Shown here piece by piece: positions 1 to 64,000 of a stretch of 64,000 nucleotides of DNA. The position numbers were made by a program, and so were the translations under genes. Source of the stretch: a virus; IMG/VR virus record IMGVR_UViG_3300030012_005163, positions 124,001 through 188,000 of that record. The stretch is one strand, 5' to 3'. Numbering within the stretch: the stretch's first letter is position 1; each line of letters starts with the position of its first letter. The notes below the pieces were generated by a model. That model was given only the letters and a program-made list of their open reading frames with translations, did not search any database and had not been told where the DNA came from.

Positions 1-1
1 A

Positions 2-2590
2 ACTTATTTACACTACGGTGCAATAAGTGAAAAGAAAATTTATTTGGGGTGGGAGCCAGTAAGTAATGAAGATAAGTATTCACATGAAGAAAGATCTGAC
101 GTTTATGGATTTGATTATCCACAGTTTACTCCTAGAGGTACTCGTAAAATCCCTATTTCTGGTAGTAATGATACTTTATGTGGACCTATTACTTACGAAG
201 GAAACGAATACACATACGATAGATTAAATTATAATTGGTTATTTGGGCAACGAGCAGGAATAAATTTCCAAACTATTGAAACCGGTGCAACACCAGTAGT
301 TATAACTGGTTCTGTAGTTTCACAAGAAGGTTGTTCTTCAATATCTAATCAAAACGGAGATTTATTATTTTATACAGATGGAAATACTATTTATACAAGT
401 GGTAATACAGTGATGCTACAGGGTTCTAATTTAAGTAGTTCTGGCACATCTACACAATCATCTCTAATTGTTCCTCAACCCAATAGTAAAAACTATTATT
501 TATTTACAACAGATTATGAAGGCAATCCTAATGGGTTTGAATATAGTATTGTTGATATGTTAAAACAAGATGGAGAAGGACAAGTTACTTTAAAAAATCT
601 AAAATTGATTCCTTTTCCTATAACTGAAAAAGTTACTGCTTGTTCACATGAAAATGAAGTAGACTATTGGATAATTACACATACTAGTGGAGATTCTAAA
701 TTTTATTCATATAGATTAAATACTCGTGGTTTAATTGGTCCTGTTATTAGTGACACAGGAGTTACACATACAACTAGTAGAGGTTATATGAAAACATCAC
801 CTGATAGTAAAAAATTAATTTCATTATTATATGATGAAAACATAATTCAGATATTAGATTTTAATAATACTGGTGGTACATTATCTAATGAAATTTTAAT
901 AAGTGGTGATACTAGATTTGGACAAGGACCTTATGGGTTGGAGTACTCGTCTGATTCTTCTAAATTTTATGTCAGTGATGGGGCAGCTAATTTAATTATA
1001 CAATATGATTTGTCTTATAGTTCTGCAACTCAAATGTTAGATAATAGTATTATAGTTGCGGAGTTACCGAAAGATACTAGTTTAGGTGCATTACAAATGG
1101 GCCCTGATGAAAAAATATATGCGGCAGACTATTTAAGAAATTTCTTACATGTAATTCATAGACCTAATGGTTTAGGGGTACAATGTAATTTTAGAGAAAG
1201 AGGTTTTTCACTATCTGGAATTAGTAGTGGTGTTACATCTACATGGGGGTTACCTAATGTGGTAACTAGTAAAACACTCTCTTGTGATAGATATGTGTAT
1301 ATAAGTAAAAGAGAAAGAACACCTTTTGACTTTGAATTAGTAATGAATGATGTGTCAGATGTAGTAACACCTAATAAACTTAACTTTACTGCAGAAATTT
1401 ATCCGTACAATGTGGAATCAGGTGCATTTGATAGAGAACCTGTATATGAACAATTTTATGATTATACTGAATTTAGTGCAATTACTGGAAATAGCGAAAC
1501 TAAAATAAATATACCACTTAATAGAATTGATGAAGGTGAGTTTTTAATTAAAGGTTATTATGATTACCCAATAAAAACTTTATTACAGAGACAGTTAGAA
1601 ATAAGAAGAAATACTGTTAATACATATAAAATTGGTACGGAATATAATATCTATAATCCTGAAACGGATTGGTATTTCTTAAATATATACGAAGCAGATA
1701 AACCATTTTTTGTTAATACGGATATTGCTAGTGGTAATTTAATAGGTAATTTAACAGTTAATTCATTTATTACAACATCAGGACAAACAATATTTGGGTA
1801 TCAGTCTTTATCTGATCCTATCGTAACATATAATGGTGTACAATTAGCAAAAGGGTTAGAATATAGTTCTAACACTGAAACTCAAGGGGCTTCCTTTGTT
1901 GAATTTTATACACCGACATTAGAAAATAGAATTGTTACATTGGCATTTGTTAATGATGGACAACCTGAAAATTTAAAAGTGGATACGTATGTAGTTACAT
2001 CACCTATAGTGAGTGGTGCAACTAATAAACAACCTGATGATATTAAATTATATTATAACACTACAGAAAAGACTTTTGAATATTATTTACCTGTTTTACC
2101 TCAAGGTGATGTAGGATTGTCATTAAATGGAGAACTGTTATCTAATAATATTGAATATTTAATTTCATCTTCAGACAATAAAAGAATTATAATTTTAGTA
2201 GAGGTAAAACCAAGAGACATCATTCAAGTATTTTATAACCCAATAACTGGCTTATTTGGACCTTTACAAACTAATAAACCAACATTATCTTGGACAATAA
2301 GTAACGCACCCATTGTGGGACAAAGTGGTGTGTTTACTGTGGAAGTAACTGATGTAGATGATAAAAACTTTGAAAATATACAATATATTGCAACTACACC
2401 TTATATTATAGGAGAAGATAGTTATTCAGTAGATATGGATTTTAGTGATGCAGTTGCAGGAACAAGATTAATATATAGGGTAAAAAATCAAAAGTTTTAT
2501 ACACCTATTGTTGGAGAAATAATAACAAGTATTGCTTATAGTGACACTGTTCCGATAGAAATAGTCACAAATAAGGGAAATATTTATTAA
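2..2590 (+). CDS. Virion surface protein with Bacteroidota-type beta-propeller (5' end outside window)
   Basis: The reading frame is open from the window edge, so the true start lies upstream; the TTG at 44 is only an internal codon. Visible residues about 78-430 form a WD/NHL-like propeller with blades such as YMKTSPDSKKL and GLEYSSDSSKFYVSD, and recurrent motifs LLFYTDGN and DYWIITH. This arrangement closely resembles the N-terminal repeat domain of large secreted Bacteroidota surface proteins that carry T9SS sorting tails. The remaining C-terminal half is beta-rich and lacks cysteine clusters, as in phage appendage proteins. It is followed by two paralogous structural genes, so I infer a tail or baseplate-associated adhesin. 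No signal peptide can be judged because the N-terminus is missing. Confidence 0.75.
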   Translation, partial: TYLHYGAISEKKIYLGWEPVSNEDKYSHEERSDVYGFDYPQFTPRGTRKIPISGSNDTLCGPITYEGNEYTYDRLNYNWLFGQRAGINFQTIETGATPVVITGSVVSQEGCSSISNQNGDLLFYTDGNTIYTSGNTVMLQGSNLSSSGTSTQSSLIVPQPNSKNYYLFTTDYEGNPNGFEYSIVDMLKQDGEGQVTLKNLKLIPFPITEKVTACSHENEVDYWIITHTSGDSKFYSYRLNTRGLIGPVISDTGVTHTTSRGYMKTSPDSKKLISLLYDENIIQILDFNNTGGTLSNEILISGDTRFGQGPYGLEYSSDSSKFYVSDGAANLIIQYDLSYSSATQMLDNSIIVAELPKDTSLGALQMGPDEKIYAADYLRNFLHVIHRPNGLGVQCNFRERGFSLSGISSGVTSTWGLPNVVTSKTLSCDRYVYISKRERTPFDFELVMNDVSDVVTPNKLNFTAEIYPYNVESGAFDREPVYEQFYDYTEFSAITGNSETKINIPLNRIDEGEFLIKGYYDYPIKTLLQRQLEIRRNTVNTYKIGTEYNIYNPETDWYFLNIYEADKPFFVNTDIASGNLIGNLTVNSFITTSGQTIFGYQSLSDPIVTYNGVQLAKGLEYSSNTETQGASFVEFYTPTLENRIVTLAFVNDGQPENLKVDTYVVTSPIVSGATNKQPDDIKLYYNTTEKTFEYYLPVLPQGDVGLSLNGELLSNNIEYLISSSDNKRIIILVEVKPRDIIQVFYNPITGLFGPLQTNKPTLSWTISNAPIVGQSGVFTVEVTDVDDKNFENIQYIATTPYIIGEDSYSVDMDFSDAVAGTRLIYRVKNQKFYTPIVGEIITSIAYSDTVPIEIVTNKGNIY

Positions 2591-2607
2591 TAATATTTAC
2601 ATTGAGC

Positions 2608-2616
2608 ATATTTATA
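2608..2616 (+). promoter_or_regulatory. Class B (late-like) promoter box
   Basis: ATATTTATA lies 18 bases before the ATG of the structural gene at 2635, with no TTTG 20 bases upstream of the box. The same box recurs before many structural or tagged genes in this window. Confidence 0.45.
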
Positions 2617-2634
2617 ATAAAATAATAATTAGTA

Positions 2635-4839
2635 ATGAGTTACATAAATAAACAAAATACCGCACTAGTAAGAGTAAAGTTAACTGATATAGGTAGGGAA
2701 CAATTAGCACAAGGAAAATTGACTTATAATTCTTGGTTAGCAGGTGATTCAGAGGTAGACTATAATTACGTTAAGGGATGGAAAGAATTTGTTCCTAGTA
2801 GCGACGCTTCAACCGGAGAGTTTTATTTTTATGGTGGAGATGGTTCAGTAACTAAAAATATTTATTCTAAGGTATTAAGACCTAAAGATGAACAACCTTA
2901 TTTTACATCTTTTTTATTAGACAATAATAATGAGTTTATACAATCTATTGATACTAATAGTAGTCTACAACTAATCAAAGGGGTTGTAAGTAATCAAGCG
3001 GCAGATAGAGGATTTTTCTCAGGATCTACAGTAGATTTAGGTTTAACTGCACAAACTTCACAAAGATTTATTAAGGAAAGTGGAACAATAGATTTAATTA
3101 ATTTTACAGGTGAAATAGATACTACTCCATTTGTACAAGGGGTATTAAGTGGTATAACTTTAACTGCAACTAGTGAAGATGATTTTATTATGTTTAGGTT
3201 TAGTAATCCTACTTTGGGTGACATTACTAATTCAACAATGACTGCCGCAACCATTAATCAATTTTACAATATAACTAGTATTAGTGGTTCTACTATTAAA
3301 GTAGATAGAGAATTACCAATGTTTAGTGGATTTGGGGGTACAATTATTACATATTATACTTTTCCGGGAGGTGACGATCCAGAAGACACATATTATGGAT
3401 TACCTTCTCTTTCTTCTTATTGGAATACAGGTACACTTTCTTTTGATAGTAGTTGTGATATTTGTGTAGAAAATATTCCAGTTTGGAATATGAATAATGT
3501 TTGGACTGAAAATATGGCAGGACAATTTAAAGATGATTTAGAAAATTATCATAGTCATAATTTATTTGGTTCAGAGCAATATGCAGGTACAAAACAATTT
3601 TTAAAATATAACGAAACACCTACTCTAAATTTAAGTAGTGATAGATTATCGGTGAGTTATATGGATCCATATATAAAAGGAATATCAATTATACATTATA
3701 CTAACAGTTGTATTTCTAATTTTTATGGAGAAATGTTTAATATTGATGGTAGTAGTGGAAAATTATTAAATTTAGATATACCAGTATTATGGCATAGACG
3801 AAATGAAGGGACAGGAAGTGGTACTACATTAGGTATGAGATTTGTGAGTGATACTATTGAAAAAACTTTAACTAATACTGATATTGAATACTATGATTTA
3901 ATTGAATTTAGTGGGATGAGTGTCACACCTAATGCACCGTTAGCGGTTGGTAAAGTATTTCCACAACTTAAAATAGTTGTGATAGATAATGAAGAATTAT
4001 TGGCTGCTATGTCATACAAATCAAATAGAAATTATACTTTACCTGATTTATCAGCTAGTTTAATTCCACCGATAGATGGGGATTGTACGGGATGTATAGA
4101 GGCAGGTGAAACAATGTATTTGACTTATGGTTTACAATACAGTGGTAGTAGTGGGTTTACATCTGTTTTACCTTGTCAACGATACACAGTATTAGATAAC
4201 AATACGGCAACAGATAAAGATTTACAATTTAGAATAAATAATGTAGATCAGTTACCCTACATGAGAAAATTAGAATCTCCTTCATATGATGGTTATGGAT
4301 TTTATGCTAATAGATTTGTTTTATTAAGTCAAAAAATTAATAAAGCCAACCAAAGTAGACCTAACCCATCAGAATGGAGAGAAATAGATTATACTAGTGT
4401 TGATATTACCAGTGGTGCGTCGGAAACAATTAGTCCATTCTTATTACAAAATCAAAATAGTGCAAATACAGGATTTATTTTGAAAGGAAGTCAATTTAAT
4501 GGTGCTAGTGCAAACACATTTAATTTAGGTGTAGAATTAGATTTACCTAAAGGTGAAAGTTATGGTAAATTAAATTTTGGTGATGAAAGATTATTTTACG
4601 GTAATTTAAGAACTTTTATTGGAGCAACAATTTATAAAACCCTTTTTACAATAAATGTAGACGGTGCACAATTACAAAGTAGTTCTAATACCACTTATAC
4701 TATCGGTGAAGATAGGTTTGTGTCTGAAGTAGGTATATTAGATAATGATGGTAATCTAGTGATGGTAGGGAAACTTTCTCGACCAATAAGAATAGCGGAT
4801 AGTAGTACTGCCTCTATTGAATTAACAATTGATTTTTAA
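2635..4839 (+). CDS. Tail/baseplate-type structural protein, paralogue A
   Basis: The 734-residue protein begins with NTALVRVKLTDIGREQLAQG followed by LAGDSEVDY, and ends with a segment around SEVGILDNDGNLVMVGKLSRPI. The downstream gene at 4851 has the same two end modules (ITAKLTLAGRQRLL, LGDSDANY, and TEVGITDVTGEVLAIGKADR) around a shorter middle. The C-terminal EVGI-D-x-x-G-x-L pattern is reminiscent of the N-terminal region of phage tail-fibre/collar proteins that attach to baseplates. I infer paired, perhaps heteromeric, appendage proteins. The ATG at 2635 follows an A-rich leader and a class B promoter box. The function is family-level inference only. Confidence 0.65.
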   Translation: MSYINKQNTALVRVKLTDIGREQLAQGKLTYNSWLAGDSEVDYNYVKGWKEFVPSSDASTGEFYFYGGDGSVTKNIYSKVLRPKDEQPYFTSFLLDNNNEFIQSIDTNSSLQLIKGVVSNQAADRGFFSGSTVDLGLTAQTSQRFIKESGTIDLINFTGEIDTTPFVQGVLSGITLTATSEDDFIMFRFSNPTLGDITNSTMTAATINQFYNITSISGSTIKVDRELPMFSGFGGTIITYYTFPGGDDPEDTYYGLPSLSSYWNTGTLSFDSSCDICVENIPVWNMNNVWTENMAGQFKDDLENYHSHNLFGSEQYAGTKQFLKYNETPTLNLSSDRLSVSYMDPYIKGISIIHYTNSCISNFYGEMFNIDGSSGKLLNLDIPVLWHRRNEGTGSGTTLGMRFVSDTIEKTLTNTDIEYYDLIEFSGMSVTPNAPLAVGKVFPQLKIVVIDNEELLAAMSYKSNRNYTLPDLSASLIPPIDGDCTGCIEAGETMYLTYGLQYSGSSGFTSVLPCQRYTVLDNNTATDKDLQFRINNVDQLPYMRKLESPSYDGYGFYANRFVLLSQKINKANQSRPNPSEWREIDYTSVDITSGASETISPFLLQNQNSANTGFILKGSQFNGASANTFNLGVELDLPKGESYGKLNFGDERLFYGNLRTFIGATIYKTLFTINVDGAQLQSSSNTTYTIGEDRFVSEVGILDNDGNLVMVGKLSRPIRIADSSTASIELTIDF

Positions 4840-4850
4840 AAAGTATTGAG

Positions 4851-6149
4851 ATGGGATTTATTAGTTCAGCAACCACAGTATCAATAACGGCAAAATTAAC
4901 TTTAGCTGGTAGACAAAGATTACTTACACAAAGTAATCAAATACTAACCCATTTTGTATTAGGTGATTCAGATGCAAATTATCAAACTAGTGGTATTTTA
5001 AGTTCGGGGTTAGTTCCCGCAAATAGTGGTGATTTAGGTGAAAATGGGGGTGTAAATGATAATATAGACGTTGGGGTTGGTATTAAAAATAAACTTTATT
5101 TAAGTAATACACAAATTACCATAAAATCTGTAGAATCAGGTTCTAATGTTATAACTAATACTACTGTACCGTTAGGTGAAACTGTTGTAAGTGGTGATAA
5201 TTTAACATATACAGTTATAGATAAGAATGATAGAACTTCTTCATTTACTAACTATTTTGAAAGTTTGAGATTACCTATATTAGAATCTAAGAAAAATTTA
5301 TTTACAGGAACTACTTCTACAAAAGGAGGATGGTTAGACACTGCATTTAGTGGTTTAGCTTCAGATAGAGTATTAATGGTTGTTGTTAATAATGATAGTT
5401 ATGGTGAATTAATAGATGGTAAAACTATAAAGACAACATTACCTATAATAACTGGATATACGTCAGGTGGTGAAGCAACAGGAATAACGACTTATAATTG
5501 TTATTCAACATTTGTTAATAGTGGACAATATAGTTTAGTACAATTAGATGCTAAATACAAAGATAGTTCAGTATTTACTAATGGGTTATTTGGGACTGAT
5601 TTTCCAGTAAGTTATATGGTTTCAGACAACGTTCAAAAACCTAATAATGACGCTAATAAAAGTTGGGCTACTGGATATGATGATTTTAAACCATTTAGTG
5701 TTAACAACAAACAATTAATTAACACTAAAACAGTTACCCCAACCGGAATAAATGTAGATAAAATTATTGGTGTTGCGTATTTAGATAAAGGTATTTTAGC
5801 ATTTACGGACCCCACTATAGTAGATAATATAGCAACTAATTTTACTGGTGATACTGAAACAGGAACAGTCACTAATGATTTAGGACTTTATTATTATTCT
5901 GGTGGTACTTATAATACCACAGTAGATAGTGTTGTGAATAATTTAGTACAAAACGTAATATGTATTGCTGGTAGAGGTGAATTTTTTAGATCTACTAATC
6001 CAACAATTGATATTAATGATGAAGTTAGAATTACAGAAGTAGGTATTACTGATGTAACTGGTGAAGTATTGGCTATCGGTAAAGCAGATAGACAAATTAT
6101 TAAAAAGAAAAATGATTTTGTAATATTTGATGTACAAGTTGTTTTATAA
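4851..6149 (+). CDS. Tail/baseplate-type structural protein, paralogue B
   Basis: The 432-residue paralogue of the preceding 734-residue protein shares the N-terminal LT-x-x-GR-x-x-L segment and LGDSDANY, and the C-terminal TEVGI-x-D-x-x-GEVLAIGKA block. Its central region is shorter and rich in Thr, Ser, Gly and Asn, as in fibrous phage proteins. The ATG lies 11 bases after the previous stop, so the pair is probably co-transcribed. No enzymatic motif was seen. Confidence 0.62.
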   Translation: MGFISSATTVSITAKLTLAGRQRLLTQSNQILTHFVLGDSDANYQTSGILSSGLVPANSGDLGENGGVNDNIDVGVGIKNKLYLSNTQITIKSVESGSNVITNTTVPLGETVVSGDNLTYTVIDKNDRTSSFTNYFESLRLPILESKKNLFTGTTSTKGGWLDTAFSGLASDRVLMVVVNNDSYGELIDGKTIKTTLPIITGYTSGGEATGITTYNCYSTFVNSGQYSLVQLDAKYKDSSVFTNGLFGTDFPVSYMVSDNVQKPNNDANKSWATGYDDFKPFSVNNKQLINTKTVTPTGINVDKIIGVAYLDKGILAFTDPTIVDNIATNFTGDTETGTVTNDLGLYYYSGGTYNTTVDSVVNNLVQNVICIAGRGEFFRSTNPTIDINDEVRITEVGITDVTGEVLAIGKADRQIIKKKNDFVIFDVQVVL

Positions 6150-6150
6150 A

Positions 6151-6168
6151 TAAAGTTGAAAAACTTTA
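6151..6168. other. GAAA-tetraloop hairpin in intergenic gap
   Basis: A perfect 7-bp stem, TAAAGTT/AACTTTA, closes a GAAA loop directly after the stop of the structural gene. There is no T-run on the + strand, so it is not a canonical terminator; it may mark the mRNA 3' end of the structural operon. Confidence 0.4.
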
Positions 6169-6186
6169 ACAAAAAAATGTTTTATA

Positions 6187-6819
6187 ATGAGTAGAATTCT
6201 AGGATTAGATGTGTCCACAAAAACAATAGGGATTGCATTGTTTGAAGACAAAGGTGAAAATGGAAAATTACAATTACTAACCCACATAACACCTAAAGTT
6301 AAACCAAAACCAAAAAATAATATTGAAACACTTATTAAAAAAGTTCAAATATTCGAAGAAGAATTTTTAGAAAAATATAGTGATATTGAAATTGATAGAG
6401 TTTTTATTGAAGAACCCTTATTAAGGTCTAATAATGTCAATACAGTAGCGACTTTATTAAGATTTAATGGTATGATATGTAGATCCGTATATGAAGTGTT
6501 GAATATTGTACCCGAATTTGTTTCTTCTTACGACGCTAGAAAATTTGCATTTCCTGAGTTAATGCAAGTTAGATTATTTAAAAAATCAGGTGAAAGGTAT
6601 ACAGATAAAGAAGTAGAAAAGAAGAATCCAGTTTTATTTGGGGGGTTACCATACGATATTGATAAAAAAGTGGTTATTCACCAAAAAGTAAGTGAAATTG
6701 AACCACAAGTTGTATGGATATATGATAAACACAATAAATTAACTAAAGAAAATTATGATATGACTGATGCATATGCATGTGTATTAGGGGGTATGAGAAA
6801 ATGTGGAGACTGGAATTAA
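6187..6819 (+). CDS. RuvC-like Holliday junction resolvase (RNase H fold)
   Basis: The protein has the layout of RuvC-type resolvases: an N-terminal GLDVSTKTIGIA strand with the first catalytic Asp (D8), an acidic strand VFIEEPL (E75/E76), and a C-terminal helix YDMTDAYACVLGG with two acidic residues (D191, D194). The length of 210 residues is normal for phage and bacterial RuvC-fold enzymes. Such enzymes cut branched DNA before packaging. It lies directly before primase and recombination genes. The exact substrate (four-way or flap) cannot be told from sequence. Confidence 0.8.
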   Translation: MSRILGLDVSTKTIGIALFEDKGENGKLQLLTHITPKVKPKPKNNIETLIKKVQIFEEEFLEKYSDIEIDRVFIEEPLLRSNNVNTVATLLRFNGMICRSVYEVLNIVPEFVSSYDARKFAFPELMQVRLFKKSGERYTDKEVEKKNPVLFGGLPYDIDKKVVIHQKVSEIEPQVVWIYDKHNKLTKENYDMTDAYACVLGGMRKCGDWN

Positions 6820-6851
6820 TTTGGATTTTTAAAATAAAATTCTTATATTTG
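6820..6851 (+). promoter_or_regulatory. Class A promoter (TTTG-N20-TATATTTG) for primase
   Basis: TTTG at 6820-6823, a 20-base spacer, and TATATTTG at 6844-6851 match the Bacteroidota -33/-7 consensus exactly. The start codon at 6856 lies only 4 bases after the box, so the transcript should be leaderless or nearly so. Confidence 0.8.
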
Positions 6852-6855
6852 TGAA

Positions 6856-7803
6856 ATGTCACAATTAGTTGTAGAAATCTTAGAAGACGTATTAGGTAAT
6901 TCTAAAAAACATTATGAAAACAAAAGTCAAATATCTTTTGACTGTCCTGTGTGTTCATCTATTAAAGGTTTGGATTGTGGGGATGGTAAAGGTAATTTAG
7001 AAGTTAATTACTATCATCACGTTTATAAATGTTGGGCTTGTTCAGAAACCTATGGTACACATGGGACACTTAATAAACTTATTAGGAAGTATGGTAATAA
7101 AAATCATATGAAACAATATCAGTTAGTGATACCCGATAATAAAAGGGTTGTTGTAGACAAAGAGAAGTTAGTTATAACAGGATTACCCAAAAATTTTACA
7201 CCCCTAACTATAGAAAGGAACGACAGTGGATATCAACAAGCAATACAATATCTTAGTAAAAGAAATATAGGTATAGACTTAATTAAAAAGTATAACTTAG
7301 GTTACGCTAACGTAGGAGATTACAGAAATAGAATTATATTTCCATCATATGACAGTGAAGGTAATATAAATTATTTTTTAGGTAGGAGTTTTGAAAAATA
7401 CACTAAACTAAAGTATAAAAATCCTGAAGTATCTAAAATGGATATTATATTTAATGAAGGAAAAATTAATTGGGATTCTAACATTTATTTAGTAGAAGGT
7501 GTATTCGATCATATCACACTACCAAATAGTATTCCTATGTTGGGTAAAGTACTAAATGATTTGTTATTTAAAAAATTAATAGATAATGCTTCCGCCAAAG
7601 TCATAATAGTTTTAGACAACGATGCAGAAAAAGACGCAATAAATCTATATAAAAAATTAGATAGTACTAAATTGAATGGGAGGGTATTAATGGTATGTAT
7701 GCCCAAAAGATTCGATTTATCAGATGTACACCAAAGATTGGGTAGTAAAGGTGTAATTAAATTAATTACTACTGCAAAACGTATAAAAGAAAGTTTATTA
7801 TGA
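6856..7803 (+). CDS. DnaG-type DNA primase (zinc finger plus TOPRIM)
   Basis: The N-terminal CPVC (30-33) and CWAC (59-62) pairs form the zinc-binding domain used for template recognition. The C-terminal half holds a TOPRIM domain with the glutamate motif YLVEGVFDHI and the acidic motif VLDNDAEKDA that binds metal. At 315 residues it lacks the C-terminal helicase-interacting domain of bacterial DnaG and is comparable to compact phage primases. It should make RNA primers at the fork. The stop overlaps the next start in an ATGA, indicating coupled translation. A class A promoter lies immediately upstream. Confidence 0.88.
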   Translation: MSQLVVEILEDVLGNSKKHYENKSQISFDCPVCSSIKGLDCGDGKGNLEVNYYHHVYKCWACSETYGTHGTLNKLIRKYGNKNHMKQYQLVIPDNKRVVVDKEKLVITGLPKNFTPLTIERNDSGYQQAIQYLSKRNIGIDLIKKYNLGYANVGDYRNRIIFPSYDSEGNINYFLGRSFEKYTKLKYKNPEVSKMDIIFNEGKINWDSNIYLVEGVFDHITLPNSIPMLGKVLNDLLFKKLIDNASAKVIIVLDNDAEKDAINLYKKLDSTKLNGRVLMVCMPKRFDLSDVHQRLGSKGVIKLITTAKRIKESLL

Positions 7804-8186
7804 AATTATTTTTAGATGATATTAGAAATCCGTATGATGTATTTAAAATAACAGTTAATCCATTATATGAAAATAATATTGATTGGGTTATAGTAAGAGA
7901 TTACCATCAATTCATTTCTGCGATTAATAAATTCGGTTTACCGACACATATTTCTTTCGATCATGATCTGTCGTATGATGCATATTTACCAGAAAATCAA
8001 AAGGGTGATATAAATTATGGTAGTCTTAAAGAAAAAACAGGATATGACGCTTGTAGATGGTTGTGTGAATATTGTTTAGACAAAGGTAAAGATATACCAT
8101 TCTATTTAATACACTCCGCTAATCCTGTGGGTGCGGAAAATATAAAAAAATATTTAGAAAATTTTAAAAAACATTTGGTAAATTAA
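7800..8186 (+). CDS. Cyclic-phosphate-processing receiver-like (cREC) protein
   Basis: A compact 128-residue protein with the signature LFLDDIRNP at the N-terminus, SFDHDLSYDA in the middle, TGYDACRWL, and IHSANPVGAENI near the C-terminus. These are the conserved blocks of the receiver-like family predicted by comparative genomics to act on RNA cyclic-phosphate ends. Unlike two-component receivers it has no output domain. Its start overlaps the primase stop (ATGA). Two other RNA-end-processing-like proteins lie at 58068 and 63577. A role in RNA repair or counter-defence is inference. Confidence 0.72.
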   Translation: MKLFLDDIRNPYDVFKITVNPLYENNIDWVIVRDYHQFISAINKFGLPTHISFDHDLSYDAYLPENQKGDINYGSLKEKTGYDACRWLCEYCLDKGKDIPFYLIHSANPVGAENIKKYLENFKKHLVN

Positions 8187-8205
8187 AATATTTTTTATAT
8201 TTTTA
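8174..8205 (+). promoter_or_regulatory. Class A promoter (TTTG-N20-TATTTTTA)
   Basis: TTTG at 8174-8177 and TATTTTTA at 8198-8205 are separated by 20 bases; the ATG at 8210 follows after 4 bases, the same geometry as at 6856, 8594 and 11356. The -33 element lies inside the end of the upstream gene. Confidence 0.6.
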
Positions 8206-8209
8206 CAAT

Positions 8210-8362
8210 ATGAAATTACAAAACATAATAGAGGAATATCACACAACTAATAAGTTTAGATTAATAAAAAGGTATAGACTAATGAAGAAAATTAGATTGT
8301 TAATAGATCCCGTTCATTTAAAAGGGATACATTCAATATTATATACTATAATTTTTAAATAA
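8210..8362 (+). CDS. Small basic hypothetical protein (50 aa)
   Basis: A short ORF beginning MKLQNIIEEYHTTNKF and rich in Lys, Arg and Ile. Support comes from a class A promoter exactly 4 bases before the ATG and from the next gene starting 6 bases after its stop. I do not recognise the family. Confidence 0.5.
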   Translation: MKLQNIIEEYHTTNKFRLIKRYRLMKKIRLLIDPVHLKGIHSILYTIIFK

Positions 8363-8368
8363 TAAAAT

Positions 8369-8557
8369 ATGTTAAATTTAAGAGAACAGTTTAATTATGT
8401 TAATAAAGTTGTTAATAGTTGTATAACGGAAAAACAAAAAGAACACGCCTATGAGTGGGCACAAGATTGGGCAAAACGTATGAAACGTAATTTCCCTAAC
8501 AAAGTGGACTCTTATACGGATTTATTTTTAGATGTAATATCAAAAACTTATAATTAA
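8369..8557 (+). CDS. Small hypothetical protein (62 aa)
   Basis: Begins MLNLREQFNYVNKVVNSC and contains a helical, charged stretch with HAYEWAQDWAKRMKR. It starts 6 bases after the preceding small gene and is likely co-transcribed. No known motif is recognised; it is placed among small accessory genes between primase and the tRNA genes. Confidence 0.6.
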   Translation: MLNLREQFNYVNKVVNSCITEKQKEHAYEWAQDWAKRMKRNFPNKVDSYTDLFLDVISKTYN

Positions 8558-8589
8558 TTTGTTTTATTAAAATATTATTACTATATTTG
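8558..8589 (+). promoter_or_regulatory. Class A promoter (TTTG-N20-TATATTTG)
   Basis: TTTG at 8558-8561, a 20-base spacer and TATATTTG at 8582-8589; the ATG at 8594 is 4 bases downstream. It would drive the two tiny paralogues and probably the tRNA-Leu and tRNA-Arg that follow. Confidence 0.8.
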
Positions 8590-8593
8590 AGGT

Positions 8594-8764
8594 ATGATTA
8601 AAATAAAAAATATAAAAACACTCACTTCACTGTACAATAAGGCAGTAAAAGAAGGTAAAAATGCATTTCATTATGAAGGTAGAAGTATTATACTTTCAGT
8701 TGCTAAAGATAGAATTGAACATATGAATAGGGAATTGAAAATGATTGAGTGGTTTAAGAGATAA
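8594..8764 (+). CDS. Tiny hypothetical protein, tandem paralogue 1 (56 aa)
   Basis: Begins MIKIKNIKTLTSLYNKAV and contains FHYEGRSIILSVAKDRIEH. The next ORF has the matching pattern LLYNDAV and FVFEGRDVLTSYAKYVIEY, so the two arose by tandem duplication. A class A promoter ends 4 bases before the ATG. Function unknown. Confidence 0.65.
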   Translation: MIKIKNIKTLTSLYNKAVKEGKNAFHYEGRSIILSVAKDRIEHMNRELKMIEWFKR

Positions 8765-8766
8765 TT

Positions 8767-8931
8767 ATGATTAGTTTAGAAAATATAGATAAATTTAAAT
8801 TACTGTATAACGATGCAGTAAGTAAAAATAAAGAAATGTTTGTGTTTGAAGGTAGAGATGTTCTTACTTCATACGCTAAATATGTTATTGAATATTTTAA
8901 TAACATACTCGATGCTCGAGTGGTGGAATAG
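8767..8931 (+). CDS. Tiny hypothetical protein, tandem paralogue 2 (54 aa)
   Basis: Starts 2 bases after its paralogue and keeps the LYN-x-AV and FEGR-x-V/I motifs. Its last codons and stop (8929-8931) lie inside the tRNA-Leu gene that begins at 8914, so the coding end and the tRNA 5' half share 18 bases. Processing of the tRNA would remove the mRNA stop codon. Function unknown. Confidence 0.6.
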   Translation: MISLENIDKFKLLYNDAVSKNKEMFVFEGRDVLTSYAKYVIEYFNNILDARVVE

Positions 8932-8997
8932 GTAGACACGCAAGACTTAAAATCTTGTTCCCATTTGGGAGTGCGGGTTCGATTCCCGCTTCGAGTA
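8914..8997 (+). tRNA. tRNA-Leu (anticodon TAA)
   Basis: A full 84-base class II cloverleaf. The acceptor GCTCGAG pairs with TTCGAGT, with G-U at the first and last pair. The anticodon stem CAAGA/TCTTG encloses loop CTTAAAA with anticodon TAA, and the T-arm GCGGG/CCCGC carries the TTCGATT loop. A long variable arm is present, as expected for tRNA-Leu. CCA is not encoded. It reads UUA, the dominant Leu codon in this AT-rich genome. Confidence 0.93.
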
Positions 8998-9003
8998 CAT
9001 ATT

Positions 9004-9077
9004 GGACCGGTAGCTCAGCTGGATAGAGCATCTGCCTTCTAAGCAGACGGTCGGAGGTTCGAATCCTCCCCGGTTCA
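9004..9077 (+). tRNA. tRNA-Arg (anticodon TCT)
   Basis: A 74-base cloverleaf starting GGACCGG, whose acceptor pairs with CCGGTTC. The anticodon stem TCTGC/GCAGA encloses CTTCTAA with anticodon TCT, and the T-arm is GGAGG/CCTCC. CCA is not encoded. It reads AGA, a very frequent Arg codon here. The 3' end shares three bases with the stop codon of the convergent minus-strand gene. Confidence 0.93.
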
Positions 9078-10367
9078 CTTTTTTTCTTTAAAGTCTGGAT
9101 TTGGTGCAACAAATGCTCTGAGTTTAACTTTATCCCAATCTTTTAACTCAGTAGGTGTTTCTTCGTCCCACAATTCATCATTATAATCATCTTCATCATA
9201 ATAATCTTCAGTAGGTTTATCACCCATTTTTAAAATAGACATTGTTCTATGCCAACCTTCTACTAATTGATAAGTACCATCGGGATTTTGTAGGATAATA
9301 ACTGGTTCATTCATTCCATCATCTCTCCTCATACTCATTTGAGTGTCCATTCGTTCTTCATCATTGGGTACGTTGTATGCATTTATATTACCGAAGTCCC
9401 TTTGTTCAAACGCTCTTACTGTACGTTTATCAAAATCCATTGGGTTTACATTTAAAACTTGTAACTTCCACGGACCTTTTAAATAGTTATACCACCATCC
9501 ATTTCCATCGCCCTTAATATAAGGTATTGGATCACCATTATACATGTTTAATATATCTTTTATTGCTGGACGATGACCTGGTGCTCTCATTAGTATAATA
9601 TTTCTATAATAATCTTGTAAGACATATTCTGGTGTGTCAGGGAATTCTCTCCTCATTTTTTCATATATTCTTTTATGAGGATTATTATCTTTATATATTG
9701 GAATACTAGTTACCTCTTCTTCTAACTCCACACCCATTTCATATTTGTTTTTGTTTGGGTTTGCATCACTAACATTCCAGTACTTTAAATCCTCTTCTAT
9801 TTTAGATAATTGACTTTCAGTAATAATAATTTTTCTTTTAGTAATACTTTCATTTATAGTTCGTAATACATCTGCTTCTGTATCAAAAACCTCATCATAA
9901 TCTCCTTGATGTATTTCATCATCTATGTGAGTTGTTAATTCTGGACTCACTACATTACCATAATCGAATTCCCAGTCCATTGCGTCTATGGCAGTATCAC
10001 TATCATCTGACACGACAGTATTTTTGATTTCTCTCCAAGAATTTATGTTTTGATAAAATTTAATTTGATACTCTTTCATTTGTGGTACAACTACTTCTTC
10101 TATAGAAGCAAAATCACCATCTTTATTTAAAACATTGAATAAATTATTTTTATATAAAGCATAAAAATACATAAGTATATCCTTATCTAATGCTAAGTTA
10201 CCTATGATGTTAGAATCCATTAAAAGATTAAGATCCGTTTTTTTAGTTGATGCATAGTCATTTATTTTACCACCTAAAGTTCTATATATTTCTCTTAATA
10301 TTGCAATTTCAAAATTATTGAACGGTTGAGTATCAGTAGTATTTCTTATAATGTCTTTTAATTTCAT
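9075..10367 (-). CDS. ParB/sulfiredoxin-like fold protein
   Basis: A 430-residue protein on the minus strand; I choose the internal Met beginning MKLKDIIRNTTD because the longer frame would run through the divergent promoter at 10367-10398. Near the C-terminus, PVIILQNPDGTYQLVEGWHR is a ParB/Srx-superfamily-like segment (substrate-binding G-x-H-R loop), with a final strand KLRAFVAPN. The middle contains KIIITESQLSKIEEDL, the same motif found at the N-terminus of several tagged proteins (26552, 48639, 49255, 50495). The stop overlaps the tRNA-Arg 3' end by three bases. A virion-associated role is possible; the biochemical activity is unknown. Confidence 0.6.
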   Translation of the reverse strand: MKLKDIIRNTTDTQPFNNFEIAILREIYRTLGGKINDYASTKKTDLNLLMDSNIIGNLALDKDILMYFYALYKNNLFNVLNKDGDFASIEEVVVPQMKEYQIKFYQNINSWREIKNTVVSDDSDTAIDAMDWEFDYGNVVSPELTTHIDDEIHQGDYDEVFDTEADVLRTINESITKRKIIITESQLSKIEEDLKYWNVSDANPNKNKYEMGVELEEEVTSIPIYKDNNPHKRIYEKMRREFPDTPEYVLQDYYRNIILMRAPGHRPAIKDILNMYNGDPIPYIKGDGNGWWYNYLKGPWKLQVLNVNPMDFDKRTVRAFEQRDFGNINAYNVPNDEERMDTQMSMRRDDGMNEPVIILQNPDGTYQLVEGWHRTMSILKMGDKPTEDYYDEDDYNDELWDEETPTELKDWDKVKLRAFVAPNPDFKEKK

Positions 10368-10398
10368 TTGTTTTTTTAAAAATAAATGATTATCTTTG
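10367..10398 (+). promoter_or_regulatory. Class A promoter (TTTG-N20-TATCTTTG)
   Basis: TTTG at 10367-10370 and TATCTTTG at 10391-10398 with a 20-base spacer. The -33 element overlaps the start codon of the divergent minus-strand gene at 10367. Confidence 0.75.
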
Positions 10399-10409
10399 TA
10401 ATAATAAAT

Positions 10410-11315
10410 ATGCAAAAAATGGAGATTATTAAAGAATTATCAGTCTTTAACAATATAAAATACTATGATGAACCTCATACGTATTATATTGATGGGGAGA
10501 AAACAATATCCTGTACTGGTTTTATTCATAAGTTTGAAGAAGACTTTGAGTCTAATGTAGATAAACCAGATAAATGGGCAGAAAAACAAGGACATATATA
10601 TAAGGCTAAAAGTATGGCAGATAAGTTTGCGCATAAACAAAACTTTTATCCTATGGAAGGTGATCCGTATGATAGGCCTGATTACTCTAAACCAAAACCA
10701 CCAGAGGAATGTACTAGTGAAGAAGACATCAAAAAGTTATGGAAGTATAAAAACAATCATGCTACTTTTGAGGGTACAACACTTCACGATTATATTGAGA
10801 ATTATCTCAATAATAAAATAATGCCTTACCCCACTAAAAGTCCTGAAGGATTGGATTTTAGTGATATAGAAGAAACATATAAGATTATGGAAGGATATTT
10901 TCATAACTTTTACAATGATACAGTAGCTAAAGGTAAGTTAGTACCAATTAAATCAGAGTTAGTGGTTGGTGATAAAGACTATATGTTATGTGGTATGGTG
11001 GATCAGTTATTTTGGAATGAAAGATATGGTACTTTAGAGATATGGGATTGGAAGACTAATACTCGTCTAAATATGAAGGATGATTATGGTAACAAAATGA
11101 AGGGGTGTTTATGGATGTTAGATAAATGTGAATTTAATACATATTCATTACAACTTAATATCTATAAAAAAATAATTGAGAAAAATACTAACCTAAAAGT
11201 GGGTAGATGTAATTTAGTATGGTTCAATGAAGATAACCCGAATTATAAAGTTATCAAATGTGCAGACTATAGTGAACATGTAGATAATATGTTAACTACT
11301 TTAATTCCTGCCTAA
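10410..11315 (+). CDS. PD-(D/E)XK exonuclease (RecB/Cas4-like)
   Basis: The catalytic core reads SELVVGDKDYMLCGMVDQLF followed by the motif EIWDWKTN, that is the GxVD then D-x-K pattern of RecB-type PD-(D/E)XK nucleases, with a C-terminal SLQLNIYKKI helix (QxxxY motif). No C-terminal Fe-S cysteine triplet as in Cas4 is visible. The chosen ATG is 11 bases after the class A -7 box; ATG 10419 is an alternative. Neighbouring SbcCD-like genes suggest a role in DNA end processing or host DNA degradation. Confidence 0.8.
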   Translation: MQKMEIIKELSVFNNIKYYDEPHTYYIDGEKTISCTGFIHKFEEDFESNVDKPDKWAEKQGHIYKAKSMADKFAHKQNFYPMEGDPYDRPDYSKPKPPEECTSEEDIKKLWKYKNNHATFEGTTLHDYIENYLNNKIMPYPTKSPEGLDFSDIEETYKIMEGYFHNFYNDTVAKGKLVPIKSELVVGDKDYMLCGMVDQLFWNERYGTLEIWDWKTNTRLNMKDDYGNKMKGCLWMLDKCEFNTYSLQLNIYKKIIEKNTNLKVGRCNLVWFNEDNPNYKVIKCADYSEHVDNMLTTLIPA

Positions 11316-11319
11316 TCGC

Positions 11320-11351
11320 GTTGTCTTTTTAATAAAAAATCGTTATATTTA
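11320..11351 (+). promoter_or_regulatory. Class A promoter (GTTG-N20-TATATTTA) for gp47-like gene
   Basis: TTG at 11321-11323 and TATATTTA at 11344-11351 are 20 bases apart; ATG 11356 follows after 4 bases. It would drive the three-gene gp47-coiled coil-gp46 operon. Confidence 0.72.
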
Positions 11352-11355
11352 AGGT

Positions 11356-12174
11356 ATGATAAAAAAATTATTTCACATTGCAGATTTACATTTTAGAACT
11401 TATAATAGGCATAATGAATGTAAAGAAGTCTGTAACAAATTCCTCAATGAAGTTAAATTTTATATAGAAGATAACAACTTATCTTTTGAAGAATGTAGAA
11501 TAGTAATTGCAGGAGATATAGTGCATCAAAAGATTACTATATCAAACGAGTTAACAATGTTAGTTTCTTGGTTTCTTAATAAATGTAGTGAGTTATGTCC
11601 TGTGGTTTTAATTGCGGGTAATCACGACCTTTTGGAAAATAATAAAGATAGGTTGGATTCCTTAACACCAATAATAGAAATAATGAATAACCCATATGTG
11701 AACTATATGACTGAAAGTAAGTGTTATTTAGATGAAAACATAGTTTGGTGTTGTTATTCTATATTTGAAGAAAACGCTAGACCAGATATTGATGCTTGTA
11801 GAAAAGAATATGGTAGTGACAAGAAATATATTGGTTTATTTCATGCACCAGTTAACGGTGCAATAACTTCAGTAGGTTTTGAATTTGATGAATCTGCGGA
11901 GTTAAAACAGTTTGAGGGATGTGATGCAGTCATTATGGGTGACATACATCATAGACAAAATTTTGTGCATAAAGGTATAAATATAACATATTGTGGAAGT
12001 TTTATCCAACAAGATTTTGGTGAGAGGGTATCTGAACATGGTTACTTAATATGGGATGTAGAACATTTAGATTATACAGAACATGATATAAATACAGAAT
12101 ATGGATATTATGTTTTTAAAATAAATTCTTTAGAAGATTTAGAAGTAGGTAAAGAATATCTAACTAATGCTTAA
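11356..12174 (+). CDS. SbcD/Mre11-like nuclease (T4 gp47-like)
   Basis: All calcineurin-type phosphoesterase motifs are present: IADLHFR, AGDIVH, IAGNHDLL, FHAPV and MGDIHHRQ, which bind two metal ions. The length of 272 residues is shorter than bacterial SbcD but fits phage gp47. With the Rad50-like protein at 12835 it should form the Mre11-Rad50-type complex for end resection and recombination-dependent replication. The stop overlaps the next start by one base (TAATG). Confidence 0.9.
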   Translation: MIKKLFHIADLHFRTYNRHNECKEVCNKFLNEVKFYIEDNNLSFEECRIVIAGDIVHQKITISNELTMLVSWFLNKCSELCPVVLIAGNHDLLENNKDRLDSLTPIIEIMNNPYVNYMTESKCYLDENIVWCCYSIFEENARPDIDACRKEYGSDKKYIGLFHAPVNGAITSVGFEFDESAELKQFEGCDAVIMGDIHHRQNFVHKGINITYCGSFIQQDFGERVSEHGYLIWDVEHLDYTEHDINTEYGYYVFKINSLEDLEVGKEYLTNA

Positions 12175-12830
12175 TGAGAATACCTAAAAAAATAAGGGAC
12201 GAAATAAAAGAATTTTGTAAACTCAATGACATTGAGGATGTAGATAAGTTTATATTGAGTAATATTCAGACAGGATTTAACATAGAAAAATATGGTAATG
12301 CACCATTTATAAAAGAAGTTATAGTTGAAAAAGAAGTACCTGTTGAAACTATTAAAGAAATTATAGTAGAAAAAGAAGTACCTGTTGAAGTTTTAAGAGA
12401 AATAGTAAAAGAAGTACCTGTTGAAAAGGAAGTAATAAAAGAAGTGATGGTAGAGAAAGAGATTTATATTACAGATGATAATCAAGTGAAAGAATTAGGT
12501 GATAAAATAACTTTATTGGAAAATAATATTATTAAAAAAGAAAAAAATATTACTAATTTAAAAAATAAAATAAACAAAATAGAAAAAGACAGTATAATAA
12601 AAACAACAGAGTCTTTAGATAAAGATAGTGAATTAAAAAAACTTAATAATAATTTAGGGAAGAAAAACAATGAAATAAAAAAACTTAAAGGTAAAATTAT
12701 TGAGTTAGAGAAAGAAATAACAGATTTAAAAAATCAAAATAATACTAAAGGTAGACCCTTTAGAGACATTTATGACGAAGATGAGAATACTGGTGGACAT
12801 TGGGGATCTAACCTTATAGATAAAAAATAA
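12174..12830 (+). CDS. Coiled-coil protein with VEKEVPVE repeats between gp47 and gp46 homologues
   Basis: The N-terminal 45 residues are a small helical domain (IPKKIRDEIKEFCKLNDIED). Residues about 48-100 hold four imperfect copies of an I/V-x-VEKEVPVE repeat, then a long Lys/Glu/Asn-rich coiled coil to about residue 190, then an acidic tail. There is no catalytic motif. Its position inside the Mre11/Rad50-like operon suggests a partner or tether for that complex, but this is inference from context. Confidence 0.62.
   Translation: MRIPKKIRDEIKEFCKLNDIEDVDKFILSNIQTGFNIEKYGNAPFIKEVIVEKEVPVETIKEIIVEKEVPVEVLREIVKEVPVEKEVIKEVMVEKEIYITDDNQVKELGDKITLLENNIIKKEKNITNLKNKINKIEKDSIIKTTESLDKDSELKKLNNNLGKKNNEIKKLKGKIIELEKEITDLKNQNNTKGRPFRDIYDEDENTGGHWGSNLIDKK
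12325..12450 (+). repeat. In-gene repeat encoding VEKEVPVE units
   Basis: The motif GAAGTACCTGTTGAA occurs three times (two copies preceded by GTTGAAAAA or GTAGAAAAA), with spacing of roughly 42 then 36 bases. It encodes the repetitive segment of the coiled-coil protein and is not a CRISPR or regulatory array. Confidence 0.7.
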
Positions 12831-12834
12831 TAAT

Positions 12835-15216
12835 ATGGAAAACAATATTGAAGTGGTAAGAACAAAAAAATTAGTAGACGTACCAAAAAATGCACAACTG
12901 AGAGTTGATTGGCAAGATTATCCAGAAAATAGGACATTAGAGACTATTAATAGAGTCAAAACTTATTTTTCTGATAAGTATGGGTTATCCAAAACCTCAA
13001 TTAAAATAAATTTTATCCCAATATTAAAAAATAGTGTCGGTAAAGTAGTAGACATTACCGATGGACTAATTGATAATATAATGGACACTGCATACCAAAG
13101 AAAGTTGTTTACTCAATGGATTGAAATAAATGGTGTAGATATAAATTTTGATAGGTTATGTAGGTTAGATGATAAAGTTAATGATGTCTTAGTTAATTTA
13201 GGTGAAGAAGATATTAGATACCGAAGATGGAGTATAAATAAATTGTGGATAGATAATTTTTTATCTTTTGGTGAAGATAATAATATTGATTATAATGGGT
13301 TAAAAGGATTAAGTATTGTAAATTCTTTACCTGCCAATCAAGGTGGTAAAACTATTTTTAGTATTGATTCTATATTATTTTTATTTTTTGGTAAAACTAC
13401 TAAAACAGATACTGCAGCAGAAATATTTAATACTTTTACCGATAAAGATGAAGTTACTGTTGGGGGTGAAATAAATATTGATGGTGAAGAATACATAATA
13501 GAAAGGAAACTATTTAGAAAGAAAACTAAAACAGGTAATTATAAAACTTCTTCTGAATTAAATTTTTTCCGAGTATTATCAGATGGTAGTCATGAAAATT
13601 TAGAAGGTGAACAACGTAGAGAAACAGATAAATTAATATCGGAGACTATTGGGACATACGATGATTTTATGTTGACTATTGTTGCAACTGCAAAAAACTT
13701 AGAGGATCTATTAGAAACTAAACCAACCCAAAGAGGTAGACTTTTAACTAAATTTATTGGGTTAGAGATTATTGAGAAAAAAGAAGAGATTAATAAAGGA
13801 TTAATGTCGGATTTTAAAAGTAAGATGAAATCTAATGTTCATAATACTAAAGAGTTAGAATTTGAAATAGAAGATAATATTATAAAGATAAAAGAAAATA
13901 AAGAATTAATAAAAGAAAATAATAATAAATTATTTAAAATAGATGGGGAAATATCTGAAGCTAATTCTAAAAAAGAAATTTTATTATCCGAAAAATATGT
14001 GATTGATGATGAAGTTAGTAATGTTAACCCTAAAACCCTTAAAGATGAAATAGATACTTTAACTGATGAAGGTGTTACTAAGAAAAAATCTTTAGATGAT
14101 ATTATAAAAAACATTACTAAGATAGGTGATGTAGATTATGATGAAGACAAACATGAGGAGATTAGAGAAGAAGAAAAAGATTTACTATTGAAAGAAAGTA
14201 AAGAATTAAGTAATAAAGAAAGAAAAGAGTTATTAATAAAAAATTTGGAGGAAGGAGAAATTTGTCCAACATGTAAAAGAGCATTAGAAGACGTTGATCA
14301 TAGTGAAGAGATAAAAGAGGAAAAGAAAAATTTAAAAAATATAAAAGACTTAATAAAAGTAATACAAAAAGATTTAGGTGTCACACTTAAGTCTTTGGAT
14401 AAACAAAGTAATCTAAAAACTATTTCTGATGAAAAAGATAAGTTAGAATTAAGTAGAGACAGATTAGAAGTAGAGATTGATGGGTTAAGAGTCGATTTAA
14501 AAGAAAAAATGAATCTACAGAAGAACTATGAACGTAATATTGAATATATTGAAAAGAATAGAAATTTAGAAAGTAAGATATTAGGATATAACCAACTTTT
14601 AGAAAAACTAAATAAAAAAAGAGATGGTATCAGAAATGAAATACAGGATCTTAAAAATGATAATAAAGTAAAAAAACAAAATAATATCGATAATCAAAAT
14701 ATAATAGAACAGATATTAAGAGAAGAAGAGGTATTAAAAATATTTGAGATTTATAATAGGATGATAGGTAAAAACGGTATTTCAAAATTAGTTCTATCTT
14801 CAGTAATTCCTATAATAAATTATGAACTAGACAGACTGTTAGATGAAGTATGTGATTTCCAAATACAGTTAGAGATTAATGATAAAAATGAAGTAGATTT
14901 TAATATAGTTAAAAAAGACGTAACCAAAAAGTTAAAATCAGGATCAGGATTAGAAACAACATTAGCATCTTTAGCTCTTCGATGTGTACTAGGTAGAATT
15001 TCTACGCTACCAAAACCAAATATTATCGTCTTTGATGAGGTGTTAGGTAAAGTTGCTAATATAAATTTAGATTATGTTAAAATATTTTTTGATAAAATAA
15101 AAAAGATGTATGAGGTAATTTTATTGATTACACATAACCCAATAACACAAGATTGGGGTGACAAAATTATAACAATTGAAAAAAATAATGACGTTTCGTC
15201 ATTGCAGATTAAATAA
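12835..15216 (+). CDS. SbcC/Rad50-like ATPase (T4 gp46-like)
   Basis: The 793-residue protein has an N-terminal ABC ATPase half, long coiled coils with a central zinc hook CPTC (in GEICPTCKRAL), and a C-terminal half with signature LKSGSGLETTLASLALRC and Walker B IIVFDEVLG. The P-loop reads SLPANQGGKT: GKT is conserved but the usual first glycine of GxxxxGKT is proline. The first about 130 residues before IDNFLSFG form an extra domain not typical of SbcC. It should partner with the nuclease at 11356. Confidence 0.88.
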   Translation: MENNIEVVRTKKLVDVPKNAQLRVDWQDYPENRTLETINRVKTYFSDKYGLSKTSIKINFIPILKNSVGKVVDITDGLIDNIMDTAYQRKLFTQWIEINGVDINFDRLCRLDDKVNDVLVNLGEEDIRYRRWSINKLWIDNFLSFGEDNNIDYNGLKGLSIVNSLPANQGGKTIFSIDSILFLFFGKTTKTDTAAEIFNTFTDKDEVTVGGEINIDGEEYIIERKLFRKKTKTGNYKTSSELNFFRVLSDGSHENLEGEQRRETDKLISETIGTYDDFMLTIVATAKNLEDLLETKPTQRGRLLTKFIGLEIIEKKEEINKGLMSDFKSKMKSNVHNTKELEFEIEDNIIKIKENKELIKENNNKLFKIDGEISEANSKKEILLSEKYVIDDEVSNVNPKTLKDEIDTLTDEGVTKKKSLDDIIKNITKIGDVDYDEDKHEEIREEEKDLLLKESKELSNKERKELLIKNLEEGEICPTCKRALEDVDHSEEIKEEKKNLKNIKDLIKVIQKDLGVTLKSLDKQSNLKTISDEKDKLELSRDRLEVEIDGLRVDLKEKMNLQKNYERNIEYIEKNRNLESKILGYNQLLEKLNKKRDGIRNEIQDLKNDNKVKKQNNIDNQNIIEQILREEEVLKIFEIYNRMIGKNGISKLVLSSVIPIINYELDRLLDEVCDFQIQLEINDKNEVDFNIVKKDVTKKLKSGSGLETTLASLALRCVLGRISTLPKPNIIVFDEVLGKVANINLDYVKIFFDKIKKMYEVILLITHNPITQDWGDKIITIEKNNDVSSLQIK

Positions 15217-15231
15217 TTTGCCGTATATTTG
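15201..15231 (+). promoter_or_regulatory. Class A-like promoter (ATTG-N19-TATATTTG)
   Basis: TTG at 15202-15204 and TATATTTG at 15224-15231 with a 19-base spacer, located at the end of the Rad50-like gene. It would serve the genes at 15292 and the sigma factor. Confidence 0.5.
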
Positions 15232-15291
15232 TAAAAATTGGGTAATGGTACTCAATTTGTAAGTATATATTTAAAAAGTAAAAGTTTTAAT

Positions 15292-15792
15292 ATGGAACAA
15301 CTAAGATTAAAAAAATATTGTCTAATAGGTTTAGATGAAATAGATGAAATAAAAAAAGATTTAGAAACATTATCAAATGACATAGTAAATTATGCCACTG
15401 GTAATGATTTAATTATCGCAACATTTAAATCGGAATTTAATATTATTGAATTAGAAGAGTTTCTTAATTTAGAAAAAAGAGCTTACATTGTTTTTGAAAT
15501 GTTACCAGCAATTTTTTCAGCAAATTTATTAATAGAAAAATTTCAAGACGCATTATTTGGTGGTAAGATAGACAATAGTGAATATACCCCATTATTTGAG
15601 GCTAGAAATAATATGGAGAATATAATGTCATTTACTGAAGAAATGGGTGAAAATATTGTAGAAAAATTTACAGATATTAAACCTATTAAACCTACTATGG
15701 ATGAACTGTTAGATAAAATTAGTAAAGTAGGTTTAGATAAATTATCTAAAATAGAAAAACAATACTTAAAAGAATATTCAAACGAACAATAA
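15292..15792 (+). CDS. Hypothetical protein with C-terminal DELLDKI-type motif
   Basis: A 166-residue protein starting MEQLRLKKYCLIG; the upstream TTG at 15238 would extend it across the leader and is less likely. The C-terminus, TMDELLDKISKVGLDKLS then EKQYLKEYS, resembles a short C-terminal helix-turn motif common at the ends of diverse Bacteroidota proteins. The rest is alpha-helical with no recognised catalytic residues. It precedes the sigma factor by 11 bases and may be co-regulated with it. Confidence 0.6.
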   Translation: MEQLRLKKYCLIGLDEIDEIKKDLETLSNDIVNYATGNDLIIATFKSEFNIIELEEFLNLEKRAYIVFEMLPAIFSANLLIEKFQDALFGGKIDNSEYTPLFEARNNMENIMSFTEEMGENIVEKFTDIKPIKPTMDELLDKISKVGLDKLSKIEKQYLKEYSNEQ

Positions 15793-15803
15793 AATAAAAA
15801 ACT

Positions 15804-16610
15804 ATGGATTATAAAAGATACATTAATACCAAAGAAGATTCCATGTCTATATATCTTAAAGATGTGAGAAAAAGTGAAAGAATTACACCACAAGAAGAAG
15901 TAGAAATTGCTAAAAGAATTGCTAATGGAGATGAAAGTGCAATAGATGAATTAGTGATGGCTAATTTAAGATTTGTTATTGCTATTGCTAAAGACTATCA
16001 AAATCAAGGCATCTCTTTAGCGGATTTGATATCTGAAGGTAATTACGGATTAATTACCGCAGCTAAAAGGTTTGATTATACCAAAGGGTTTAGATTTATC
16101 TCTTATGCAGTTTGGTGGGTTAAACAATCTATTTTACAGTGTTTGAATGATAATTCTAGAATGGTTAGAATACCCGCTAATATGGTTAATAAGTTATCTA
16201 AAATAAATAAAGAAATAGAAAAATTTGAAAAGGAATTTGAAAGATCACCTACTTCTGAAGAGGTAGAATATCTTCATATACCCACATGTGGCTCTTTAAA
16301 TAAACACATTAATGAAGATGGGGACGAATTGTGTGCAGTCATCAAAGATGAAACTTTTGATAGTCCAGACTCAGGTGTAGATGAGAATGATACTTTATCG
16401 GGTAAACTCAATAGAGTGATGTCATATTTAAGTCATCGTGAAAGAGAAATAATTAACTGTTATTTTGGTATATACGGTAGCCCAATGACGTTAGAAGCTA
16501 TTGGTGAAGAATTAGAGTTAACAAAAGAAAGAATTAGACAAATCAAAGAATCTGCTATTCGTAAAATTAGAAATAATGTAGGAGATATTTTTGATTATAT
16601 GGATAAATAA
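15804..16610 (+). CDS. RNA polymerase sigma-70 factor, Bacteroidota RpoD-type
   Basis: Region 1.2 (SIYLKDVRKSERITPQEEVE), region 2 (NLRFVIAIAKDYQNQGISL and GFRFISYAVWWVKQSI), region 3 (RIPANMVNKLSKI) and region 4 (SHREREIINCYFGIYGSPMT and ELTKERIRQIKESAIRKI) are all intact. The 268-residue size and absence of region 1.1 match the short primary sigma factors of Bacteroidota. It probably directs host core polymerase to phage promoters; which of the two promoter classes it reads is unknown. An internal Met at codon 14 is an alternative start. A strong terminator follows. Confidence 0.92.
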   Translation: MDYKRYINTKEDSMSIYLKDVRKSERITPQEEVEIAKRIANGDESAIDELVMANLRFVIAIAKDYQNQGISLADLISEGNYGLITAAKRFDYTKGFRFISYAVWWVKQSILQCLNDNSRMVRIPANMVNKLSKINKEIEKFEKEFERSPTSEEVEYLHIPTCGSLNKHINEDGDELCAVIKDETFDSPDSGVDENDTLSGKLNRVMSYLSHREREIINCYFGIYGSPMTLEAIGEELELTKERIRQIKESAIRKIRNNVGDIFDYMDK

Positions 16611-16637
16611 ATAAATCAAAATTATTTTTTATACGAT

Positions 16638-16664
16638 AAAGGGGGTAAAAAACCCCCTTTTTTT
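16638..16664 (+). terminator. Rho-independent terminator after sigma factor
   Basis: AAAGGGGG and CCCCCTTT form a strong stem around a short A-rich loop, followed by a run of seven T. Confidence 0.92.
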
Positions 16665-16703
16665 ATACACTTTTTTAAATTCTGGTGTTATTTATTATTA
16701 AAG

Positions 16704-16712
16704 ATATTTATA
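16704..16712 (+). promoter_or_regulatory. Class B promoter box
   Basis: ATATTTATA lies 24 bases upstream of the ATG at 16737, right after the sigma-gene terminator, so a new transcript must begin here. No TTTG lies at the -33 position. Confidence 0.5.
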
Positions 16713-16736
16713 TAATATAAAAATAAAAAAAAAGTT

Positions 16737-17039
16737 ATGAAAAAATTATTAGATTTTATTGACAAATGGGGAAGTAGAATATCATTCGGTTTAGTTTTAA
16801 TTATATTTCTAAAAACATGTACTACTAATACTAAAATAGAAAAAGTACAAAAAGAATTAGATAAGAAAACAGTTACTATTGATAGTACATTAATTAAAAT
16901 AGACAGTAAGATTATCAGTGAAGACCAAATGATTAAATTAATTAAAGAAGTACCTAATTGGAAAACATTAGAATTAGAAGAGTTATCAGATAAGAATAGA
17001 ATACCTATTAACAAATTAAAAAACGATAACGAAAAATAA
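16737..17039 (+). CDS. Small single-pass membrane protein (lysis cassette candidate)
   Basis: A 100-residue protein with one N-terminal transmembrane segment (ISFGLVLIIFLK) followed by a charged coiled-coil-like region. It is first in a cluster that includes a multi-spanning membrane protein, an amidase and two overlapping spanin-like genes. It may be a holin or antiholin component, but no family signature is visible. Confidence 0.6.
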   Translation: MKKLLDFIDKWGSRISFGLVLIIFLKTCTTNTKIEKVQKELDKKTVTIDSTLIKIDSKIISEDQMIKLIKEVPNWKTLELEELSDKNRIPINKLKNDNEK

Positions 17040-17051
17040 AAAAATAAAATT

Positions 17052-18080
17052 ATGAAGTTAATTGGAAATTGGATTAAAAACAATCCTATACGCACACTGT
17101 TTTTGATACCGATTATACTTGTTGCAGCAATTTCTATTTCACACGTAGTTACATGGTATAGTATCGCAAACCCAATTAATTGGGCAATTTATTTATCTAT
17201 TGCTATCGAAGTAGGTGCAATGACTGCATTAGTCGCAGCAACTAATAGAGTAAAAGGTGGTGTATGGTTTATGTTTGGTTTAGTAACATTTATACAAATG
17301 GTGGGAAATATATATTTTTCTTTTAAGGAAATTGATACTACTGGAGAATTATGGAAATCATGGATAGAATTAACTACACCAGTTTGGGAAATGGTTGGTA
17401 CAGAACTATCTGATACTTTAGCCCTTAAAAGATGGTTAGCCTTTTTAGAGGGTGGGTTATTACCTATTATTTCACTTACCTCATTACACTTTTTTGTAAG
17501 ATACGATAGAAATGAAAATGAAAAAATAGACAAAGAAAAAATAATAAAAGAATATTTCGAAGCTAGAAATAAAAAAATGGTAGATATAGTAGAAAATAAA
17601 AGAGAGGATAAAGTGGAGGACGAAACTGAACATCTTCTTAAATCAGAAGCAAATAAAGAACATTTAGAAGAATCTATACAACAAGCTAAGGAAATAGAAA
17701 AAAAGATAGATGAAAAAGATATTTACGGTGAAAGTGATGAAGTTCCGTGGGAAGAAGATCCTGAAGTACAGGAATTTTTAGAAAAGATGGATGAACCAGG
17801 TCCATGGCCGGAGGAAGATGATAAAATATATACTGTAGGTGGATTAAGTGCAGATAAAGAAAGAGATTTTATTAAATTTCATAAAAAAGAAGAAGAGTTT
17901 AGTAAACAAATTAAGGAAGAAGAAAAAGAGTCTAATGAGACAGAAATTTTAAAGAAAGCTATTAATGAGTATCAAAATAAAAAAGAAGAAAAACCACAAA
18001 AAAAAAAGAATAAAAGTGGAATGATTCCTACGGAATATGGTAAAGTTAGGAGAAAAACTAATATTAAAAGAATTGATTAA
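17052..18080 (+). CDS. Multi-spanning membrane protein with charged cytoplasmic tail
   Basis: The N-terminal half has about four hydrophobic segments (TLFLIPIILVAAISISHVV, WAIYLSIAIEVGAMTALVAA, VWFMFGLVTFIQMVGNIYF, LLPIISLTSLHFFV). The C-terminal about 170 residues are Glu/Lys-rich and coiled, ending in a basic patch. Its stop overlaps the amidase start by one base. The position suggests a holin-like or envelope-remodelling role; the long charged tail is unusual for a holin. Confidence 0.6.
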   Translation: MKLIGNWIKNNPIRTLFLIPIILVAAISISHVVTWYSIANPINWAIYLSIAIEVGAMTALVAATNRVKGGVWFMFGLVTFIQMVGNIYFSFKEIDTTGELWKSWIELTTPVWEMVGTELSDTLALKRWLAFLEGGLLPIISLTSLHFFVRYDRNENEKIDKEKIIKEYFEARNKKMVDIVENKREDKVEDETEHLLKSEANKEHLEESIQQAKEIEKKIDEKDIYGESDEVPWEEDPEVQEFLEKMDEPGPWPEEDDKIYTVGGLSADKERDFIKFHKKEEEFSKQIKEEEKESNETEILKKAINEYQNKKEEKPQKKKNKSGMIPTEYGKVRRKTNIKRID

Positions 18081-18691
18081 TGAAAGTTGATAATCTTACA
18101 TATGAATTAACTGAAAATAACTATTATAGTAAAGAATTTGAAAAGAAACAGATAGTTATTGGTAATACTTTTAATGAAAAATTTTATCATTTCAATGGTT
18201 GGTTAACAAGATTAGATGGGCAATATACTAATACTGCAAATTATACAATTACTAGAAAAGGAGAAGTATATGAACATTTTAACCCTACTTATTATTCTGA
18301 TTTTGTTAATGAAAAAAGGGTTGATAAAAAAATAATTTCTATTGTATTAGAAAATCAAGGGTGGTTAAAAAAAGATTTATTAAGTGATAAATATTTTGAT
18401 TGGGTAGGTAATACTTATAAAAGAAGAGTTAAAGTATATGAAAAAAGGTGGAGAGGACAACAATATTGGGATCCTTATACACCTAAACAATTAAAGTCTA
18501 CTATAGATTTAGTTAATCATTTATGTGATACATTTAAGATTGATAGAAAATGTGTAGGACACAATACATATACTAAAGAAGTAGGTGATTTTAATGGGAT
18601 AACATATAGAAGTAACTATTATAAAGATAATACTGATGTAAACCCTTCATGGAATTTTAGAAAATTTAAAGAAAGAATAGAAAAAATATAA
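18080..18691 (+). CDS. N-acetylmuramoyl-L-alanine amidase-like endolysin
   Basis: A 203-residue protein with amidase_2-type layout: an early strand with histidine (FYHFNGWLTR), a central strand ISIVLENQGWL, and C-terminal CVGHNTYTKEV with ITYRSNY and TDVNPSWNF, where the GHN histidine and the DVNP segment match the zinc-binding and substrate loop of the family. No signal peptide is present, so holin-dependent release is expected. It sits between membrane proteins and a spanin-like pair. Confidence 0.7.
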   Translation: MKVDNLTYELTENNYYSKEFEKKQIVIGNTFNEKFYHFNGWLTRLDGQYTNTANYTITRKGEVYEHFNPTYYSDFVNEKRVDKKIISIVLENQGWLKKDLLSDKYFDWVGNTYKRRVKVYEKRWRGQQYWDPYTPKQLKSTIDLVNHLCDTFKIDRKCVGHNTYTKEVGDFNGITYRSNYYKDNTDVNPSWNFRKFKERIEKI

Positions 18692-18700
18692 AAATAAGGT

Positions 18701-18709
18701 ATATTTATA
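18701..18709 (+). promoter_or_regulatory. Class B promoter box
   Basis: ATATTTATA within GTATATTTATATAA ends 14 bases before the ATG at 18724; no -33 TTTG. Confidence 0.45.
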
Positions 18710-18723
18710 TAAAAAACAAAGAT

Positions 18724-19260
18724 ATGAATCAGCATGATGAAACAAGAAAAATATTAGAATTAATTAGAGAAAGTGGTAAAAAACCTTCAATAGGTAAAAC
18801 TTTAATTAAAGAACAAGATTTAAACGTACAATCACAAGATGAAAATGCGTTAGATCCTACAGAAATGAAAGAACAAGAAAGATTGTTTAGAGATACTGTT
18901 ACACAAAGAGTTAAATTTAACCAAATGAAACTTTACCCAAAAGCACAAAATGTAGAATGGAGTGGTGAATTTACTGATAATGCAGTAGAATGGTTCTATT
19001 CTTTAGATGACACACAAGGAGTTTATGTAACAACTGAACTATTACAACTTAGAGAAGATACAATGAAACTTTTACAAAAGTTAATTGCATATTATAAAAC
19101 ATGGTCAGATGACTGGGCGAAAAGAATTGCAGAAGAATATGAAAATCAACAAGAAGATGAAGAAAATGCCGAAGAAGGTCCAGATAGTTTAAACTCGCCA
19201 GGATTTGGGGAAGAAGGTGAAGGAGAATCCATGCCTAACCCAACCGAAGAAAATGCTTAA
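18724..19260 (+). CDS. Hypothetical candidate virion protein with N-terminal tag
   Basis: A 178-residue acidic protein beginning MNQHDETRKILELIRESGKK, with an I-R-E site like the L/I-x-E ends of other tagged proteins here. The middle (VEWFYSLDDTQGVYVTTELL) is predicted helical and the C-terminus is Glu/Gly/Pro-rich. It overlaps the next gene by 8 bases. No enzymatic motif is recognised. Confidence 0.6.
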   Translation: MNQHDETRKILELIRESGKKPSIGKTLIKEQDLNVQSQDENALDPTEMKEQERLFRDTVTQRVKFNQMKLYPKAQNVEWSGEFTDNAVEWFYSLDDTQGVYVTTELLQLREDTMKLLQKLIAYYKTWSDDWAKRIAEEYENQQEDEENAEEGPDSLNSPGFGEEGEGESMPNPTEENA

Positions 19261-19633
19261 AATTAATATAGACTTAAAGGCAATTTTAATATTATCACTA
19301 GCAGTTGCGTTAGTCCTAAGTTTAATATTTAGACCGAGTGTACCTATAGAGGAATATGAGGAAGAAATTAGTGTTTTACAAAAACAAAATAAAAAACTCC
19401 TCATATCAAATGATAGTATTATTAAAGCAAATATAAAATTACAAAAAGAGATTGATGTTATTTTATATGCAATTGATAGTACTAAAGTTGTCCTTCGAGA
19501 AACAGAAGATAAATTAAAAAAATTAGAAAAAAAGAGAAATGAAGTATCTAATATCGTTGATAATATGGATAGCGATGGTGTCACCAACACTATCTCAGAC
19601 TATCTCCAAAGGAGAGGTCAGAACAATCGTTAA
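19253..19633 (+). CDS. Inner-membrane spanin-like protein (Rz-like)
   Basis: From ATG 19253 the 126-residue protein has an N-terminal transmembrane segment (AILILSLAVALVLSLIF) and then a long periplasmic coiled coil (VLQKQNKKLL to KLEKKRNEVSNIV). This is the topology of an i-spanin. The next gene starts inside it in another frame, as with Rz/Rz1-type pairs. It follows the amidase cluster. Spanins are recognised by topology and context rather than sequence. Confidence 0.6.
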   Translation: MLKINIDLKAILILSLAVALVLSLIFRPSVPIEEYEEEISVLQKQNKKLLISNDSIIKANIKLQKEIDVILYAIDSTKVVLRETEDKLKKLEKKRNEVSNIVDNMDSDGVTNTISDYLQRRGQNNR

Positions 19634-19994
19634 GAATGGTGATACATTAGTTATTATGAATTTAGAGGACGCTAAGGTTATACTTAACGATCTTTTAGAG
19701 TATGAGATTGCAGATAGTTTATTAACTGTTTATAAAGAAAAAGACAGTCTTAATACTAATACCATAACTCTACAAAAAGAGGTTATTTTTAAGTTAATGG
19801 AAAAATCGGATAACCAACAAAGTCAAATAGATAATTTCCAACAGATATTGGATAATAAAAATTCTGAGTTAGGTATGAAAGAAGATACCATTAAACAACA
19901 GAAAAAAGAATTACGAAAACAAAAACTTTTAAAGTTTTTAGGTTTTGGTGGATCAGTAATTCTCCCAATTATTGCAATATTGATTTTAGTCTGA
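19539..19994 (+). CDS. Secreted coiled-coil protein with C-terminal TM (spanin partner candidate)
   Basis: The 151-residue protein begins 95 bases inside the preceding gene in a different frame. It has a cleavable-looking signal peptide (MKYLISLIIWIAMVSPTLSQ), a long coiled coil, and a C-terminal hydrophobic segment (FGGSVILPIIAILILV). A protein with a signal sequence and a C-terminal anchor can span the periplasm; with the overlapping Rz-like gene it plausibly completes the outer-membrane lysis step. There is no lipobox, so it is not a classical o-spanin. Confidence 0.6.
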   Translation: MKYLISLIIWIAMVSPTLSQTISKGEVRTIVKNGDTLVIMNLEDAKVILNDLLEYEIADSLLTVYKEKDSLNTNTITLQKEVIFKLMEKSDNQQSQIDNFQQILDNKNSELGMKEDTIKQQKKELRKQKLLKFLGFGGSVILPIIAILILV

Positions 19995-20012
19995 TTTTTT
20001 TCATAATATCAA

Positions 20013-20021
20013 ATATTTATA
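20013..20021 (+). promoter_or_regulatory. Class B promoter box
   Basis: ATATTTATA lies 17 bases before the ATG at 20039, without a -33 TTTG. Confidence 0.45.
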
Positions 20022-20038
20022 AATAAACATGCATTACC

Positions 20039-20299
20039 ATGAACGACATTGAATTAAAACACATAATTAAAGAAGCGTTAACTAAAACCGATGAAAATAA
20101 AATTGGTGTAATGATACGTAAAGAGATTAAGGATGCGTTTGGTAGTGATTTAGAGAAAAAAGTTGCTAATATTGTTAATAAAGAAATAAAGGGGACTAAG
20201 TTTGAAAAGGAAGTGGTTAAGATTAGTAAAGATGTATTAGAGCAACTTTATAGAGAATTATGGATGAGACGTATGTTTTGGAAAAACGCAATAAAATAA
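20039..20299 (+). CDS. Small helical candidate virion protein (86 aa)
   Basis: Begins MNDIELKHIIKEALTK, again with an I-K-E site, and continues as an amphipathic Lys/Glu-rich helix (IRKEIKDAFGSDLEKKVANI). Its stop TAA overlaps the next ATG (TAATG). Unknown function; context and class B promoter suggest a late structural gene. Confidence 0.6.
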   Translation: MNDIELKHIIKEALTKTDENKIGVMIRKEIKDAFGSDLEKKVANIVNKEIKGTKFEKEVVKISKDVLEQLYRELWMRRMFWKNAIK

Positions 20300-21453
20300 T
20301 GGAAGATATAAAAAAAACCTACGATAAAGTAAGAGATATAATATTATCTTGTAATAATGCATCACAATTGAGGGTAGCGGTTAAGGTATTTAATAAACTA
20401 TTAGATAAACATAATAAGGATTTAACTGATAAACAAATAAATACTTTAAAACAATTAATCGGATTAATGAGAATCAAATGTGTTAAAGGAAAAGAAGAGG
20501 ATAAAGTAAATGAAATTTTTAATAGTGGAAAAGATTTTAAAACTCAATTAAATTTAAGTGGACAAAGTGAATTACAAGATTTAGCACCTCAAATGAAAGA
20601 AGAAATTAACATAGGTACACAGATAGAACAAAACCATTTACCATTAGAACAAGCACAGGAACTAGCTACTCAAAATGTAAATAAAATTGCTGACTATTAC
20701 ACTAATCCTAACTTTTGTATTATTGCAGTAGAAAGTAAAAATGGTAATAAAAAAACTATTAGAGTAGAAAAAGAATTGTACGAAAAAAGTAAAACTGATG
20801 ATTTACAATTAATAATGGATGATATGGAAATATTTCATGAAGATTTAGATACTAATGAAATTTCAAACAGACTTAGAGATCAGTTAAGACAACAACAAAG
20901 ACAAAGATTTACTAAAAGTGAAATTTTTAATAAAATAAGAGAAAAAAGAAAGCAAGAATTAAAAAGAAGAAGAGCAGAAGATGAGGTAAATGATGGAGAA
21001 TTAGAAGAAGCCACAGGTGCTAGTAGTGCAGGTGCCTTTGTTGCTCCATTAAATCAAGAACCTATTACTAGGAGATTTGCTAAGAATGAAATACCGGTAA
21101 CTAAAAATGGTATCACTAAACCTATAGGTAAAATATATTCAATGGATATTTTAGAAGAAGATGACGAAATTGAAGAAGCGGTGGATTATGGTTCTGCGGT
21201 AGGTTCTTATGTTACACCAGCAATGTGGGCGAAAAATAAAAAGAACTGGAGAGGAGCAAATAAATTAGCTTATCCCGGTGGTAAATTTGTTAATATAAAA
21301 GAAAAATGTTCTACCTTTCCTTATTGTAATCAAGGGTATGGTAGTAAAAAAACTTCTCCAATTACTTTGACAAATACCTCTGATATGAAAATTGATAATG
21401 TATTCAATGAGAATAAAATAATTAAAAAAAGTAATTTAAAACTTAAAAAATAA
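20299..21453 (+). CDS. Hypothetical late protein with GASSAG and SYVTPAMW motifs
   Basis: I place the start at 20299 (TAATG overlap) rather than 20260 because paralogous overlaps in this phage use that geometry. The N-terminal 200 residues are helical. The C-terminal third contains EEATGASSAGAFVAPLNQEP and AVGSYVTPAMWAKNKKNWRG followed by a cysteine pair in KCSTFPYCNQG. I recall similar short motifs in large marine phage proteins of unknown function. Likely virion-associated from context. Confidence 0.6.
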   Translation: MEDIKKTYDKVRDIILSCNNASQLRVAVKVFNKLLDKHNKDLTDKQINTLKQLIGLMRIKCVKGKEEDKVNEIFNSGKDFKTQLNLSGQSELQDLAPQMKEEINIGTQIEQNHLPLEQAQELATQNVNKIADYYTNPNFCIIAVESKNGNKKTIRVEKELYEKSKTDDLQLIMDDMEIFHEDLDTNEISNRLRDQLRQQQRQRFTKSEIFNKIREKRKQELKRRRAEDEVNDGELEEATGASSAGAFVAPLNQEPITRRFAKNEIPVTKNGITKPIGKIYSMDILEEDDEIEEAVDYGSAVGSYVTPAMWAKNKKNWRGANKLAYPGGKFVNIKEKCSTFPYCNQGYGSKKTSPITLTNTSDMKIDNVFNENKIIKKSNLKLKK

Positions 21454-21472
21454 TACATTATCTAATTAATGT

Positions 21473-21481
21473 ATATTTATA
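21473..21481 (+). promoter_or_regulatory. Class B promoter box
   Basis: ATATTTATA within GTATATTTATATATAAAC, 17 bases before the ATG at 21499; no -33 TTTG. Confidence 0.45.
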
Positions 21482-21498
21482 TATAAACACACAATAAA

Positions 21499-22347
21499 AT
21501 GGAAAAGAAATTTTTAACTAAAAATACTAAAGTAACCATTAAAGAAGAAGCAGCACCTAATGGATTAAAAACTTATGAAAAAGTTCATAAAGAAGATGGG
21601 ACAATAAATAATGATGCATTAAAGGCGATAGGTAAAAAGTTAGAAGATTATTATGGTGATGAATTAAAAGAATTGGATCCGGTATTAAAAGTGGACAGAG
21701 AACAAGATGCAACTGGTGATGTTAACGTATATGATGTAGAAGCATTGGGTACTGGAATGCAAGGATTAAAATATGATGACGAAGGTAGTGAGGTATTTAA
21801 AAAGTTTATGAAGAGAATGGATGATTTAAATGATACTTCGGAATATGATAAAGAGTTTGGCACTAAAGATGGTTTTGGTGAGACAGATGAAAAAGATGAT
21901 ACTTACGAAAAATTAGAAAAAGCATCTGATGAGTATAAAAAGAATAAATATGATGAACCTAATCCTGAAATTGCAACACGTAGACTAAGGGTTCAAACAG
22001 AATCAAAAAATGATAAAATGAAAAGATTAAATTTTAAAACAGAATTTTCTTCAGTAGAAGAAGTAAAAGAATTAATACCTGAAAATTATAAGGTTGAAAA
22101 CCACACTTTTTTAATGACAGATGGTAACCAAACATTTAAAATGAGATGGGATGAATCATTGAATGAGGCTACAGTATTAAATTTTAGAAATGAAAAATCT
22201 ATAAAGGAGAATGTAGAAAAGATGAAGAAATTATATGATTTCCAATATGGTGATGTTAACACAAAAACTAATGATTATACTGAAGAAACTAAAGTTTTTA
22301 AAAACTTAATGGAATCAGTTAAAGATAAAAACTTATTATCGGATTAA
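21499..22347 (+). CDS. Hypothetical acidic late protein
   Basis: A 282-residue protein, acidic and Lys/Glu/Asp-rich, starting MEKKFLTKNTKVTIKEEAAP with an I-K-E site near residue 16. The middle is low complexity (DDLNDTSEYDKEFGT); the C-terminal part has a beta-like SVEEVKELIPENYKVENHTF segment. No family is recognised. A strong terminator follows. Confidence 0.6.
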   Translation: MEKKFLTKNTKVTIKEEAAPNGLKTYEKVHKEDGTINNDALKAIGKKLEDYYGDELKELDPVLKVDREQDATGDVNVYDVEALGTGMQGLKYDDEGSEVFKKFMKRMDDLNDTSEYDKEFGTKDGFGETDEKDDTYEKLEKASDEYKKNKYDEPNPEIATRRLRVQTESKNDKMKRLNFKTEFSSVEEVKELIPENYKVENHTFLMTDGNQTFKMRWDESLNEATVLNFRNEKSIKENVEKMKKLYDFQYGDVNTKTNDYTEETKVFKNLMESVKDKNLLSD

Positions 22348-22367
22348 CCACCCACAAACCACTAATT

Positions 22368-22393
22368 AAACCTCCATTTATGGGGGTTTTTTT
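22368..22393 (+). terminator. Rho-independent terminator fused to next promoter
   Basis: AAACCTCC/GGGGGTTT stem with loop ATTTAT and T-run to 22393. The next class B box begins 12 bases later. Confidence 0.9.
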
Positions 22394-22404
22394 ATGCTTT
22401 CATT

Positions 22405-22413
22405 ATATTTATA
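22405..22413 (+). promoter_or_regulatory. Class B promoter box immediately after terminator
   Basis: ATATTTATA ends 4 bases before the ATG at 22418. The T-tail of the terminator and this box form TTTTTTTATGCTTTCATTAT, nearly repeated at 48199-48216. Confidence 0.5.
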
Positions 22414-22417
22414 TGTA

Positions 22418-23185
22418 ATGGAACTTAATTTTAAAAATATATTATTAGAATCAATTATTGATGAATTAGAAACTTTAACTAGAATGGATAAGGCAGTTCT
22501 TAAGTTTATTCACCAATCAATGGATAAAGAAAAATTTAACCATACAGTTGGTAAAAGTAGTTATGAGATGGAAGCAAGTGATGCATTAAGGATTAATGAT
22601 TTAATTGAGACTTTTGGGTTAAAGGATTATGATTATGTTTTTAAAATGTGGAATTTTTATAAAAAGTTTGGTGGTGTTTTATTTGATGAAGAAGCATTTG
22701 ATGACTTTTCATATAGTAAAGAAGATTATGATGAAACAACTGAAGTAATTCTTGCAAAATATTATTTAGATAATATTGTGGGTAGAGAAATATATCCTGG
22801 TTGGACTGTAGGATCTATGGAAAATGATCCTATTACTATGGTTGAAGAAGGATTATTAACTATGTTTGTAACTAATAGTGAGTTTGAACACATATTCCTC
22901 CCTATCGTAGATTTCAAAAGTGATTGGTTAAAAGGAGACTTAATGACTAATAATGAAAATGGTTTAGGTGTGTATTTTTCAGAGGATATTAAAGTGTCTA
23001 AATATAATGATATTATTGATGCAATTGAAATACCAAACCCAATAAGACGTTTAAATAATTTAAGTGATGAAAGTTTGGAAAAATATTTTGATTTCATTAT
23101 TGAACAATTACAGGATGAGATCGAACAGTGGGATGAAGATATCCGACACTACTACGAAAAAATTAAACCAGAAAGAGAAGGTTAA
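22418..23185 (+). CDS. Tagged late protein of the RKLL-like family
   Basis: The start at 22418 gives MELNFKNILLESIIDELETL, a short tag ending L-L-E, followed by LTRMDKAVLKFI, which aligns by pattern with VDKKILTLI (55788), VDKKFLKLM (56896), NRKLLNIV (58876), NRKLMNII (59673) and VDRKLLQFM (60692). The 255-residue protein is acidic, with no catalytic motif. I infer a virion-packaged protein family with a cleavable N-terminus. Confidence 0.6.
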   Translation: MELNFKNILLESIIDELETLTRMDKAVLKFIHQSMDKEKFNHTVGKSSYEMEASDALRINDLIETFGLKDYDYVFKMWNFYKKFGGVLFDEEAFDDFSYSKEDYDETTEVILAKYYLDNIVGREIYPGWTVGSMENDPITMVEEGLLTMFVTNSEFEHIFLPIVDFKSDWLKGDLMTNNENGLGVYFSEDIKVSKYNDIIDAIEIPNPIRRLNNLSDESLEKYFDFIIEQLQDEIEQWDEDIRHYYEKIKPEREG

Positions 23186-23222
23186 TTCGGATAAACCAAT
23201 AATAGAACAAAAAAATAGAAAT

Positions 23223-24059
23223 ATGTTATTAAAAAAAGGAAGTAAAGGTGATGATGTTAAAGAATTACAAAAATTATTAAATATCACTGTTGATGGTGAT
23301 TTCGGTCCTGCAACTGAACTAGCAGTAATGAGATTTCAAGCACAAAACGGTTTAAAAACTGATGGTATAGTCGGCCCTAAGACATGGAAAAAGATAGAAA
23401 GTAGAAATAACAGTATAGAAAAAAGTGATGGGTACGTATGGATATTAGATAATGGACATGGAGGTATAATAGACGGTGTATATCAGACACCTGGTAAACG
23501 ATCACCTAAGTGGGAGGATGGTACACAGTTATTTGAAGGAGAGTTCAATAGAGCGGTCGTAAATAGAATTATTAAGATGTGTGAAAAAGATGGTATTGAA
23601 TGTATTAATTTAGTTGATACAGAAAAAGATTTATCATTAAGATGGAGAACTGATAAAGCAAATGACATATACAGAGAAAGACAACAAAGTGATGGTAAGA
23701 AATGTATTTATGTTTCAGTACACGCTAATGGATTTAATAAAGAATCCGCACACGGTTGGTCAGTATATACAACTGTAGGTGAAACTAAATCTGATAAAAT
23801 TGCTCAAATATTACATGAAAAGGCAAAAGCAGAATTCCCAACACATAAAATGAGGGTAGATACAAGAGATGGAGACGCAGATAAAGAATCTAATTTTTGG
23901 GTTCTACGTAAAGTAGTTATGCCTTCCATATTATCAGAAAACTTCTTTATGACTAATAGAGAAGAAAGTAAACTACTTTTAAGTGAGGAGGGAAGAGATA
24001 GGATAGCTAAAATACACTACCAAATGATAAAAGAAGTAGAATCCAAAAAAATTATTTAA
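23223..24059 (+). CDS. Amidase_3-type N-acetylmuramoyl-L-alanine amidase with peptidoglycan-binding domain
   Basis: The N-terminus has a PG_binding_1 repeat (LKKGSKGDDVKELQKLL then VDGDFGPATELAVMRFQ). The C-terminal catalytic domain shows the zinc motifs of amidase_3: ILDNGHGG, a metal-binding glutamate after FEGEFNRAV, SVHANGFN, and a C-terminal SENFFMTNREE with the catalytic Glu. ATG 23223 follows an A-rich leader; an extended frame reaches upstream to 23064 inside the preceding gene. It is the second of three different cell-wall hydrolases in the window. Confidence 0.85.
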   Translation: MLLKKGSKGDDVKELQKLLNITVDGDFGPATELAVMRFQAQNGLKTDGIVGPKTWKKIESRNNSIEKSDGYVWILDNGHGGIIDGVYQTPGKRSPKWEDGTQLFEGEFNRAVVNRIIKMCEKDGIECINLVDTEKDLSLRWRTDKANDIYRERQQSDGKKCIYVSVHANGFNKESAHGWSVYTTVGETKSDKIAQILHEKAKAEFPTHKMRVDTRDGDADKESNFWVLRKVVMPSILSENFFMTNREESKLLLSEEGRDRIAKIHYQMIKEVESKKII

Positions 24060-24105
24060 TAATAACTCTTTATTAGAGTAATAAGTGTTATTATATTAGT
24101 ATTAT

Positions 24106-24573
24106 ATGAATAGTGCAGAATTTATACATTACATTTCCAAACCTCTAACTATGGAGGAAATGACGTTATTATATAAAGCTAATAATATAAATTATGATAA
24201 ATGTAATTTATATTATGATTTTATATTAACTTTAAATCGTAAAATTAATAATACTTTTTTAGGTGATGATGTAATTAATTCAGAAAAAGATATTCATAGT
24301 CATTTTGATTGGTGTTTTGAAAATACGATTAAAAATTTTACCAAAGAAAGTATTATTTTAAAAGAAACTATGTTATTAAAAGAGTATTTTTTTAATTTTT
24401 ATGTAGAATTATTTTATAATACACCTAATAAAAAAGAAGTATTAGAAAAATTAGATAAGTTCCCCAATATGTCTTTTAAATACTATAGATTGAAAACGAG
24501 ATCAGATATGGATGTATTATTAGAATTATATCGTATTTTTGAAAAAAGTTTAGATTTTAAGTTAAAAATATAG
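24106..24573 (+). CDS. Hypothetical protein (155 aa)
   Basis: Begins MNSAEFIHYISKPLTMEEMT; helical, Asn/Leu/Phe-rich, no conserved catalytic motif that I recognise. It lies 46 bases after the amidase and is transcribed in the same direction. Confidence 0.55.
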   Translation: MNSAEFIHYISKPLTMEEMTLLYKANNINYDKCNLYYDFILTLNRKINNTFLGDDVINSEKDIHSHFDWCFENTIKNFTKESIILKETMLLKEYFFNFYVELFYNTPNKKEVLEKLDKFPNMSFKYYRLKTRSDMDVLLELYRIFEKSLDFKLKI

Positions 24574-24618
24574 ATTATAGTATTTATTTTATAAGAAAAT
24601 AGTTTTATAGTTACATAT

Positions 24619-24867
24619 ATGAATAACAAAATTAAGTTTTTAGAAATAGTTTTATCAGATTTAATATCTGAAAGAGATACGTTAGAATTAGATTTAAATT
24701 ACACTTTAAATAATTTATCTGTTGAAGCCAGAAAAAGAAAAGAAAAGTTTGTTAAAATTTTAGAATCTATAGTAAACGTAAATAATAAAATAAACACTCT
24801 AACGGAATATTTGGCACAAATAACTGCAACCAATAATATGACGGAAAGTGTAAATGAAGAAAAATAA
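24619..24867 (+). CDS. Small coiled-coil hypothetical protein (82 aa)
   Basis: MNNKIKFLEIVLSDLISERD and the following sequence form an uninterrupted amphipathic helix with heptad spacing. It precedes the histone H1-like gene by 21 bases. No family recognised. Confidence 0.55.
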   Translation: MNNKIKFLEIVLSDLISERDTLELDLNYTLNNLSVEARKRKEKFVKILESIVNVNNKINTLTEYLAQITATNNMTESVNEEK

Positions 24868-24888
24868 CAAAAATTAAAATCAAAAAAA

Positions 24889-25077
24889 ATGAAAAATTTT
24901 GAAACATTAAAATCATTAGTTGCAAACTTAGAAGAAGATGCAGTAAAATTTTATGAAAAAAACAATAAAGCTGCAGGTACAAGAGTAAGAAAAGGGTGTC
25001 AAGATATTAAAAATCTTTGTCAAACTATTAGAGTAGAAGTATCTGAATTAAAAAAGGCTGATACTGTGACAGTATAA
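24889..25077 (+). CDS. Histone H1-like protein Hc1 family
   Basis: The 62-residue protein matches the short Bacteroidota Hc1-like family from end to end: MKNFETLKSLVANLEEDAVK, FYEKNNKAAGTRVRKG, then QDIKNLCQTIRVEVSELKK. Host members are small DNA-binding proteins thought to help nucleoid organisation. The phage copy lacks the long Lys-rich tail of chlamydial Hc1. It may compact phage DNA or displace host nucleoid proteins. A DNA-binding role is family knowledge; the phage role is inference. Confidence 0.82.
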   Translation: MKNFETLKSLVANLEEDAVKFYEKNNKAAGTRVRKGCQDIKNLCQTIRVEVSELKKADTVTV

Positions 25078-25084
25078 TAAAAAA

Positions 25085-25288
25085 ATGATTATGATGGTAG
25101 ACATTCTTAATAAAGTATTTTTGTTTTTATTAATTCTTTCTATTTTAAATGTAATACGTAATACATTTTTTCTAATAAGAAGTTATGTAGATAAAGAAAG
25201 ATTTAAATTAGGTAAACCTTCTTTGTTAATTTTAGGAATGTCTATCTCTTATATTATTTTAACCTTAATTGAGGGTATAAAAATTTAA
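25085..25288 (+). CDS. Small membrane protein (two TM segments)
   Basis: The 67-residue protein has two hydrophobic segments (VFLFLLILSILNVI and LLILGMSISYIILTLIEGI) with a short basic loop. Start could be codon 1, 3 or 4 (MIMM). Function unknown. Confidence 0.55.
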   Translation: MIMMVDILNKVFLFLLILSILNVIRNTFFLIRSYVDKERFKLGKPSLLILGMSISYIILTLIEGIKI

Positions 25289-25289
25289 A

Positions 25290-25766
25290 ATGATACAAGA
25301 AAAATTAAATAGTTTAAGACCATATGTAACAGGTTTAAGATTCGTTAAAGATTTACCTGTTGTAGATTTAGTTTTAAAAGAAGGGTGGAATATGTTTGAA
25401 TCGGATAATGTATCTTATAAACCCAGTAGTAATAATAAAAATTATTTTATGGTTTTTCCTAAAGATCCTAAAGATTCTATAGACGAAGTGGTGACACATG
25501 TAGAAAACGTTATAGAGATTAACGTTGAAAAAGAAAATAAATTAGTTTTACTTAAAGCTAAAATTGAAGAACTTAAAAGATTATTTACAGATAAAAGTTT
25601 AAAAGATTTAGAAAGACTTAAATTTGTTTTTCCGGATATTGATGAACCATCTTTATCGGATATAAATATTTCTTCTGTAAGTAGACATGTTAGTAAAGAA
25701 GGTAAAAATGTGGAATTACCACCCAAACCTAATAAAGAAAAGGTTTTAGAAAAAGAGGAAAATTAA
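25290..25766 (+). CDS. Hypothetical phage protein (158 aa)
   Basis: Begins MIQEKLNSLRPYVTGLRF and contains LPVVDLVLKEGWNMFESD and a central helix KLVLLKAKIEELKRLFTDKS. The C-terminus is basic and Pro-rich. It resembles conserved phage proteins of unknown function that I cannot name. The following terminator stem includes its stop codon. Confidence 0.6.
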   Translation: MIQEKLNSLRPYVTGLRFVKDLPVVDLVLKEGWNMFESDNVSYKPSSNNKNYFMVFPKDPKDSIDEVVTHVENVIEINVEKENKLVLLKAKIEELKRLFTDKSLKDLERLKFVFPDIDEPSLSDINISSVSRHVSKEGKNVELPPKPNKEKVLEKEEN

Positions 25767-25779
25767 TTCCTCTTTTTTT
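25751..25779. terminator. Bidirectional terminator between convergent genes
   Basis: AAGAGGAA/TTCCTCTT stem with a 6-base AATTAA loop; T-run on the + strand and A-run upstream giving T-run on the - strand. It overlaps the + gene stop and serves the minus gene ending at 25778. Confidence 0.85.
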
Positions 25780-26098
25780 ATGCCTCAAAGTATTCTTGAA
25801 AGGTATGTATTAACCAAGTGGTTCCAGATAAAAGACAACTATCTAAAAATATAGCAATAAAAAAATTATCTAAACCGTAATGTGTTAGGGGTGAAAATTG
25901 AGTATAACCCAATAATTGAGTACTAGTAGATAAAAATGCACCTACCCAAAAAGGTAAACACATCATACAACTAAATAACTTACCCCAAAAATCTGGAGAG
26001 TATAAATTTAATTTATCTCTTAACCCTTCGAAGATACTTCCATATACTATTATGTTACATATTCCATAACATACCAAAATAGTTAAAATAATACTCAT
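25778..26098 (-). CDS. Membrane protein with CMMCLPFW motif (DUF1360-like)
   Basis: A 106-residue protein with two or three hydrophobic segments and the conserved segment KLFSCMMCLPFWVGAFLS preceded by LRDKL. That Cys-x-x-Cys-x-x-FW-x-G pattern is typical of small DUF1360-like membrane proteins found in phages and bacteria. Biological role unknown. It is the only minus gene in this region and converges on the terminator at 25751. Confidence 0.6.
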   Translation of the reverse strand: MSIILTILVCYGICNIIVYGSIFEGLRDKLNLYSPDFWGKLFSCMMCLPFWVGAFLSTSTQLLGYTQFSPLTHYGLDNFFIAIFLDSCLLSGTTWLIHTFQEYFEA

Positions 26099-26145
26099 TT
26101 TTTTATGTTTTTTATACTATTTATTATATAGTAAATATAGTAAAA

Positions 26146-26571
26146 ATGAGATTAATAGTCAATGATAAACAATATAAACGTTTAATAGAACAACAAAATA
26201 AAGAAAACAACTTTGTTAATGGTTGGGGATTATTGATTAAAGATACTATATTAAAAAGATTAGAAAATAAAACTTTAAGTGAAAATATTATTTCACTAAA
26301 TAAATTAAATATTAAATTAGGTAATAAAAAGTTTTTTAATGAATTACCTATTGATAATCTAATATTAAATATTTATAATGAAAGTATTGATGATTTTCAG
26401 AGTGAGTGGGATGAGGAAGAAACTTATTTATGTGAATCTAAACATATAAAAAATGTAGTTTTAGATATTACAATAAATGGAGAAAAAGAATTAAATGAAA
26501 CTATTAATGAAAATTATATTAAAATAAATTTGTTAAAAATAAAAAAATGGTATGAAAATAAAAATAACTGA
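26146..26571 (+). CDS. Tagged hypothetical protein with N-terminal NDKQYKRLIE motif
   Basis: MRLIVNDKQYKRLIEQQNK is a variant of the K-x-K-L-T-E-x-Q-Y-x-x-L motif at 48639, 49255 and 50495. The 141-residue rest is acidic with no recognised domain. It overlaps the NlpC/P60 gene by 20 bases, suggesting co-expression. Confidence 0.6.
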   Translation: MRLIVNDKQYKRLIEQQNKENNFVNGWGLLIKDTILKRLENKTLSENIISLNKLNIKLGNKKFFNELPIDNLILNIYNESIDDFQSEWDEEETYLCESKHIKNVVLDITINGEKELNETINENYIKINLLKIKKWYENKNN

Positions 26572-27574
26572 ACAACAATTAATAAAGATTAAAGAAGATA
26601 GTGAGTCTTCTGAAACTTTAACTACTTTGGCAAATTTAACTTCTACTGCAGATAAATGGCAAGAGGATTTAGATGGTAAATATTTACGTAGATTTAGAAA
26701 AAACAATAAAGAACATGTTAAAAGAATTCAAACAATGTTAACTCTATTGGGTTATGATGTAGGGCACTATGGTGATGGTGAACCGGTTATAGACGGTATA
26801 TATGGACCTGACACTGCAGAGGCAGTTAGAAAATTTCAAAAAGACACTTTTATTGAACCCATTGAGTGGGATAGTATAGTAGGACCTAAAACCTATACTG
26901 AATTATATGTTGATATAGAAGAATTAGGAGATGAACATGCTATGTCAGTAGAAGAGATTTTATTATTAGGTTTGGACGATGAAAATATTATGGGTGATGA
27001 AGATGATCCACATTATGGTGATGACGAAGAAGAGGAAGAAGGTGAAGGAGAGGAAGAAGAATTAAATTGGGATGAAGTTGGTGCTGGTGACTATGAAATA
27101 AGTGATGAAGTAAGTAAGTTAGGAAAAGAAGTTGTGGATAAAGCATCGGAAAGACTAGGTGAACCTTATAAGTGGGGTGGTAAATTTGATGGTGTAGGTG
27201 GTGATTGTAGTGGATTAGTAGATTGGACATTTAGACATGTTGATGGTGTTGATTCACCGGGAAGAGATACTACTTCTACATTAAAAAGAGAAGAAGGTTT
27301 CAGAGCGGGAAAAGATAACTATAACGAAGTAAAACCAGGCGATATTTTATTATTTGATGGTAAAAAAGCGAGACATACTGGAATTGTATCTGATGTAAAT
27401 GGTGACACAATTAGTATGATTCATTCTGCAGGTACTGGTTGGGATAAGGGTACTAAAAGAGGAGTACAAATAACTAAAGATACATTTAATGGTTATAAGT
27501 ATTTTAGAAATAATTATTTAGGTTACGTCCCTTTAGAGTATTTTATGGTTGACAAAGGAGATGTAATGGCTTAA
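26552..27574 (+). CDS. Tagged NlpC/P60 cell-wall peptidase with peptidoglycan-binding domain
   Basis: Domain order: N-terminal tag MKIKITEQQLIKIKEDS, a PG_binding_1-type domain (VKRIQTMLTLLGYDV then DGIYGPDTAEAVRKFQ), a very acidic linker (residues about 140-175), and an NlpC/P60 domain with catalytic Cys in GGDCSGLV, His in ARHTGIV and a third polar/His site in MIHSAG. It should cleave peptide stems of peptidoglycan. The tag implies virion packaging, so it may act at entry rather than lysis. Confidence 0.85.
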   Translation: MKIKITEQQLIKIKEDSESSETLTTLANLTSTADKWQEDLDGKYLRRFRKNNKEHVKRIQTMLTLLGYDVGHYGDGEPVIDGIYGPDTAEAVRKFQKDTFIEPIEWDSIVGPKTYTELYVDIEELGDEHAMSVEEILLLGLDDENIMGDEDDPHYGDDEEEEEGEGEEEELNWDEVGAGDYEISDEVSKLGKEVVDKASERLGEPYKWGGKFDGVGGDCSGLVDWTFRHVDGVDSPGRDTTSTLKREEGFRAGKDNYNEVKPGDILLFDGKKARHTGIVSDVNGDTISMIHSAGTGWDKGTKRGVQITKDTFNGYKYFRNNYLGYVPLEYFMVDKGDVMA

Positions 27575-27584
27575 ATTTAATTAT

Positions 27585-27962
27585 ATGAACAAGTACGGAG
27601 GAGTTTTATTAATTTGTGAGAAAACAAATAATTTTTTATTATTAAAAAGATCTAAAGAATCTAGTTACCCCAAAACGTGGTCTATAGTTTCTGGAGGTAT
27701 AGAAAAAGGTGAAAAACCTTTAGAGGGTATCAAAAGAGAATTAGAAGAAGAAACTGGTATTAATGATAAAAATATAAGGTACGAATTTTTTGAACATCAA
27801 AATCAGTTAATTCCTTATTTTGACTTCTACATTGGATATTGTGATGAAGAATTTGTTTGTAAGTTAGATAATGAAAATACTGATTGTGGTTGGTTTAACT
27901 TAGAAAATTTACCCAAACCATTATTTCCTACCCTTTATTCTTCACTAGTTAGAATTATTTAA
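27585..27962 (+). CDS. Nudix hydrolase
   Basis: The Nudix box fits GX5EX7REUXEEXGU exactly (from SGGIEKGEKP through ELEEETGI). The 125-residue length is typical of a single-domain Nudix enzyme. Substrate (dNTP, NAD-type, capped RNA) cannot be inferred. The start ATG follows 10 bases after the NlpC/P60 stop. Confidence 0.9.
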   Translation: MNKYGGVLLICEKTNNFLLLKRSKESSYPKTWSIVSGGIEKGEKPLEGIKRELEEETGINDKNIRYEFFEHQNQLIPYFDFYIGYCDEEFVCKLDNENTDCGWFNLENLPKPLFPTLYSSLVRII

Positions 27963-27975
27963 TTATAATTGTAAT

Positions 27976-28167
27976 ATGGATGAAATAGAAAGAGAAAGAT
28001 TCAACATAGAAATGGATCGTGAAAAAACTCAACTTAAAAAAGAACAATTTATTCGTGAAATTAAAAATGGGTTAGGTGAACACATTAAAAAAAATGGTAA
28101 TAAAGTTAAAAAAATTAAAAGAAGTAAATGGGAAAACTTCTGGACACGAATAAAAAATATATTTTAA
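27976..28167 (+). CDS. Small basic helical protein (63 aa)
   Basis: Lys/Glu-rich helix beginning MDEIERERFNIEMDREK and ending in a very basic patch (KKIKRSKWENFWTRIK). Possibly nucleic-acid or membrane binding; no family recognised. It is one base from the next start. Confidence 0.5.
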   Translation: MDEIERERFNIEMDREKTQLKKEQFIREIKNGLGEHIKKNGNKVKKIKRSKWENFWTRIKNIF

Positions 28168-28168
28168 A

Positions 28169-28390
28169 ATGGACTTAGAAAAAGTTTTAGAGATAGCAAA
28201 CGAATGTGTAAGTAATGAAGTAATTCCTACAGAAGGGTTAACTTTAACTTATTTTTTAGAAAGAAAATTACATAGACATTTAGATGAAGAGTTATTTTAT
28301 AAAACTAATAATAATAATAGTTCATTTAGTCATAATGAAGAAATAGAAGTTAATATTGCAGGTATAACTTTTATATTTAAACAGAAATAA
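28169..28390 (+). CDS. Small hypothetical protein (73 aa)
   Basis: Begins MDLEKVLEIANECVSNEVIP; an acidic helical N-terminus, an Asn-rich linker and a final beta strand. Unknown function; co-directional in a tight cluster with the flanking genes. Confidence 0.5.
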   Translation: MDLEKVLEIANECVSNEVIPTEGLTLTYFLERKLHRHLDEELFYKTNNNNSSFSHNEEIEVNIAGITFIFKQK

Positions 28391-28432
28391 TTTTACATTG
28401 TCATTTTTTTTAATTAAGTTTAAAAAAAAGCT

Positions 28433-29194
28433 ATGGAAAATTTGAATCAAATAACTTATAATCAATATTCTATCAAAATAGGTAAAAATTGTGATATTGC
28501 AGATGATGTCATTATCGGTAAAAACCCCAAAATAGGTAATAATGTTAGAATCTGTTCGGGAACTATCATAGGGGATAATGTTAAAATTTATGATGGTGCA
28601 ATAATTGGATCTGACCCACAAGATTTAGTCTATGAAAATGATATACTCACTCAAACTATCATAGGAGATAATGTAACGATAAGAGAATATGTAACAATAA
28701 ATAGAGGTAGTGAGAGAACTTTAAAAACAGTGGTTGGTGATAATTGTTATCTAATGTCGTATTCACACGTATCACATGACACTATCTTAGGTGATAATGT
28801 AATTTTAGCTAATTCAGTTCAAATAGGAGGTAATAGTGTTATTGAGGATTTTGTGTTTATGGGTGGTGGTGCCGTTCTACATCAAAAAGGAAGAATTGGT
28901 AAACATGCAATGATAGGTGGTGGGTCCGTTTTAAATAAAGATGTTTTACCATTCTCAACAATTTTGGGGGTTAACACTACATTAATAGGTGTTAATATAG
29001 TAGGAATTAAAAAGAACTATGATAAAGAAAAAATAAATAATATTCAAAACATATTTAATAAACTTAAAGAAGAAGGTTTATTTAGTAATAAAATTAAGTA
29101 TATAGAATCATTGAGTACTGAAGAATCACAAATTATATGTGATTTTGTTAAAAACAATAAAAGACCTTTATTATTATGGGAGAAAAAATATTAA
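28433..29194 (+). CDS. lpxA: LpxA-like UDP-GlcNAc O-acyltransferase homologue
   Basis: A left-handed beta-helix of hexapeptide repeats (IGKNPKIGNNVRI and similar) with LpxA-specific landmarks: IGSDPQDLVY, IREYVTINRG, the catalytic-region SHVSHDT (both His conserved), and FGVNIEGLK-type segment GVNIVGIKKN. The C-terminal helical extension of LpxA is also present (253 residues, close to 262 in E. coli). It should acylate UDP-GlcNAc or a similar sugar nucleotide. It overlaps a glycosyltransferase gene by 19 bases, suggesting joint modification of surface glycan or lipid A. Confidence 0.85.
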   Translation: MENLNQITYNQYSIKIGKNCDIADDVIIGKNPKIGNNVRICSGTIIGDNVKIYDGAIIGSDPQDLVYENDILTQTIIGDNVTIREYVTINRGSERTLKTVVGDNCYLMSYSHVSHDTILGDNVILANSVQIGGNSVIEDFVFMGGGAVLHQKGRIGKHAMIGGGSVLNKDVLPFSTILGVNTTLIGVNIVGIKKNYDKEKINNIQNIFNKLKEEGLFSNKIKYIESLSTEESQIICDFVKNNKRPLLLWEKKY

Positions 29195-29967
29195 GTATTT
29201 GTATACCATCGTTGTTTCCTAGAAAAAAACAACTTAATAAATTATTATTAGATTTAGAAAAACAAATTAAAATTAATAATTTAGAAGAAATGGTAGAAAT
29301 ACTAGTGTGTGTTGATAATGGAGAAATTACTTTAGGTGAAAAAAGTAATAAACTTGTGAATAAAGCGGTAGGGAATTATATTACAGGAATAGGGGATGAT
29401 GATATTGTAAAACCTACATATGTAAAAGATATATATGATATTGCCAAAAATAAAAAGTATGATCAAATAACATTTATAAAAGAATGTGTTGAGGGTAAAA
29501 AAATTATCCCTATGGAGTTTTCTAAAAAATATAAAAATTATATTATATTTTTACCTTTTAATATAGAAATACATTCTTTAAAATTTTTAAGTAATGAAAG
29601 TGATAAATTAATAGTGTATAGAAATAAAAGAATCTTATTTGAAAATAATTTAGTAGTAGGTTTAGTTTTTATTATTTTTAAAAAGTTTATTAAAAAAATA
29701 GCGTGTTACAGTTGGCCCACAATGGTAGTAAAAAAAGATATAGTGGATAAAGTTAAGTTTACCGACTTAAAAAGTGGGCAAGATATGGAATGGGCAATAA
29801 ATTTATCTAAAAAAAAATTAATAAAAAAAGAATATAATATAAATAAACCTTTATATGTGTACAAGTTTAATAAGAAAAAATCTAGTAGATTTAACAACAC
29901 TAATATAATTACTGATATTAACCATACAATAAAACCAGTAGATAAAAAAATAGTAAAATTTATATAA
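29176..29967 (+). CDS. Family 2-like glycosyltransferase
   Basis: GT-A-fold features: an N-terminal strand LSICIPSLFPRKKQL, the metal/donor site GIGDDDIVKPTYV, and a C-terminal SGQDMEWAINL that aligns with the acceptor-side E/Q-D-x-x-W segment of GT2 enzymes. The 263-residue length suits a soluble single-domain GT. Its overlap with the LpxA homologue argues for one surface-modifying operon. Sugar donor and acceptor unknown. Confidence 0.75.
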   Translation: MGEKILSICIPSLFPRKKQLNKLLLDLEKQIKINNLEEMVEILVCVDNGEITLGEKSNKLVNKAVGNYITGIGDDDIVKPTYVKDIYDIAKNKKYDQITFIKECVEGKKIIPMEFSKKYKNYIIFLPFNIEIHSLKFLSNESDKLIVYRNKRILFENNLVVGLVFIIFKKFIKKIACYSWPTMVVKKDIVDKVKFTDLKSGQDMEWAINLSKKKLIKKEYNINKPLYVYKFNKKKSSRFNNTNIITDINHTIKPVDKKIVKFI

Positions 29968-29968
29968 A

Positions 29969-31030
29969 ATGGAAGAAAAAAACGACATAAATGACTTTGT
30001 TAATTTTATCTTAAATGACGAAGTAAAAGAAAATGAAAAAGAATTAGGTTTAGAACATCCTAGTGTGGAATATGAAGCTAAAGAAAGAGAAGTAGTAGAT
30101 AAAGTTTTAGAAGAACGTAGTATCGAAGAGAGATTATCTTATTATACTTGTAAAAGGTTTCAAGGTGAAGAAAGAGGTGTTTGTGATAAATTAAATGTAT
30201 TAGGTAGGTGGTTAAAAGAAAAAGATGGGTTAGATATGCAACCTATTATAGATACCTTATTGTTACCACGTAAAGATGATAGAGATATGAATCCTAATTT
30301 TCAAGAACCTTTAAAGTATTTGTATGAAACTGGCAAATTCAAAGACATAAGCGAAAAAGATGGTTATTACACATCTCAAAGACTATTAAGTTGTGAGTTA
30401 GTCAGAAATGAAGAAGGTGAATGGGTATTTGTGAACAAATTAAATACTAGTTGGAGTGATCTTGCAGAACTACTTACTACATTGTTTATGAGGGGTGGTA
30501 AAATAGGGGAACTTAAACATATGAATGTTACTGAAATAAAAAACTTTCTTTTAAATTTAAGAAACAGTGGTAACCCAACAAGAAAAAATCCTCAGTCATC
30601 ACATTTATATAGATTATTAGAAAAATATTTTACTGTGGATGAGTATGATGAATATACATATAATACTCGAAAGAATACTATCATAGGAGATGAAATAGAA
30701 GACTTAACAATTAAGTTATTGGAAAAACAAGGTTTTAAATTACTTTATCACGGTAATAATGGTAACTTTATTGATATGAAGTATGGTATTGATATGATTA
30801 TGGAATTAGAGGGTAAAGTTTATTTAATACAAGTTAAGAGTAAGTCTAACGCAGCGAAGATGGCAATGGATTATCCTAATTATAGATATATTGATTTATT
30901 CGCTGGTGAAACTCCAGATAAGAATGGTATAATGTTATATGACAGAGAATCTATGAAAGAAGGTGAATTCATCGCCAAAGATATCCTACAAGATAATTTA
31001 GATTATCTGATTAATAAGTACTCCAATTAA
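29969..31030 (+). CDS. PD-(D/E)XK nuclease-domain protein
   Basis: The C-terminal about 120 residues read IGDEIEDLTIKLLEKQGFKL then MKYGIDMIMEL and VYLIQVKSKS, that is the E...D...QxK core of restriction-type PD-(D/E)XK nucleases. The N-terminal 220 residues are helical with RKNTIIGDEI at the junction and no clear motif. At 353 residues it could be a structure-specific or host-DNA-degrading nuclease. It starts 1 base after the glycosyltransferase stop. Confidence 0.7.
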   Translation: MEEKNDINDFVNFILNDEVKENEKELGLEHPSVEYEAKEREVVDKVLEERSIEERLSYYTCKRFQGEERGVCDKLNVLGRWLKEKDGLDMQPIIDTLLLPRKDDRDMNPNFQEPLKYLYETGKFKDISEKDGYYTSQRLLSCELVRNEEGEWVFVNKLNTSWSDLAELLTTLFMRGGKIGELKHMNVTEIKNFLLNLRNSGNPTRKNPQSSHLYRLLEKYFTVDEYDEYTYNTRKNTIIGDEIEDLTIKLLEKQGFKLLYHGNNGNFIDMKYGIDMIMELEGKVYLIQVKSKSNAAKMAMDYPNYRYIDLFAGETPDKNGIMLYDRESMKEGEFIAKDILQDNLDYLINKYSN

Positions 31031-31062
31031 TTTGTAATTTTATTTATAAATTACTATATTTA
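31031..31062 (+). promoter_or_regulatory. Class A promoter (TTTG-N20-TATATTTA)
   Basis: TTTG at 31031-31034, 20-base spacer, TATATTTA at 31055-31062; the ATG at 31086 is 23 bases further on. Confidence 0.78.
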
Positions 31063-31085
31063 CAAAAAATTAAATATTTATAGGT

Positions 31086-31724
31086 ATGGGATGTGATATA
31101 CATATGTATGTGGAAAAGAAAAATCCAGTTACACATAATTGGGATAAGATGGGAAATGTATTTTTTCAATCTTATGGCGCTAGTCTTATAATAAGACATT
31201 TAGTGAGTAATATGGGTATAACTGAGGATGAAGGATGGACTATTTTACAAAAATGGAGAGATGGTGAAGAACCCTCTAATAAATTAGAAGAGTATATTAT
31301 TGGTACTTATATTCCAAAAAATATGGCAGATGAACATTTACATTGGTATGAGGCAGATCAAAAAGGATTATTTCCATATCCTTATAGTGATCAACCCTAT
31401 GGTGGTAGGTGTTATAGATTATTTGGTGCATTAGCAGGTGTAAGAGACACATCAATAGATATGATAGTACATGGTAGGTGGGATACATTACCTGATGATG
31501 TGAGTGATGAAATAAAAGGTATATCAGATGAATGGGGAATGGACGCTCATTCACACAGTTACTTAACATTGAGAGAATTAATGGATAGTAAGTATTATAA
31601 GATGAGTGGGCGCGAGTTATACGATATGGGTATAGATGCATATTTCTTTAAAACTATGGTTCCTGATTTACAGAAATTTGGTAATCCCGATGATATAAGA
31701 ATAGTATTTTGGTTTGATAATTAA
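31086..31724 (+). CDS. Conserved phage protein beginning MGCDIH
   Basis: The N-terminus MGCDIHMYVEKKNP and the segment GGRCYRLFGALAGVRD define a phage/bacterial family that I recognise only as conserved hypothetical. It is 212 residues, has many aromatic and His residues (DAHSHSYLTLREL), and could bind a metal. It starts from its own class A promoter and is followed within 2 bases by the response regulator gene. Confidence 0.7.
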   Translation: MGCDIHMYVEKKNPVTHNWDKMGNVFFQSYGASLIIRHLVSNMGITEDEGWTILQKWRDGEEPSNKLEEYIIGTYIPKNMADEHLHWYEADQKGLFPYPYSDQPYGGRCYRLFGALAGVRDTSIDMIVHGRWDTLPDDVSDEIKGISDEWGMDAHSHSYLTLRELMDSKYYKMSGRELYDMGIDAYFFKTMVPDLQKFGNPDDIRIVFWFDN

Positions 31725-31726
31725 TT

Positions 31727-32425
31727 ATGGAGGAAAAAAATAGAATATTAATAATTGGTGTAGATAAAGAAATTCATTCATCAATTACAGAGCAATTCGA
31801 CACCCAAAATTTTGAGTGTGTTGCAGTAACACACGGAAAAGAAGGGTTAAGTAAAATAAGAGAGTTTAGATTTGATGTCGTAATTTTAGATGAAAAATTA
31901 GTGGATATCGAAGGATTAGATTTAGTTCAAACCATAAGATTAGAGGATAGTAAAACACCTATTATATATATTAGTTTTCACGATCATGAAAACAAAATGT
32001 TACAATTACTACGAAATGGTGTAAATGATTATTTAGTAAAACCTTTATCTTATGAAGAAATAAAATATAAAACTATAAATTATATTAAATTATTTGGTAA
32101 AAATGTTAATAATATGACTACTGATAAAATAGATATTGGTGATCATAGCATTGATTTTAAATCATTTATTGTTAGTAATGAGGTAGGTGATGAATTTAGA
32201 TTAACCCAAAGACAAGTTAAATTACTAAAACTTTTAATTAGTAAGAATAATGAAGTTGTATCAAGAGAAGAAATTTTAGAAAAGATATGGGGTTATGATG
32301 TTTACATAAAAACTAGAACAATAGATAATGTTATACTGTCTTTAAGAAAAATATTTGAGAAGGACAAAACCCCTAATACTTTCTTTAAATCTGTAAGAGG
32401 GGTAGGTTATAAATTAACTTTTTAA
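31727..32425 (+). CDS. OmpR-family response regulator
   Basis: A receiver domain (residues 1-120) with phosphorylatable D55 in VVILDEKL, switch Ser83 in IIYIS and Lys105 in YLVKPL, followed by an OmpR/PhoB winged helix (RLTQRQVKLLKLL, TIDNVILSLRKIF, SVRGVGYKL). The N-terminal acidic pocket is IGVDKEI rather than the usual V-D-D-E, so phosphorylation may be altered. No kinase gene is nearby. It lies directly before the Ro60-like gene's promoter and could regulate phage or host genes. Confidence 0.88.
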   Translation: MEEKNRILIIGVDKEIHSSITEQFDTQNFECVAVTHGKEGLSKIREFRFDVVILDEKLVDIEGLDLVQTIRLEDSKTPIIYISFHDHENKMLQLLRNGVNDYLVKPLSYEEIKYKTINYIKLFGKNVNNMTTDKIDIGDHSIDFKSFIVSNEVGDEFRLTQRQVKLLKLLISKNNEVVSREEILEKIWGYDVYIKTRTIDNVILSLRKIFEKDKTPNTFFKSVRGVGYKLTF

Positions 32426-32443
32426 AAAAAAATTAAAAAAAAA

Positions 32444-32475
32444 TTTGACTTTTAAATATATTCGCCCTATATTTG
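32444..32475 (+). promoter_or_regulatory. Class A promoter (TTTG-N20-TATATTTG) for Ro60-like operon
   Basis: TTTG at 32444-32447, a 20-base spacer and TATATTTG at 32468-32475, preceded by an A/T tract that could act as an UP element. The leader to the ATG at 32517 is about 40 bases. Confidence 0.82.
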
Positions 32476-32516
32476 TATCACACTTTTAAAAAACAATTTA
32501 AAAAACAACCAAAACT

Positions 32517-33968
32517 ATGGGTAATTCAATGACTAAATACAGAGAAATGGAGGAAGAAAAAGCGCAATTAACCGAAAACGGTATGTCTACGAATAACACT
32601 ACACTAAATAACTGTGTAGATTTATTTTTCTCTATTGGGGCTATGAGAGGAAAGAATAAAGTCACCTTAATTGAAAAATTTTCCAAAGCATATAGTGAAA
32701 ATCCATTGGTTGCTACTCGCATCCTTTTTTGGGTAAGGGATGTTAGAGAAGGTGCAGGTGAGAGACAAATTTTTAGAGATGTTATTTCTCACTTAGTAAA
32801 ACTTTCACCAGATGTTGTTAAAAAGAATGTTCATCTTATTTCTGAATACGGAAGATGGGATGATGTATTTACATTAATTGGTACTGACTTAGAAGGTATG
32901 GTTATAGACTTAATCGTAACTGCGTTAGGTAACGAAGACGGTTTATGTGCTAAGTGGATGCCTCGTAAAGGTGAAGTATTTAATAAAGTTAGAAGAGCTT
33001 TAAAAGTTTCCCCAAAAGAATTAAGAAAAAGATTAGTAGGTTTGACAGATGTAGTAGAAACTAAGATGTGTTCAAATCGATGGAAAGAAATTGACTACTC
33101 TAAAATACCTTCATTGGCATCGGCAAGATACCAAAAAGCGTTTTGGAGAAGAGATGAAAAGGGTTATAACCAATTTGTAGAAGACCTTAAAGAAGGTAAA
33201 ACTACAGTTAATAGTGGGGCATTATATCCTTACGATATTTTAAAGACTTTGTATACTGGTGTTGATGAAACAGTTTCTCAAAATCAATGGGATAATTTAC
33301 CTAACTTTATGGAAGGTAATGAGGATAGAGTTTTACCAATGGTTGATGTTTCAGGTTCAATGAGTTGTTCCGCAGGTAGTAATGATTCACTTACTTGTAT
33401 GGATGTAGCAATCTCATTAGGTATCTATATTTCAGAAAGGAATGAAGGAGCATTTAAAGATAGTTTTTTAACTTTTTCTTCAACACCGAGTTTACAGTAC
33501 TTAACTGGTGATTCACTAAAAGGTAAATTACAACAGTTAAGAAGTGCACATTGGGGAATGAGTACAAATTTAACGGCAACATTTGATTTATTGTTAAATC
33601 AGGCAGTAACTCATAATATTCCTTTAGGGGAAATGCCGACAAAAATATTAATATTATCAGATATGGAATTCGATGCAGCGACAGGAAATTGTTGGGAAGA
33701 ATCTGATAGTTGGAATCCTACCGCAATGGAGATGATTAAAACAAAATATGAAGAAGCTGGTTATGAAATGCCAACAATAGTATTTTGGAATCTTCATTCC
33801 AGAGGTAATGATAATTTTCCTGTTAAACAGGATGAGATGAACACCGCTTTAATCTCAGGATTTAGTCCATCAATATTAAAGTCAGTATTGAATGGGGAGA
33901 ATTTAACTCCTTACTCAGTAATGATGAAGACTGTTGATAGTACTAGGTATGAGAATATAACGGTATAG
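32517..33968 (+). CDS. Ro60-like TROVE/vWA-domain RNA-binding protein
   Basis: A 483-residue protein with N-terminal HEAT-like helical repeats (NPLVATRILFWVRDVREGAG, then RQIFRDVISHLV, ISEYGRWDDVFTLIG) and a C-terminal von Willebrand A domain with an intact MIDAS: DVSGSM near residue 277, the Thr in GMSTNLTATFD, and the Asp in ILSDMEFDAA. This is the architecture of Ro60/TROVE and the related DUF2828 proteins, which bind structured non-coding RNAs as a ring. The gene ends in TAG at 33966-33968 and is followed at once by about 450 bases of highly structured non-coding sequence with a terminator. That linkage mirrors bacterial Ro-Y RNA loci. Confidence 0.85.
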   Translation: MGNSMTKYREMEEEKAQLTENGMSTNNTTLNNCVDLFFSIGAMRGKNKVTLIEKFSKAYSENPLVATRILFWVRDVREGAGERQIFRDVISHLVKLSPDVVKKNVHLISEYGRWDDVFTLIGTDLEGMVIDLIVTALGNEDGLCAKWMPRKGEVFNKVRRALKVSPKELRKRLVGLTDVVETKMCSNRWKEIDYSKIPSLASARYQKAFWRRDEKGYNQFVEDLKEGKTTVNSGALYPYDILKTLYTGVDETVSQNQWDNLPNFMEGNEDRVLPMVDVSGSMSCSAGSNDSLTCMDVAISLGIYISERNEGAFKDSFLTFSSTPSLQYLTGDSLKGKLQQLRSAHWGMSTNLTATFDLLLNQAVTHNIPLGEMPTKILILSDMEFDAATGNCWEESDSWNPTAMEMIKTKYEEAGYEMPTIVFWNLHSRGNDNFPVKQDEMNTALISGFSPSILKSVLNGENLTPYSVMMKTVDSTRYENITV

Positions 33969-33980
33969 TTCTTTGACATA
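33968..33980 (+). promoter_or_regulatory. boxA-like antitermination element
   Basis: GTTCTTTGACATA, starting at the last base of the Ro60-like stop codon, resembles the boxA sequence found in leaders of bacterial rRNA operons (GTTCTTTGA-type). It lies directly before the first structured RNA, where protection from early termination would be useful. Similarity is by eye. Confidence 0.4.
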
Positions 33981-34116
33981 AAAATGGTATAGAGGAATGG
34001 TTTCGGCAAATTTAAAAAACTAAAACCAAGATCGAGAAGGTGGGAGTTTGACCCACAACCTTTCAGTAATGAGGGGCGGAAAAAAACAAACACATACAAT
34101 TCCGCTACCGTTTTTT
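33976..34116 (+). ncRNA. Structured RNA unit 1 downstream of Ro60-like gene
   Basis: Not protein coding on either strand. A 10-bp stem closes it (33980-33989 with 34106-34115, AAAAATGGTA/TACCGTTTTT, one G-U). Inside are three helices: TGGTTT/AAACCA (33998-34003/34023-34028), GTGGG/CCCAC (34040-34044/34052-34056) and GCGGAA/TTCCGC (34076-34081/34100-34105), giving a cloverleaf-like four-way junction of about 136 bases. The size and paired ends are like Y RNAs. It shares GAATGGTTTC-G-GCAAA with unit 2. The 3' strand ends in T6, so it may be processed or terminated there. Confidence 0.72.
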
Positions 34117-34120
34117 AAAT

Positions 34121-34428
34121 TGGTGTAAAACGAATGGTTTCTGCAAACTCTAACTTAAAACTAGAACGTAGAACAGAGGTTTTATTTTCCCTTTACCCAA
34201 ACTTATAAAGGGATCAACCATAGGTAAGTTTAAACGTGAGATAATCTCACACTTTAGGTTGTAAAACATACCTCTTGAATTTGTCTCAAGTTAAACAAAG
34301 ACACTCAGTGGGGCTGAGTTACCAAATCTACCGTAGGGACAGTCCTTACGTTAAATAAAAGCTGGACCCCCATTCCGACACCACATTATTGAGAGAGGAT
34401 ATTTTAATTAGTATCCTCTTTTTTTTTA
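34121..34428 (+). ncRNA. Structured RNA unit 2 downstream of Ro60-like gene
   Basis: Outer pairing TGGTGT...GAATGG (34121-34126, 34132-34137) with CCATTC...ACACCA (34370-34375, 34378-34383) closes about 263 bases. Inner helices: AGAGGT/ACCTCT (34175-34180/34270-34275), CCCTTTA/TAAAGGG (34189-34195/34206-34212), CAACC/GGTTG (34215-34219/34257-34261), GTGAGA/TCTCAC (34236-34241/34245-34250), CTCAG/CTGAG (34304-34308/34314-34318) and GTAGGG/CCTTAC (34333-34338/34344-34349). It carries GAATGGTTTC-T-GCAAA, matching unit 1. It ends in a strong terminator. I do not recognise a known RNA family. Confidence 0.75.
34394..34428 (+). terminator. Rho-independent terminator of Ro60-like/ncRNA operon
   Basis: AGAGGATA (34394-34401) and TATCCTCT (34412-34419) form a perfect 8-bp stem followed by nine T. 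Confidence 0.95.
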
Positions 34429-34462
34429 ATATAACTTTATTATATTTAATAATAAAAACATT

Positions 34463-34759
34463 ATGGGAAAATTTGATGAATTAATAAACTCAGAAAAACC
34501 TACATTAGTAGATTTTTATGCCACTTGGTGTGGACCGTGTAAGATGATGTCTCCTTTATTAGAAGAAGTTGCAACAGAATTAGGTGAGTCTACTAAAATA
34601 ATAAAAGTAGATATAGATAAGAATCGTGATGCTGCGGCACAATATGGTATTAGGAGTGTACCTACTCTATTATTATTTAAAGAAGGTGAGGTTGTTTGGA
34701 GACAAAGTGGTTTACCACCTAAAAATTTAATAACAGAATCTATAAAAAAGTTTATCTAA
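34463..34759 (+). CDS. Thioredoxin
   Basis: A 98-residue single thioredoxin fold with active site WCGPCKMM, cis-proline segment RSVPTLLLF and the buried acidic strand VDFYATW. Length and motifs are canonical. It may reduce phage ribonucleotide reductase (none in window) or assist folding. It begins right after the ncRNA terminator; a TATATTTA box at 34441-34448 lacks a -33 TTTG. Confidence 0.93.
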   Translation: MGKFDELINSEKPTLVDFYATWCGPCKMMSPLLEEVATELGESTKIIKVDIDKNRDAAAQYGIRSVPTLLLFKEGEVVWRQSGLPPKNLITESIKKFI

Positions 34760-34826
34760 TCATTTACAGTATTAAAAAAAATGACTAATATTATACTATA
34801 ATAATAAAAAAGTATAAATATATGTA

Positions 34827-35291
34827 ATGAAAATAGTAACTAAAAATTATTCACTTAAAAACGGAAAGAGATCGTATTTAGTGTATTTGAAAGATCAAAA
34901 TGATAACTCCTTAGAATGTTATGACATTTATGGTGATGAAGAAAGGTTGAAAAAGGAAGAAGAGTTAAGTGAAAAATATGAAATTGATACAATCAATATT
35001 AGTTACGTTTCATTAGAAAAGTTTAAAGAAGACGAAGATCCGATAGAAAAACCATTATTTTTAGTATTTTATTTAAGTAGAGATTTATTTACTAATAAAG
35101 AATTAGTTGCAGCATATGGGGAAAATGTTAAAAAATATTTAGACGAAAAAGGTGACAATGTAAGATTATTTTTTATGCCCACAGACGGTGAAGAAAAAAT
35201 AGAATGTATTAATCCATTATATATCAACAGTAGAAAAGAGTATAATAAAATAGATAATTTAATTAATGAACTAGAGAATCAGTTAGTTTAA
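34827..35291 (+). CDS. Conserved hypothetical phage protein (154 aa)
   Basis: An alpha/beta protein beginning MKIVTKNYSLKNGKRSYLVY, with LFLVFYLSRDLFTNKELVAA in the middle and a C-terminal NLINELENQL helix. No catalytic motif is recognised. Its stop region overlaps the convergent minus gene by 4 bases. Confidence 0.6.
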   Translation: MKIVTKNYSLKNGKRSYLVYLKDQNDNSLECYDIYGDEERLKKEEELSEKYEIDTINISYVSLEKFKEDEDPIEKPLFLVFYLSRDLFTNKELVAAYGENVKKYLDEKGDNVRLFFMPTDGEEKIECINPLYINSRKEYNKIDNLINELENQLV

Positions 35292-35935
35292 GGTCTAGTT
35301 TTTGTTCTATATAATTTGAATTCGTCCCAGCCAGTCTTATCCCTAATAAGTTTGTAAATATCTTTTTTATTTTTACTTATTTTTCCGGTAAACATTATAT
35401 TTTTTAAATTATTATTTTGATAAAAATCTTCTAATAAATAATATAATTTTTCACAATCTTTTTGACATTTACAAATTACTATATCAAAATCATTATTTTG
35501 ATGAATTAACAATTTGTTGTTTACATAATTAACTTGTTTTATTATTAATCCTTTATGTTTTTTCATTAGTATAGATTTAATAATTTCAATACATGTTAAT
35601 CTTTTATCATAGTTAAAAACACTAAATTTTTCCTCAAAGTGATAGTTACATTTTTCCACTATAGTCCACTTTTTATTTTTATCTTCGATTTCAATATTTC
35701 TTCCTATCTCATCTCTATCAATAAATGGTTTATCACCCTCACTCCATTTTTTTAATAAAATTAATTCGTATTTTACTGGTTTAACTTTTTTATATGCAAT
35801 ATGTTCTCTACTATATAATACTTTATTTTTATCTTTGTATTTAAAATATTTTTTAGTAGCGAATGATAAATCATTACCTTTAAATAATATTTTTTTCTTT
35901 TTATTATTACTTGTTATGATAATTCTATACTGCAT
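35288..35935 (-). CDS. Hypothetical Lys-rich protein (215 aa)
   Basis: Beta-rich N-terminus (MQYRIIITSNNKKKKILFKG), central YELILLKKWSEGDKPFIDRD, and a C-terminal half with IVICKCQKDCEKLYYLLEDF. Two cysteines in CKCQKDC could bind metal but no zinc-finger family is recognised. A palindromic class B box (TTATTTATAAATAA) between it and dnaJ could serve both genes. Confidence 0.55.
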   Translation of the reverse strand: MQYRIIITSNNKKKKILFKGNDLSFATKKYFKYKDKNKVLYSREHIAYKKVKPVKYELILLKKWSEGDKPFIDRDEIGRNIEIEDKNKKWTIVEKCNYHFEEKFSVFNYDKRLTCIEIIKSILMKKHKGLIIKQVNYVNNKLLIHQNNDFDIVICKCQKDCEKLYYLLEDFYQNNNLKNIMFTGKISKNKKDIYKLIRDKTGWDEFKLYRTKTRP

Positions 35936-35963
35936 TACTTTATTTTTATTAAAATAAGTGTTA

Positions 35964-35977
35964 TTATTTATAAATAA
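35964..35977. promoter_or_regulatory. Palindromic class B-like box between divergent genes
   Basis: TTATTTATAAATAA is a perfect 14-base palindrome, so the same class B-like core reads in both directions toward the dnaJ ATG at 35988 and the minus gene start at 35935. Confidence 0.4.
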
Positions 35978-35987
35978 ATAATAAAGT

Positions 35988-37016
35988 ATGACAAAAGATT
36001 ATTATAAAGTTTTAGGGGTGGATAAAAGTGTTGATGATGCTAGTCTTAAAAAAGCTTACAGAAAATTATCAAAAAAGTATCATCCCGATGTAAATAAAGA
36101 TAATCCTAATTCTGAAGAAAAATTTAAAGAAGTAGCTGAAGCATACAATGTTTTATCCGACCCCACTAAAAGAAAAAATTACGATACTTTTGGAACACCA
36201 GATGGTAGAGGGGGTAATCCTTTTGGTAATGGTGGGTTTGATATGGGTGACATATTTAGTTCTTTTTTCGGTGAAGAAGGTAACCCTTTTGGGGGAAGGT
36301 CTAAAAGACAAAGGAGATTTAAAGGTACTGATATAAGAGTAAATATAAAATTAAGTTTAGAAGATATTTTTAATGGGGTACACAAAAAAATAAAATATAA
36401 AAGAAATGATTCTTGTGATTTATGTAATTCTACTGGTGGGGAAACATCCACTTGTAGTATGTGTAGAGGTGGTGGACAAATTAATAGAGTTACAAATACT
36501 CCTTTTGGAAAAATACAAAATACCACTATGTGTCCCACATGTAATGGTGAAGGAAGTATCATTATTAAACCATGTAAAAAATGTAATGGATTAGGGGTGA
36601 ATCTCGTAGAAGAAACCACAGAATTTCAAATACCAAAAGGTATTATGGATGGTGAATATTTAGCAATGAGAGGAAAAGGTAATTCGATTAAAAAAGGTAC
36701 TGCGGGAGATTTAATAATAAATGTTATAGAAATACCTCACGATAAATTTAAAAGAAATAATAATGATATACACCAAAGAATTAAATTGTCATATAAAGAT
36801 TTAGTGTTAGGTTGTTCCACAGAATTAGATACACTTAGTGGTAAAATAAGAATTAAAGTAAAAGAAGGAACAGAAGTGGGACATATACTTAGAGTACCTA
36901 AAAAAGGATTTATAAGGGATAATATGGTTGGTGATATGATGGTAGAAGTTTGGATTGATATTCCTAAAGAATTAAATGAAGAAAATAAAAAAGTAATTGA
37001 GTCTTTAAATATTTGA
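35988..37016 (+). CDS. dnaJ: DnaJ co-chaperone
   Basis: A complete type I DnaJ: J domain with KKYHPDVNK (HPD motif), a Gly/Phe-rich linker (residues about 65-95), four CxxCxGxG zinc motifs (CDLCNSTG, CSMCRGGG, CPTCNGEG, CKKCNGLG) and two C-terminal substrate-binding domains. At 342 residues it is slightly shorter than E. coli DnaJ. It should recruit host DnaK for folding or remodelling, as other phages do for replication or capsid assembly. Confidence 0.94.
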   Translation: MTKDYYKVLGVDKSVDDASLKKAYRKLSKKYHPDVNKDNPNSEEKFKEVAEAYNVLSDPTKRKNYDTFGTPDGRGGNPFGNGGFDMGDIFSSFFGEEGNPFGGRSKRQRRFKGTDIRVNIKLSLEDIFNGVHKKIKYKRNDSCDLCNSTGGETSTCSMCRGGGQINRVTNTPFGKIQNTTMCPTCNGEGSIIIKPCKKCNGLGVNLVEETTEFQIPKGIMDGEYLAMRGKGNSIKKGTAGDLIINVIEIPHDKFKRNNNDIHQRIKLSYKDLVLGCSTELDTLSGKIRIKVKEGTEVGHILRVPKKGFIRDNMVGDMMVEVWIDIPKELNEENKKVIESLNI

Positions 37017-37062
37017 TTTTATCAAATAAAAGAGTTAAATTAGAAAAAAAAACAAAATTATT

Positions 37063-37518
37063 ATGGCAAAATTTCAAGAAGTATATGAAGAAACAAAAGA
37101 GGTATTTAATACTCACATAAATAATAGTGGTATACCTGGTTTTGTGAACATTAAGATTCTTTCCAATGAATCTTTAAAAGATTGTTTTGGGCAAGTAACT
37201 AAAGCACAAGATATAGTTAAATTTATGACAGATTACGATGTCATCATTCAAATAAATGAACCTATATTCGATCAATTACAATCAAATCAAAAAGATTATG
37301 TAGTTAAGGATTTATTATCACAAATAGTATATAGTTTAGAATCAGATAAATTATCTATTAGTAAACCAGATATAACTACTTTTAGTGGTGTTCTAAGACA
37401 ATATAGTATAGATGACTATATTAGTATTTGTGAAAGTATAAAAACTTTACAAGAACAGAAAAAAATACAAGAAGATTTAGCGAAACAAGCTGCTAAGAAA
37501 AGTAAGGCGACTGCATAG
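37063..37518 (+). CDS. Conserved phage protein (151 aa)
   Basis: Begins MAKFQEVYEETKEVFNTHIN, with DVIIQINEPIFDQLQSNQKD and KLSISKPDITTFSGVLRQYS. I recall similar conserved proteins in Bacteroidota phages; some are called metallopeptidase-like, but no HExxH is present here. The C-terminus is a Lys/Ala coiled tail. Unknown function. Confidence 0.6.
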   Translation: MAKFQEVYEETKEVFNTHINNSGIPGFVNIKILSNESLKDCFGQVTKAQDIVKFMTDYDVIIQINEPIFDQLQSNQKDYVVKDLLSQIVYSLESDKLSISKPDITTFSGVLRQYSIDDYISICESIKTLQEQKKIQEDLAKQAAKKSKATA

Positions 37519-37549
37519 ATAATGATGTTATTAGATATTTATATAGTTA

Positions 37550-37607
37550 GGGGGATTAGCTCAGACTTGCACGTATAAGGTCATAGGTTCGACTACGATA
37601 TCCTCCA
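37550..37607 (+). pseudogene. 58-base tRNA-Ala-like remnant (anticodon TGC region)
   Basis: Acceptor GGGGGAT pairs fully with ATCCTCC (G3-U70 retained) with discriminator A. TAGCTCAG, CTTGCACG with TGC, GGTCAT and GGTTCGACT match bacterial tRNA-Ala, but about 17 bases covering the D-arm and the 5' half of the anticodon stem are missing, and the T-stem has two mismatches (ATAGG against ACGAT). No CCA is encoded. It is most likely a decaying host-derived tRNA gene; a charged minihelix-like RNA is possible. Confidence 0.7.
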
Positions 37608-37633
37608 CAATAATAATAAAATAAAAAAAAGTT

Positions 37634-37924
37634 ATGAAAGAAGATAAATCACCGAAAAATTATATTACTTGGCTTTTCACTGATCATTACTTTAATAACA
37701 AACAAGGTATATTAAAATTTATAGGAACTATATTTGGTTTCTTTATGGCTTTTTATGTTCCGGGTCCTGTAATGGAAGAATATTGGGGTGGATGGATACC
37801 CATATGGCCAGTTATTGGAACTTTTATTGCAGTATATGGGTTTTTAATTGGTATTCTTTTACAACCATATGGTATATACAAAAGATTAAAAAGAATGGAT
37901 TGGTGGAATAATAATAATTTTTAA
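37634..37924 (+). CDS. Small membrane protein (96 aa)
   Basis: Two hydrophobic segments (FIGTIFGFFMAFYVPGPV and WPVIGTFIAVYGFLIGILL) with basic termini and a Trp-rich end. No family recognised. It precedes the glutamine synthetase-like gene by 8 bases. Confidence 0.6.
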   Translation: MKEDKSPKNYITWLFTDHYFNNKQGILKFIGTIFGFFMAFYVPGPVMEEYWGGWIPIWPVIGTFIAVYGFLIGILLQPYGIYKRLKRMDWWNNNNF

Positions 37925-37932
37925 AAAAAAAT

Positions 37933-38577
37933 ATGTTAATAAAGTTAGAATACATTTGGGTAGATTCAGAAGATACTTTAAGAGGTAAAACTAAAATATG
38001 GGATTTCGACCCACATAAATACCCTAAATATAATACGTTAAGAAAAAACGGTCCTTGTCCCCAAGAATTACCTATTTGGGGCGATAAAAGTGTGAAATCT
38101 CTTTTAATTCCTAACAGAGTAGTGGTGGATCCCAAAAGAAAACAATCATTCTTAGTTATGTGTGATACATCAATGACTGATGAAAGATTAGATAATAATG
38201 AAGAAGAAAAGTTTTTGTTTGGATTTAAACAAAAATATACTCTTAGAAAAAATAATAGTCCCTATTTTGAAATAGAAGAAGGAATATATTGTGGTGTCGG
38301 TTACGGAAGAGTTTTAGGTAGAGAAATAATGGAAGAGCATTTAGATGCGTGTTTATCTGCAGGTTTAAAAATTACGGACATAAATGCTGAAGAATTATTA
38401 GGGCAGTGGGAATACACCTTAATGAGTGAAGGTAATTCTGTTAACGAAAATGATTTATGGTTATCTAAATATTTTTTAATAAGAATATGTGAAAAACATA
38501 ATATGTTTGTTGATTTTAATAAACCAGAAAGAAAAGAAATAATAGAAGAGAAGAAAAAAGTAGAATATGAAAACTAA
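37933..38577 (+). CDS. Truncated glutamine synthetase type II-like pseudoenzyme
   Basis: The 214-residue protein matches the N-terminal 60% of eukaryote-type (GSII) glutamine synthetase: KLEYIWVDSEDTLRGKTKIW (beta-grasp), LIPNRVVVDP, FLVMCDTSM, GIYCGVGYGRVLGREIMEEH, and AGLKITDINAEELLGQWEY. It stops after MFVDFNKPE and lacks the C-terminal ATP/phosphate-binding part of about 150 residues. The paired metal-ligand glutamates of the E-Q-E motif are Lys (K99, K101 in FGFKQKYTL), while E153 and E160 remain. It cannot be a normal synthetase. It may cap, poison or mimic host GS oligomers; that role is inference. Confidence 0.8.
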   Translation: MLIKLEYIWVDSEDTLRGKTKIWDFDPHKYPKYNTLRKNGPCPQELPIWGDKSVKSLLIPNRVVVDPKRKQSFLVMCDTSMTDERLDNNEEEKFLFGFKQKYTLRKNNSPYFEIEEGIYCGVGYGRVLGREIMEEHLDACLSAGLKITDINAEELLGQWEYTLMSEGNSVNENDLWLSKYFLIRICEKHNMFVDFNKPERKEIIEEKKKVEYEN

Positions 38578-39211
38578 TAAAGATTTTGAAGAATATATTT
38601 GTAGAATACATGGTTTAAGTAGACACATGAAGAGACCTAGATTATATTGGTCTGGTGAAGGAAAAAGTAATATTGATAAATTATGTAGTTTAGATAAATG
38701 TCCTAAAAAATTTAAACCTATACTTAGTGAATCTAAATTTGTTAAATGTGATGCAATAGATGAAGATGGTAATCTATATGAAATAAAAAAGTATAATTTA
38801 AATCAACTAAAAAAATATAGATTATATTCTGAACCAATAATAAAAGTATCACCTAGTAGAAGTAACTGGGGAGAAGGACACCCTTATTATGATAATTTCA
38901 CCAATGCAGATGAGTATAATAAATTTATTGATAATTTAATGAAAACGGATTGGTGGAAAAGATATAGTAATATTATTATGGATAGTATAACTCATTCAAA
39001 TAGAGGAATTTATTGTAAAGATGGTTTTATACCACATAATCAATTAAAATTTAAATGGGTAGTAAATAAAGGGGACTATGCACCTATATTTGATGGTTAT
39101 CATAGGTTATGTATTGTATTCAAAACAAAAGAAAAGTGTAACGAAGATATTGAATTTATTAAACCTAAAAGATCAATATTAGAGTATGTTAAAGAATTTT
39201 TTAAAATATAA
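38567..39211 (+). CDS. Hypothetical protein (214 aa), co-transcribed with GS-like gene
   Basis: Begins 10 bases inside the GS-like gene in another frame. It contains CSLDKCPKKFKPILSESKFV, YDNFTNADEYNKFIDNLMKT, a Trp-rich core and PIFDGYHRLCIVFKTKEK, the last being a ParB-like G-x-H-R segment. It is not a continuation of glutamine synthetase. Unknown function. Confidence 0.6.
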   Translation: MKTNKDFEEYICRIHGLSRHMKRPRLYWSGEGKSNIDKLCSLDKCPKKFKPILSESKFVKCDAIDEDGNLYEIKKYNLNQLKKYRLYSEPIIKVSPSRSNWGEGHPYYDNFTNADEYNKFIDNLMKTDWWKRYSNIIMDSITHSNRGIYCKDGFIPHNQLKFKWVVNKGDYAPIFDGYHRLCIVFKTKEKCNEDIEFIKPKRSILEYVKEFFKI

Positions 39212-39222
39212 AAAAATAAGAA

Positions 39223-39933
39223 ATGATGAATTTAGATTTTTACAGTGAATTTAAGAATTATGCTATGAAGCATTTAGGTATTAGTGGGATACAGTTTCAC
39301 TATTGGGAAAAACTACAAGATAGTGTCTATAATAATAGTATGGTAACTTCTAGTCTCACACCTTATATATTAGAAGAAAGAGAAATGAGAGTAACTCAGA
39401 TGGACATTTTCTCACGATTAATGATGGATAGGATATTGTGGGTTGCGGGTCCGGTGAATGACCAAATGAGTACTGTTGTACAAGCACAATTAATGTTTTT
39501 AGATAACGTTGAATGTCGAGATATAATTGTACACGTAGATTCGCCAGGTGGATCGGTTAAGTCAGGATTAAGTATGGTAGATGTTATGAATTATGTTAAA
39601 TCCGATATTGTGACTATTAATACTGGTATGGCAGCATCAATGGGTTCTATATTGCTGGGTAATGGTACTAAAGGTAAAAGGTTTTCTTTACCGAATTCAA
39701 AAGTAATGTTACATCAAGTATCAGCAGGCGCACAAGGACATGTAGAAGATATGAAAATCAGTATCGCTGAAGCAGAAAAATATAATGACAAATTATTTCA
39801 AATGTTAGCAGATTTTTGTGGTAAAAGTAAAAAAAGAGTCCTTGCAGATTGTAATAGAGACAATTGGTTGGATTCTAATGAAGCTTTAGAATATGGAATT
39901 ATTGACGAAATAATTGAAAAACTCGAAAAATAA
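39223..39933 (+). CDS. clpP: ClpP-family serine protease, Bacteroidota type
   Basis: Catalytic triad present: Ser in GMAASMGSILL, His in VMLHQVSAG and Asp near NRDNWLDSNEAL. The N-terminal 50 residues with YILEERE then RVTQMDIFSRLMMDRIL match the extended N-terminus of Bacteroidota ClpP, so it was probably acquired from a host. It could form mixed 14-mers with host ClpP, degrade tmRNA-tagged proteins (a tmRNA lies 6 kb away) or act as a prohead protease. Conservation is high apart from the strand VHVDSPGGSVKSG. Confidence 0.9.
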   Translation: MMNLDFYSEFKNYAMKHLGISGIQFHYWEKLQDSVYNNSMVTSSLTPYILEEREMRVTQMDIFSRLMMDRILWVAGPVNDQMSTVVQAQLMFLDNVECRDIIVHVDSPGGSVKSGLSMVDVMNYVKSDIVTINTGMAASMGSILLGNGTKGKRFSLPNSKVMLHQVSAGAQGHVEDMKISIAEAEKYNDKLFQMLADFCGKSKKRVLADCNRDNWLDSNEALEYGIIDEIIEKLEK

Positions 39934-39962
39934 TAGTATATTTAAAAAAATGTCTAGTTTTA

Positions 39963-39994
39963 CTTGACATTTGCACTATTTTATTTTAAATTTA
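39963..39994 (+). promoter_or_regulatory. Class A promoter (CTTG-N20-TAAATTTA)
   Basis: TTG at 39964-39966 and TAAATTTA at 39987-39994, spacer 20 bases; the ATG at 40000 follows after 5 bases, confirming that start over the TTG at 39964. Confidence 0.65.
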
Positions 39995-39999
39995 AACAA

Positions 40000-40908
40000 A
40001 TGATAAGTTATATTGGCGGTAAAGCACGAATAGGTAAGTGGATAGTCCCTTATATACCTAAAGACATTGAAACATATGTGGAAACATTTGGTGGTATGTT
40101 TTGGGTATTCTTTAATATGGATTTAAAAAATTACCCACACCTTAAAACAGTAGTATATAATGATTTTAATGGGTTAAACGCTAATTTGTTTGAATGTAGT
40201 TTAGAATATGATAAATTATGGGATGAGTTAAATAAATATCCTTGCCAACAATTAGGGGTGGAAGATACACCTACGGAATATATAGAAATGTTTAATGAAT
40301 ATCAACAAGAACTTTTTCATAGTGATTATGAAATTACTAAAGAAAATAAATTTGAAATTGCTGCAAAATATGTTTATGTATTAACTCAGATATTTTCGGG
40401 TTCAAAACCTGAAACTTCATCTTATACTGATTATAAAGGTAAATATAGATGTAAGGTATTAATATTTATGGATAAATTAAAAAATCCTAAGTATAGAGAA
40501 CATTTTGATAAAATTACTTTTGTTGAAAATATGGATTTTCAAGAAGTTATTGAGAAGTACGATTCGGAAAAGACTTACTTTTATATCGATCCACCATATT
40601 GGAAAACCGAAAACTATTATTCTAATCATGATTTTGATAGAAATGATCATGAAAGACTAGCAGATTGTATAAAAGAAATGGAAGGATTGTTTTCTTTGAG
40701 TTATTATGATTTTGAATTATTAAGGAAATGGTTTCCTAAACATGAGTATGTATGGGAAAAGAAAGAATTTGCTAAAGCAGCTGCAGCAAAAAGTGGTGTT
40801 AAACAAAATATGGGGGAAGAATTGTTGATTATGAATTATGGGGACAATGTGATAGACGCACCTTGTTACGGTATGCAGTTAGACTTATTTAAACACGATT
40901 ATTTATGA
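40000..40908 (+). CDS. D12-class DNA adenine-N6 methyltransferase (Dam-like)
   Basis: Begins MISYIGGKARIGKWIVPYIP, the K-x-x-L/I FGG region being YVETFGGMFWVFF, with catalytic DPPY in FYIDPPYWKTENYYS and a C-terminal ELLIMNY. The 302-residue length is typical of Dam/DpnM-type enzymes. The recognition sequence cannot be told. It likely protects phage DNA or controls gene expression. ATGA overlap with the following lipoprotein gene. Confidence 0.88.
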   Translation: MISYIGGKARIGKWIVPYIPKDIETYVETFGGMFWVFFNMDLKNYPHLKTVVYNDFNGLNANLFECSLEYDKLWDELNKYPCQQLGVEDTPTEYIEMFNEYQQELFHSDYEITKENKFEIAAKYVYVLTQIFSGSKPETSSYTDYKGKYRCKVLIFMDKLKNPKYREHFDKITFVENMDFQEVIEKYDSEKTYFYIDPPYWKTENYYSNHDFDRNDHERLADCIKEMEGLFSLSYYDFELLRKWFPKHEYVWEKKEFAKAAAAKSGVKQNMGEELLIMNYGDNVIDAPCYGMQLDLFKHDYL

Positions 40909-41447
40909 AAAAGTTTTTTATATGTATATTTTCTTTTTTATCTTGTACTAAAATAGATGAAAATGGATTTAAAACATTTATTATAAAAGAAGGTAAACAT
41001 AGATCAGGATATAGATATAAAACTTCTAGATCTAATAAATTCAAAGTAGAGTGTATTTTTGACAACAGTGCAATTTATACGAGTAATGATCCCGTAAATC
41101 AATGGGATGTAAATAAATTATGGGGTGTATCAGATTGCGGTAATAACCATATGAACAATTCTATCAGATTTGGTTGGAGATGGTTGGATGATAGTTTAGA
41201 AATATTATGGTTTAGACATTTAAATGGTAATTTTGAGTTTGATAAAATAACTTCAGTAGAAATGAATGAAATTGTGTATTTAGATTTAGAATTGAAGGAT
41301 GATAAATACGTATTAGGGGTAAATGGTGTAGTAGTAGAGGTAGATAGACCTTGCACACAAGACTTCAAAAGGTATTATTTATACCCTTATTTTGGGGGTG
41401 ACGAAGAAGCACCACACAACATTAAAATTAAACTTAAAGGGGTATGA
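40905..41447 (+). CDS. Predicted secreted lipoprotein
   Basis: The N-terminus MKKFFICIFSFLSCTKIDEN is a short signal peptide with a lipobox-like FLSC. The rest (180 residues in all) is a beta-sandwich-like domain with RSGYRYKTSRSNKFKVECIF, FGWRWLDDSLEILWFRHLNG and LYPYFGGDEEAPHNIKIK. It resembles Bacteroidota outer-membrane or secreted glycan-binding proteins in style. Translation is coupled to the methyltransferase by ATGA. A receptor-masking (superinfection exclusion) role is a context-based hypothesis. Confidence 0.62.
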   Translation: MKKFFICIFSFLSCTKIDENGFKTFIIKEGKHRSGYRYKTSRSNKFKVECIFDNSAIYTSNDPVNQWDVNKLWGVSDCGNNHMNNSIRFGWRWLDDSLEILWFRHLNGNFEFDKITSVEMNEIVYLDLELKDDKYVLGVNGVVVEVDRPCTQDFKRYYLYPYFGGDEEAPHNIKIKLKGV

Positions 41448-41480
41448 TAAATGTCACACTTTTGTCACAATTTATGTAAG

Positions 41481-41512
41481 TTTGACAAATAGGGTTAAAT
41501 TAATTATATTTA
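41481..41512 (+). promoter_or_regulatory. Class A promoter (TTTG-N20-TATATTTA)
   Basis: TTTG at 41481-41484 and TATATTTA at 41505-41512 with a 20-base spacer, 17 bases before the ATG at 41530. Confidence 0.78.
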
Positions 41513-41529
41513 TAAACGAATGAGTAATT

Positions 41530-41889
41530 ATGAAAATAGGTATACAAAAAATAGAGACTTTTAGTGTAACACAAACCACTAAAGAATTTGTTTTCGAAAT
41601 GGATGAATTTAGAAATTGTACACCTGCATTTATCGGCAAAAATCACAACGAATTTATGGACTATATTACTAATGATATTGAGGATATGAAATCTTTCTTA
41701 GATGATAATATGGATGTTATTTCTAAAGAGACTTATAGAAAATTATATCTTTTAGAAATAGATCCAGTTTATGATGTAATTGAAGATTCTCGTAACCAAT
41801 ATGAAGATAGTTGGTTTACAATGAATAAAAATGTAGATGTAAAAGAAAAAGTATTAACTAACGCTAAAACAAAAGTAATTAATGACTAA
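41530..41889 (+). CDS. Hypothetical protein (119 aa)
   Basis: Begins MKIGIQKIETFSVTQTTKEF; acidic alpha/beta protein with no motif recognised. ATG 41520, ten bases upstream in another frame, gives only a 14-codon ORF. It has its own class A promoter and is followed 21 bases later by a methyltransferase. Confidence 0.6.
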   Translation: MKIGIQKIETFSVTQTTKEFVFEMDEFRNCTPAFIGKNHNEFMDYITNDIEDMKSFLDDNMDVISKETYRKLYLLEIDPVYDVIEDSRNQYEDSWFTMNKNVDVKEKVLTNAKTKVIND

Positions 41890-41910
41890 GCGTTATTAAA
41901 TTAAAGTTTT

Positions 41911-42834
41911 ATGAAAAGACCAAAAAGAAAACAATCTTCGAATGTTCAATATCTGCTATTTGAAGATATGATAGTAGATGTTAAGAAAACAGACGAGAGT
42001 GTAATAGATATGCAAAATTCACTCTTAACAAAATACCCAACAAAATTAATTGAAAGTAGTGATGTAGGTTTAGAAACCAATCAAATATATTGTGGTGATA
42101 CTGTAGAAACTATGGGTAAAATTAATGAAGGCACTATTGATTTAATTTTAACTTCGCCACCTTATTTAGCATCTATAAGACAGGATAATCATAAATATCC
42201 CGGTGCTAAAGATCAGATTAAAGATAACCAATCTGTAGATGACTACTTAGAATGGATTGTGCAAAACTTTAAACAGTATGAAAGAATATTAAAAAAAGAT
42301 GGTGTGGTTGTTTTTAATTTTAGTTATACCACATTTAATCCTTCGTTACCTTATTTTTTAATCAATGAAGTTTTTAACCATACAGATTTTAGAATATATG
42401 ACACATTTGCTTGGAAAAAGAAATCCGCTATGCCTGTATCGGGACATCCTAATAGAGTTACACGAATAGTAGAGATGGTGTATATATTTGCAAAGACTCC
42501 TTATTTTAAGGCGAACAAAACAGTGTCTTCTGTGTCGAGAACCGGTCAAAAGTACTACAATAATTATTATAATTTTATTGAGGCACGTAATAACGATGGT
42601 AAAGTAGAGGGACACGAAGCTACGTTTTCCACTGACTTTGCATCCTTCTTCATAGATTTATATTCTAAAGAAAATGAAATCGTGTTAGATAATTTTTCAG
42701 GTACTGGTACAACACCATACGCTTCTTCTAAAATGAATAGACAATATATTGGTATTGATTTAGTGGAAAAGTTTTGTGATTACGCCAGAAATAGAATATC
42801 TAAACTATACAAAGAAGAGGGGTTAATTTCTTAA
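41911..42834 (+). CDS. DNA methyltransferase, TSPPY type (N4-cytosine or N6-adenine)
   Basis: Motif IV ILTSPPYLASIR lies in the first half and the SAM-binding motif I region VLDNFSGTGTTPYASSKMNR in the C-terminal half, the beta-class order. SPPY favours N4-cytosine specificity, but S/T-PPY also occurs in adenine enzymes. The target-recognition segment is the central part (residues about 150-240). The first 55 residues are a non-conserved basic extension. With the Dam-like enzyme at 40000 the phage carries two modification activities. Confidence 0.86.
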   Translation: MKRPKRKQSSNVQYLLFEDMIVDVKKTDESVIDMQNSLLTKYPTKLIESSDVGLETNQIYCGDTVETMGKINEGTIDLILTSPPYLASIRQDNHKYPGAKDQIKDNQSVDDYLEWIVQNFKQYERILKKDGVVVFNFSYTTFNPSLPYFLINEVFNHTDFRIYDTFAWKKKSAMPVSGHPNRVTRIVEMVYIFAKTPYFKANKTVSSVSRTGQKYYNNYYNFIEARNNDGKVEGHEATFSTDFASFFIDLYSKENEIVLDNFSGTGTTPYASSKMNRQYIGIDLVEKFCDYARNRISKLYKEEGLIS

Positions 42835-42844
42835 AACCTACCCA

Positions 42845-43057
42845 ATGGAAAATATTAGAACTAAGGTTAATGATATTAAAAATAATATTAAATTATTAAC
42901 TGATGAATTAATTGAACTACAAAATAAATGTTTACATGAAGATACTTCATTAAAATATTATGAAGATAGAAAACATGTATTAAAAATATGTAATGATTGT
43001 GGAAAAATTATTGGTTACCCTACAAACGAAGAATTAAAAGAAAACGATTATTTATAA
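42845..43057 (+). CDS. Small protein with zinc-ribbon-like CxxC (70 aa)
   Basis: N-terminal helix (MENIRTKVNDIKNNIKLLTD), then KCLHED and VLKICNDCGKIIGYP. Cys-x-His plus a CNDC knuckle suggests a small zinc-binding fold. Unknown function; 10 bases after the methyltransferase. Confidence 0.6.
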   Translation: MENIRTKVNDIKNNIKLLTDELIELQNKCLHEDTSLKYYEDRKHVLKICNDCGKIIGYPTNEELKENDYL

Positions 43058-43062
43058 AATAA

Positions 43063-43094
43063 TTTGTTTTATCAACATATTTTTACTATATTTA
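43063..43094 (+). promoter_or_regulatory. Class A promoter (TTTG-N20-TATATTTA)
   Basis: TTTG at 43063-43066, 20-base spacer, TATATTTA at 43087-43094; ATG 43100 lies 5 bases downstream. Confidence 0.78.
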
Positions 43095-43099
43095 CAATT

Positions 43100-43480
43100 A
43101 TGAAAAACATACCAATAGATATAATAAAATATATTAAAGATAAAGATGCCGTACAAGCCTACAGTGACTTAGTAGATTTAATGGGTTTTACTGAAGATGA
43201 AGCCTCAGATATCTTAGGTGTTAAAACATTTAAAGATTTAAAATTTAAACCTCATCATGTTGTACCTAATGGAGTTGCTGCAGTAGAATACTTCCCTTTA
43301 AGTGATAAAGGAGAAGGTGGTTGGTTCTCAGTAGTTGGGGGTGGAAGTGGATTATATGGTGATGGGATAACCTCGTTTGAATTATACGCGGAAGGTATGG
43401 ATAATCCATTAACCTATTTAAGTAAAGAACAAATAACTAAAGAAATGTTGGAAAGACAAAAAACAAAGTATGAATTATAA
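43100..43480 (+). CDS. Hypothetical protein (126 aa)
   Basis: The start is set by the class A promoter ending at 43094, giving MKNIPIDIIKYIKDKDAVQA. A helical N-terminal half (ASDILGVKTFKDLKFKPHHV) is followed by a Gly-rich segment (DKGEGGWFSVVGGGSGLYGD). Unknown function. It overlaps the next gene by 11 bases. Confidence 0.6.
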   Translation: MKNIPIDIIKYIKDKDAVQAYSDLVDLMGFTEDEASDILGVKTFKDLKFKPHHVVPNGVAAVEYFPLSDKGEGGWFSVVGGGSGLYGDGITSFELYAEGMDNPLTYLSKEQITKEMLERQKTKYEL

Positions 43481-43820
43481 ATTATTAGGTATAGGTGTGT
43501 TTATGTTTCTTATCGCACAGATAATAACATGGTTTCAATTAAACTCACAATTCATTTGGAAATGGGCTAGAGATAATGAATGGGTAATTGCCTTAATAGG
43601 TATACCTTTATCATTTGCATATTTATGGGCAACTAAATATACTGTACAAGCTTTCGGTGGTTATTTTTGGCCTGTTAGATTTGTAGGTTTTGGGATTGGT
43701 ATTATTGTGTACACTATTTGTGTGAGTCATTTTTTCAATGAAAGTATTACTAGTAAAACAATAATATCTTTAATGTTATGTTTAATATTAATTTGTATAC
43801 AAGTTTTTTGGAAAAATTAA
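43470..43820 (+). CDS. Four-TM membrane protein (116 aa)
   Basis: Four hydrophobic segments: LLGIGVFMFLIAQIITWF, WVIALIGIPLSFAYLWA, FVGFGIGIIVYTICVSHF and IISLMLCLILICIQVFW. Very similar organisation to small conserved membrane proteins of tailed phages; function unknown. Confidence 0.65.
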   Translation: MNYKLLGIGVFMFLIAQIITWFQLNSQFIWKWARDNEWVIALIGIPLSFAYLWATKYTVQAFGGYFWPVRFVGFGIGIIVYTICVSHFFNESITSKTIISLMLCLILICIQVFWKN

Positions 43821-43830
43821 AATAAAAATT

Positions 43831-44157
43831 ATGAGTAAAATAAAATTTCAAATACCAACACATGATCCTTATACAGGAGAATTAAATCCACATTATGAGG
43901 AAATTACGGGTAAAAAAAACCCTTTGGAGTTAACTGAACAAGATAAAATAAAACTTAAAGTGTGGGGTTATATGCCTGATTCAACTGATAATAAAGATAT
44001 AGATAAGATGCCCAACCAAAAATGGCATCAGATAGTTTCTTTTATTAAAAGTGGTATAAGGATAATAGGGTATATATTAATCCCCTTCGATTTAGTAATT
44101 GCAGCATCTGTATTAGTTGTAAGTGAAATAATTGGTATAGTAGAAGAATTAGTTTAA
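43831..44157 (+). CDS. Hypothetical protein with C-terminal hydrophobic segment (108 aa)
   Basis: Begins MSKIKFQIPTHDPYTGELNP and ends with a hydrophobic stretch (IIGYILIPFDLVIAASVLVV). Probably membrane-associated and co-expressed with the four-TM protein before it. Confidence 0.55.
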   Translation: MSKIKFQIPTHDPYTGELNPHYEEITGKKNPLELTEQDKIKLKVWGYMPDSTDNKDIDKMPNQKWHQIVSFIKSGIRIIGYILIPFDLVIAASVLVVSEIIGIVEELV

Positions 44158-44169
44158 TAATTTACCTCC

Positions 44170-44178
44170 ATATTTATA
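44170..44178 (+). promoter_or_regulatory. Class B promoter box
   Basis: ATATTTATA ends 4 bases before the ATG at 44183; no -33 TTTG. Confidence 0.42.
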
Positions 44179-44182
44179 TTAT

Positions 44183-44869
44183 ATGGAGAAATTAGATAAG
44201 GACTGGTTAACTAAAGATAATACTGATTTTGAGTATAAAAAGTATATTCTTTTAGATTACTTACAAAGAGTAAATAACCAATTTAAAGAAAATAAAATAT
44301 ATCCTTATCTTTCTGATTGTATAGAAGAGTTTAGATCCTTAAAAGATTTATTAGAACAAAAGGATAAACTCACACCCAAAGAACTAACATCTATAGACTT
44401 CAAAAATATGGAGTTAATTTATACAACAATAGAAGACGATATCTTTGTTGAAATTCAAAAACTCATTAATTACGCCCTTCGTAGAATAAAAGGTACGATA
44501 GAAGAGGGTAGAAAAATATGTGATAATATAGAAAAAGATATTACCTTTAATAGTGTAGGTGTAATTACTGAGAATAAAGAGGAAGGTTATTTAATACTCA
44601 CTACCAAAAATAGTATTATTTACAAATATAAAATGGATAGTTTAATATTAGAAGGTAACAAATATAAAATGTTAAAAACTGAACCTATTACTACACAAAA
44701 TATATCTGAATTTAGTAGTCACGAAGACATTAAACAAGAATATCTTAACCATAGAGACGATATCCCTATGATGACATATGGTGCACACAGTAAAAAAGAA
44801 ATACCTTTTGAAAATACTTTCCTACCTATTGTAAAAAGAATTTTAATTAGAGAAATAAATAAAGATTGA
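44183..44869 (+). CDS. Hypothetical protein (228 aa)
   Basis: Helical N-terminal two thirds (YILLDYLQRVNNQFKENKIY, ELIYTTIEDDIFVEIQKLIN) and a beta-containing C-terminus (YLILTTKNSIIYKYKMDSLI). No known domain recognised. Confidence 0.58.
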   Translation: MEKLDKDWLTKDNTDFEYKKYILLDYLQRVNNQFKENKIYPYLSDCIEEFRSLKDLLEQKDKLTPKELTSIDFKNMELIYTTIEDDIFVEIQKLINYALRRIKGTIEEGRKICDNIEKDITFNSVGVITENKEEGYLILTTKNSIIYKYKMDSLILEGNKYKMLKTEPITTQNISEFSSHEDIKQEYLNHRDDIPMMTYGAHSKKEIPFENTFLPIVKRILIREINKD

Positions 44870-44943
44870 CTTTTTTATATCGTTTATTTATATTTAAAGT
44901 TGTTATAATCTATAATAACAAAATAAAATAAAAAATAGAAATT

Positions 44944-45339
44944 ATGGAAACAATTTTAGTAACAGTATCAGTTTTATCTACGTTATTGGTGGTTGGGATC
45001 GTATTAGCGGTTGTGGTCGTTTTTAACAAATTTAAAGGTAAGGTTGATGTAGAAACATTTAAAATGAATGAATATGATAATCAAAGAGAGATAGAGAGAA
45101 TCTATAACGAAATATCTTCAATAGAGAATGATATTAATAAAAAATCACATGAGGTGGAAAGAGCTTTATGGGGTGAATATGAAATGAACTCTGAAAAAAC
45201 AGAAAGAGAGTTCGATGAAATGAGACGTATGATTGATAGTAGAACAGATAAATTATACGATAAAATACATAGTCTGGAAGGTACAATTGCAGGACTAACA
45301 GATAAAAAGAAAAATAAAAAACAGTTGTTAACTGATTAA
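44944..45339 (+). CDS. Membrane-anchored coiled-coil protein (131 aa)
   Basis: One N-terminal transmembrane segment (VSVLSTLLVVGIVLAVVVVF) and a long coiled coil (IERIYNEISSIENDINKKSH to KLYDKIHSLEGTIAGL). Topology resembles i-spanins or membrane tethers, but it is far from the lysis cluster. A terminator follows. Confidence 0.58.
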   Translation: METILVTVSVLSTLLVVGIVLAVVVVFNKFKGKVDVETFKMNEYDNQREIERIYNEISSIENDINKKSHEVERALWGEYEMNSEKTEREFDEMRRMIDSRTDKLYDKIHSLEGTIAGLTDKKKNKKQLLTD

Positions 45340-45364
45340 TAAAATAAATAAAATAGATTATAAC

Positions 45365-45390
45365 AAAAAACCCTCAATGAGGGTTTTTTT
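45365..45390. terminator. Bidirectional terminator
   Basis: CCCTC/GAGGG stem with AAT loop, preceded by A6 and followed by T7, between a + gene and a convergent - gene. Confidence 0.9.
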
Positions 45391-45814
45391 ATTTTATATC
45401 AATAATTTCTAATTCTAAGTCTAAAGTTTTATCTACTAAAGGGTGATTACAATCTACTATAACACTTTCTTTTTTTACTTTTTTTATTTCACCTCTACGT
45501 GTTGTATCATCTTTTAAATTTATTAACACATAATCCCCTACTTTACAGTCTTTATATAGTAATGTTTTAGGAACAGTACCCATTAGGTTTTTATTATGTT
45601 TACCATATGCTAACGAAGGGGGGATTGAAGTTTTCTTAACCAAAGATTCTTTTTGGTGTATTGTTAAATTGGAATTATCGAACTCACTTAATAATATATT
45701 AATTCCGTCAATATTATCTGGGTGATCTGAAATTAAAGTAAACCCTTTTTTTTCTTCCACTAATTCTTCGTTAATAGTTATTTTATAATTAACTGTATAT
45801 TTTTTATTTTCCAT
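45389..45814 (-). CDS. Degenerate SlyD/FKBP-like protein
   Basis: At 141 residues it is exactly the length of the FKBP at 46632 and aligns over its second half: VPKTLLYKDCKVGDYVLINL against VPKTQMPEGVKVGDV, and CNHPLVDKTLDLELEIIDI against ANHPLAGKKLLFEVELLEV. The first half lacks the FKBP active-site strand (Y-TGK-x-DG-x-x-FD). It is probably a chaperone-only or decoy version. A class B box lies 3 bases before its start. Confidence 0.68.
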   Translation of the reverse strand: MENKKYTVNYKITINEELVEEKKGFTLISDHPDNIDGINILLSEFDNSNLTIHQKESLVKKTSIPPSLAYGKHNKNLMGTVPKTLLYKDCKVGDYVLINLKDDTTRRGEIKKVKKESVIVDCNHPLVDKTLDLELEIIDIK

Positions 45815-45817
45815 ACT

Positions 45818-45826
45818 AATAAATAT
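45818..45826 (-). promoter_or_regulatory. Class B promoter box (minus strand)
   Basis: On the minus strand ATATTTATTAGT directly precedes the ATG at 45814, the same context as at 58862-58870. It abuts the -33 TTTG of the divergent class A promoter. Confidence 0.42.
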
Positions 45827-45857
45827 TTGTTTTTATGAATTTTATTTATTATATTTA
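45826..45857 (+). promoter_or_regulatory. Class A promoter (TTTG-N20-TATATTTA) for tmRNA transcript
   Basis: TTTG at 45826-45829, 20-base spacer, TATATTTA at 45850-45857; the short ORF at 45863 begins 5 bases later and the tmRNA about 105 bases later. Confidence 0.78.
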
Positions 45858-45862
45858 TCATT

Positions 45863-46042
45863 ATGGGAAGAGTTAAACAACTTTATGAAGAAATTTACGT
45901 TGAGGAAATGGAAAAACATTACGAACAACTATATATGGAAGAAAAACTATATAGTGAAAGATATGGGGATGACACGGAATTGATTGACGTAGAGAAGTGT
46001 GAAGATTCAGGTATGGGTGATGACCAACATCAAAAACCTTAG
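45863..46042 (+). CDS. 59-aa ORF running into the tmRNA gene
   Basis: MGRVKQLYEEIYVEEMEKHY opens 5 bases after a class A promoter and continues in frame through the tmRNA 5' half, ending at TAG 46040-46042 just before the tmRNA resume codon. The first 34 residues (before 45965) look like a real acidic helix; the later part is dictated by tmRNA structure. It may be a genuine small gene truncated by the tmRNA, or a leader ORF. Processing of the tmRNA would destroy this mRNA. Confidence 0.5.
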   Translation: MGRVKQLYEEIYVEEMEKHYEQLYMEEKLYSERYGDDTELIDVEKCEDSGMGDDQHQKP

Positions 46043-46305
46043 CTGGAAACGCTGAGTATGCTATGGCAGCCTAATTAGATTAGATGCTAAGCACATCATG
46101 TAACTGAGTATACTTGTAGGTTATTAAGATGTTAAAGGAAGTAGATGGTGATGTTTGGTAATGATAGTGATTTGCCAGTGACGACCTTACAGTTAACGAA
46201 AATCTATCAATTTATGGAAGTTTAGAAAAACTTATCCTAAACTTGTAAAAAGATCTCATATGGATGACGGGCAAGACGGGGGTTCGAATCCCCCCATCTC
46301 CACCA
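45965..46305 (+). ncRNA. ssrA: tmRNA
   Basis: The tRNA-like domain is complete: 5' GGGGATG pairs with 3' CATCTCC including G3-U70 for AlaRS, the T-arm is GGGGG/CCCCC with TTCGAAT loop, discriminator A and an encoded CCA (46303-46305). The 5' part GGGGATGACACGGAATTGAT is the usual tmRNA start. The tag frame begins at GGA 46045 after TAGCT and reads GNAEYAMAA then TAA at 46072-46074. The internal region can form the expected pseudoknots. It should rescue stalled ribosomes with a phage-specified degradation tag. Confidence 0.93.
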
Positions 46306-46309
46306 AAAA

Positions 46310-46483
46310 CTATTTATTTTCAATAATAAAAAACTCTTTCATATCTTCTGCATAATTAAAAGTACTATCTATACTACTTTCGTAATCATCATACTTTAAG
46401 TGAGAAAAACAGTGAGTCTGATATGTTGTTGGTGAACATTGGATACCTAGTATACAAACGAACAATATAATTAATTTCTTCAT
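46310..46483 (-). CDS. Small predicted lipoprotein or secreted peptide (57 aa)
   Basis: The minus-strand ORF begins MKKLIILFVCILGIQCSPTT, a good signal peptide with a lipobox-like GIQC. The mature part is acidic (YDDYESSIDSTFNYAEDMKE). It lies just behind the tmRNA. Small lipoproteins in phages often act in lysis (o-spanin) or exclusion; no family is recognised. Confidence 0.55.
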   Translation of the reverse strand: MKKLIILFVCILGIQCSPTTYQTHCFSHLKYDDYESSIDSTFNYAEDMKEFFIIENK

Positions 46484-46631
46484 CGACTATAAATACATCA
46501 CTTTTTGTGGATATGGTGTAATACAATGCTACCTTATTATTAATTTTTTATTTCCTTATAAATCCCTTTACTACCACATAAATAAATGTTATCATTATAT
46601 AAATTAATAAAAAAAATAAAATTTTAAAAAA

Positions 46632-47057
46632 ATGTCAAAAGTAAAAACAGGAAAAACGATTAAAGTTAACTATACTGGAAAATTTGAGGATGGGACAGTA
46701 TTCGATACTTCTTTAGTGGAAGGTAGAGAACCGTTAAGAACAGTATTAGGTCAAGGTAATTTAATACCTGGCTTTGAAAAAGGATTATTAGGTATGACTG
46801 AAGGTGACAGTAAAACTATAGAAATTGAACCTACCGAAGGTTATGGTGAATATTTAGATGGTTTAGTTACTGTTGTACCGAAAACACAAATGCCTGAAGG
46901 TGTTAAAGTTGGTGATGTATTACAGTCTTCTGGTGATAGAGGAACAATTAATGTTACAGTAACAGAAGTTAATGAAAAGGACGTAAGAGTGGATGCAAAT
47001 CATCCATTAGCTGGTAAAAAATTACTTTTTGAAGTAGAATTATTAGAAGTAGAGTAA
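46632..47057 (+). CDS. SlyD-like FKBP-type peptidyl-prolyl isomerase
   Basis: The FKBP core VNYTGKFEDGTVFDTS and REPLRTVLGQGNLIPGFEKG are intact and the insert-in-flap region (VTVVPKTQMPEGVKVGDVLQ) identifies the SlyD type; the end is VDANHPLAGKKLLFEVELLE. There is no His-rich metal-binding tail. It should catalyse proline isomerisation and act as a chaperone. The degenerate paralogue at 45389 lies on the other side of the tmRNA. Confidence 0.9.
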   Translation: MSKVKTGKTIKVNYTGKFEDGTVFDTSLVEGREPLRTVLGQGNLIPGFEKGLLGMTEGDSKTIEIEPTEGYGEYLDGLVTVVPKTQMPEGVKVGDVLQSSGDRGTINVTVTEVNEKDVRVDANHPLAGKKLLFEVELLEVE

Positions 47058-47143
47058 ATTTTTTTATTTAAGGGTTGATTATTAAAAATAAAATCACTAA
47101 CATTGTGTATTAATAATAACAAAAAAATAAAATTAGTTTTAAA

Positions 47144-47326
47144 ATGAGTAATTCAACTAAGAAAAACAGAGAAGAGTCATTAGTAACTCTTTTTGGACCT
47201 TCAGGAAATGGAGTTCCTACAGAAAGCCTAACTTACATTAGAAAAAATCCTAAGAGATTTGTTAAAAAAATTACAGAAATTTATGGTTTAGAATCTGTAG
47301 TTAAATGGGTAGGTGAATCAGTTTAA
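47144..47326 (+). CDS. Small hypothetical protein (60 aa)
   Basis: MSNSTKKNREESLVTLFGPS then SLTYIRKNPKRFVKKI; helical and basic. A terminator follows directly. Unknown function. Confidence 0.55.
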   Translation: MSNSTKKNREESLVTLFGPSGNGVPTESLTYIRKNPKRFVKKITEIYGLESVVKWVGESV

Positions 47327-47345
47327 AAAACCAACTAACAATTAA

Positions 47346-47369
47346 GGGGGACAATTAGTCCCCTTTTTT
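47346..47369 (+). terminator. Rho-independent terminator
   Basis: GGGGAC (47347-47352) and GTCCCC (47358-47363) with AATTA loop and six T. Confidence 0.9.
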
Positions 47370-47383
47370 AATTTTAAGAAAAT

Positions 47384-47974
47384 ATGGCAAATCACGTATA
47401 TACAACAATTAACATCACAGGTAATAAAGAAGTGATGGAAAAATTAGAAGAAATAAAAATTAAAGTAGAAGAAAATAATAATGATAATCATACTGCACTA
47501 ATAAGTGGATTTTATGATAATATGGAAAATACATATGCATGGTATGGTGAGAATGTTGGTGCTAAATGGTGTTATCATGATGAATTTTGGGTAGATATTG
47601 AAGGTGAGGTTGCAGAAATAATAACAACTTCAGCGTGGTATCCACCATTAGAATTTGTGCAACACATATATAATATATGTTCTTCACTCGACCCAGAATG
47701 TGAGATAGACGGTGATTATGAAAATGAGGCAACTACACCTATAGGAGGATTCGTAATTAATAAAAACGGATTTAATCATGAGGAACATGATGAAGAAATA
47801 GAATATCCTGATGAAGATAATTATGAAATTCCGGAGGGTGAATACCATAGTCAAGAATATGATTATGCAATGGAAGAATTTTATGAGAAAGTAAGTGAAA
47901 TCAGAAGTGATATGAAAAGTTTGGCTCATAATAATTTAAGAAATAAATTAGAGTCGGAAACTACCGAAGGGTAG
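47384..47974 (+). CDS. Api92/DUF1281-like ferredoxin-fold protein
   Basis: Begins MANHVYTTINITGNKEVMEK and contains ENVGAKWCYHDEFW and ITTSAWYPPLEFVQHI, the signature blocks of the Api92/YubB-like family found in phages and plasmids. The C-terminal 80 residues are a non-conserved acidic extension. Function of the family is unknown. Confidence 0.72.
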   Translation: MANHVYTTINITGNKEVMEKLEEIKIKVEENNNDNHTALISGFYDNMENTYAWYGENVGAKWCYHDEFWVDIEGEVAEIITTSAWYPPLEFVQHIYNICSSLDPECEIDGDYENEATTPIGGFVINKNGFNHEEHDEEIEYPDEDNYEIPEGEYHSQEYDYAMEEFYEKVSEIRSDMKSLAHNNLRNKLESETTEG

Positions 47975-47992
47975 ATAATAACATAAACAAAA

Positions 47993-48157
47993 ATGAATAT
48001 TATGGATAAAGTAATAGAAATAGTAAACAAGTCTTGGTTTAAAGCAGCTTGTTGTGGAGGAATTGCAGTAGCATTATTTATTAATGGAAGTATTAATTAT
48101 GCTTTTTTTGCTGGTGGTTTTGGTGTTAGAGAATTCTTCTTAGCATTTAAGAAGTAA
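47993..48157 (+). CDS. Small membrane protein (54 aa)
   Basis: MNIMDKVIEIVNKSWFKAAC then a hydrophobic stretch (GGIAVALFINGSINYAFFAG) and a basic end. The start follows an A-rich leader and the stop lies before a terminator. No family recognised. Confidence 0.55.
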   Translation: MNIMDKVIEIVNKSWFKAACCGGIAVALFINGSINYAFFAGGFGVREFFLAFKK

Positions 48158-48180
48158 AATATTCACCAATGCGAACAACT

Positions 48181-48205
48181 AACCCATCTTCGGATGGGTT
48201 TTTTT
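48181..48205 (+). terminator. UUCG-capped terminator
   Basis: AACCCATC/GATGGGTT closes a TTCG tetraloop and is followed by T5. The next class B box starts 12 bases later. Confidence 0.95.
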
Positions 48206-48216
48206 ATGCTTACACT

Positions 48217-48225
48217 ATATTTATT
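48217..48225 (+). promoter_or_regulatory. Class B promoter box after terminator
   Basis: ATATTTATT lies 13 bases before the ATG at 48239 and sits at the same distance from a terminator T-run as the box at 22405. Confidence 0.48.
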
Positions 48226-48238
48226 AATAAACATAATT

Positions 48239-48670
48239 ATGAAATTTTTAAGAAGATGTTGTGACTCAAAAAGAGAATGTTTAACATATGTTATAATATT
48301 ACTTTGGGTTGGTATTGGTGTATTAGGTACATATTTTGATACTAATTTTAATGAATTAGCTGCTTACTTCATATCATTAACAGGATTTGCAGGAGCGTAT
48401 ATGTATGGTGAAACCAAAAGAAGTAGCGATGATACCTCTATATTTAAAGCGGGTAAATCTAGTAAAAGAGAAATAATAATATATGTAACTGTTGGTTTAT
48501 GGTTATTAATTGGTGTATTTACAATTATTAATCATGCAGACTTAATGGGGATGAGTGCATATTTTGCAGCACTTACACCATTTGTTGGTTCGTATATAAT
48601 AGGTGAGACACTTAAAAAAGAAACTGAAGACGAAGACTATGAGGATCAAATTACTGGAGAGCCAATATAG
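48239..48670 (+). CDS. Membrane protein with internal duplication (143 aa)
   Basis: Two copies of a two-TM unit: SKRECLTYVIILLWVGIGVL...AAYFISLTGFAGAYMYGET and SKREIIIYVTVGLWLLIGVF...SAYFAALTPFVGSYIIGET. Each half probably makes a hairpin in the membrane. The start at 48239 follows the class B box; the longer frame from 48194 would begin in the terminator. Function unknown. Confidence 0.65.
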   Translation: MKFLRRCCDSKRECLTYVIILLWVGIGVLGTYFDTNFNELAAYFISLTGFAGAYMYGETKRSSDDTSIFKAGKSSKREIIIYVTVGLWLLIGVFTIINHADLMGMSAYFAALTPFVGSYIIGETLKKETEDEDYEDQITGEPI

Positions 48671-49253
48671 TAGATTATTAAAAGAAAATGATAAAGATTT
48701 TCTTGATGGTAACGTTAACTTTAAAGAGATAGGTAATAAGGTTGATAAGTTTATTATAAAATGTTACAATTTTATGAGGAAACACTATCCTAGTTTTAAT
48801 AACTTAAGAAATATACCTACGGTTTCACAAAAGGTGGCACAAGATTTAGTAATACCAAACGCAGTATCTTTAGTTATCTGTTATAACTATCTTTTACTAT
48901 GGGATAAACTCGACTTTAAAAATTATGAGGGAGATTTTAGTGAAATGTTGGGTGAACCATTAGAGTTTTATGGAGAGTTTGAAATTGTAGAAGAAATTCC
49001 TATGAGAGGATATTTGAATGGATACCAATCAGGTAAGTATATAGGATATGCACGTAATGAAGAAGAGTTTTTAGATCAATTAGAAGACGGTGAATACTAT
49101 AATTATGATGTAGATCATAACGATTATATAGACTATCATTCAGCGGATATTGACTGGGAGGTAGATGAGGGATATGTCGATGATCACGTTGCTCAAAGAG
49201 TAGGCGATTTAAGAGATGATTTAATAGATAATGTAGAATTAGTAAATGAATAA
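48639..49253 (+). CDS. Tagged virion protein candidate, paralogue 1
   Basis: From ATG 48639 (inside the previous gene) it begins MRIKLLESQYSRLLKENDKD, the K-L-x-E-x-Q-Y-x-x-LL-x-E tag. The body shares the block MLGEPLEFYGEFEIVEEIPM...YIGYARNEEEFLDQL with LLGKPMEFMGIWQIPTHIPT...YVMGRTPQEALSTI of the next gene, so the two are tandem paralogues. Very acidic C-terminus. Function unknown; virion packaging inferred from the tag. Confidence 0.65.
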   Translation: MRIKLLESQYSRLLKENDKDFLDGNVNFKEIGNKVDKFIIKCYNFMRKHYPSFNNLRNIPTVSQKVAQDLVIPNAVSLVICYNYLLLWDKLDFKNYEGDFSEMLGEPLEFYGEFEIVEEIPMRGYLNGYQSGKYIGYARNEEEFLDQLEDGEYYNYDVDHNDYIDYHSADIDWEVDEGYVDDHVAQRVGDLRDDLIDNVELVNE

Positions 49254-49254
49254 A

Positions 49255-49941
49255 ATGAAAGTAAAATTAACAGAGAAACAATATAGTAGATTACTAACTG
49301 AGAATACCGGTGATGAATGGGGTAGAGTTAGTAAAACTGTTAATGCTTTTATTGTAAGGTTATTTAAGGAAATTAAAGATAAAATCCAAAACGGTGGGTT
49401 AAAAATGAACTCTGATATTGTAGACTTTATAGTGAATGATTTATCACTCACACAAGAAGAAGCAATTATTTTGGCACATAACTTTAAAGTTATGGTAGAT
49501 CTTCACTCACAAGAAGATTTAAATGAATTATTGGGTAAACCTATGGAGTTTATGGGTATATGGCAAATACCTACTCACATACCTACAGTTGTTGAATTGA
49601 CAGGTAGAGGTTATCCTGAAGGTAGAGTATATGTAATGGGTAGAACACCACAAGAAGCATTAAGTACAATTAGAGATGGTGCAGAAGACGATTTTGAAGT
49701 GGGTGATATGAATGAATTGGATTTGGATGCGGTACTGGATGAATTTGATATTGATATTGTAGATGATATATCCCCACAAAAAGGGATGGTACAAAATGAT
49801 TTCTATGAAGATGAGGATGGTCGTGGTAATAAATTTGAGGTTTTACCATATATAGATGGAGACACTAGTATGGGTGTACGGTCACTTCAAAACGACTTAT
49901 CAAGAAAGAAATTAAATAATTTATTAAAAAATATAGGATAA
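49255..49941 (+). CDS. Tagged virion protein candidate, paralogue 2
   Basis: Begins MKVKLTEKQYSRLLTENTGD (ATG 49255, one base after the previous stop). It is a 228-residue acidic protein with the shared LLGKPMEFMG block and a C-terminal Asp-rich stretch. There are two L-T-E sites in the tag that fit prohead-protease style cleavage. No catalytic motif. Confidence 0.65.
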   Translation: MKVKLTEKQYSRLLTENTGDEWGRVSKTVNAFIVRLFKEIKDKIQNGGLKMNSDIVDFIVNDLSLTQEEAIILAHNFKVMVDLHSQEDLNELLGKPMEFMGIWQIPTHIPTVVELTGRGYPEGRVYVMGRTPQEALSTIRDGAEDDFEVGDMNELDLDAVLDEFDIDIVDDISPQKGMVQNDFYEDEDGRGNKFEVLPYIDGDTSMGVRSLQNDLSRKKLNNLLKNIG

Positions 49942-49959
49942 AATAAAAAAAAAATAAAG

Positions 49960-50487
49960 ATGGGACGATTAGCAAAATTAAAAAGAGAATTAATATTAGA
50001 ATCTAATAAAAGATTATTAGGGGAAACTAAAAGTTATTTAACTGAAGAAGAAAAGGAAAAGATGAGATTACCTTTCATTAAATTAGTAACTAAATATCAA
50101 GATGGATTAAAAGGTTTTATAGAGAAACTAAACACAGTGGTTGCAGACGAAAAGCAATTTTGTGCGAACCCTAAAGAGGCAGCTAAACAAGCTGCAGAAT
50201 CTTTAGATGATTTTATCACTAGAATGTCTTTAGATATGAAAGTTAAACCAGAACAAGTTTTAGAAGCATTATATGATAAAGCGAATGGTGGATTACTTGG
50301 GACAGTTCTTAAAGTTGCAAAACCATTAGTTAGTAAATTTGGTGGTGGATTACTTTCTAAAGAAATCTTAGATGAAATAGAACAACATATGAGAACAAAA
50401 TATGGTGCAGTTGGTAGAGGTATAAACTCAATGATGACTGAAATTATGTCAAAATTAGGTGTTACAGTGGATGATATATGTAAATAA
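49960..50487 (+). CDS. Hypothetical tagged protein (175 aa)
   Basis: MGRLAKLKRELILESNKRLL has an I-L-E site like other tagged proteins. The rest is helical, with a Gly-rich amphipathic segment VAKPLVSKFGGGLLSKEILD. No cysteine clusters or catalytic motif. Probably co-transcribed with the flanking tagged genes. Confidence 0.6.
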   Translation: MGRLAKLKRELILESNKRLLGETKSYLTEEEKEKMRLPFIKLVTKYQDGLKGFIEKLNTVVADEKQFCANPKEAAKQAAESLDDFITRMSLDMKVKPEQVLEALYDKANGGLLGTVLKVAKPLVSKFGGGLLSKEILDEIEQHMRTKYGAVGRGINSMMTEIMSKLGVTVDDICK

Positions 50488-50494
50488 ATAGGTA

Positions 50495-50974
50495 ATGAAG
50501 ATTAAACTTACAGAATCACAATATAAGAAGATTGTCCTAAGAGAGTTTGGAGAAACAGTTACTGATCCTAAAGAATGGTACTTACAGATACTTTCGTGGG
50601 TTGACTCACCTAATGATTTAACATTTCAAAGTAGTGCACACGAAGTAGTTGTTTTCGATCAAGATGGTGTATACTTAGGATATTATGATAAAGAACAAGA
50701 TTTTGGATTTGTGGTTAATGAGTATAATATAGATACTATAGGTGATAATGAAGAATTAATTGACGAACAAGAAGAAGGTGGTACTTCTGATTCCGGTGGT
50801 TCAAGTGGTGGTGGATCAGGTTCAGTTTGGAGTGTTTCACCTACAAGAGGTCCTGCAAATACATTAGATAATAGTCCGTGGTCTGTTTCCCCTAATAGAG
50901 GTCCCGCAAATACTTTAGATAATAGTCCTTGGTCGGTTAGTCCCACCAGAGGTCCAGCGAATGAGTTAAACTAA
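50495..50974 (+). CDS. Tagged protein with C-terminal 17-residue repeats
   Basis: Tag MKIKLTESQYKKIVLREFGE, a small alpha/beta body, a Gly/Ser linker (SGGSSGGGSGS) and three near-identical repeats of about 17 residues containing WSVSP-x-RGPAN-x-LDN. Such repeats look like short display or binding motifs. The gene lies 7 bases after the previous stop. Function unknown. Confidence 0.65.
   Translation: MKIKLTESQYKKIVLREFGETVTDPKEWYLQILSWVDSPNDLTFQSSAHEVVVFDQDGVYLGYYDKEQDFGFVVNEYNIDTIGDNEELIDEQEEGGTSDSGGSSGGGSGSVWSVSPTRGPANTLDNSPWSVSPNRGPANTLDNSPWSVSPTRGPANELN
50829..50970 (+). repeat. 51-base in-gene tandem repeat (three copies)
   Basis: Each unit encodes WSVSP-T/N-RGPAN-T/E-L-DNSP. The DNA copies differ mainly at third codon positions, so the protein repeat is under selection. 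Confidence 0.8.
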
Positions 50975-51067
50975 TTACTTAGATTTAGGTTTCGGTGTTG
51001 GTGTTGTAGTATTAGTTGTTTTTGGTTTAGCTGGTGTTGGTTTTCTTTTTTTACATCCACATCCCAT
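50975..51067 (-). CDS. Tiny Cys-Gly/Pro-Thr-rich protein (30 aa)
   Basis: Minus-strand ORF MGCGCKKRKPTPAKPKTTNT, ending KPKSK. The MGCGCKK start followed by a Lys/Pro/Thr tail recurs, as I recall, in other Bacteroidota and marine phages. It is convergent with the repeat-bearing gene, with their stops adjacent. Function unknown. Confidence 0.5.
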   Translation of the reverse strand: MGCGCKKRKPTPAKPKTTNTTTPTPKPKSK

Positions 51068-51167
51068 AATATTTGTCTTTTTTAATTTTTTTTATTAACT
51101 TTATTAATAAATACACTCAAAAACAATAATTGTAAATAAAATTTGTAATAAATTTGTTATATAATTA

Positions 51168-51199
51168 TTTGGTTTTTTGTCAAATTATTCCTATATTTG
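51168..51199 (+). promoter_or_regulatory. Class A promoter (TTTG-N20-TATATTTG)
   Basis: TTTG at 51168-51171, 20-base spacer, TATATTTG at 51192-51199. It sets the start of the peptidase at ATG 51215. Confidence 0.78.
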
Positions 51200-51214
51200 T
51201 ATAAATTAATCGTT

Positions 51215-52177
51215 ATGGATAAGAAATTTTTAAAAGATGTACTCTCAATACCATCAATATCTGGTAATGAAAGTATGTTAAGAGACTATATAGTAGAATT
51301 TGCAATAGATAACGAAATCGATTATGTATTAGATAAGAAAGGTAACGTATATCTAACTAAAGGTAAAGATAAAGTAACTTCGGGTGAATACTATCCTTGT
51401 GTAGTTTCACACATCGATACCGTCCATAGGTCACATATAGATTTAATTAACGAAAAAAGAAGGTTAGACATTGTAGAGAATGTTAAAGGTGATTTAATTG
51501 CGTATAATCCACTAACTAATGAACAAACAGGTATTGGTGGAGATGATAAGTGTGGTGTATTTGTTTGTTTATCACTTTTTTTAGAAATGGATATATTAAA
51601 AGGCGCATTTTTCGTTGAGGAAGAAATAGGTATGTTAGGTTCTAGAGAAGCTTGTGAAGAATTCTTCAAAAATGTGGGGTATGCAATACAATTCGATGCA
51701 CCATCCGCTAATTGGATTACAGAAATATGTAGCGGTGTTAAAATTTTTGATGATGAATTTAAGGATAACGTAAAAACAGTTTTAAGTGAAGGTGGTTATA
51801 CAAAATTTAGTAATGATCCTTTTACGGATGTTAACCAACTAGCACAAAAATTCGATTTTAATTGTTTAAATTTAGGGTGTGGGTATTACGAACAACACAG
51901 AGATAGTGAATATGTTGTAGTAGATGAAGTACAGAAAGCATTACGTATGGGAATTAACCTAATACACCATTTAGGTATAAATGACTATAAAAGAAATGAC
52001 AACCCAATAGAAAATATAGAAAAAGATGATTCTTGGTTTAAGTATATTGAGAATGATTATGATATGTTATCAGATAAAATAGTAGATTCAGTTATAGATA
52101 TGTATGAAGATGGTTTTAACCCAGAAGATATCAAAATGTATATATCTGATCTTTTAGAAATAGAAAGTTATGAATAA
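51215..52177 (+). CDS. M20/M42-type zinc aminopeptidase-like protein
   Basis: All co-catalytic metal ligands of the M20/M28/M42 fold are present: H66-x-D68 in VVSHIDTV, D110/D111 in GIGGDDKCG, E135/E136 in VEEEIGMLGS, D161 in QFDAP and H228 in YYEQHRDSEY. The catalytic domain lacks a clear lid insertion, giving 320 residues. It probably trims peptides in the cytoplasm (no signal peptide). It could recycle peptides from ClpP or tmRNA-tagged proteins; that link is inference. Confidence 0.82.
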   Translation: MDKKFLKDVLSIPSISGNESMLRDYIVEFAIDNEIDYVLDKKGNVYLTKGKDKVTSGEYYPCVVSHIDTVHRSHIDLINEKRRLDIVENVKGDLIAYNPLTNEQTGIGGDDKCGVFVCLSLFLEMDILKGAFFVEEEIGMLGSREACEEFFKNVGYAIQFDAPSANWITEICSGVKIFDDEFKDNVKTVLSEGGYTKFSNDPFTDVNQLAQKFDFNCLNLGCGYYEQHRDSEYVVVDEVQKALRMGINLIHHLGINDYKRNDNPIENIEKDDSWFKYIENDYDMLSDKIVDSVIDMYEDGFNPEDIKMYISDLLEIESYE

Positions 52178-52331
52178 ATCAGAAATACAAAAAATTTTAT
52201 TATGGTGTATAATTATTATATCTATTTTTATAGGTATGGTGACATTAGTACCCATTATAGGATATATTTTAATAATTTGTGGTATTTTAATACCTAGTTA
52301 CGTTTTATATATAAACTATTATAAAGAATGA
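52170..52331 (+). CDS. Small membrane protein (53 aa)
   Basis: MNKSEIQKILLWCIIIISIF then two hydrophobic stretches. Its start overlaps the peptidase stop and its stop overlaps the next ATG (ATGA), so it is translationally coupled on both sides. No family recognised. Confidence 0.6.
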   Translation: MNKSEIQKILLWCIIIISIFIGMVTLVPIIGYILIICGILIPSYVLYINYYKE

Positions 52332-54454
52332 AAAACCTATTAGAAGAGAAGGACATTGCTCTAAAAATATTAAAAGAACTAAATAAATTAGTGACAATTC
52401 CTGATAGAGGATTTTTGGCTGGTGGTGCAGTTGCAAATACATTATTGAGGATGAAGAATGGGAAAGGTATACATGATGATAACCTTTACCCCATAAATGA
52501 TTTAGATATATTTGTAGAGGCGGATCATGAAAATATTCAGGGTAATACACCATTAAGAACAAAAGAATTAATTATACAAGAAGGTTATTATGCGGGTGAC
52601 ATAGGATATGATGATGCATCTAATTATAGAATATTAGAAGTATTACGTGATGGGTTATTAAATACTATAGTAATATCTCAAATTATAGATTTACAAAATA
52701 ATAGAGATTATATGTATATCTTAAATGGATTTGATTTCAACTGTTGTCAGATAGGCATTGATTTATCAACAGGTAATCTCTTTTATACACCTCAGTTCGC
52801 AGAATTTTTCCGAACAAATCAGTTAGATATTTCTGCTATGTATACTCCCGGACATACCGCTATCAGATTATTTAAAAAGATAAAAGAATTAAACTGTTAT
52901 TGTGATGTAGATAAGTGTATGGAAATACTTTCACAACCATTAATACATTCTATTAGGTGGAGATTGATGCCAAGACAATGGGGGTTTTATTTCAGTCATA
53001 AATATAAAGATATGTTTATGGAATATTTTCCTAAAATAAAACCATATTTTAAAATGGTAAAATTTTTTGATGATAAAAAAGAAATGTGGTTTAAACGACA
53101 TGAAGAAATTAATGGTACTAAAAAGTCACAAGATAGTAAACATATTTCTAATTGGTTAAATCCTGAAGTTAGTATTCCTGAAGGTGACTTAAGTAAATGG
53201 TCAGAATATAATGATAGACTTTGGGCGCTGCATCCAGTGAAGTATACTGAACCTAACATGAAAATAATGGATAAAGCTTATTTAGGGTATAGTTCTCCCA
53301 TTGCATTTATTAATGCGTACCACTATGTAAGTGGGAAGATAAAAAAATCGTTACATAAAAAATGTGATTTAATTATTAATAATTCAAAGTATCTTCAAAA
53401 GATTGTAATGATAGACTTAGAGTTCGCTAATTGTGATTTTAGTGTAACACAAATAAAAGAATTAGATGAGTACTGTAAAAGAGAAATAGATTTTATATTT
53501 GCAATACAAAAATACGGATTAAATTTACAAGAGTCATTAGTGTTATTCAAAGACATTAAAAGAATACAAAATAAAGAAGGCGAATGGTTAAGATATATTA
53601 TTGTAGATTCGTTAAAAAAGAATAATAAAAATATTAAACCTACTTATGAAAGTATTTCAAAAGACATTAAGGTATATAAAGAAATGATGTCTAAACCACT
53701 AACTCAACCCCTTATAGATTCTAATAAGATATCTTTACCTTCAGGTATTACTATAAAAGAAATACTTAGTGAGACAGAAATGCAATGGGCAGGAAACAAA
53801 CTTAAAAACTGTATTAATAATCCGAGTCAAGGATATAAAGAAAAAATAGAGAGTGGTTTAGTAAGGATATTTATGATTATGACAGAAGGTAGTACCTCAG
53901 CGTTAGAGTTACATTTAGATAGCAAAGATTCAATAGAGATTAAAGAAAGACAGTTGTTATCATCTTGTAATAGAAAACCTAGTAGGTTTCACAGAATAAT
54001 TGCAGATATGTTGATAAATTACATTAGTATAGAATTATTAGAGAGTAAATATAATAATAGAAAAAAACTATATAATGATTTATTAACTTTACACACCGGT
54101 TTATTAGCAACTACGTCTGATGATACTACAGATAACAACGAAGAAGTATTTGGGTTAGATGGTTTAGGGGATTTTCTTGGGGATATGCCTGTTAATGATG
54201 AAGTAGAAGATGAGGTAGACATTGATGACTTCCAATTTGACTTCGGAGATGATATATTTGCCAATACTACTAGACCAACAAGACCTGAAGGTATAGATAC
54301 TACAAATAGAGATGGGGAAACAAGGCACATTAGAGAATGGGTTAGTAGAACGATAACTCCTCAACCAGTGGACTACACAGTTAATACTACTTTGAGGAAT
54401 CCGTTAGAGGGAAATCCTGAAGATGTTTGGGGTAATGATTTATTTAGTGAATAG
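52328..54454 (+). CDS. Nucleotidyltransferase-like domain fused to PcfJ-like domain
   Basis: N-terminal (residues about 25-100) G-FLAGGAVANTLLRM followed by NDLDIFVEA is the hG-G...DhDhF pattern of the polymerase-beta-type nucleotidyltransferase fold. The middle 300 residues are helical. Residues about 470-560 (EMQWAGNKLKNCINNPSQGY, SGLVRIFMI, LELHLDSKDSIEIKERQLLS, NRKP) match the PcfJ-type domain common in phages and conjugative elements. The C-terminal about 110 residues are acidic. A role in RNA or protein modification is possible; none is established for PcfJ. Confidence 0.68.
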   Translation: MKNLLEEKDIALKILKELNKLVTIPDRGFLAGGAVANTLLRMKNGKGIHDDNLYPINDLDIFVEADHENIQGNTPLRTKELIIQEGYYAGDIGYDDASNYRILEVLRDGLLNTIVISQIIDLQNNRDYMYILNGFDFNCCQIGIDLSTGNLFYTPQFAEFFRTNQLDISAMYTPGHTAIRLFKKIKELNCYCDVDKCMEILSQPLIHSIRWRLMPRQWGFYFSHKYKDMFMEYFPKIKPYFKMVKFFDDKKEMWFKRHEEINGTKKSQDSKHISNWLNPEVSIPEGDLSKWSEYNDRLWALHPVKYTEPNMKIMDKAYLGYSSPIAFINAYHYVSGKIKKSLHKKCDLIINNSKYLQKIVMIDLEFANCDFSVTQIKELDEYCKREIDFIFAIQKYGLNLQESLVLFKDIKRIQNKEGEWLRYIIVDSLKKNNKNIKPTYESISKDIKVYKEMMSKPLTQPLIDSNKISLPSGITIKEILSETEMQWAGNKLKNCINNPSQGYKEKIESGLVRIFMIMTEGSTSALELHLDSKDSIEIKERQLLSSCNRKPSRFHRIIADMLINYISIELLESKYNNRKKLYNDLLTLHTGLLATTSDDTTDNNEEVFGLDGLGDFLGDMPVNDEVEDEVDIDDFQFDFGDDIFANTTRPTRPEGIDTTNRDGETRHIREWVSRTITPQPVDYTVNTTLRNPLEGNPEDVWGNDLFSE

Positions 54455-54522
54455 TAAATTAAATGTTTAACTTTTTTTTCTAAAGTTTAAACAAATCTAG
54501 TAGAACATATTATTATTTACAG

Positions 54523-54531
54523 ATATTTATA
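54523..54531 (+). promoter_or_regulatory. Class B promoter box
   Basis: ATATTTATA lies 13 bases before the ATG at 54545, no -33 TTTG. Confidence 0.45.
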
Positions 54532-54544
54532 GTAAAAGATAAAT

Positions 54545-54742
54545 ATGCCTATATATAGTGATGAATATGGAAATGAGAGTAGTTTATTGTTCTTAGGGAA
54601 ACACAATGTGAAAGAATTTGAAGATAACTTTGATATGTACTACGATAAATATAGAGATATATCTAATAAAAGAGGTTTTTTTGGGGAAATTAAATTTGTT
54701 ATTTCCTACGGTGTAGTTTGGATATATGTTATAATAGAATAA
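54545..54742 (+). CDS. Small hypothetical protein (65 aa)
   Basis: Begins MPIYSDEYGNESSLLFLGKH and ends in a hydrophobic strand (FVISYGVVWIYVIIE). Its stop directly abuts the convergent ferritin gene. Unknown function. Confidence 0.55.
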   Translation: MPIYSDEYGNESSLLFLGKHNVKEFEDNFDMYYDKYRDISNKRGFFGEIKFVISYGVVWIYVIIE

Positions 54743-55255
54743 TTATTCTTCTGCAGGTAATCTACCTAATTGTTTATTTAATTCAAATAAACCACCTCCA
54801 TTATCACCGATAATTTTTAAATCATCTATAATTTCTTTAAATTTATTTTCTTCCTCCATTTGTTCAGTAACAAACCATTGCATAAAAGTTTCAGTTTGAA
54901 TATCATTTACTTCTTTACACTTACTAATAATAGTGTTTATAGATTTAGTTACTTTACGCTCATTATAAAGAGAATTTTGAAAATGTGTTAGTATATTAAA
55001 TTCTTCTTCTAAGTCTTCCATAAAATTATAATTAGGAATTATGGGTTGTGCATCTTGTTCTAATAAATAATTCATTAATTTTAACATATGTTCTCGTTCC
55101 TCATTAGATTGTTCTAAAAAGAATTTAGATATTCCGTTATACCCATTTTCATTAAATTGTGTAGATAAAAACAAATAATAAAAAGAAGCATTATTTTCTA
55201 ACCATATTTGTTCGTTAATTGAATTAACTACCTCTTTAGATAGTAAACTATTCAT
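54743..55255 (-). CDS. Ferritin (non-haem, FtnA-type)
   Basis: From the internal Met 55255 it begins MNSLLSKEVVNSINEQIWLE. Ferroxidase ligands are in place: E20, E53 and H56 (NEEREHMLKL), and the Q-x-x-EE segment VTEQMEEENKF. The 170-residue length and C-terminal helix (GLFELNKQLG) are normal for bacterial ferritin. It should form a 24-mer that stores iron or limits oxidative damage. It overlaps the bS21 gene by 8 bases, so both are made from one mRNA. Confidence 0.92.
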   Translation of the reverse strand: MNSLLSKEVVNSINEQIWLENNASFYYLFLSTQFNENGYNGISKFFLEQSNEEREHMLKLMNYLLEQDAQPIIPNYNFMEDLEEEFNILTHFQNSLYNERKVTKSINTIISKCKEVNDIQTETFMQWFVTEQMEEENKFKEIIDDLKIIGDNGGGLFELNKQLGRLPAEE

Positions 55256-55439
55256 CTTCTTCTGTTCTTTTCTTTTGTACATACTTTGCCTTACTAATTT
55301 CTTCTCTTCTTATAACAGATGGTTTAGTAAACTCTTCTCTCTTTCTACATTCTCTAGCAACCTTAGTTTTAATGAATTTACTCTTCATTTCTTTAAGTGC
55401 TCTTTCAATATTCCCTTTTTTTACGTTTACTTTTAACAT
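55248..55439 (-). CDS. rpsU: Ribosomal protein bS21
   Basis: The 63-residue protein matches bS21 throughout: MLKVNVKKGNIERALKEMKS, KVARECRKREEFTKPSVIRR and KYVQKKRTEE. In Bacteroidota, bS21 together with bS6 and bS18 covers the 3' tail of 16S rRNA and so masks the anti-Shine-Dalgarno. A phage-made bS21 could replace the host copy on the ribosome and alter start selection, which fits the SD-less, often near-leaderless phage genes. It is the first gene of a two-gene operon with ferritin. Confidence 0.92.
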   Translation of the reverse strand: MLKVNVKKGNIERALKEMKSKFIKTKVARECRKREEFTKPSVIRREEISKAKYVQKKRTEEDE

Positions 55440-55503
55440 CTTTTTATAATTATATTTATTTTTCTGTAATAATAAAGTATATTTGTATAAATATCAATAA
55501 AAA

Positions 55504-55755
55504 ATGAAAATTTTTAACATATTTAAAAAATCTGAAATAATACATATTGTAGATAAACAATTTAATTTCATTAAGGAAAATATTAAAATAAAAAAAATTC
55601 CATCTATCGGTGAAAAGGTTTATTTTGATGATGATATAATGTATATTGTAAATGATGTATTACATTATGTCGGTACACATCATACTATTTGGTTAGTAGT
55701 AAATGAACAATCTGAAGAAAATTCAATAAAAGCGACATTAAATGTATCTTTATAG
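55504..55755 (+). CDS. Hypothetical protein (83 aa)
   Basis: Begins MKIFNIFKKSEIIHIVDKQF; a small beta-rich protein (SIGEKVYFDDDIMYIVNDVL). A TATATTTG box at 55478-55485 lies upstream without a -33 TTTG. No family recognised. Confidence 0.55.
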   Translation: MKIFNIFKKSEIIHIVDKQFNFIKENIKIKKIPSIGEKVYFDDDIMYIVNDVLHYVGTHHTIWLVVNEQSEENSIKATLNVSL

Positions 55756-55766
55756 TAAATTTTTAT

Positions 55767-55775
55767 ATATTTATA
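55767..55775 (+). promoter_or_regulatory. Class B promoter box
   Basis: ATATTTATA within TATATATTTATATAAA, 12 bases before the TTG start at 55788. Confidence 0.45.
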
Positions 55776-55787
55776 TAAAAAAATATT

Positions 55788-56894
55788 TTGTATAAATTAA
55801 GAGACTATATAACTGAATCCAAAAATACTGAATTAAGTAAAGTAGACAAAAAAATATTAACCCTTATTCACAATAAGGTATGGAGAGAACATGAGGATGA
55901 TTCTAAATTAAATTATAATTTAGTAGAAGAATTAAGAAATTTAGATGAAAATTTTTTATACCGTATATATGATTTTTTAAAAAATATAATGGGGTTTGAT
56001 GATCCAAAGCAAATAGAGTATTATATAAAATTATTTATAAATAACTTTCAAGAAGACGGAGATTATAATAAACTAACAACACAAGGAGAAAATATAATAC
56101 CCGGTCCTAACTACCGTCATCAGGCAGTTGCAAATAATTTAAATCTACCACCTATACTCGTTGTAGATATGAAAGAAACTTGGGATAGAGACATGTCAGT
56201 TTTTTATGATATAGTAAATGACGATCATTATGAAGTAGGTACTGAAGATGAAACATTGGGCGCAATAAATGATGCATTACAAGATAGATACTATAACTTT
56301 AGTGAGGCAGCCCAATTCGAAGGTACTGTGCACGGATTAATAAGTTATTTATATATTGATGATACAGATAAAAGAATTATTGCTAGTGAATATGCAGAAG
56401 ATATAGAATCTAATACTCGTATTAATGATATAATTCGTATGATAAAGGATTATGATAATAGTGATGAAGTTATAAAATTAATTAAAAGATATTATCAGTT
56501 AGTAATGAATGAAGATGATCCAATGAATAGTGGTATCCCTAAAAAAGTAGAAATGGACCAAATAGAGGATTCTCTAAGGGAACGAGTAAGAGAATTAGTA
56601 TATAATGATGAATACAATAAAATGGCTAACTACATTGGTGATTGGTTAATTGACCATGGTTATATAACACAAGATCAAAAGTGGGGTGAGTATGAATTCA
56701 CTAAACCCTATTTAAATAAGTGGAATGAAGTAGATGTTAGTAAACTACCAAAGTGGTTAAATTTCGATAGAGAAGGGTTTATTGAAGATATGACAACCAT
56801 TGACAGGGCAGGCGAATTAAGCAATATAGATGACTATTATGATACGGAAACGATAAATGATGATACTTATTATATAATACAGATAGATTATTAA
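55788..56894 (+). CDS. Tagged acidic protein of the RKLL family (TTG start)
   Basis: The start must be TTG at 55788, because the decoded N-terminus MYKLRDYITESKNTELSKVD aligns with MKLYNLISES (60692) and MIRFKDILKES (58876), and VDKKILTLI continues the shared helix. The segment LNLPPILVVDM then EVGTEDETLGAINDALQD is shared with the protein at 56896. It is a 368-residue acidic protein with no catalytic motif. A virion-packaged role is inferred from the tag. Confidence 0.62.
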   Translation: MYKLRDYITESKNTELSKVDKKILTLIHNKVWREHEDDSKLNYNLVEELRNLDENFLYRIYDFLKNIMGFDDPKQIEYYIKLFINNFQEDGDYNKLTTQGENIIPGPNYRHQAVANNLNLPPILVVDMKETWDRDMSVFYDIVNDDHYEVGTEDETLGAINDALQDRYYNFSEAAQFEGTVHGLISYLYIDDTDKRIIASEYAEDIESNTRINDIIRMIKDYDNSDEVIKLIKRYYQLVMNEDDPMNSGIPKKVEMDQIEDSLRERVRELVYNDEYNKMANYIGDWLIDHGYITQDQKWGEYEFTKPYLNKWNEVDVSKLPKWLNFDREGFIEDMTTIDRAGELSNIDDYYDTETINDDTYYIIQIDY

Positions 56895-56895
56895 G

Positions 56896-58059
56896 ATGAA
56901 ATTATTTAAACTATACGAACAAGTAGAAGAAGAACAAAAGGAAACACAAGAACCTAAATTGATTACTCTTACTCCTGTAGATAAGAAGTTTCTTAAACTG
57001 ATGCAAAGTAAAGATTTGGATTGGTCTGATGGTGCAGAGATTTGGAGATTCTTAACTGATACATTATATATTGAGGATATGGAACTTAAAATGAGATTAA
57101 CATATCTTTATATGGAACAACTTGTTGATGAGGATGAGGGAGAAACCTACGATGATTTAGAAAAGGTTGATTTAGATATGGAAAAGATTAACTCTGAATT
57201 TGATGACAAACAATTAGCACTAGCAGAATATTTTGACTTACCACCATTTTTAATGGAAGAGGGTGGTTATAGTCACTATGGTTTAGATCAGTATGAAAAC
57301 GAAGATGATGGTGGAACATATGCAATAGGTGATGAAGATGAGATGGATGACGCAATGGATGATTACGCACAAAGTAGAATAGATGATGGTGTTGAATATA
57401 TGGAAGATTGGTATTTGGAAAATCATTTAGAACCAAACGATTCCGCCATTGAACAATTTGCGGAAGAAGAGGCTGATCATAGATTAAGTGATATGACAGA
57501 TGAAGAGATATTAGAAGAAGCTGGTTATGATAACATGGATGATGCCAAAGAGCAATGGGAAGAAAAAGACAGTGAAAAAGATGATATCGAAGAACGTATG
57601 GATGACTTAGAGTCGGAAAAAGAGGAGTTAGAATCAGAGCAAGGGGACTTGGATTATGTAGAAGATGAAGATGAGTACAATAGATTAGAAGAGGAGATAG
57701 ATTTGAAACAAGAAGAGATTAATGATTTACAAAGTGAGTTAGATGACTTAGAAACTGAGATGGAAAACCTACAAGAAATTTATCAAGGAGAATTTGTAGA
57801 ACAAGCCAAAGATGAGTTAAGAGAAAATTATACCCAAAATACTGTGGATGAAATTAGAAGTGATGGTGTTAGTTATTTTGTTGATAATCTAGGTTTTGAT
57901 AGAGAAAGTGCTATAGATAGTTTTTTCTGGTTGGATGAAGATAGTCTCAAAGAATCAATTAAAGATGATGAAGGTTATGAAGCCTTAGCTAGTTATGATG
58001 GCAACTACGATGAAATAAATATGAATGGAGTCCTTTATCTCATAATTAGAACCGATTAA
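56896..58059 (+). CDS. Tagged acidic coiled-coil protein of the RKLL family
   Basis: Begins MKLFKLYEQVEEEQKETQEP, then TLTPVDKKFLKLMQSKDLDW. Shared middle block YFDLPPFLMEE and YAIGDEDEMDDAMDDYAQSR. Residues about 210-300 are a strong, highly acidic coiled coil (DDIEERMDDLESEKEELESE). The ATG lies 1 base after the previous stop. Extreme negative charge could mimic DNA. No enzyme motif. Confidence 0.62.
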   Translation: MKLFKLYEQVEEEQKETQEPKLITLTPVDKKFLKLMQSKDLDWSDGAEIWRFLTDTLYIEDMELKMRLTYLYMEQLVDEDEGETYDDLEKVDLDMEKINSEFDDKQLALAEYFDLPPFLMEEGGYSHYGLDQYENEDDGGTYAIGDEDEMDDAMDDYAQSRIDDGVEYMEDWYLENHLEPNDSAIEQFAEEEADHRLSDMTDEEILEEAGYDNMDDAKEQWEEKDSEKDDIEERMDDLESEKEELESEQGDLDYVEDEDEYNRLEEEIDLKQEEINDLQSELDDLETEMENLQEIYQGEFVEQAKDELRENYTQNTVDEIRSDGVSYFVDNLGFDRESAIDSFFWLDEDSLKESIKDDEGYEALASYDGNYDEINMNGVLYLIIRTD

Positions 58060-58067
58060 TTGTAATT

Positions 58068-58859
58068 ATGAAGAAGAAGCACATTATTAAATCAGGAAAA
58101 AGATTGATTAAGAAAAAAATTAAATCAATCAAAGAAAGTAAACAACCTAAATTTTTATTTGAGGGTAGAGTAGAAGACTTAAAAAATTCTTGGACTGAGT
58201 TTGTGAATGGTGCTAAAAGAGAGGGGAAAGAAACAACTGAGGCAGCTAAAATTCTTGCAAAAATTATTAATAGAAAAGATGTTACAGAAGAAGATAAAAA
58301 GTTTCTCAAAGAACAGTCTAAAGATTTAGCAAGAATAGTAGCATTAATGGGATTAGGTGCAGTATCTATGGCACTACCTATTGCATTAGAAAAAGTCTTG
58401 AATAAGTGGAATATAAGTATTATGCCTAAGAGTCATAGTGAAGAAGTAGATGGAATAGAAGAACTAAATGAATCTACAGGTAATCTATTATATTCTGCAG
58501 TAGTTTTAGACGATGACGATCAAGATAATTTAATTATGTTTGTAGATGATTATGTTGAAATTCCTTTAAACTGGAAAAAAATTGCACATCATATGACTAT
58601 GGGATTTAAACAACCTGTACCTAAACATTTGAGAGATGATATAGGTAAAACAGTACAATTAACAGTTAAAAAAATTGGGGTTTCAGAAGATGCAATAGCA
58701 GTTAAAGTAGATGGATATCATAGTAGTAATAAGATACCACACGTTACAATAGCCATACCTAAAGATGGTAAACCGTTCCATTCAAATTTAATTACGGATT
58801 GGAGACCTGTTGACGAAGAAATCATTATTAAAGGAAAGGTGAGAGAAATCTATTCTTAA
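58068..58859 (+). CDS. 2H phosphoesterase-like protein with N-terminal LETM1-like helical module
   Basis: The N-terminal basic segment (MKKKHIIKSGKRLIKKKIKS) is followed by FLFEGRVEDLKNSWTEFVNG and a helical domain with a hydrophobic segment (VALMGLGAVSMALPIALEKV), a module I recall from other phage proteins. The C-terminal domain has two H-x-T motifs: H175-M-T177 (AHHMTMGF) and H225-V-T227 (PHVTIAI), the catalytic pair of 2H phosphoesterases that act on 2',3'-cyclic phosphates or 2'-5' linkages. It may repair RNA ends or destroy cyclic-nucleotide defence signals. Confidence 0.72.
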   Translation: MKKKHIIKSGKRLIKKKIKSIKESKQPKFLFEGRVEDLKNSWTEFVNGAKREGKETTEAAKILAKIINRKDVTEEDKKFLKEQSKDLARIVALMGLGAVSMALPIALEKVLNKWNISIMPKSHSEEVDGIEELNESTGNLLYSAVVLDDDDQDNLIMFVDDYVEIPLNWKKIAHHMTMGFKQPVPKHLRDDIGKTVQLTVKKIGVSEDAIAVKVDGYHSSNKIPHVTIAIPKDGKPFHSNLITDWRPVDEEIIIKGKVREIYS

Positions 58860-58861
58860 TC

Positions 58862-58870
58862 ATATTTATT
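58862..58870 (+). promoter_or_regulatory. Class B promoter box
   Basis: ATATTTATTAGTAT immediately precedes the ATG at 58876, matching the context of the minus-strand box at 45818-45826. Confidence 0.45.
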
Positions 58871-58875
58871 AGTAT

Positions 58876-59673
58876 ATGATTAGATTCAAAGACATACTAA
58901 AAGAATCCGAAGATTTAGATACATTAGTTAATAGAAAACTATTAAATATAGTTGCGAAAAAGTTCGATTTAAATTTTAATTATACTAATTATACTAAACC
59001 AATAATAGATCAGATAAGACGAGAAGGTATTATTACCTTTATGGATGAGATAATGGCTTTAGATTATCAAAAAATTGCGGAATTGTGTTGGTTAATATTT
59101 TTAAATGGTTCAATAAATTATTTAACTGATCCTATAAAAACAGATGAAACTTTTTATGTGTATGAAGTAGGTTACTATGGTGAATTATCAGAAGATGAGG
59201 TAGACATTGATGGTGATTGTGGAGATTGTGACGGAGTGGGTACACAAAATAATGACTGTCAAACTTGTCAGGGTTCAGGGGAATACGATTATGGTGAAGG
59301 TGAGGTAGAGTGTGAAGACTGTGGTGGTGGTGGAGAAGTAGAAGATGACTGTTGGAACTGTGAAGGGACAGGTATTGATTACTTTCAAGAAACAGAATAT
59401 CATATAACAGATAATACACTAATATTATATAGTAACGAACCAAATTTAGATAGACCTATAGTGAATGAAACAAATTTTGAATTGTGGTATGATGAAAATG
59501 AGGCACTTTTAATACCAATGCAGGATAAGTGGGAAGATACGGAAAGTAGTTTTGATAGTGATGATTTGGAAAGTAAAGAAGGAACAGTTAGTGTGTATTA
59601 TCCACAAGAAGATATACATTTTGAAAATGCAAAATACAGAACGTATTTTAGAAATTTAATTGAGCATAGATAA
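58876..59673 (+). CDS. Tagged acidic protein with DnaJ-type zinc module, copy 1
   Basis: Begins MIRFKDILKESEDLDTLVNR with NRKLLNIVAKKFDL. Residues about 113-170 contain four CxxCxGxG motifs (CGDCDGVG, CQTCQGSG, CEDCGGGG, CWNCEGTG), the DnaJ cysteine-rich zinc module without a J domain. The flanks are acidic. It overlaps the next start by one base. The paralogue at 59673 has the same layout with more motifs. Possibly a packaged chaperone-like or zinc-binding scaffold protein. Confidence 0.68.
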   Translation: MIRFKDILKESEDLDTLVNRKLLNIVAKKFDLNFNYTNYTKPIIDQIRREGIITFMDEIMALDYQKIAELCWLIFLNGSINYLTDPIKTDETFYVYEVGYYGELSEDEVDIDGDCGDCDGVGTQNNDCQTCQGSGEYDYGEGEVECEDCGGGGEVEDDCWNCEGTGIDYFQETEYHITDNTLILYSNEPNLDRPIVNETNFELWYDENEALLIPMQDKWEDTESSFDSDDLESKEGTVSVYYPQEDIHFENAKYRTYFRNLIEHR

Positions 59674-60692
59674 TGATAAAGTTTATTAACATAATGGAAG
59701 AATACGGTGCTAACTTTAGAAAAGATAACTACACTGCACCAAAATTAGATACCCCAATTAATAGAAAGTTAATGAATATAATTTCTAAAAAGTTTGATTT
59801 TGATTATTTTAGGGGTGCAGCATCTAAGTGGAGTTGGAGTAGTAAAAGACATATATTTTTTAATAGGTATTTCAAAGGAGGATTAACAAATGATAACGAT
59901 TTACCGTATAATAATATCTATCAATTTATGAAAAACACACTATTTTTAGATGAAGATAAAATAAATGAATTGGCGTTCCTTTTGGCAACTAATTTAAAGG
60001 TTAAGGATTGGCTGACAGATCCTATTTTAGAACCGTATGATTATTACTATTATGATATTCGCTATTATGACGATTATGTAAGTGATGAAGAAGAGGAAGA
60101 ATGTGAGACTTGTGAAGAATGTGGTGGTAGTGGATATGAAGATGATGATTGTCAGTATTGTGATGGTGAAGGAGAACAAAGATTAGAATGTGGGTATTGT
60201 GATGGTGAAGGAAGTTTTAGAGATGAAGAAGGAGAGGAAGAACAATGTGATGAATGTAATGGTGATGGATACGAAGAAGTAGAATGTGATGAATGTCATG
60301 GTGATGGTAGATCTGATGAAGATTGTCATTGGTGTGGTGGAGACACAGAGATATGTGAAACTATGTATTATAAACAAATTAATGAAATGAGAATTAAATT
60401 GATATCACCAGTAAAGTTACCATCTCCGGGTACACAAATACGTAATTACTATACTGAGAGTTATACTGATTGGAGAGATAAGATTGAAAACGATGAAGGG
60501 TTAATTGTTTTAACTGATGAAGTTTTTGATACCGAACAAGATGAGTATAACCCGGATGAGAATAGTTATAAGAGTCCTTTATATGAACAGGAGGATAAAA
60601 TAAAATATTTTGAGGAGTCAACTCTTCGAAGTGAGATGGAGGAGTGGAGATTCGGTCAATTAAATCACCCATTTAAATCAGTATTAAGATAA
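59673..60692 (+). CDS. Tagged acidic protein with DnaJ-type zinc module, copy 2
   Basis: Begins MIKFINIMEEYGANFRKDNY, with NRKLMNIISKKFDFDYFRGA. The central region carries five full CxxCxGxG motifs (CEECGGSG, CQYCDGEG, CGYCDGEG, CDECNGDG, CDECHGDG) and a sixth incomplete one (CHWCGGD), more than the four of any DnaJ. No J domain. 339 residues, acidic. Start and stop overlap both neighbours, so the four genes from 58876 form one operon. Confidence 0.68.
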   Translation: MIKFINIMEEYGANFRKDNYTAPKLDTPINRKLMNIISKKFDFDYFRGAASKWSWSSKRHIFFNRYFKGGLTNDNDLPYNNIYQFMKNTLFLDEDKINELAFLLATNLKVKDWLTDPILEPYDYYYYDIRYYDDYVSDEEEEECETCEECGGSGYEDDDCQYCDGEGEQRLECGYCDGEGSFRDEEGEEEQCDECNGDGYEEVECDECHGDGRSDEDCHWCGGDTEICETMYYKQINEMRIKLISPVKLPSPGTQIRNYYTESYTDWRDKIENDEGLIVLTDEVFDTEQDEYNPDENSYKSPLYEQEDKIKYFEESTLRSEMEEWRFGQLNHPFKSVLR

Positions 60693-61981
60693 TGAAACTA
60701 TATAACCTCATATCAGAATCTAATGACAGTAATGTAACGTATACTGAACTAACTCCTGTAGATAGAAAGTTATTACAATTTATGTATGATAAAGGAATTA
60801 GTCAAAATAATGATAAACTAATATATAAATTTTTAAAAGATACATTGGCAATAGATGATTTAGAAACGCAAGTTAGATTAATTAATTTATATATGTTAAA
60901 TGCAACTTCTGCACGTGAACATAAAAGAGGTTTCTTAGATATGGATAAGGTAGTAGAGTTAGATACTACTGCTAGTAATGATTATATTAAAGTATTGTCA
61001 GAATTTAAAGGAATACCAGAGACATTTGTTGTTGAAGTTTATAAGGGAGATATAAGGGATTATTATAACACTTATCTACCAGAGTATAGAATTTTTGATG
61101 TTGCTAGAGGTGGTTATGAAACTTATCAAATTGCGAGAGATTATGATGAAGCGTGGAACGCAGCACAAACTAGAGTGTATGATATAATTCAAAGTGAAGG
61201 ATATGATGCATTAAATCAAGAATGGTTAATGGGGTACGTAGAACCAGATGAATTAGAAATAAGGTTATATGTAAGAGAAGGGACAGAAGAAAGGGTGAGA
61301 GATTACGATGAAGATGAGTTAAGAGAGGAATTATTTAATCACAATAGTGAGGACTGGGATCTATATGACGGTGCAGAGTATGACACTAAATTATATAAAG
61401 ATGAGATAAAAAAATTATCATTAGAAATTCAAGAGAAAGAGTTTAAAAAAGATAATGTTGAAGCAGAATTAATAGTTTTAGAAAAGGATATTGAAAGATT
61501 AGATTATTATAGTGATGACGAAACTAACTATAGGGATATGGAATATAGTGAAGAGATTGAGGGGTTACAAAGTACCTATAATAATTACAAACGAATTTTC
61601 GATGAATTAGAAACATATTTGGAGGAATCTTATAAAGAATTAGATAAGTTACAAACTAATTTAGAAGAAAGTAAAACCATATTAGAAAAATATAGTGGTG
61701 AAAGTCTTATTGAAATGTATATTGAACAAATAACTGCCGATAGAACAGAAGAATTCGTAGATGATATAGACAGTTTTTTAAGTTATGCAAGTATGGAAAT
61801 TTCTGAAGCATATGAGTACGGTTATATAGACATTGACAGAGATGAGGTTATGGAAGGAGCAGTCAGGGATGATGGGTTAGGACATTGGTTAGCGGGATAC
61901 GATGGAGGCGAAAATGAAGAGACAATTACACTAGAAGATGGTAATTATTCCGATCCTTTTTATTTGTTTAGGAATAATTAA
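60692..61981 (+). CDS. Tagged acidic coiled-coil protein of the RKLL family
   Basis: MKLYNLISESNDSNVTYTEL then LTPVDRKLLQFMYDKG is the clearest copy of the family N-terminus. The segment FKGIPETFVVEV with EAWNAAQTRVYDII corresponds to the LPPFL...DDAMDDYAQSR block of 56896. Residues about 245-345 form an acidic coiled coil (LSLEIQEKEFKKDNVEAELI). 429 residues, no catalytic motif. Start overlaps the previous stop. Confidence 0.62.
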   Translation: MKLYNLISESNDSNVTYTELTPVDRKLLQFMYDKGISQNNDKLIYKFLKDTLAIDDLETQVRLINLYMLNATSAREHKRGFLDMDKVVELDTTASNDYIKVLSEFKGIPETFVVEVYKGDIRDYYNTYLPEYRIFDVARGGYETYQIARDYDEAWNAAQTRVYDIIQSEGYDALNQEWLMGYVEPDELEIRLYVREGTEERVRDYDEDELREELFNHNSEDWDLYDGAEYDTKLYKDEIKKLSLEIQEKEFKKDNVEAELIVLEKDIERLDYYSDDETNYRDMEYSEEIEGLQSTYNNYKRIFDELETYLEESYKELDKLQTNLEESKTILEKYSGESLIEMYIEQITADRTEEFVDDIDSFLSYASMEISEAYEYGYIDIDRDEVMEGAVRDDGLGHWLAGYDGGENEETITLEDGNYSDPFYLFRNN

Positions 61982-62012
61982 TTGACATTTAAATAATATA
62001 TTATTATATTTA
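61981..62012 (+). promoter_or_regulatory. Class A promoter (ATTG-N20-TATATTTA)
   Basis: TTG at 61982-61984 and TATATTTA at 62005-62012 with a 20-base spacer, 18 bases before the ATG at 62031. Confidence 0.7.
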
Positions 62013-62030
62013 ATCAAAATTAATAATAAT

Positions 62031-62237
62031 ATGTCGGAAAGAGTAAAACACCCTAAACATTATAATAGAGGAATTGAAATGTGGGACTATTCATATTCAC
62101 ACAATCTAGATTTTTTCGAAGGTAATATTGTAAAATATGTTACAAGATGGAAAGATAAAAATGGTATAGAAGATCTCTATAAGGCAAAACAGTATTTAGA
62201 TAAACTTATTTCGCTTAATGAAGTTTTAGAAAAATAA
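62031..62237 (+). CDS. DUF3310 protein
   Basis: A compact 68-residue copy of the DUF3310 family: VKHPKHYNRGIEMWDYSYSH, LDFFEGNIVKYVTRWK and KNGIEDLYKAKQYLDKLI. The family is frequent in phages, sometimes called nucleotide kinase-like, but its activity is not established. It has a class A promoter, consistent with an early or metabolic role. Confidence 0.85.
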   Translation: MSERVKHPKHYNRGIEMWDYSYSHNLDFFEGNIVKYVTRWKDKNGIEDLYKAKQYLDKLISLNEVLEK

Positions 62238-62239
62238 AC

Positions 62240-62248
62240 ATATTTATT
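62240..62248 (+). promoter_or_regulatory. Class B promoter box
   Basis: ATATTTATT lies 13 bases before the ATG at 62262, no -33 TTTG. Confidence 0.42.
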
Positions 62249-62261
62249 TCCAAAAAAAGTT

Positions 62262-62594
62262 ATGGAAAAATATTTTATTAACGAAGTTTTGGAAATGGAT
62301 TGTGATGATAATGGAAATCTAACTGTTAAATTTGTTTTAGAAGAAGATGAAGAAAATACATATAGGTTGTTAGAAACAAACGAATATTATTATTGGGTTG
62401 ATGAAAACTATAACGATGAAATAAGTGGTGAACCACTTACAAATGATTGGGATGAAGAAGAATACCATTCATACGAAGGTTTTAATTTTGTACAATGGAA
62501 AGATTATAACCACAGTGAAGAAGTTGTTATAGAGTTTATAAAAGATAGTTTTTTAAGTAAAGAAGAATTACCAAATAAAATAAAAATAGAATGA
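62262..62594 (+). CDS. Acidic hypothetical protein (110 aa)
   Basis: Begins MEKYFINEVLEMDCDDNGNL; acidic, Tyr/Trp-rich, no family recognised. Its stop overlaps the next start (ATGA). Confidence 0.55.
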   Translation: MEKYFINEVLEMDCDDNGNLTVKFVLEEDEENTYRLLETNEYYYWVDENYNDEISGEPLTNDWDEEEYHSYEGFNFVQWKDYNHSEEVVIEFIKDSFLSKEELPNKIKIE

Positions 62595-62791
62595 AAAGAT
62601 TAACAGTACATTTAAAAAGAGTCAATAAAAAAACAGAAGTTATTGACGGTAAGAGTAAAAGTAAAATTTTTAACACTTTATCTTATAGAGTTAAAGATGA
62701 AGATGAAGCAAATATTATAGTAAATAACATCAACGAAAACGAAAAGCCACGTAACAACGTAAAAAAGTGGTACTTATCCGGTATTAGATAA
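62591..62791 (+). CDS. Small basic hypothetical protein (66 aa)
   Basis: MKRLTVHLKRVNKKTEVIDG, then LSYRVKDEDEANIIVNNINE. A short beta-alpha-beta-like protein translationally coupled to the acidic protein before it; the opposite charges of the two could indicate a pair. Confidence 0.55.
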   Translation: MKRLTVHLKRVNKKTEVIDGKSKSKIFNTLSYRVKDEDEANIIVNNINENEKPRNNVKKWYLSGIR

Positions 62792-62808
62792 TTTATTAAG
62801 TTTTTTAT

Positions 62809-62817
62809 ATATTTATA
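62809..62817 (+). promoter_or_regulatory. Class B promoter box
   Basis: ATATTTATA within TATATATTTATATATA, 14 bases before the ATG at 62832. Confidence 0.45.
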
Positions 62818-62831
62818 TATAAAAGACGCAA

Positions 62832-63251
62832 ATGAGCAATATTGACAAATTAAGACAACTAGTTGAGGATTTATCACTACGAGATCAAGATTTAATACAA
62901 AAAGTTCAACACTTCGACATTTTAGAACACGTATTTTTAACTTCTCCTCGTCCTATGGCTATTATGGCAGAAGATTGGAAATATTTGTTAGTAAATGAGT
63001 TGTTCGCAGAACTTTATGGGTTTGAAAACCCTAATGATATGGTGGGGAAAAGACATTATGAATTATTCCTTAAAATTCCTGAAAGACCTATTGATGAAAT
63101 TAATAGTAAATTAAATAATGAAGGAAGTTGGCAAGGTGTTATAAAATGTCCACATAAATCAGGACAAGATTTTATATCTAAAATTACTTTAAAAAAAGTT
63201 GATGGTAAGGATGTATTACTTTGTACTTGTGAAGTAGTAAAAGATAATTAA
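62832..63251 (+). CDS. PAS-domain protein (139 aa)
   Basis: N-terminal helix (IDKLRQLVEDLSLRDQDLIQ), then a PAS fold with AIMAEDWKYLLVNELFAELY, GFENPNDMVGKRHYELF, WQGVIKCPHKSGQDFISKIT and a last strand DVLLCTCEVV. No output domain is attached, so it may act as a ligand sensor or a protein-protein adaptor. Cofactor unknown. It could interfere with host PAS kinases. Confidence 0.78.
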   Translation: MSNIDKLRQLVEDLSLRDQDLIQKVQHFDILEHVFLTSPRPMAIMAEDWKYLLVNELFAELYGFENPNDMVGKRHYELFLKIPERPIDEINSKLNNEGSWQGVIKCPHKSGQDFISKITLKKVDGKDVLLCTCEVVKDN

Positions 63252-63253
63252 TA

Positions 63254-63595
63254 ATGGGTAATAACGGAAATCAAAATGGGTGGAATGAATATTCACGACT
63301 TGTCTTAGCAGAATTAGAGAAATTGAATAATAAAGTAGATTCACTAACTGAGGAAAATAATGATATTAAACAAGAACTATCTAAATTAGAACAATTTAAA
63401 GACGAAATATCTTCATTAAAAGATTGGAAAGGTAATGTAGATGAAGTATCTTCACCTACACAATTAAAAGAATTACAAAAAGAAGTTAGTGATTTAAAAA
63501 CATTTAAAACTATGTCTACAACTGTATGGGTGGTAGTACAGATTATTTTTGGTATTGCTGCAACTTTATTTGGACTTTATTTAAAATCTAGTTGA
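63254..63595 (+). CDS. Coiled-coil protein with C-terminal TM (holin/XhlA-like topology)
   Basis: A 113-residue protein with an N-terminal coiled coil (LAELEKLNNKVDSLTEENND) and a single C-terminal transmembrane segment (VWVVVQIIFGIAATLFGLYL). This is the topology of XhlA-type haemolysin/holin-associated proteins of phages. Three bases after the PAS gene; its end overlaps the convergent HAD gene. Confidence 0.6.
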   Translation: MGNNGNQNGWNEYSRLVLAELEKLNNKVDSLTEENNDIKQELSKLEQFKDEISSLKDWKGNVDEVSSPTQLKELQKEVSDLKTFKTMSTTVWVVVQIIFGIAATLFGLYLKSS

Positions 63596-64000
63596 GGTTT
63601 AGTAACTAAGTTTACTTTTAGATTTACCCCATTTTCTTTACCCCACTCCTCAAACGCAATAGCGTGAGGTTCTCTGTCTTCATACATTTCTATTAACTCA
63701 GTATTTGGAAACCTATTTAATAGACTAACAATAGTATTTAACTTACTATTTAATGTGTCCCCATCATCTTTATAGTGATATTCATCAAAAACAATATTGT
63801 TACTGTGTAATATATCTTCTACTTGATCTTTCTGGTTTGGTAGTCTTCCTGTTAACATAACCATATAAGTGTTAGGTGTATCACTTTCAATAACATAATC
63901 ACTTATTGTAGATTTAATTGGTTGAATATCGAATACCTCAGTATCTAAAGATTCTCTTTTACTCCACCAACCTCTATGTGGATATGGTGAACCGGTTTTT
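63577..64000 (-). CDS. HAD-superfamily RNA-repair-like protein (N-terminus outside window)
   Basis: The frame is open to the window edge and continues upstream of the Met at 63864. Visible residues include SPYPHRGWWSKRESLD, YMVMLTGRLPNQKDQVEDIL (HAD motif with T-G-R) and IEMYEDREPHAIAFEEWGKE (acidic motif). The GWW-x-x-x-ESLD, LLTGR and YEDR blocks match the HAD subfamily called Swiss Army Knife RNA repair-like. The nucleophile Asp motif lies outside the window. Third candidate RNA-end-processing protein here. Confidence 0.72.
   Translation of the reverse strand, partial: KTGSPYPHRGWWSKRESLDTEVFDIQPIKSTISDYVIESDTPNTYMVMLTGRLPNQKDQVEDILHSNNIVFDEYHYKDDGDTLNSKLNTIVSLLNRFPNTELIEMYEDREPHAIAFEEWGKENGVNLKVNLVTKPQLDFK

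Follow-up and report, generated by a model that had tools for sequence, protein, structure and literature searches.

A 64,000-nucleotide stretch of viral DNA (the window), part of a 198,361-base virus record, carries a gene for a Ro60-like protein followed closely by structured RNA. We read this locus, with a probability of roughly 0.7, as a viral Ro RNP with a linked Y-like RNA that is made as one transcript, comprises two units and bears new inserts. The initial annotation of this DNA had likewise proposed a viral Ro RNP from the protein and its linked RNA, and this proposal gained support from the predicted Ro60 fold, from an RNA lying beside Ro in 27 of 28 copies, and from relatives that carry permuted tRNAs. 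Phage Ro proteins were already known, and what is new here is the kind of Y-like RNA and its general signature. In the open-access literature searched, no description of this RNA or of the C(A/G/U)GCAA signature was found, which agrees with the earlier remark that no description of the RNA pair was known, and DUF2828 was absent from the papers matched there.

Ro60-like protein

32517-33968, plus strand: Ro60-like protein gene, 483 amino acids, DUF2828 and DUF7788 (open reading frame, Pfam, predicted fold)

Pfam matches of the 483-residue protein were DUF2828 and DUF7788, both of which were also present in 25 of 25 sequences of a protein set (A1). Pfam TROVE gave no match, and vWA_Ro60 stayed below cut-off for this protein (E 0.059, 13.7 bits against 27.7 needed) and was weak across set A1 (3 of 25 sequences at E up to 1). 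A single-sequence search of the PDB returned unrelated proteins at E 0.017-0.9, which were rejected, and a profile search returned TROVE/Ro60 only at E 0.03-0.16, identity being decided by the fold search.

An AlphaFold2 model was produced from 53 sequences (pLDDT 86.9, pTM 0.87), and all six Foldseek matches of this model at E up to 0.001 were Ro60/TROVE proteins. Using VIA-align, the model was superposed on 1yvp with Z 24.6 over 386 residues and on D. radiodurans Rsr with Z 13.7; rows 1-10 of the ranking were all Ro60/TROVE, and row 11 (Z 11.0) covered model residues 241-462, the vWA part. The predicted model comprises a helical-repeat ring and a vWA domain, as in Ro60, and the DUF2828 protein is thus Ro60-like by predicted fold, in a sequence clade of its own. 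It had earlier been called a TROVE/vWA gene, a name that holds for the predicted fold, given the match to 1yvp, and not for the sequence family, which is DUF2828 and not TROVE. The residues that we take to form the MIDAS, as judged from the motif (D277, S279, S281, T350, D382), were invariant in the 53 sequences of set A2, consistent with the MIDAS being intact as first described. The Ro-like gene is present in 682 GenBank phage records.

Transcription signals

32444-32475, plus strand: Bacteroidota-type promoter-like site, TTTG-N20-TATATTTG (pattern match, position being the evidence for it)
33968-33978, plus strand: boxA-like element, GTTCTTTGACA (motif, putative function)
34391-34428, plus strand: intrinsic terminator, 13 pairs at 34391-34422 followed by a T run (sequence and pairing)

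The promoter-like site ends 41 nt 5' of the Ro ATG and fits the form that we take to be that of Bacteroidota promoters. The initial annotation had given the gene a strong class A promoter of its own. The promoter-like site is retained by position, and the word strong is not supported, since the pattern matched 7 times in the window against 3.6 expected and 7 of 100 shuffles also reached 7.

The boxA-like element overlaps the final base of the Ro stop codon and resembles what we take to be an rRNA-type boxA, a likeness that would fit a long untranslated transcript. Across the 14 loci of an RNA alignment (A3, below), TTCTTTGA begins at most 44 nt from the Ro stop in 10, two (L026, L125) have TTCTTTAA in its place, and two (L088, L092) have neither; T(T/A)CTTTGA precedes the units in 13 of 31 loci inspected. 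For comparison, 14 Flavobacteriales 16S leaders were searched, of which 4 had GTTCTTTGA or GTTCTTTAA 66-105 nt before the gene, 5 (four of them from one genome) had looser boxA variants farther away, and 5, including two with only ~35 nt to search, had no boxA form.

The perfect 8-bp terminator described earlier is part of the 13-pair terminator. There is one terminator in all, and no clear promoter was found between unit 1 and unit 2. It is therefore simpler to assume a single RNA that contains both units; of the two adjacent RNAs claimed before, the two units were kept and their separateness was not.

RNA architecture

33985-34110, plus strand: RNA unit 1, outer stem 33985-33989/34106-34110 (fold, alignment, covariation)
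33994-33998/34099-34103, plus strand: unit 1 helix GGAAU/AUUCC, with CGGCAA at 34004-34009
34122-34382, plus strand: RNA unit 2, outer stem GGUGU 34122-34126/ACACC 34378-34382 (fold, alignment, covariation)
34132-34137/34370-34375, plus strand: unit 2 helix GAAUGG/CCAUUC, with CUGCAA at 34141-34146
34209-34277, plus strand: core of the unit 2 insert (69 nt; model R1), the best-conserved stretch

The structured RNA begins 16 nt after the Ro stop. Positions 33980-34428 folded at -120.1 kcal/mol (z -4.4), with 0 of 100 shuffles as good, which confirms the strongly helical non-coding stretch noted after the stop codon. Both units are built alike: an outer stem and a small internal loop are followed by a helix and, a few bases on, by C(G/U)GCAA and the insert. 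At the sequence level, GAATGGTTTC[G/T]GCAAA occurs twice, 137 nt apart, and ATTCCG closes each unit. In both, the 5' and 3' parts are paired, with covariation, in a stem that closes a putative effector module.

In the minimum-energy fold of the window sequence alone, GGAAUGG of unit 1 pairs with the 3' end of unit 2. This fold was not preferred, because unit 1 in relatives is GGAAUAAUUGCAGCAA and pairs with its own AUUCC, which favours the two-domain fold. Unit 1 of the window and of L002 (33979-34110 in the window) is without a ~29-nt stretch found in the other 12 RNAs of A3, and its 5' strand in these two is closer to unit 2 than to the relatives' unit 1, as though unit 2 had converted it.

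An Rfam scan of the RNA gave nothing over the gathering score, and no YrlA (RF02553), ROOL or GOLLD match. Permissive limits returned sub-threshold candidates for the window RNA (best E 2.4) and, for the homologue L027, a best E of 0.079 on the other strand and below cut-off; these were discarded. Neither window insert contains a recognised tRNA part (T arm, acceptor or D arm). A unit 1 hairpin, GUGGG-AGUUUGA-CCCAC, was considered as a T arm and rejected, as its loop is without the T-loop consensus and other members differ there.

Conservation, covariation and linkage to the Ro gene

Relatives were collected by an IMG/VR protein scan, which gave 80 Ro loci, and by an independent IMG/VR scan with the 16-mer GAATGGTTTCKGCAAA, which gave 74 stretches; 20 of these had the RNA core and were used (all with Ro), and 54 were dropped as chance. 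BLASTN with the unit 2 core placed the RNA in 31 loci, several of them one contig fetched twice, with a Ro match in 31 of 31, and 20 of these loci belong to the 74 found by the DNA 16-mer alone. A second DNA pattern, AGGTYGTAAAACATACC, gave 36 stretches in IMG/VR, of which 28 were the RNA, many already in the earlier sets, and 8 lacked the remainder of the RNA and were dropped. The Ro gene lies 291-400 nt upstream in 27 of the 28, and the 28th copy (L299) is a fragment of the L029 contig, on which Ro is present. By appearance, the 8 dropped stretches look coding.

Conservation and covariation of the RNA in relatives had been named by the initial annotation as a check, and both were found in alignment A3 (14 RNAs; RNAalifold structure of 76 pairs). 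Two-sided changes occurred in 30 of 76 pairs against 14.4 (sd 2.2) in 500 shuffles, none of which reached 30, the test leaning toward structure since the structure was derived from A3 itself. The paired cells (96.8% against 88.9 in shuffles) and the covariation score (0.271 against 0.142) were likewise reached by 0 of 500 shuffles, the number of further pair types (60 against 54.7) was reached by 10 of 500, and sliding the partners left only 5-11 two-sided pairs.

Searched with a covariance model of this core, the virus record gave one copy and 296 Bacteroidota genomes gave one match, which lies in bin G206 on the contig of L179, a locus with Ro; among 20 more distant loci searched, the core was clear only in L311. 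As far as tested, the 69-nt core belongs to one phage lineage.

Helix-CRGCAA units beside other Ro genes

Beside the Ro genes of other phages, the same plan was found with different helix letters, namely a helix, 0-5 nt, CRGCAA, an insert, and the pairing strand, which is followed by G in 127 of 219 near units; insert length ranges from about 30 to 300 nt. Campylobacter phage PC14 has two helix-CRGCAA units upstream of Ro, Felixounavirus UAB_Phi87 has four in 1.1 kb downstream of Ro, Listeria phage LMTA-57 has three helix-ACAGCAA units just upstream of its Ro-like gene, mycobacteriophage Krypton555 has three units downstream of Ro, and Cronobacter phage S13 has a unit at +759.

Counts were made on nonredundant sets (79, 72 and 150 loci), from which loci sharing at least half of their Ro-DNA 12-mers with a kept locus had been removed. 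At 79 phage loci, from the same phages in which the signature was drawn, sense-strand CRGCAA occurred 71 times in the 500 nt upstream and 62 times in the 500 nt downstream of Ro, against 9-28 in the other complete bins and, antisense, 9 upstream and 19 downstream. At 72 loci on bacterial-genome contigs, a set partly dependent on the phage set (L178 is the same contig as L004), there were 116 sense-strand sites upstream against 15-50 in other bins and 19 antisense, and no enrichment in the 500 nt downstream (33 sense, 32 antisense).

Flanking helices (score of at least 8) were present at 86 of 141 near sites in phages; the control counts were 72 of 600 at random near positions and 52 of 423 with mismatched arms, for which 5' arms had been combined with another locus. 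In genome contigs, they were present at 78 of 166 near sites, and in the two controls at 122 of 600 and 77 of 498, respectively; since these controls also score, part of the single units will be chance. With a helix score of at least 7.5 within 800 nt of Ro taken as a unit, 105 of 150 nonredundant loci had one, some by chance, and 45 had none; within 600 nt, 10 of 20 GenBank phages, including KVP40, phiAS5, XbC2, GAP32 and phiN3, had no unit with that score.

The placement of the units bears on an alternative that we hold to be unlikely, in which the RNA acts in cis as an untranslated part of the Ro message, Ro regulates its own level by binding there, and no free Y RNA is made. Such a region would suit an RNA that starts 16 nt after the Ro stop and shares a terminator with it, and also the units just upstream of Ro in genome contigs and many phages. 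However, phages differ in whether their units lie upstream or downstream of Ro, arrays run up to four or more units, and some units enclose a permuted tRNA, which a simple operator would not need. We prefer a Y-like RNA linked to Ro.

In S13, the helix-CTACAGCAA unit (L158:5987-6260) lies closely 3' of a feature annotated tRNA-OTHER, and odd tRNA annotations near phage Ro genes merit re-inspection.

Permuted tRNA inserts

A circularly permuted tRNA was found in 18 of 219 near CRGCAA units, two of them (L226, L240) doubtful by eye, against 1 of 90 far units. When near and far sites were compared, those at distances of 600-1000 nt were excluded. The middle unit of Krypton555 has a T arm, an acceptor part and a D arm, in that order, which is the order of the YrlA model. 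The YrlA model matched this unit at E 2.1e-8 (positions 24-84 of 114, 38.3 bits, cut-off 69); among 14 known genomes taken as controls, 7 matched when E values up to 0.001 were allowed and one when the limit was 1e-8. The unit signature joins the window RNA to units with YrlA-type permuted tRNA in other phages and bacterial-genome contigs.

Twelve Pseudomonadota YrlA loci were inspected, two of them (L267, L268) weak matches, and CRGCAA stood at the 5' end in one (L264, with CGGCAA as a variant of the YrlA stem) and elsewhere in L263. In a review, YrlA is described as a stem tethering Rsr and a tRNA-like domain binding PNPase (PMC8394870). By analogy, the CRGCAA stem may be the DUF2828-clade counterpart of the Ro-binding stem of YrlA.

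The permuted tRNAs in these 18 units, and the tRNA clusters in which many GenBank Ro loci sit, would also agree with the units being tRNA or nuclease decoys that occupy host anticodon nucleases or other defences that cut RNA, with Ro merely stabilising them; one paper raises a decoy role of YrlA as a possibility (PMC7790460). We consider this improbable, as most units, both window units included, are without a tRNA part and the unit 2 insert forms a separate fold that is strongly conserved.

Proposed mechanism

For a Ro RNP with a linked Y-like RNA, the following course is proposed. The DUF2828 protein would fold as a Ro60 ring, as modelled, and a single promoter would probably serve both the Ro gene and the RNA. 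Early termination in the untranslated part may be prevented by the boxA-like element at the Ro stop, and the transcript would end at the intrinsic terminator. Each RNA unit would be a Y-like module, in which Ro probably binds the closing helix and the C(A/G/U)GCAA strand, since both stay constant while the insert varies freely between phages. The insert would be the effector part; it is a permuted tRNA in some relatives, as in bacterial YrlA, and a large fold of its own in the window. If the case of D. radiodurans Rsr is a guide, the RNA would gate the Ro ring and link it to a partner, for instance a nuclease or ligase, and the gated ring might select damaged or misfolded RNA during infection. 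With two units, one RNA could carry a pair of Ro rings.

Extended beyond the window, we put at about even odds a reading in which helix-C(A/G/U)GCAA RNAs are a general, as yet unnamed class of Y RNA belonging to the DUF2828 Ro proteins of tailed phages and bacterial-genome contigs, with a constant Ro-binding stem, exchangeable inserts (permuted tRNA or new folds), and tandem arrays by which one transcript holds several Ro rings; in the lineage of the window, such arrays would have grown to a single ~400-nt RNA with two Ro sites. A short signature of the presumed Ro-binding part would allow phage Y RNAs to be annotated beside Ro-like genes, and it makes the role of the exchangeable inserts directly testable.

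Comparison with known systems

The bacterial Ro60 orthologue Rsr works with the Y RNA YrlA in D. radiodurans and Salmonella, and with PNPase in RYPER. Like Rsr/YrlA, the window locus has a predicted Ro60 fold and an adjoining gene and structured RNA, and related loci have, as in YrlA, a closing stem around a permuted tRNA. Unlike Rsr/YrlA, the window protein belongs to the DUF2828 clade, the stem signature is C(A/G/U)GCAA and not the YrlA stem, the window inserts are not tRNA-like, and no RtcB or Pfam RNA ligase was found in the virus record, which may be a fragment. An RNA ligase is present near the Ro-like gene in GAP32, XbC2 and pEa_SNUABM_50, and a tRNA-splicing ligase lies 1.3 kb downstream of it in LMTA-57.

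Among phages, Krypton555 shares with the window a DUF2828-type protein and tandem units (helix-ACAGCAA, one with a permuted tRNA, in Krypton555), and differs in having three short units, where the window has a terminator and two long units with other inserts. Citing papers credit Chen et al. 2014 with the Ro-like proteins and Y RNAs of mycobacteriophages; a mycobacteriophage survey describes a Ro60-like fold (PMC12363180), and a review describes ROT/TROVE proteins in a small subset of jumbo phages (PMC7824862). The Thermus phage phiLo Ro60 (PDB 9l5y) has a phage Ro60/TROVE fold like that of the window protein (Z 16.5), but is described as a TROVE protein and has 15% identity to it over the aligned part.

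Listeria phage CKA15 has an Rsr-like protein (CKA15_055) of the DUF2828 family, which was detected in purified particles, and the authors of that work proposed a super-abundant ncRNA as a possible Y RNA (PMC12282133). Three helix-ACAGCAA units are present in the near-identical LMTA-57, but the most abundant RNA region of CKA15 (CKA15_059-061) coincides with a ROOL match and not with such units. We did not adopt this ncRNA as a Y RNA, as CKA15_059-061 lie within a match to the full length of ROOL, which at 90.1 bits (E 7.8e-18) is somewhat under the cut-off of 99.1.

It is very improbable that the window RNA is an unrelated phage RNA of the large ornate type, like ROOL or GOLLD, that lies beside Ro by chance. 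Its size and rich fold and the ROOL homologue near Ro in Listeria phages might speak for this, but the RNA has no ROOL, GOLLD or other Rfam match, the core copies found are linked to Ro, and the ROOL match and helix-ACAGCAA units of Listeria phages are separate stretches.

Neighbouring features

The ROOL region lies upstream of the Ro-like gene at L294:2444-2995 in CKA15 (OR088597.1) and at L155:4605-4945 in LMTA-57, and a drum RNA (RF02958, over cut-off) was found at L155:1956-2054 in the tRNA cluster upstream of the LMTA-57 Ro-like gene. In the window, a complete OmpR-type response regulator gene (receiver and Trans_reg_C, 31727-32425), unusual for a phage, lies directly upstream of the Ro-like gene. 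Host-like genes of the window encode a sigma-70 factor (15804-16610), an LpxA-like acyltransferase (28433-29194), a thioredoxin (34463-34759), DnaJ (35988-37016), ClpP (39223-39933) and a ferritin-like protein (54743-55282), and a phage tmRNA with the tag GNAEYAMAA is present at 45965-46305.
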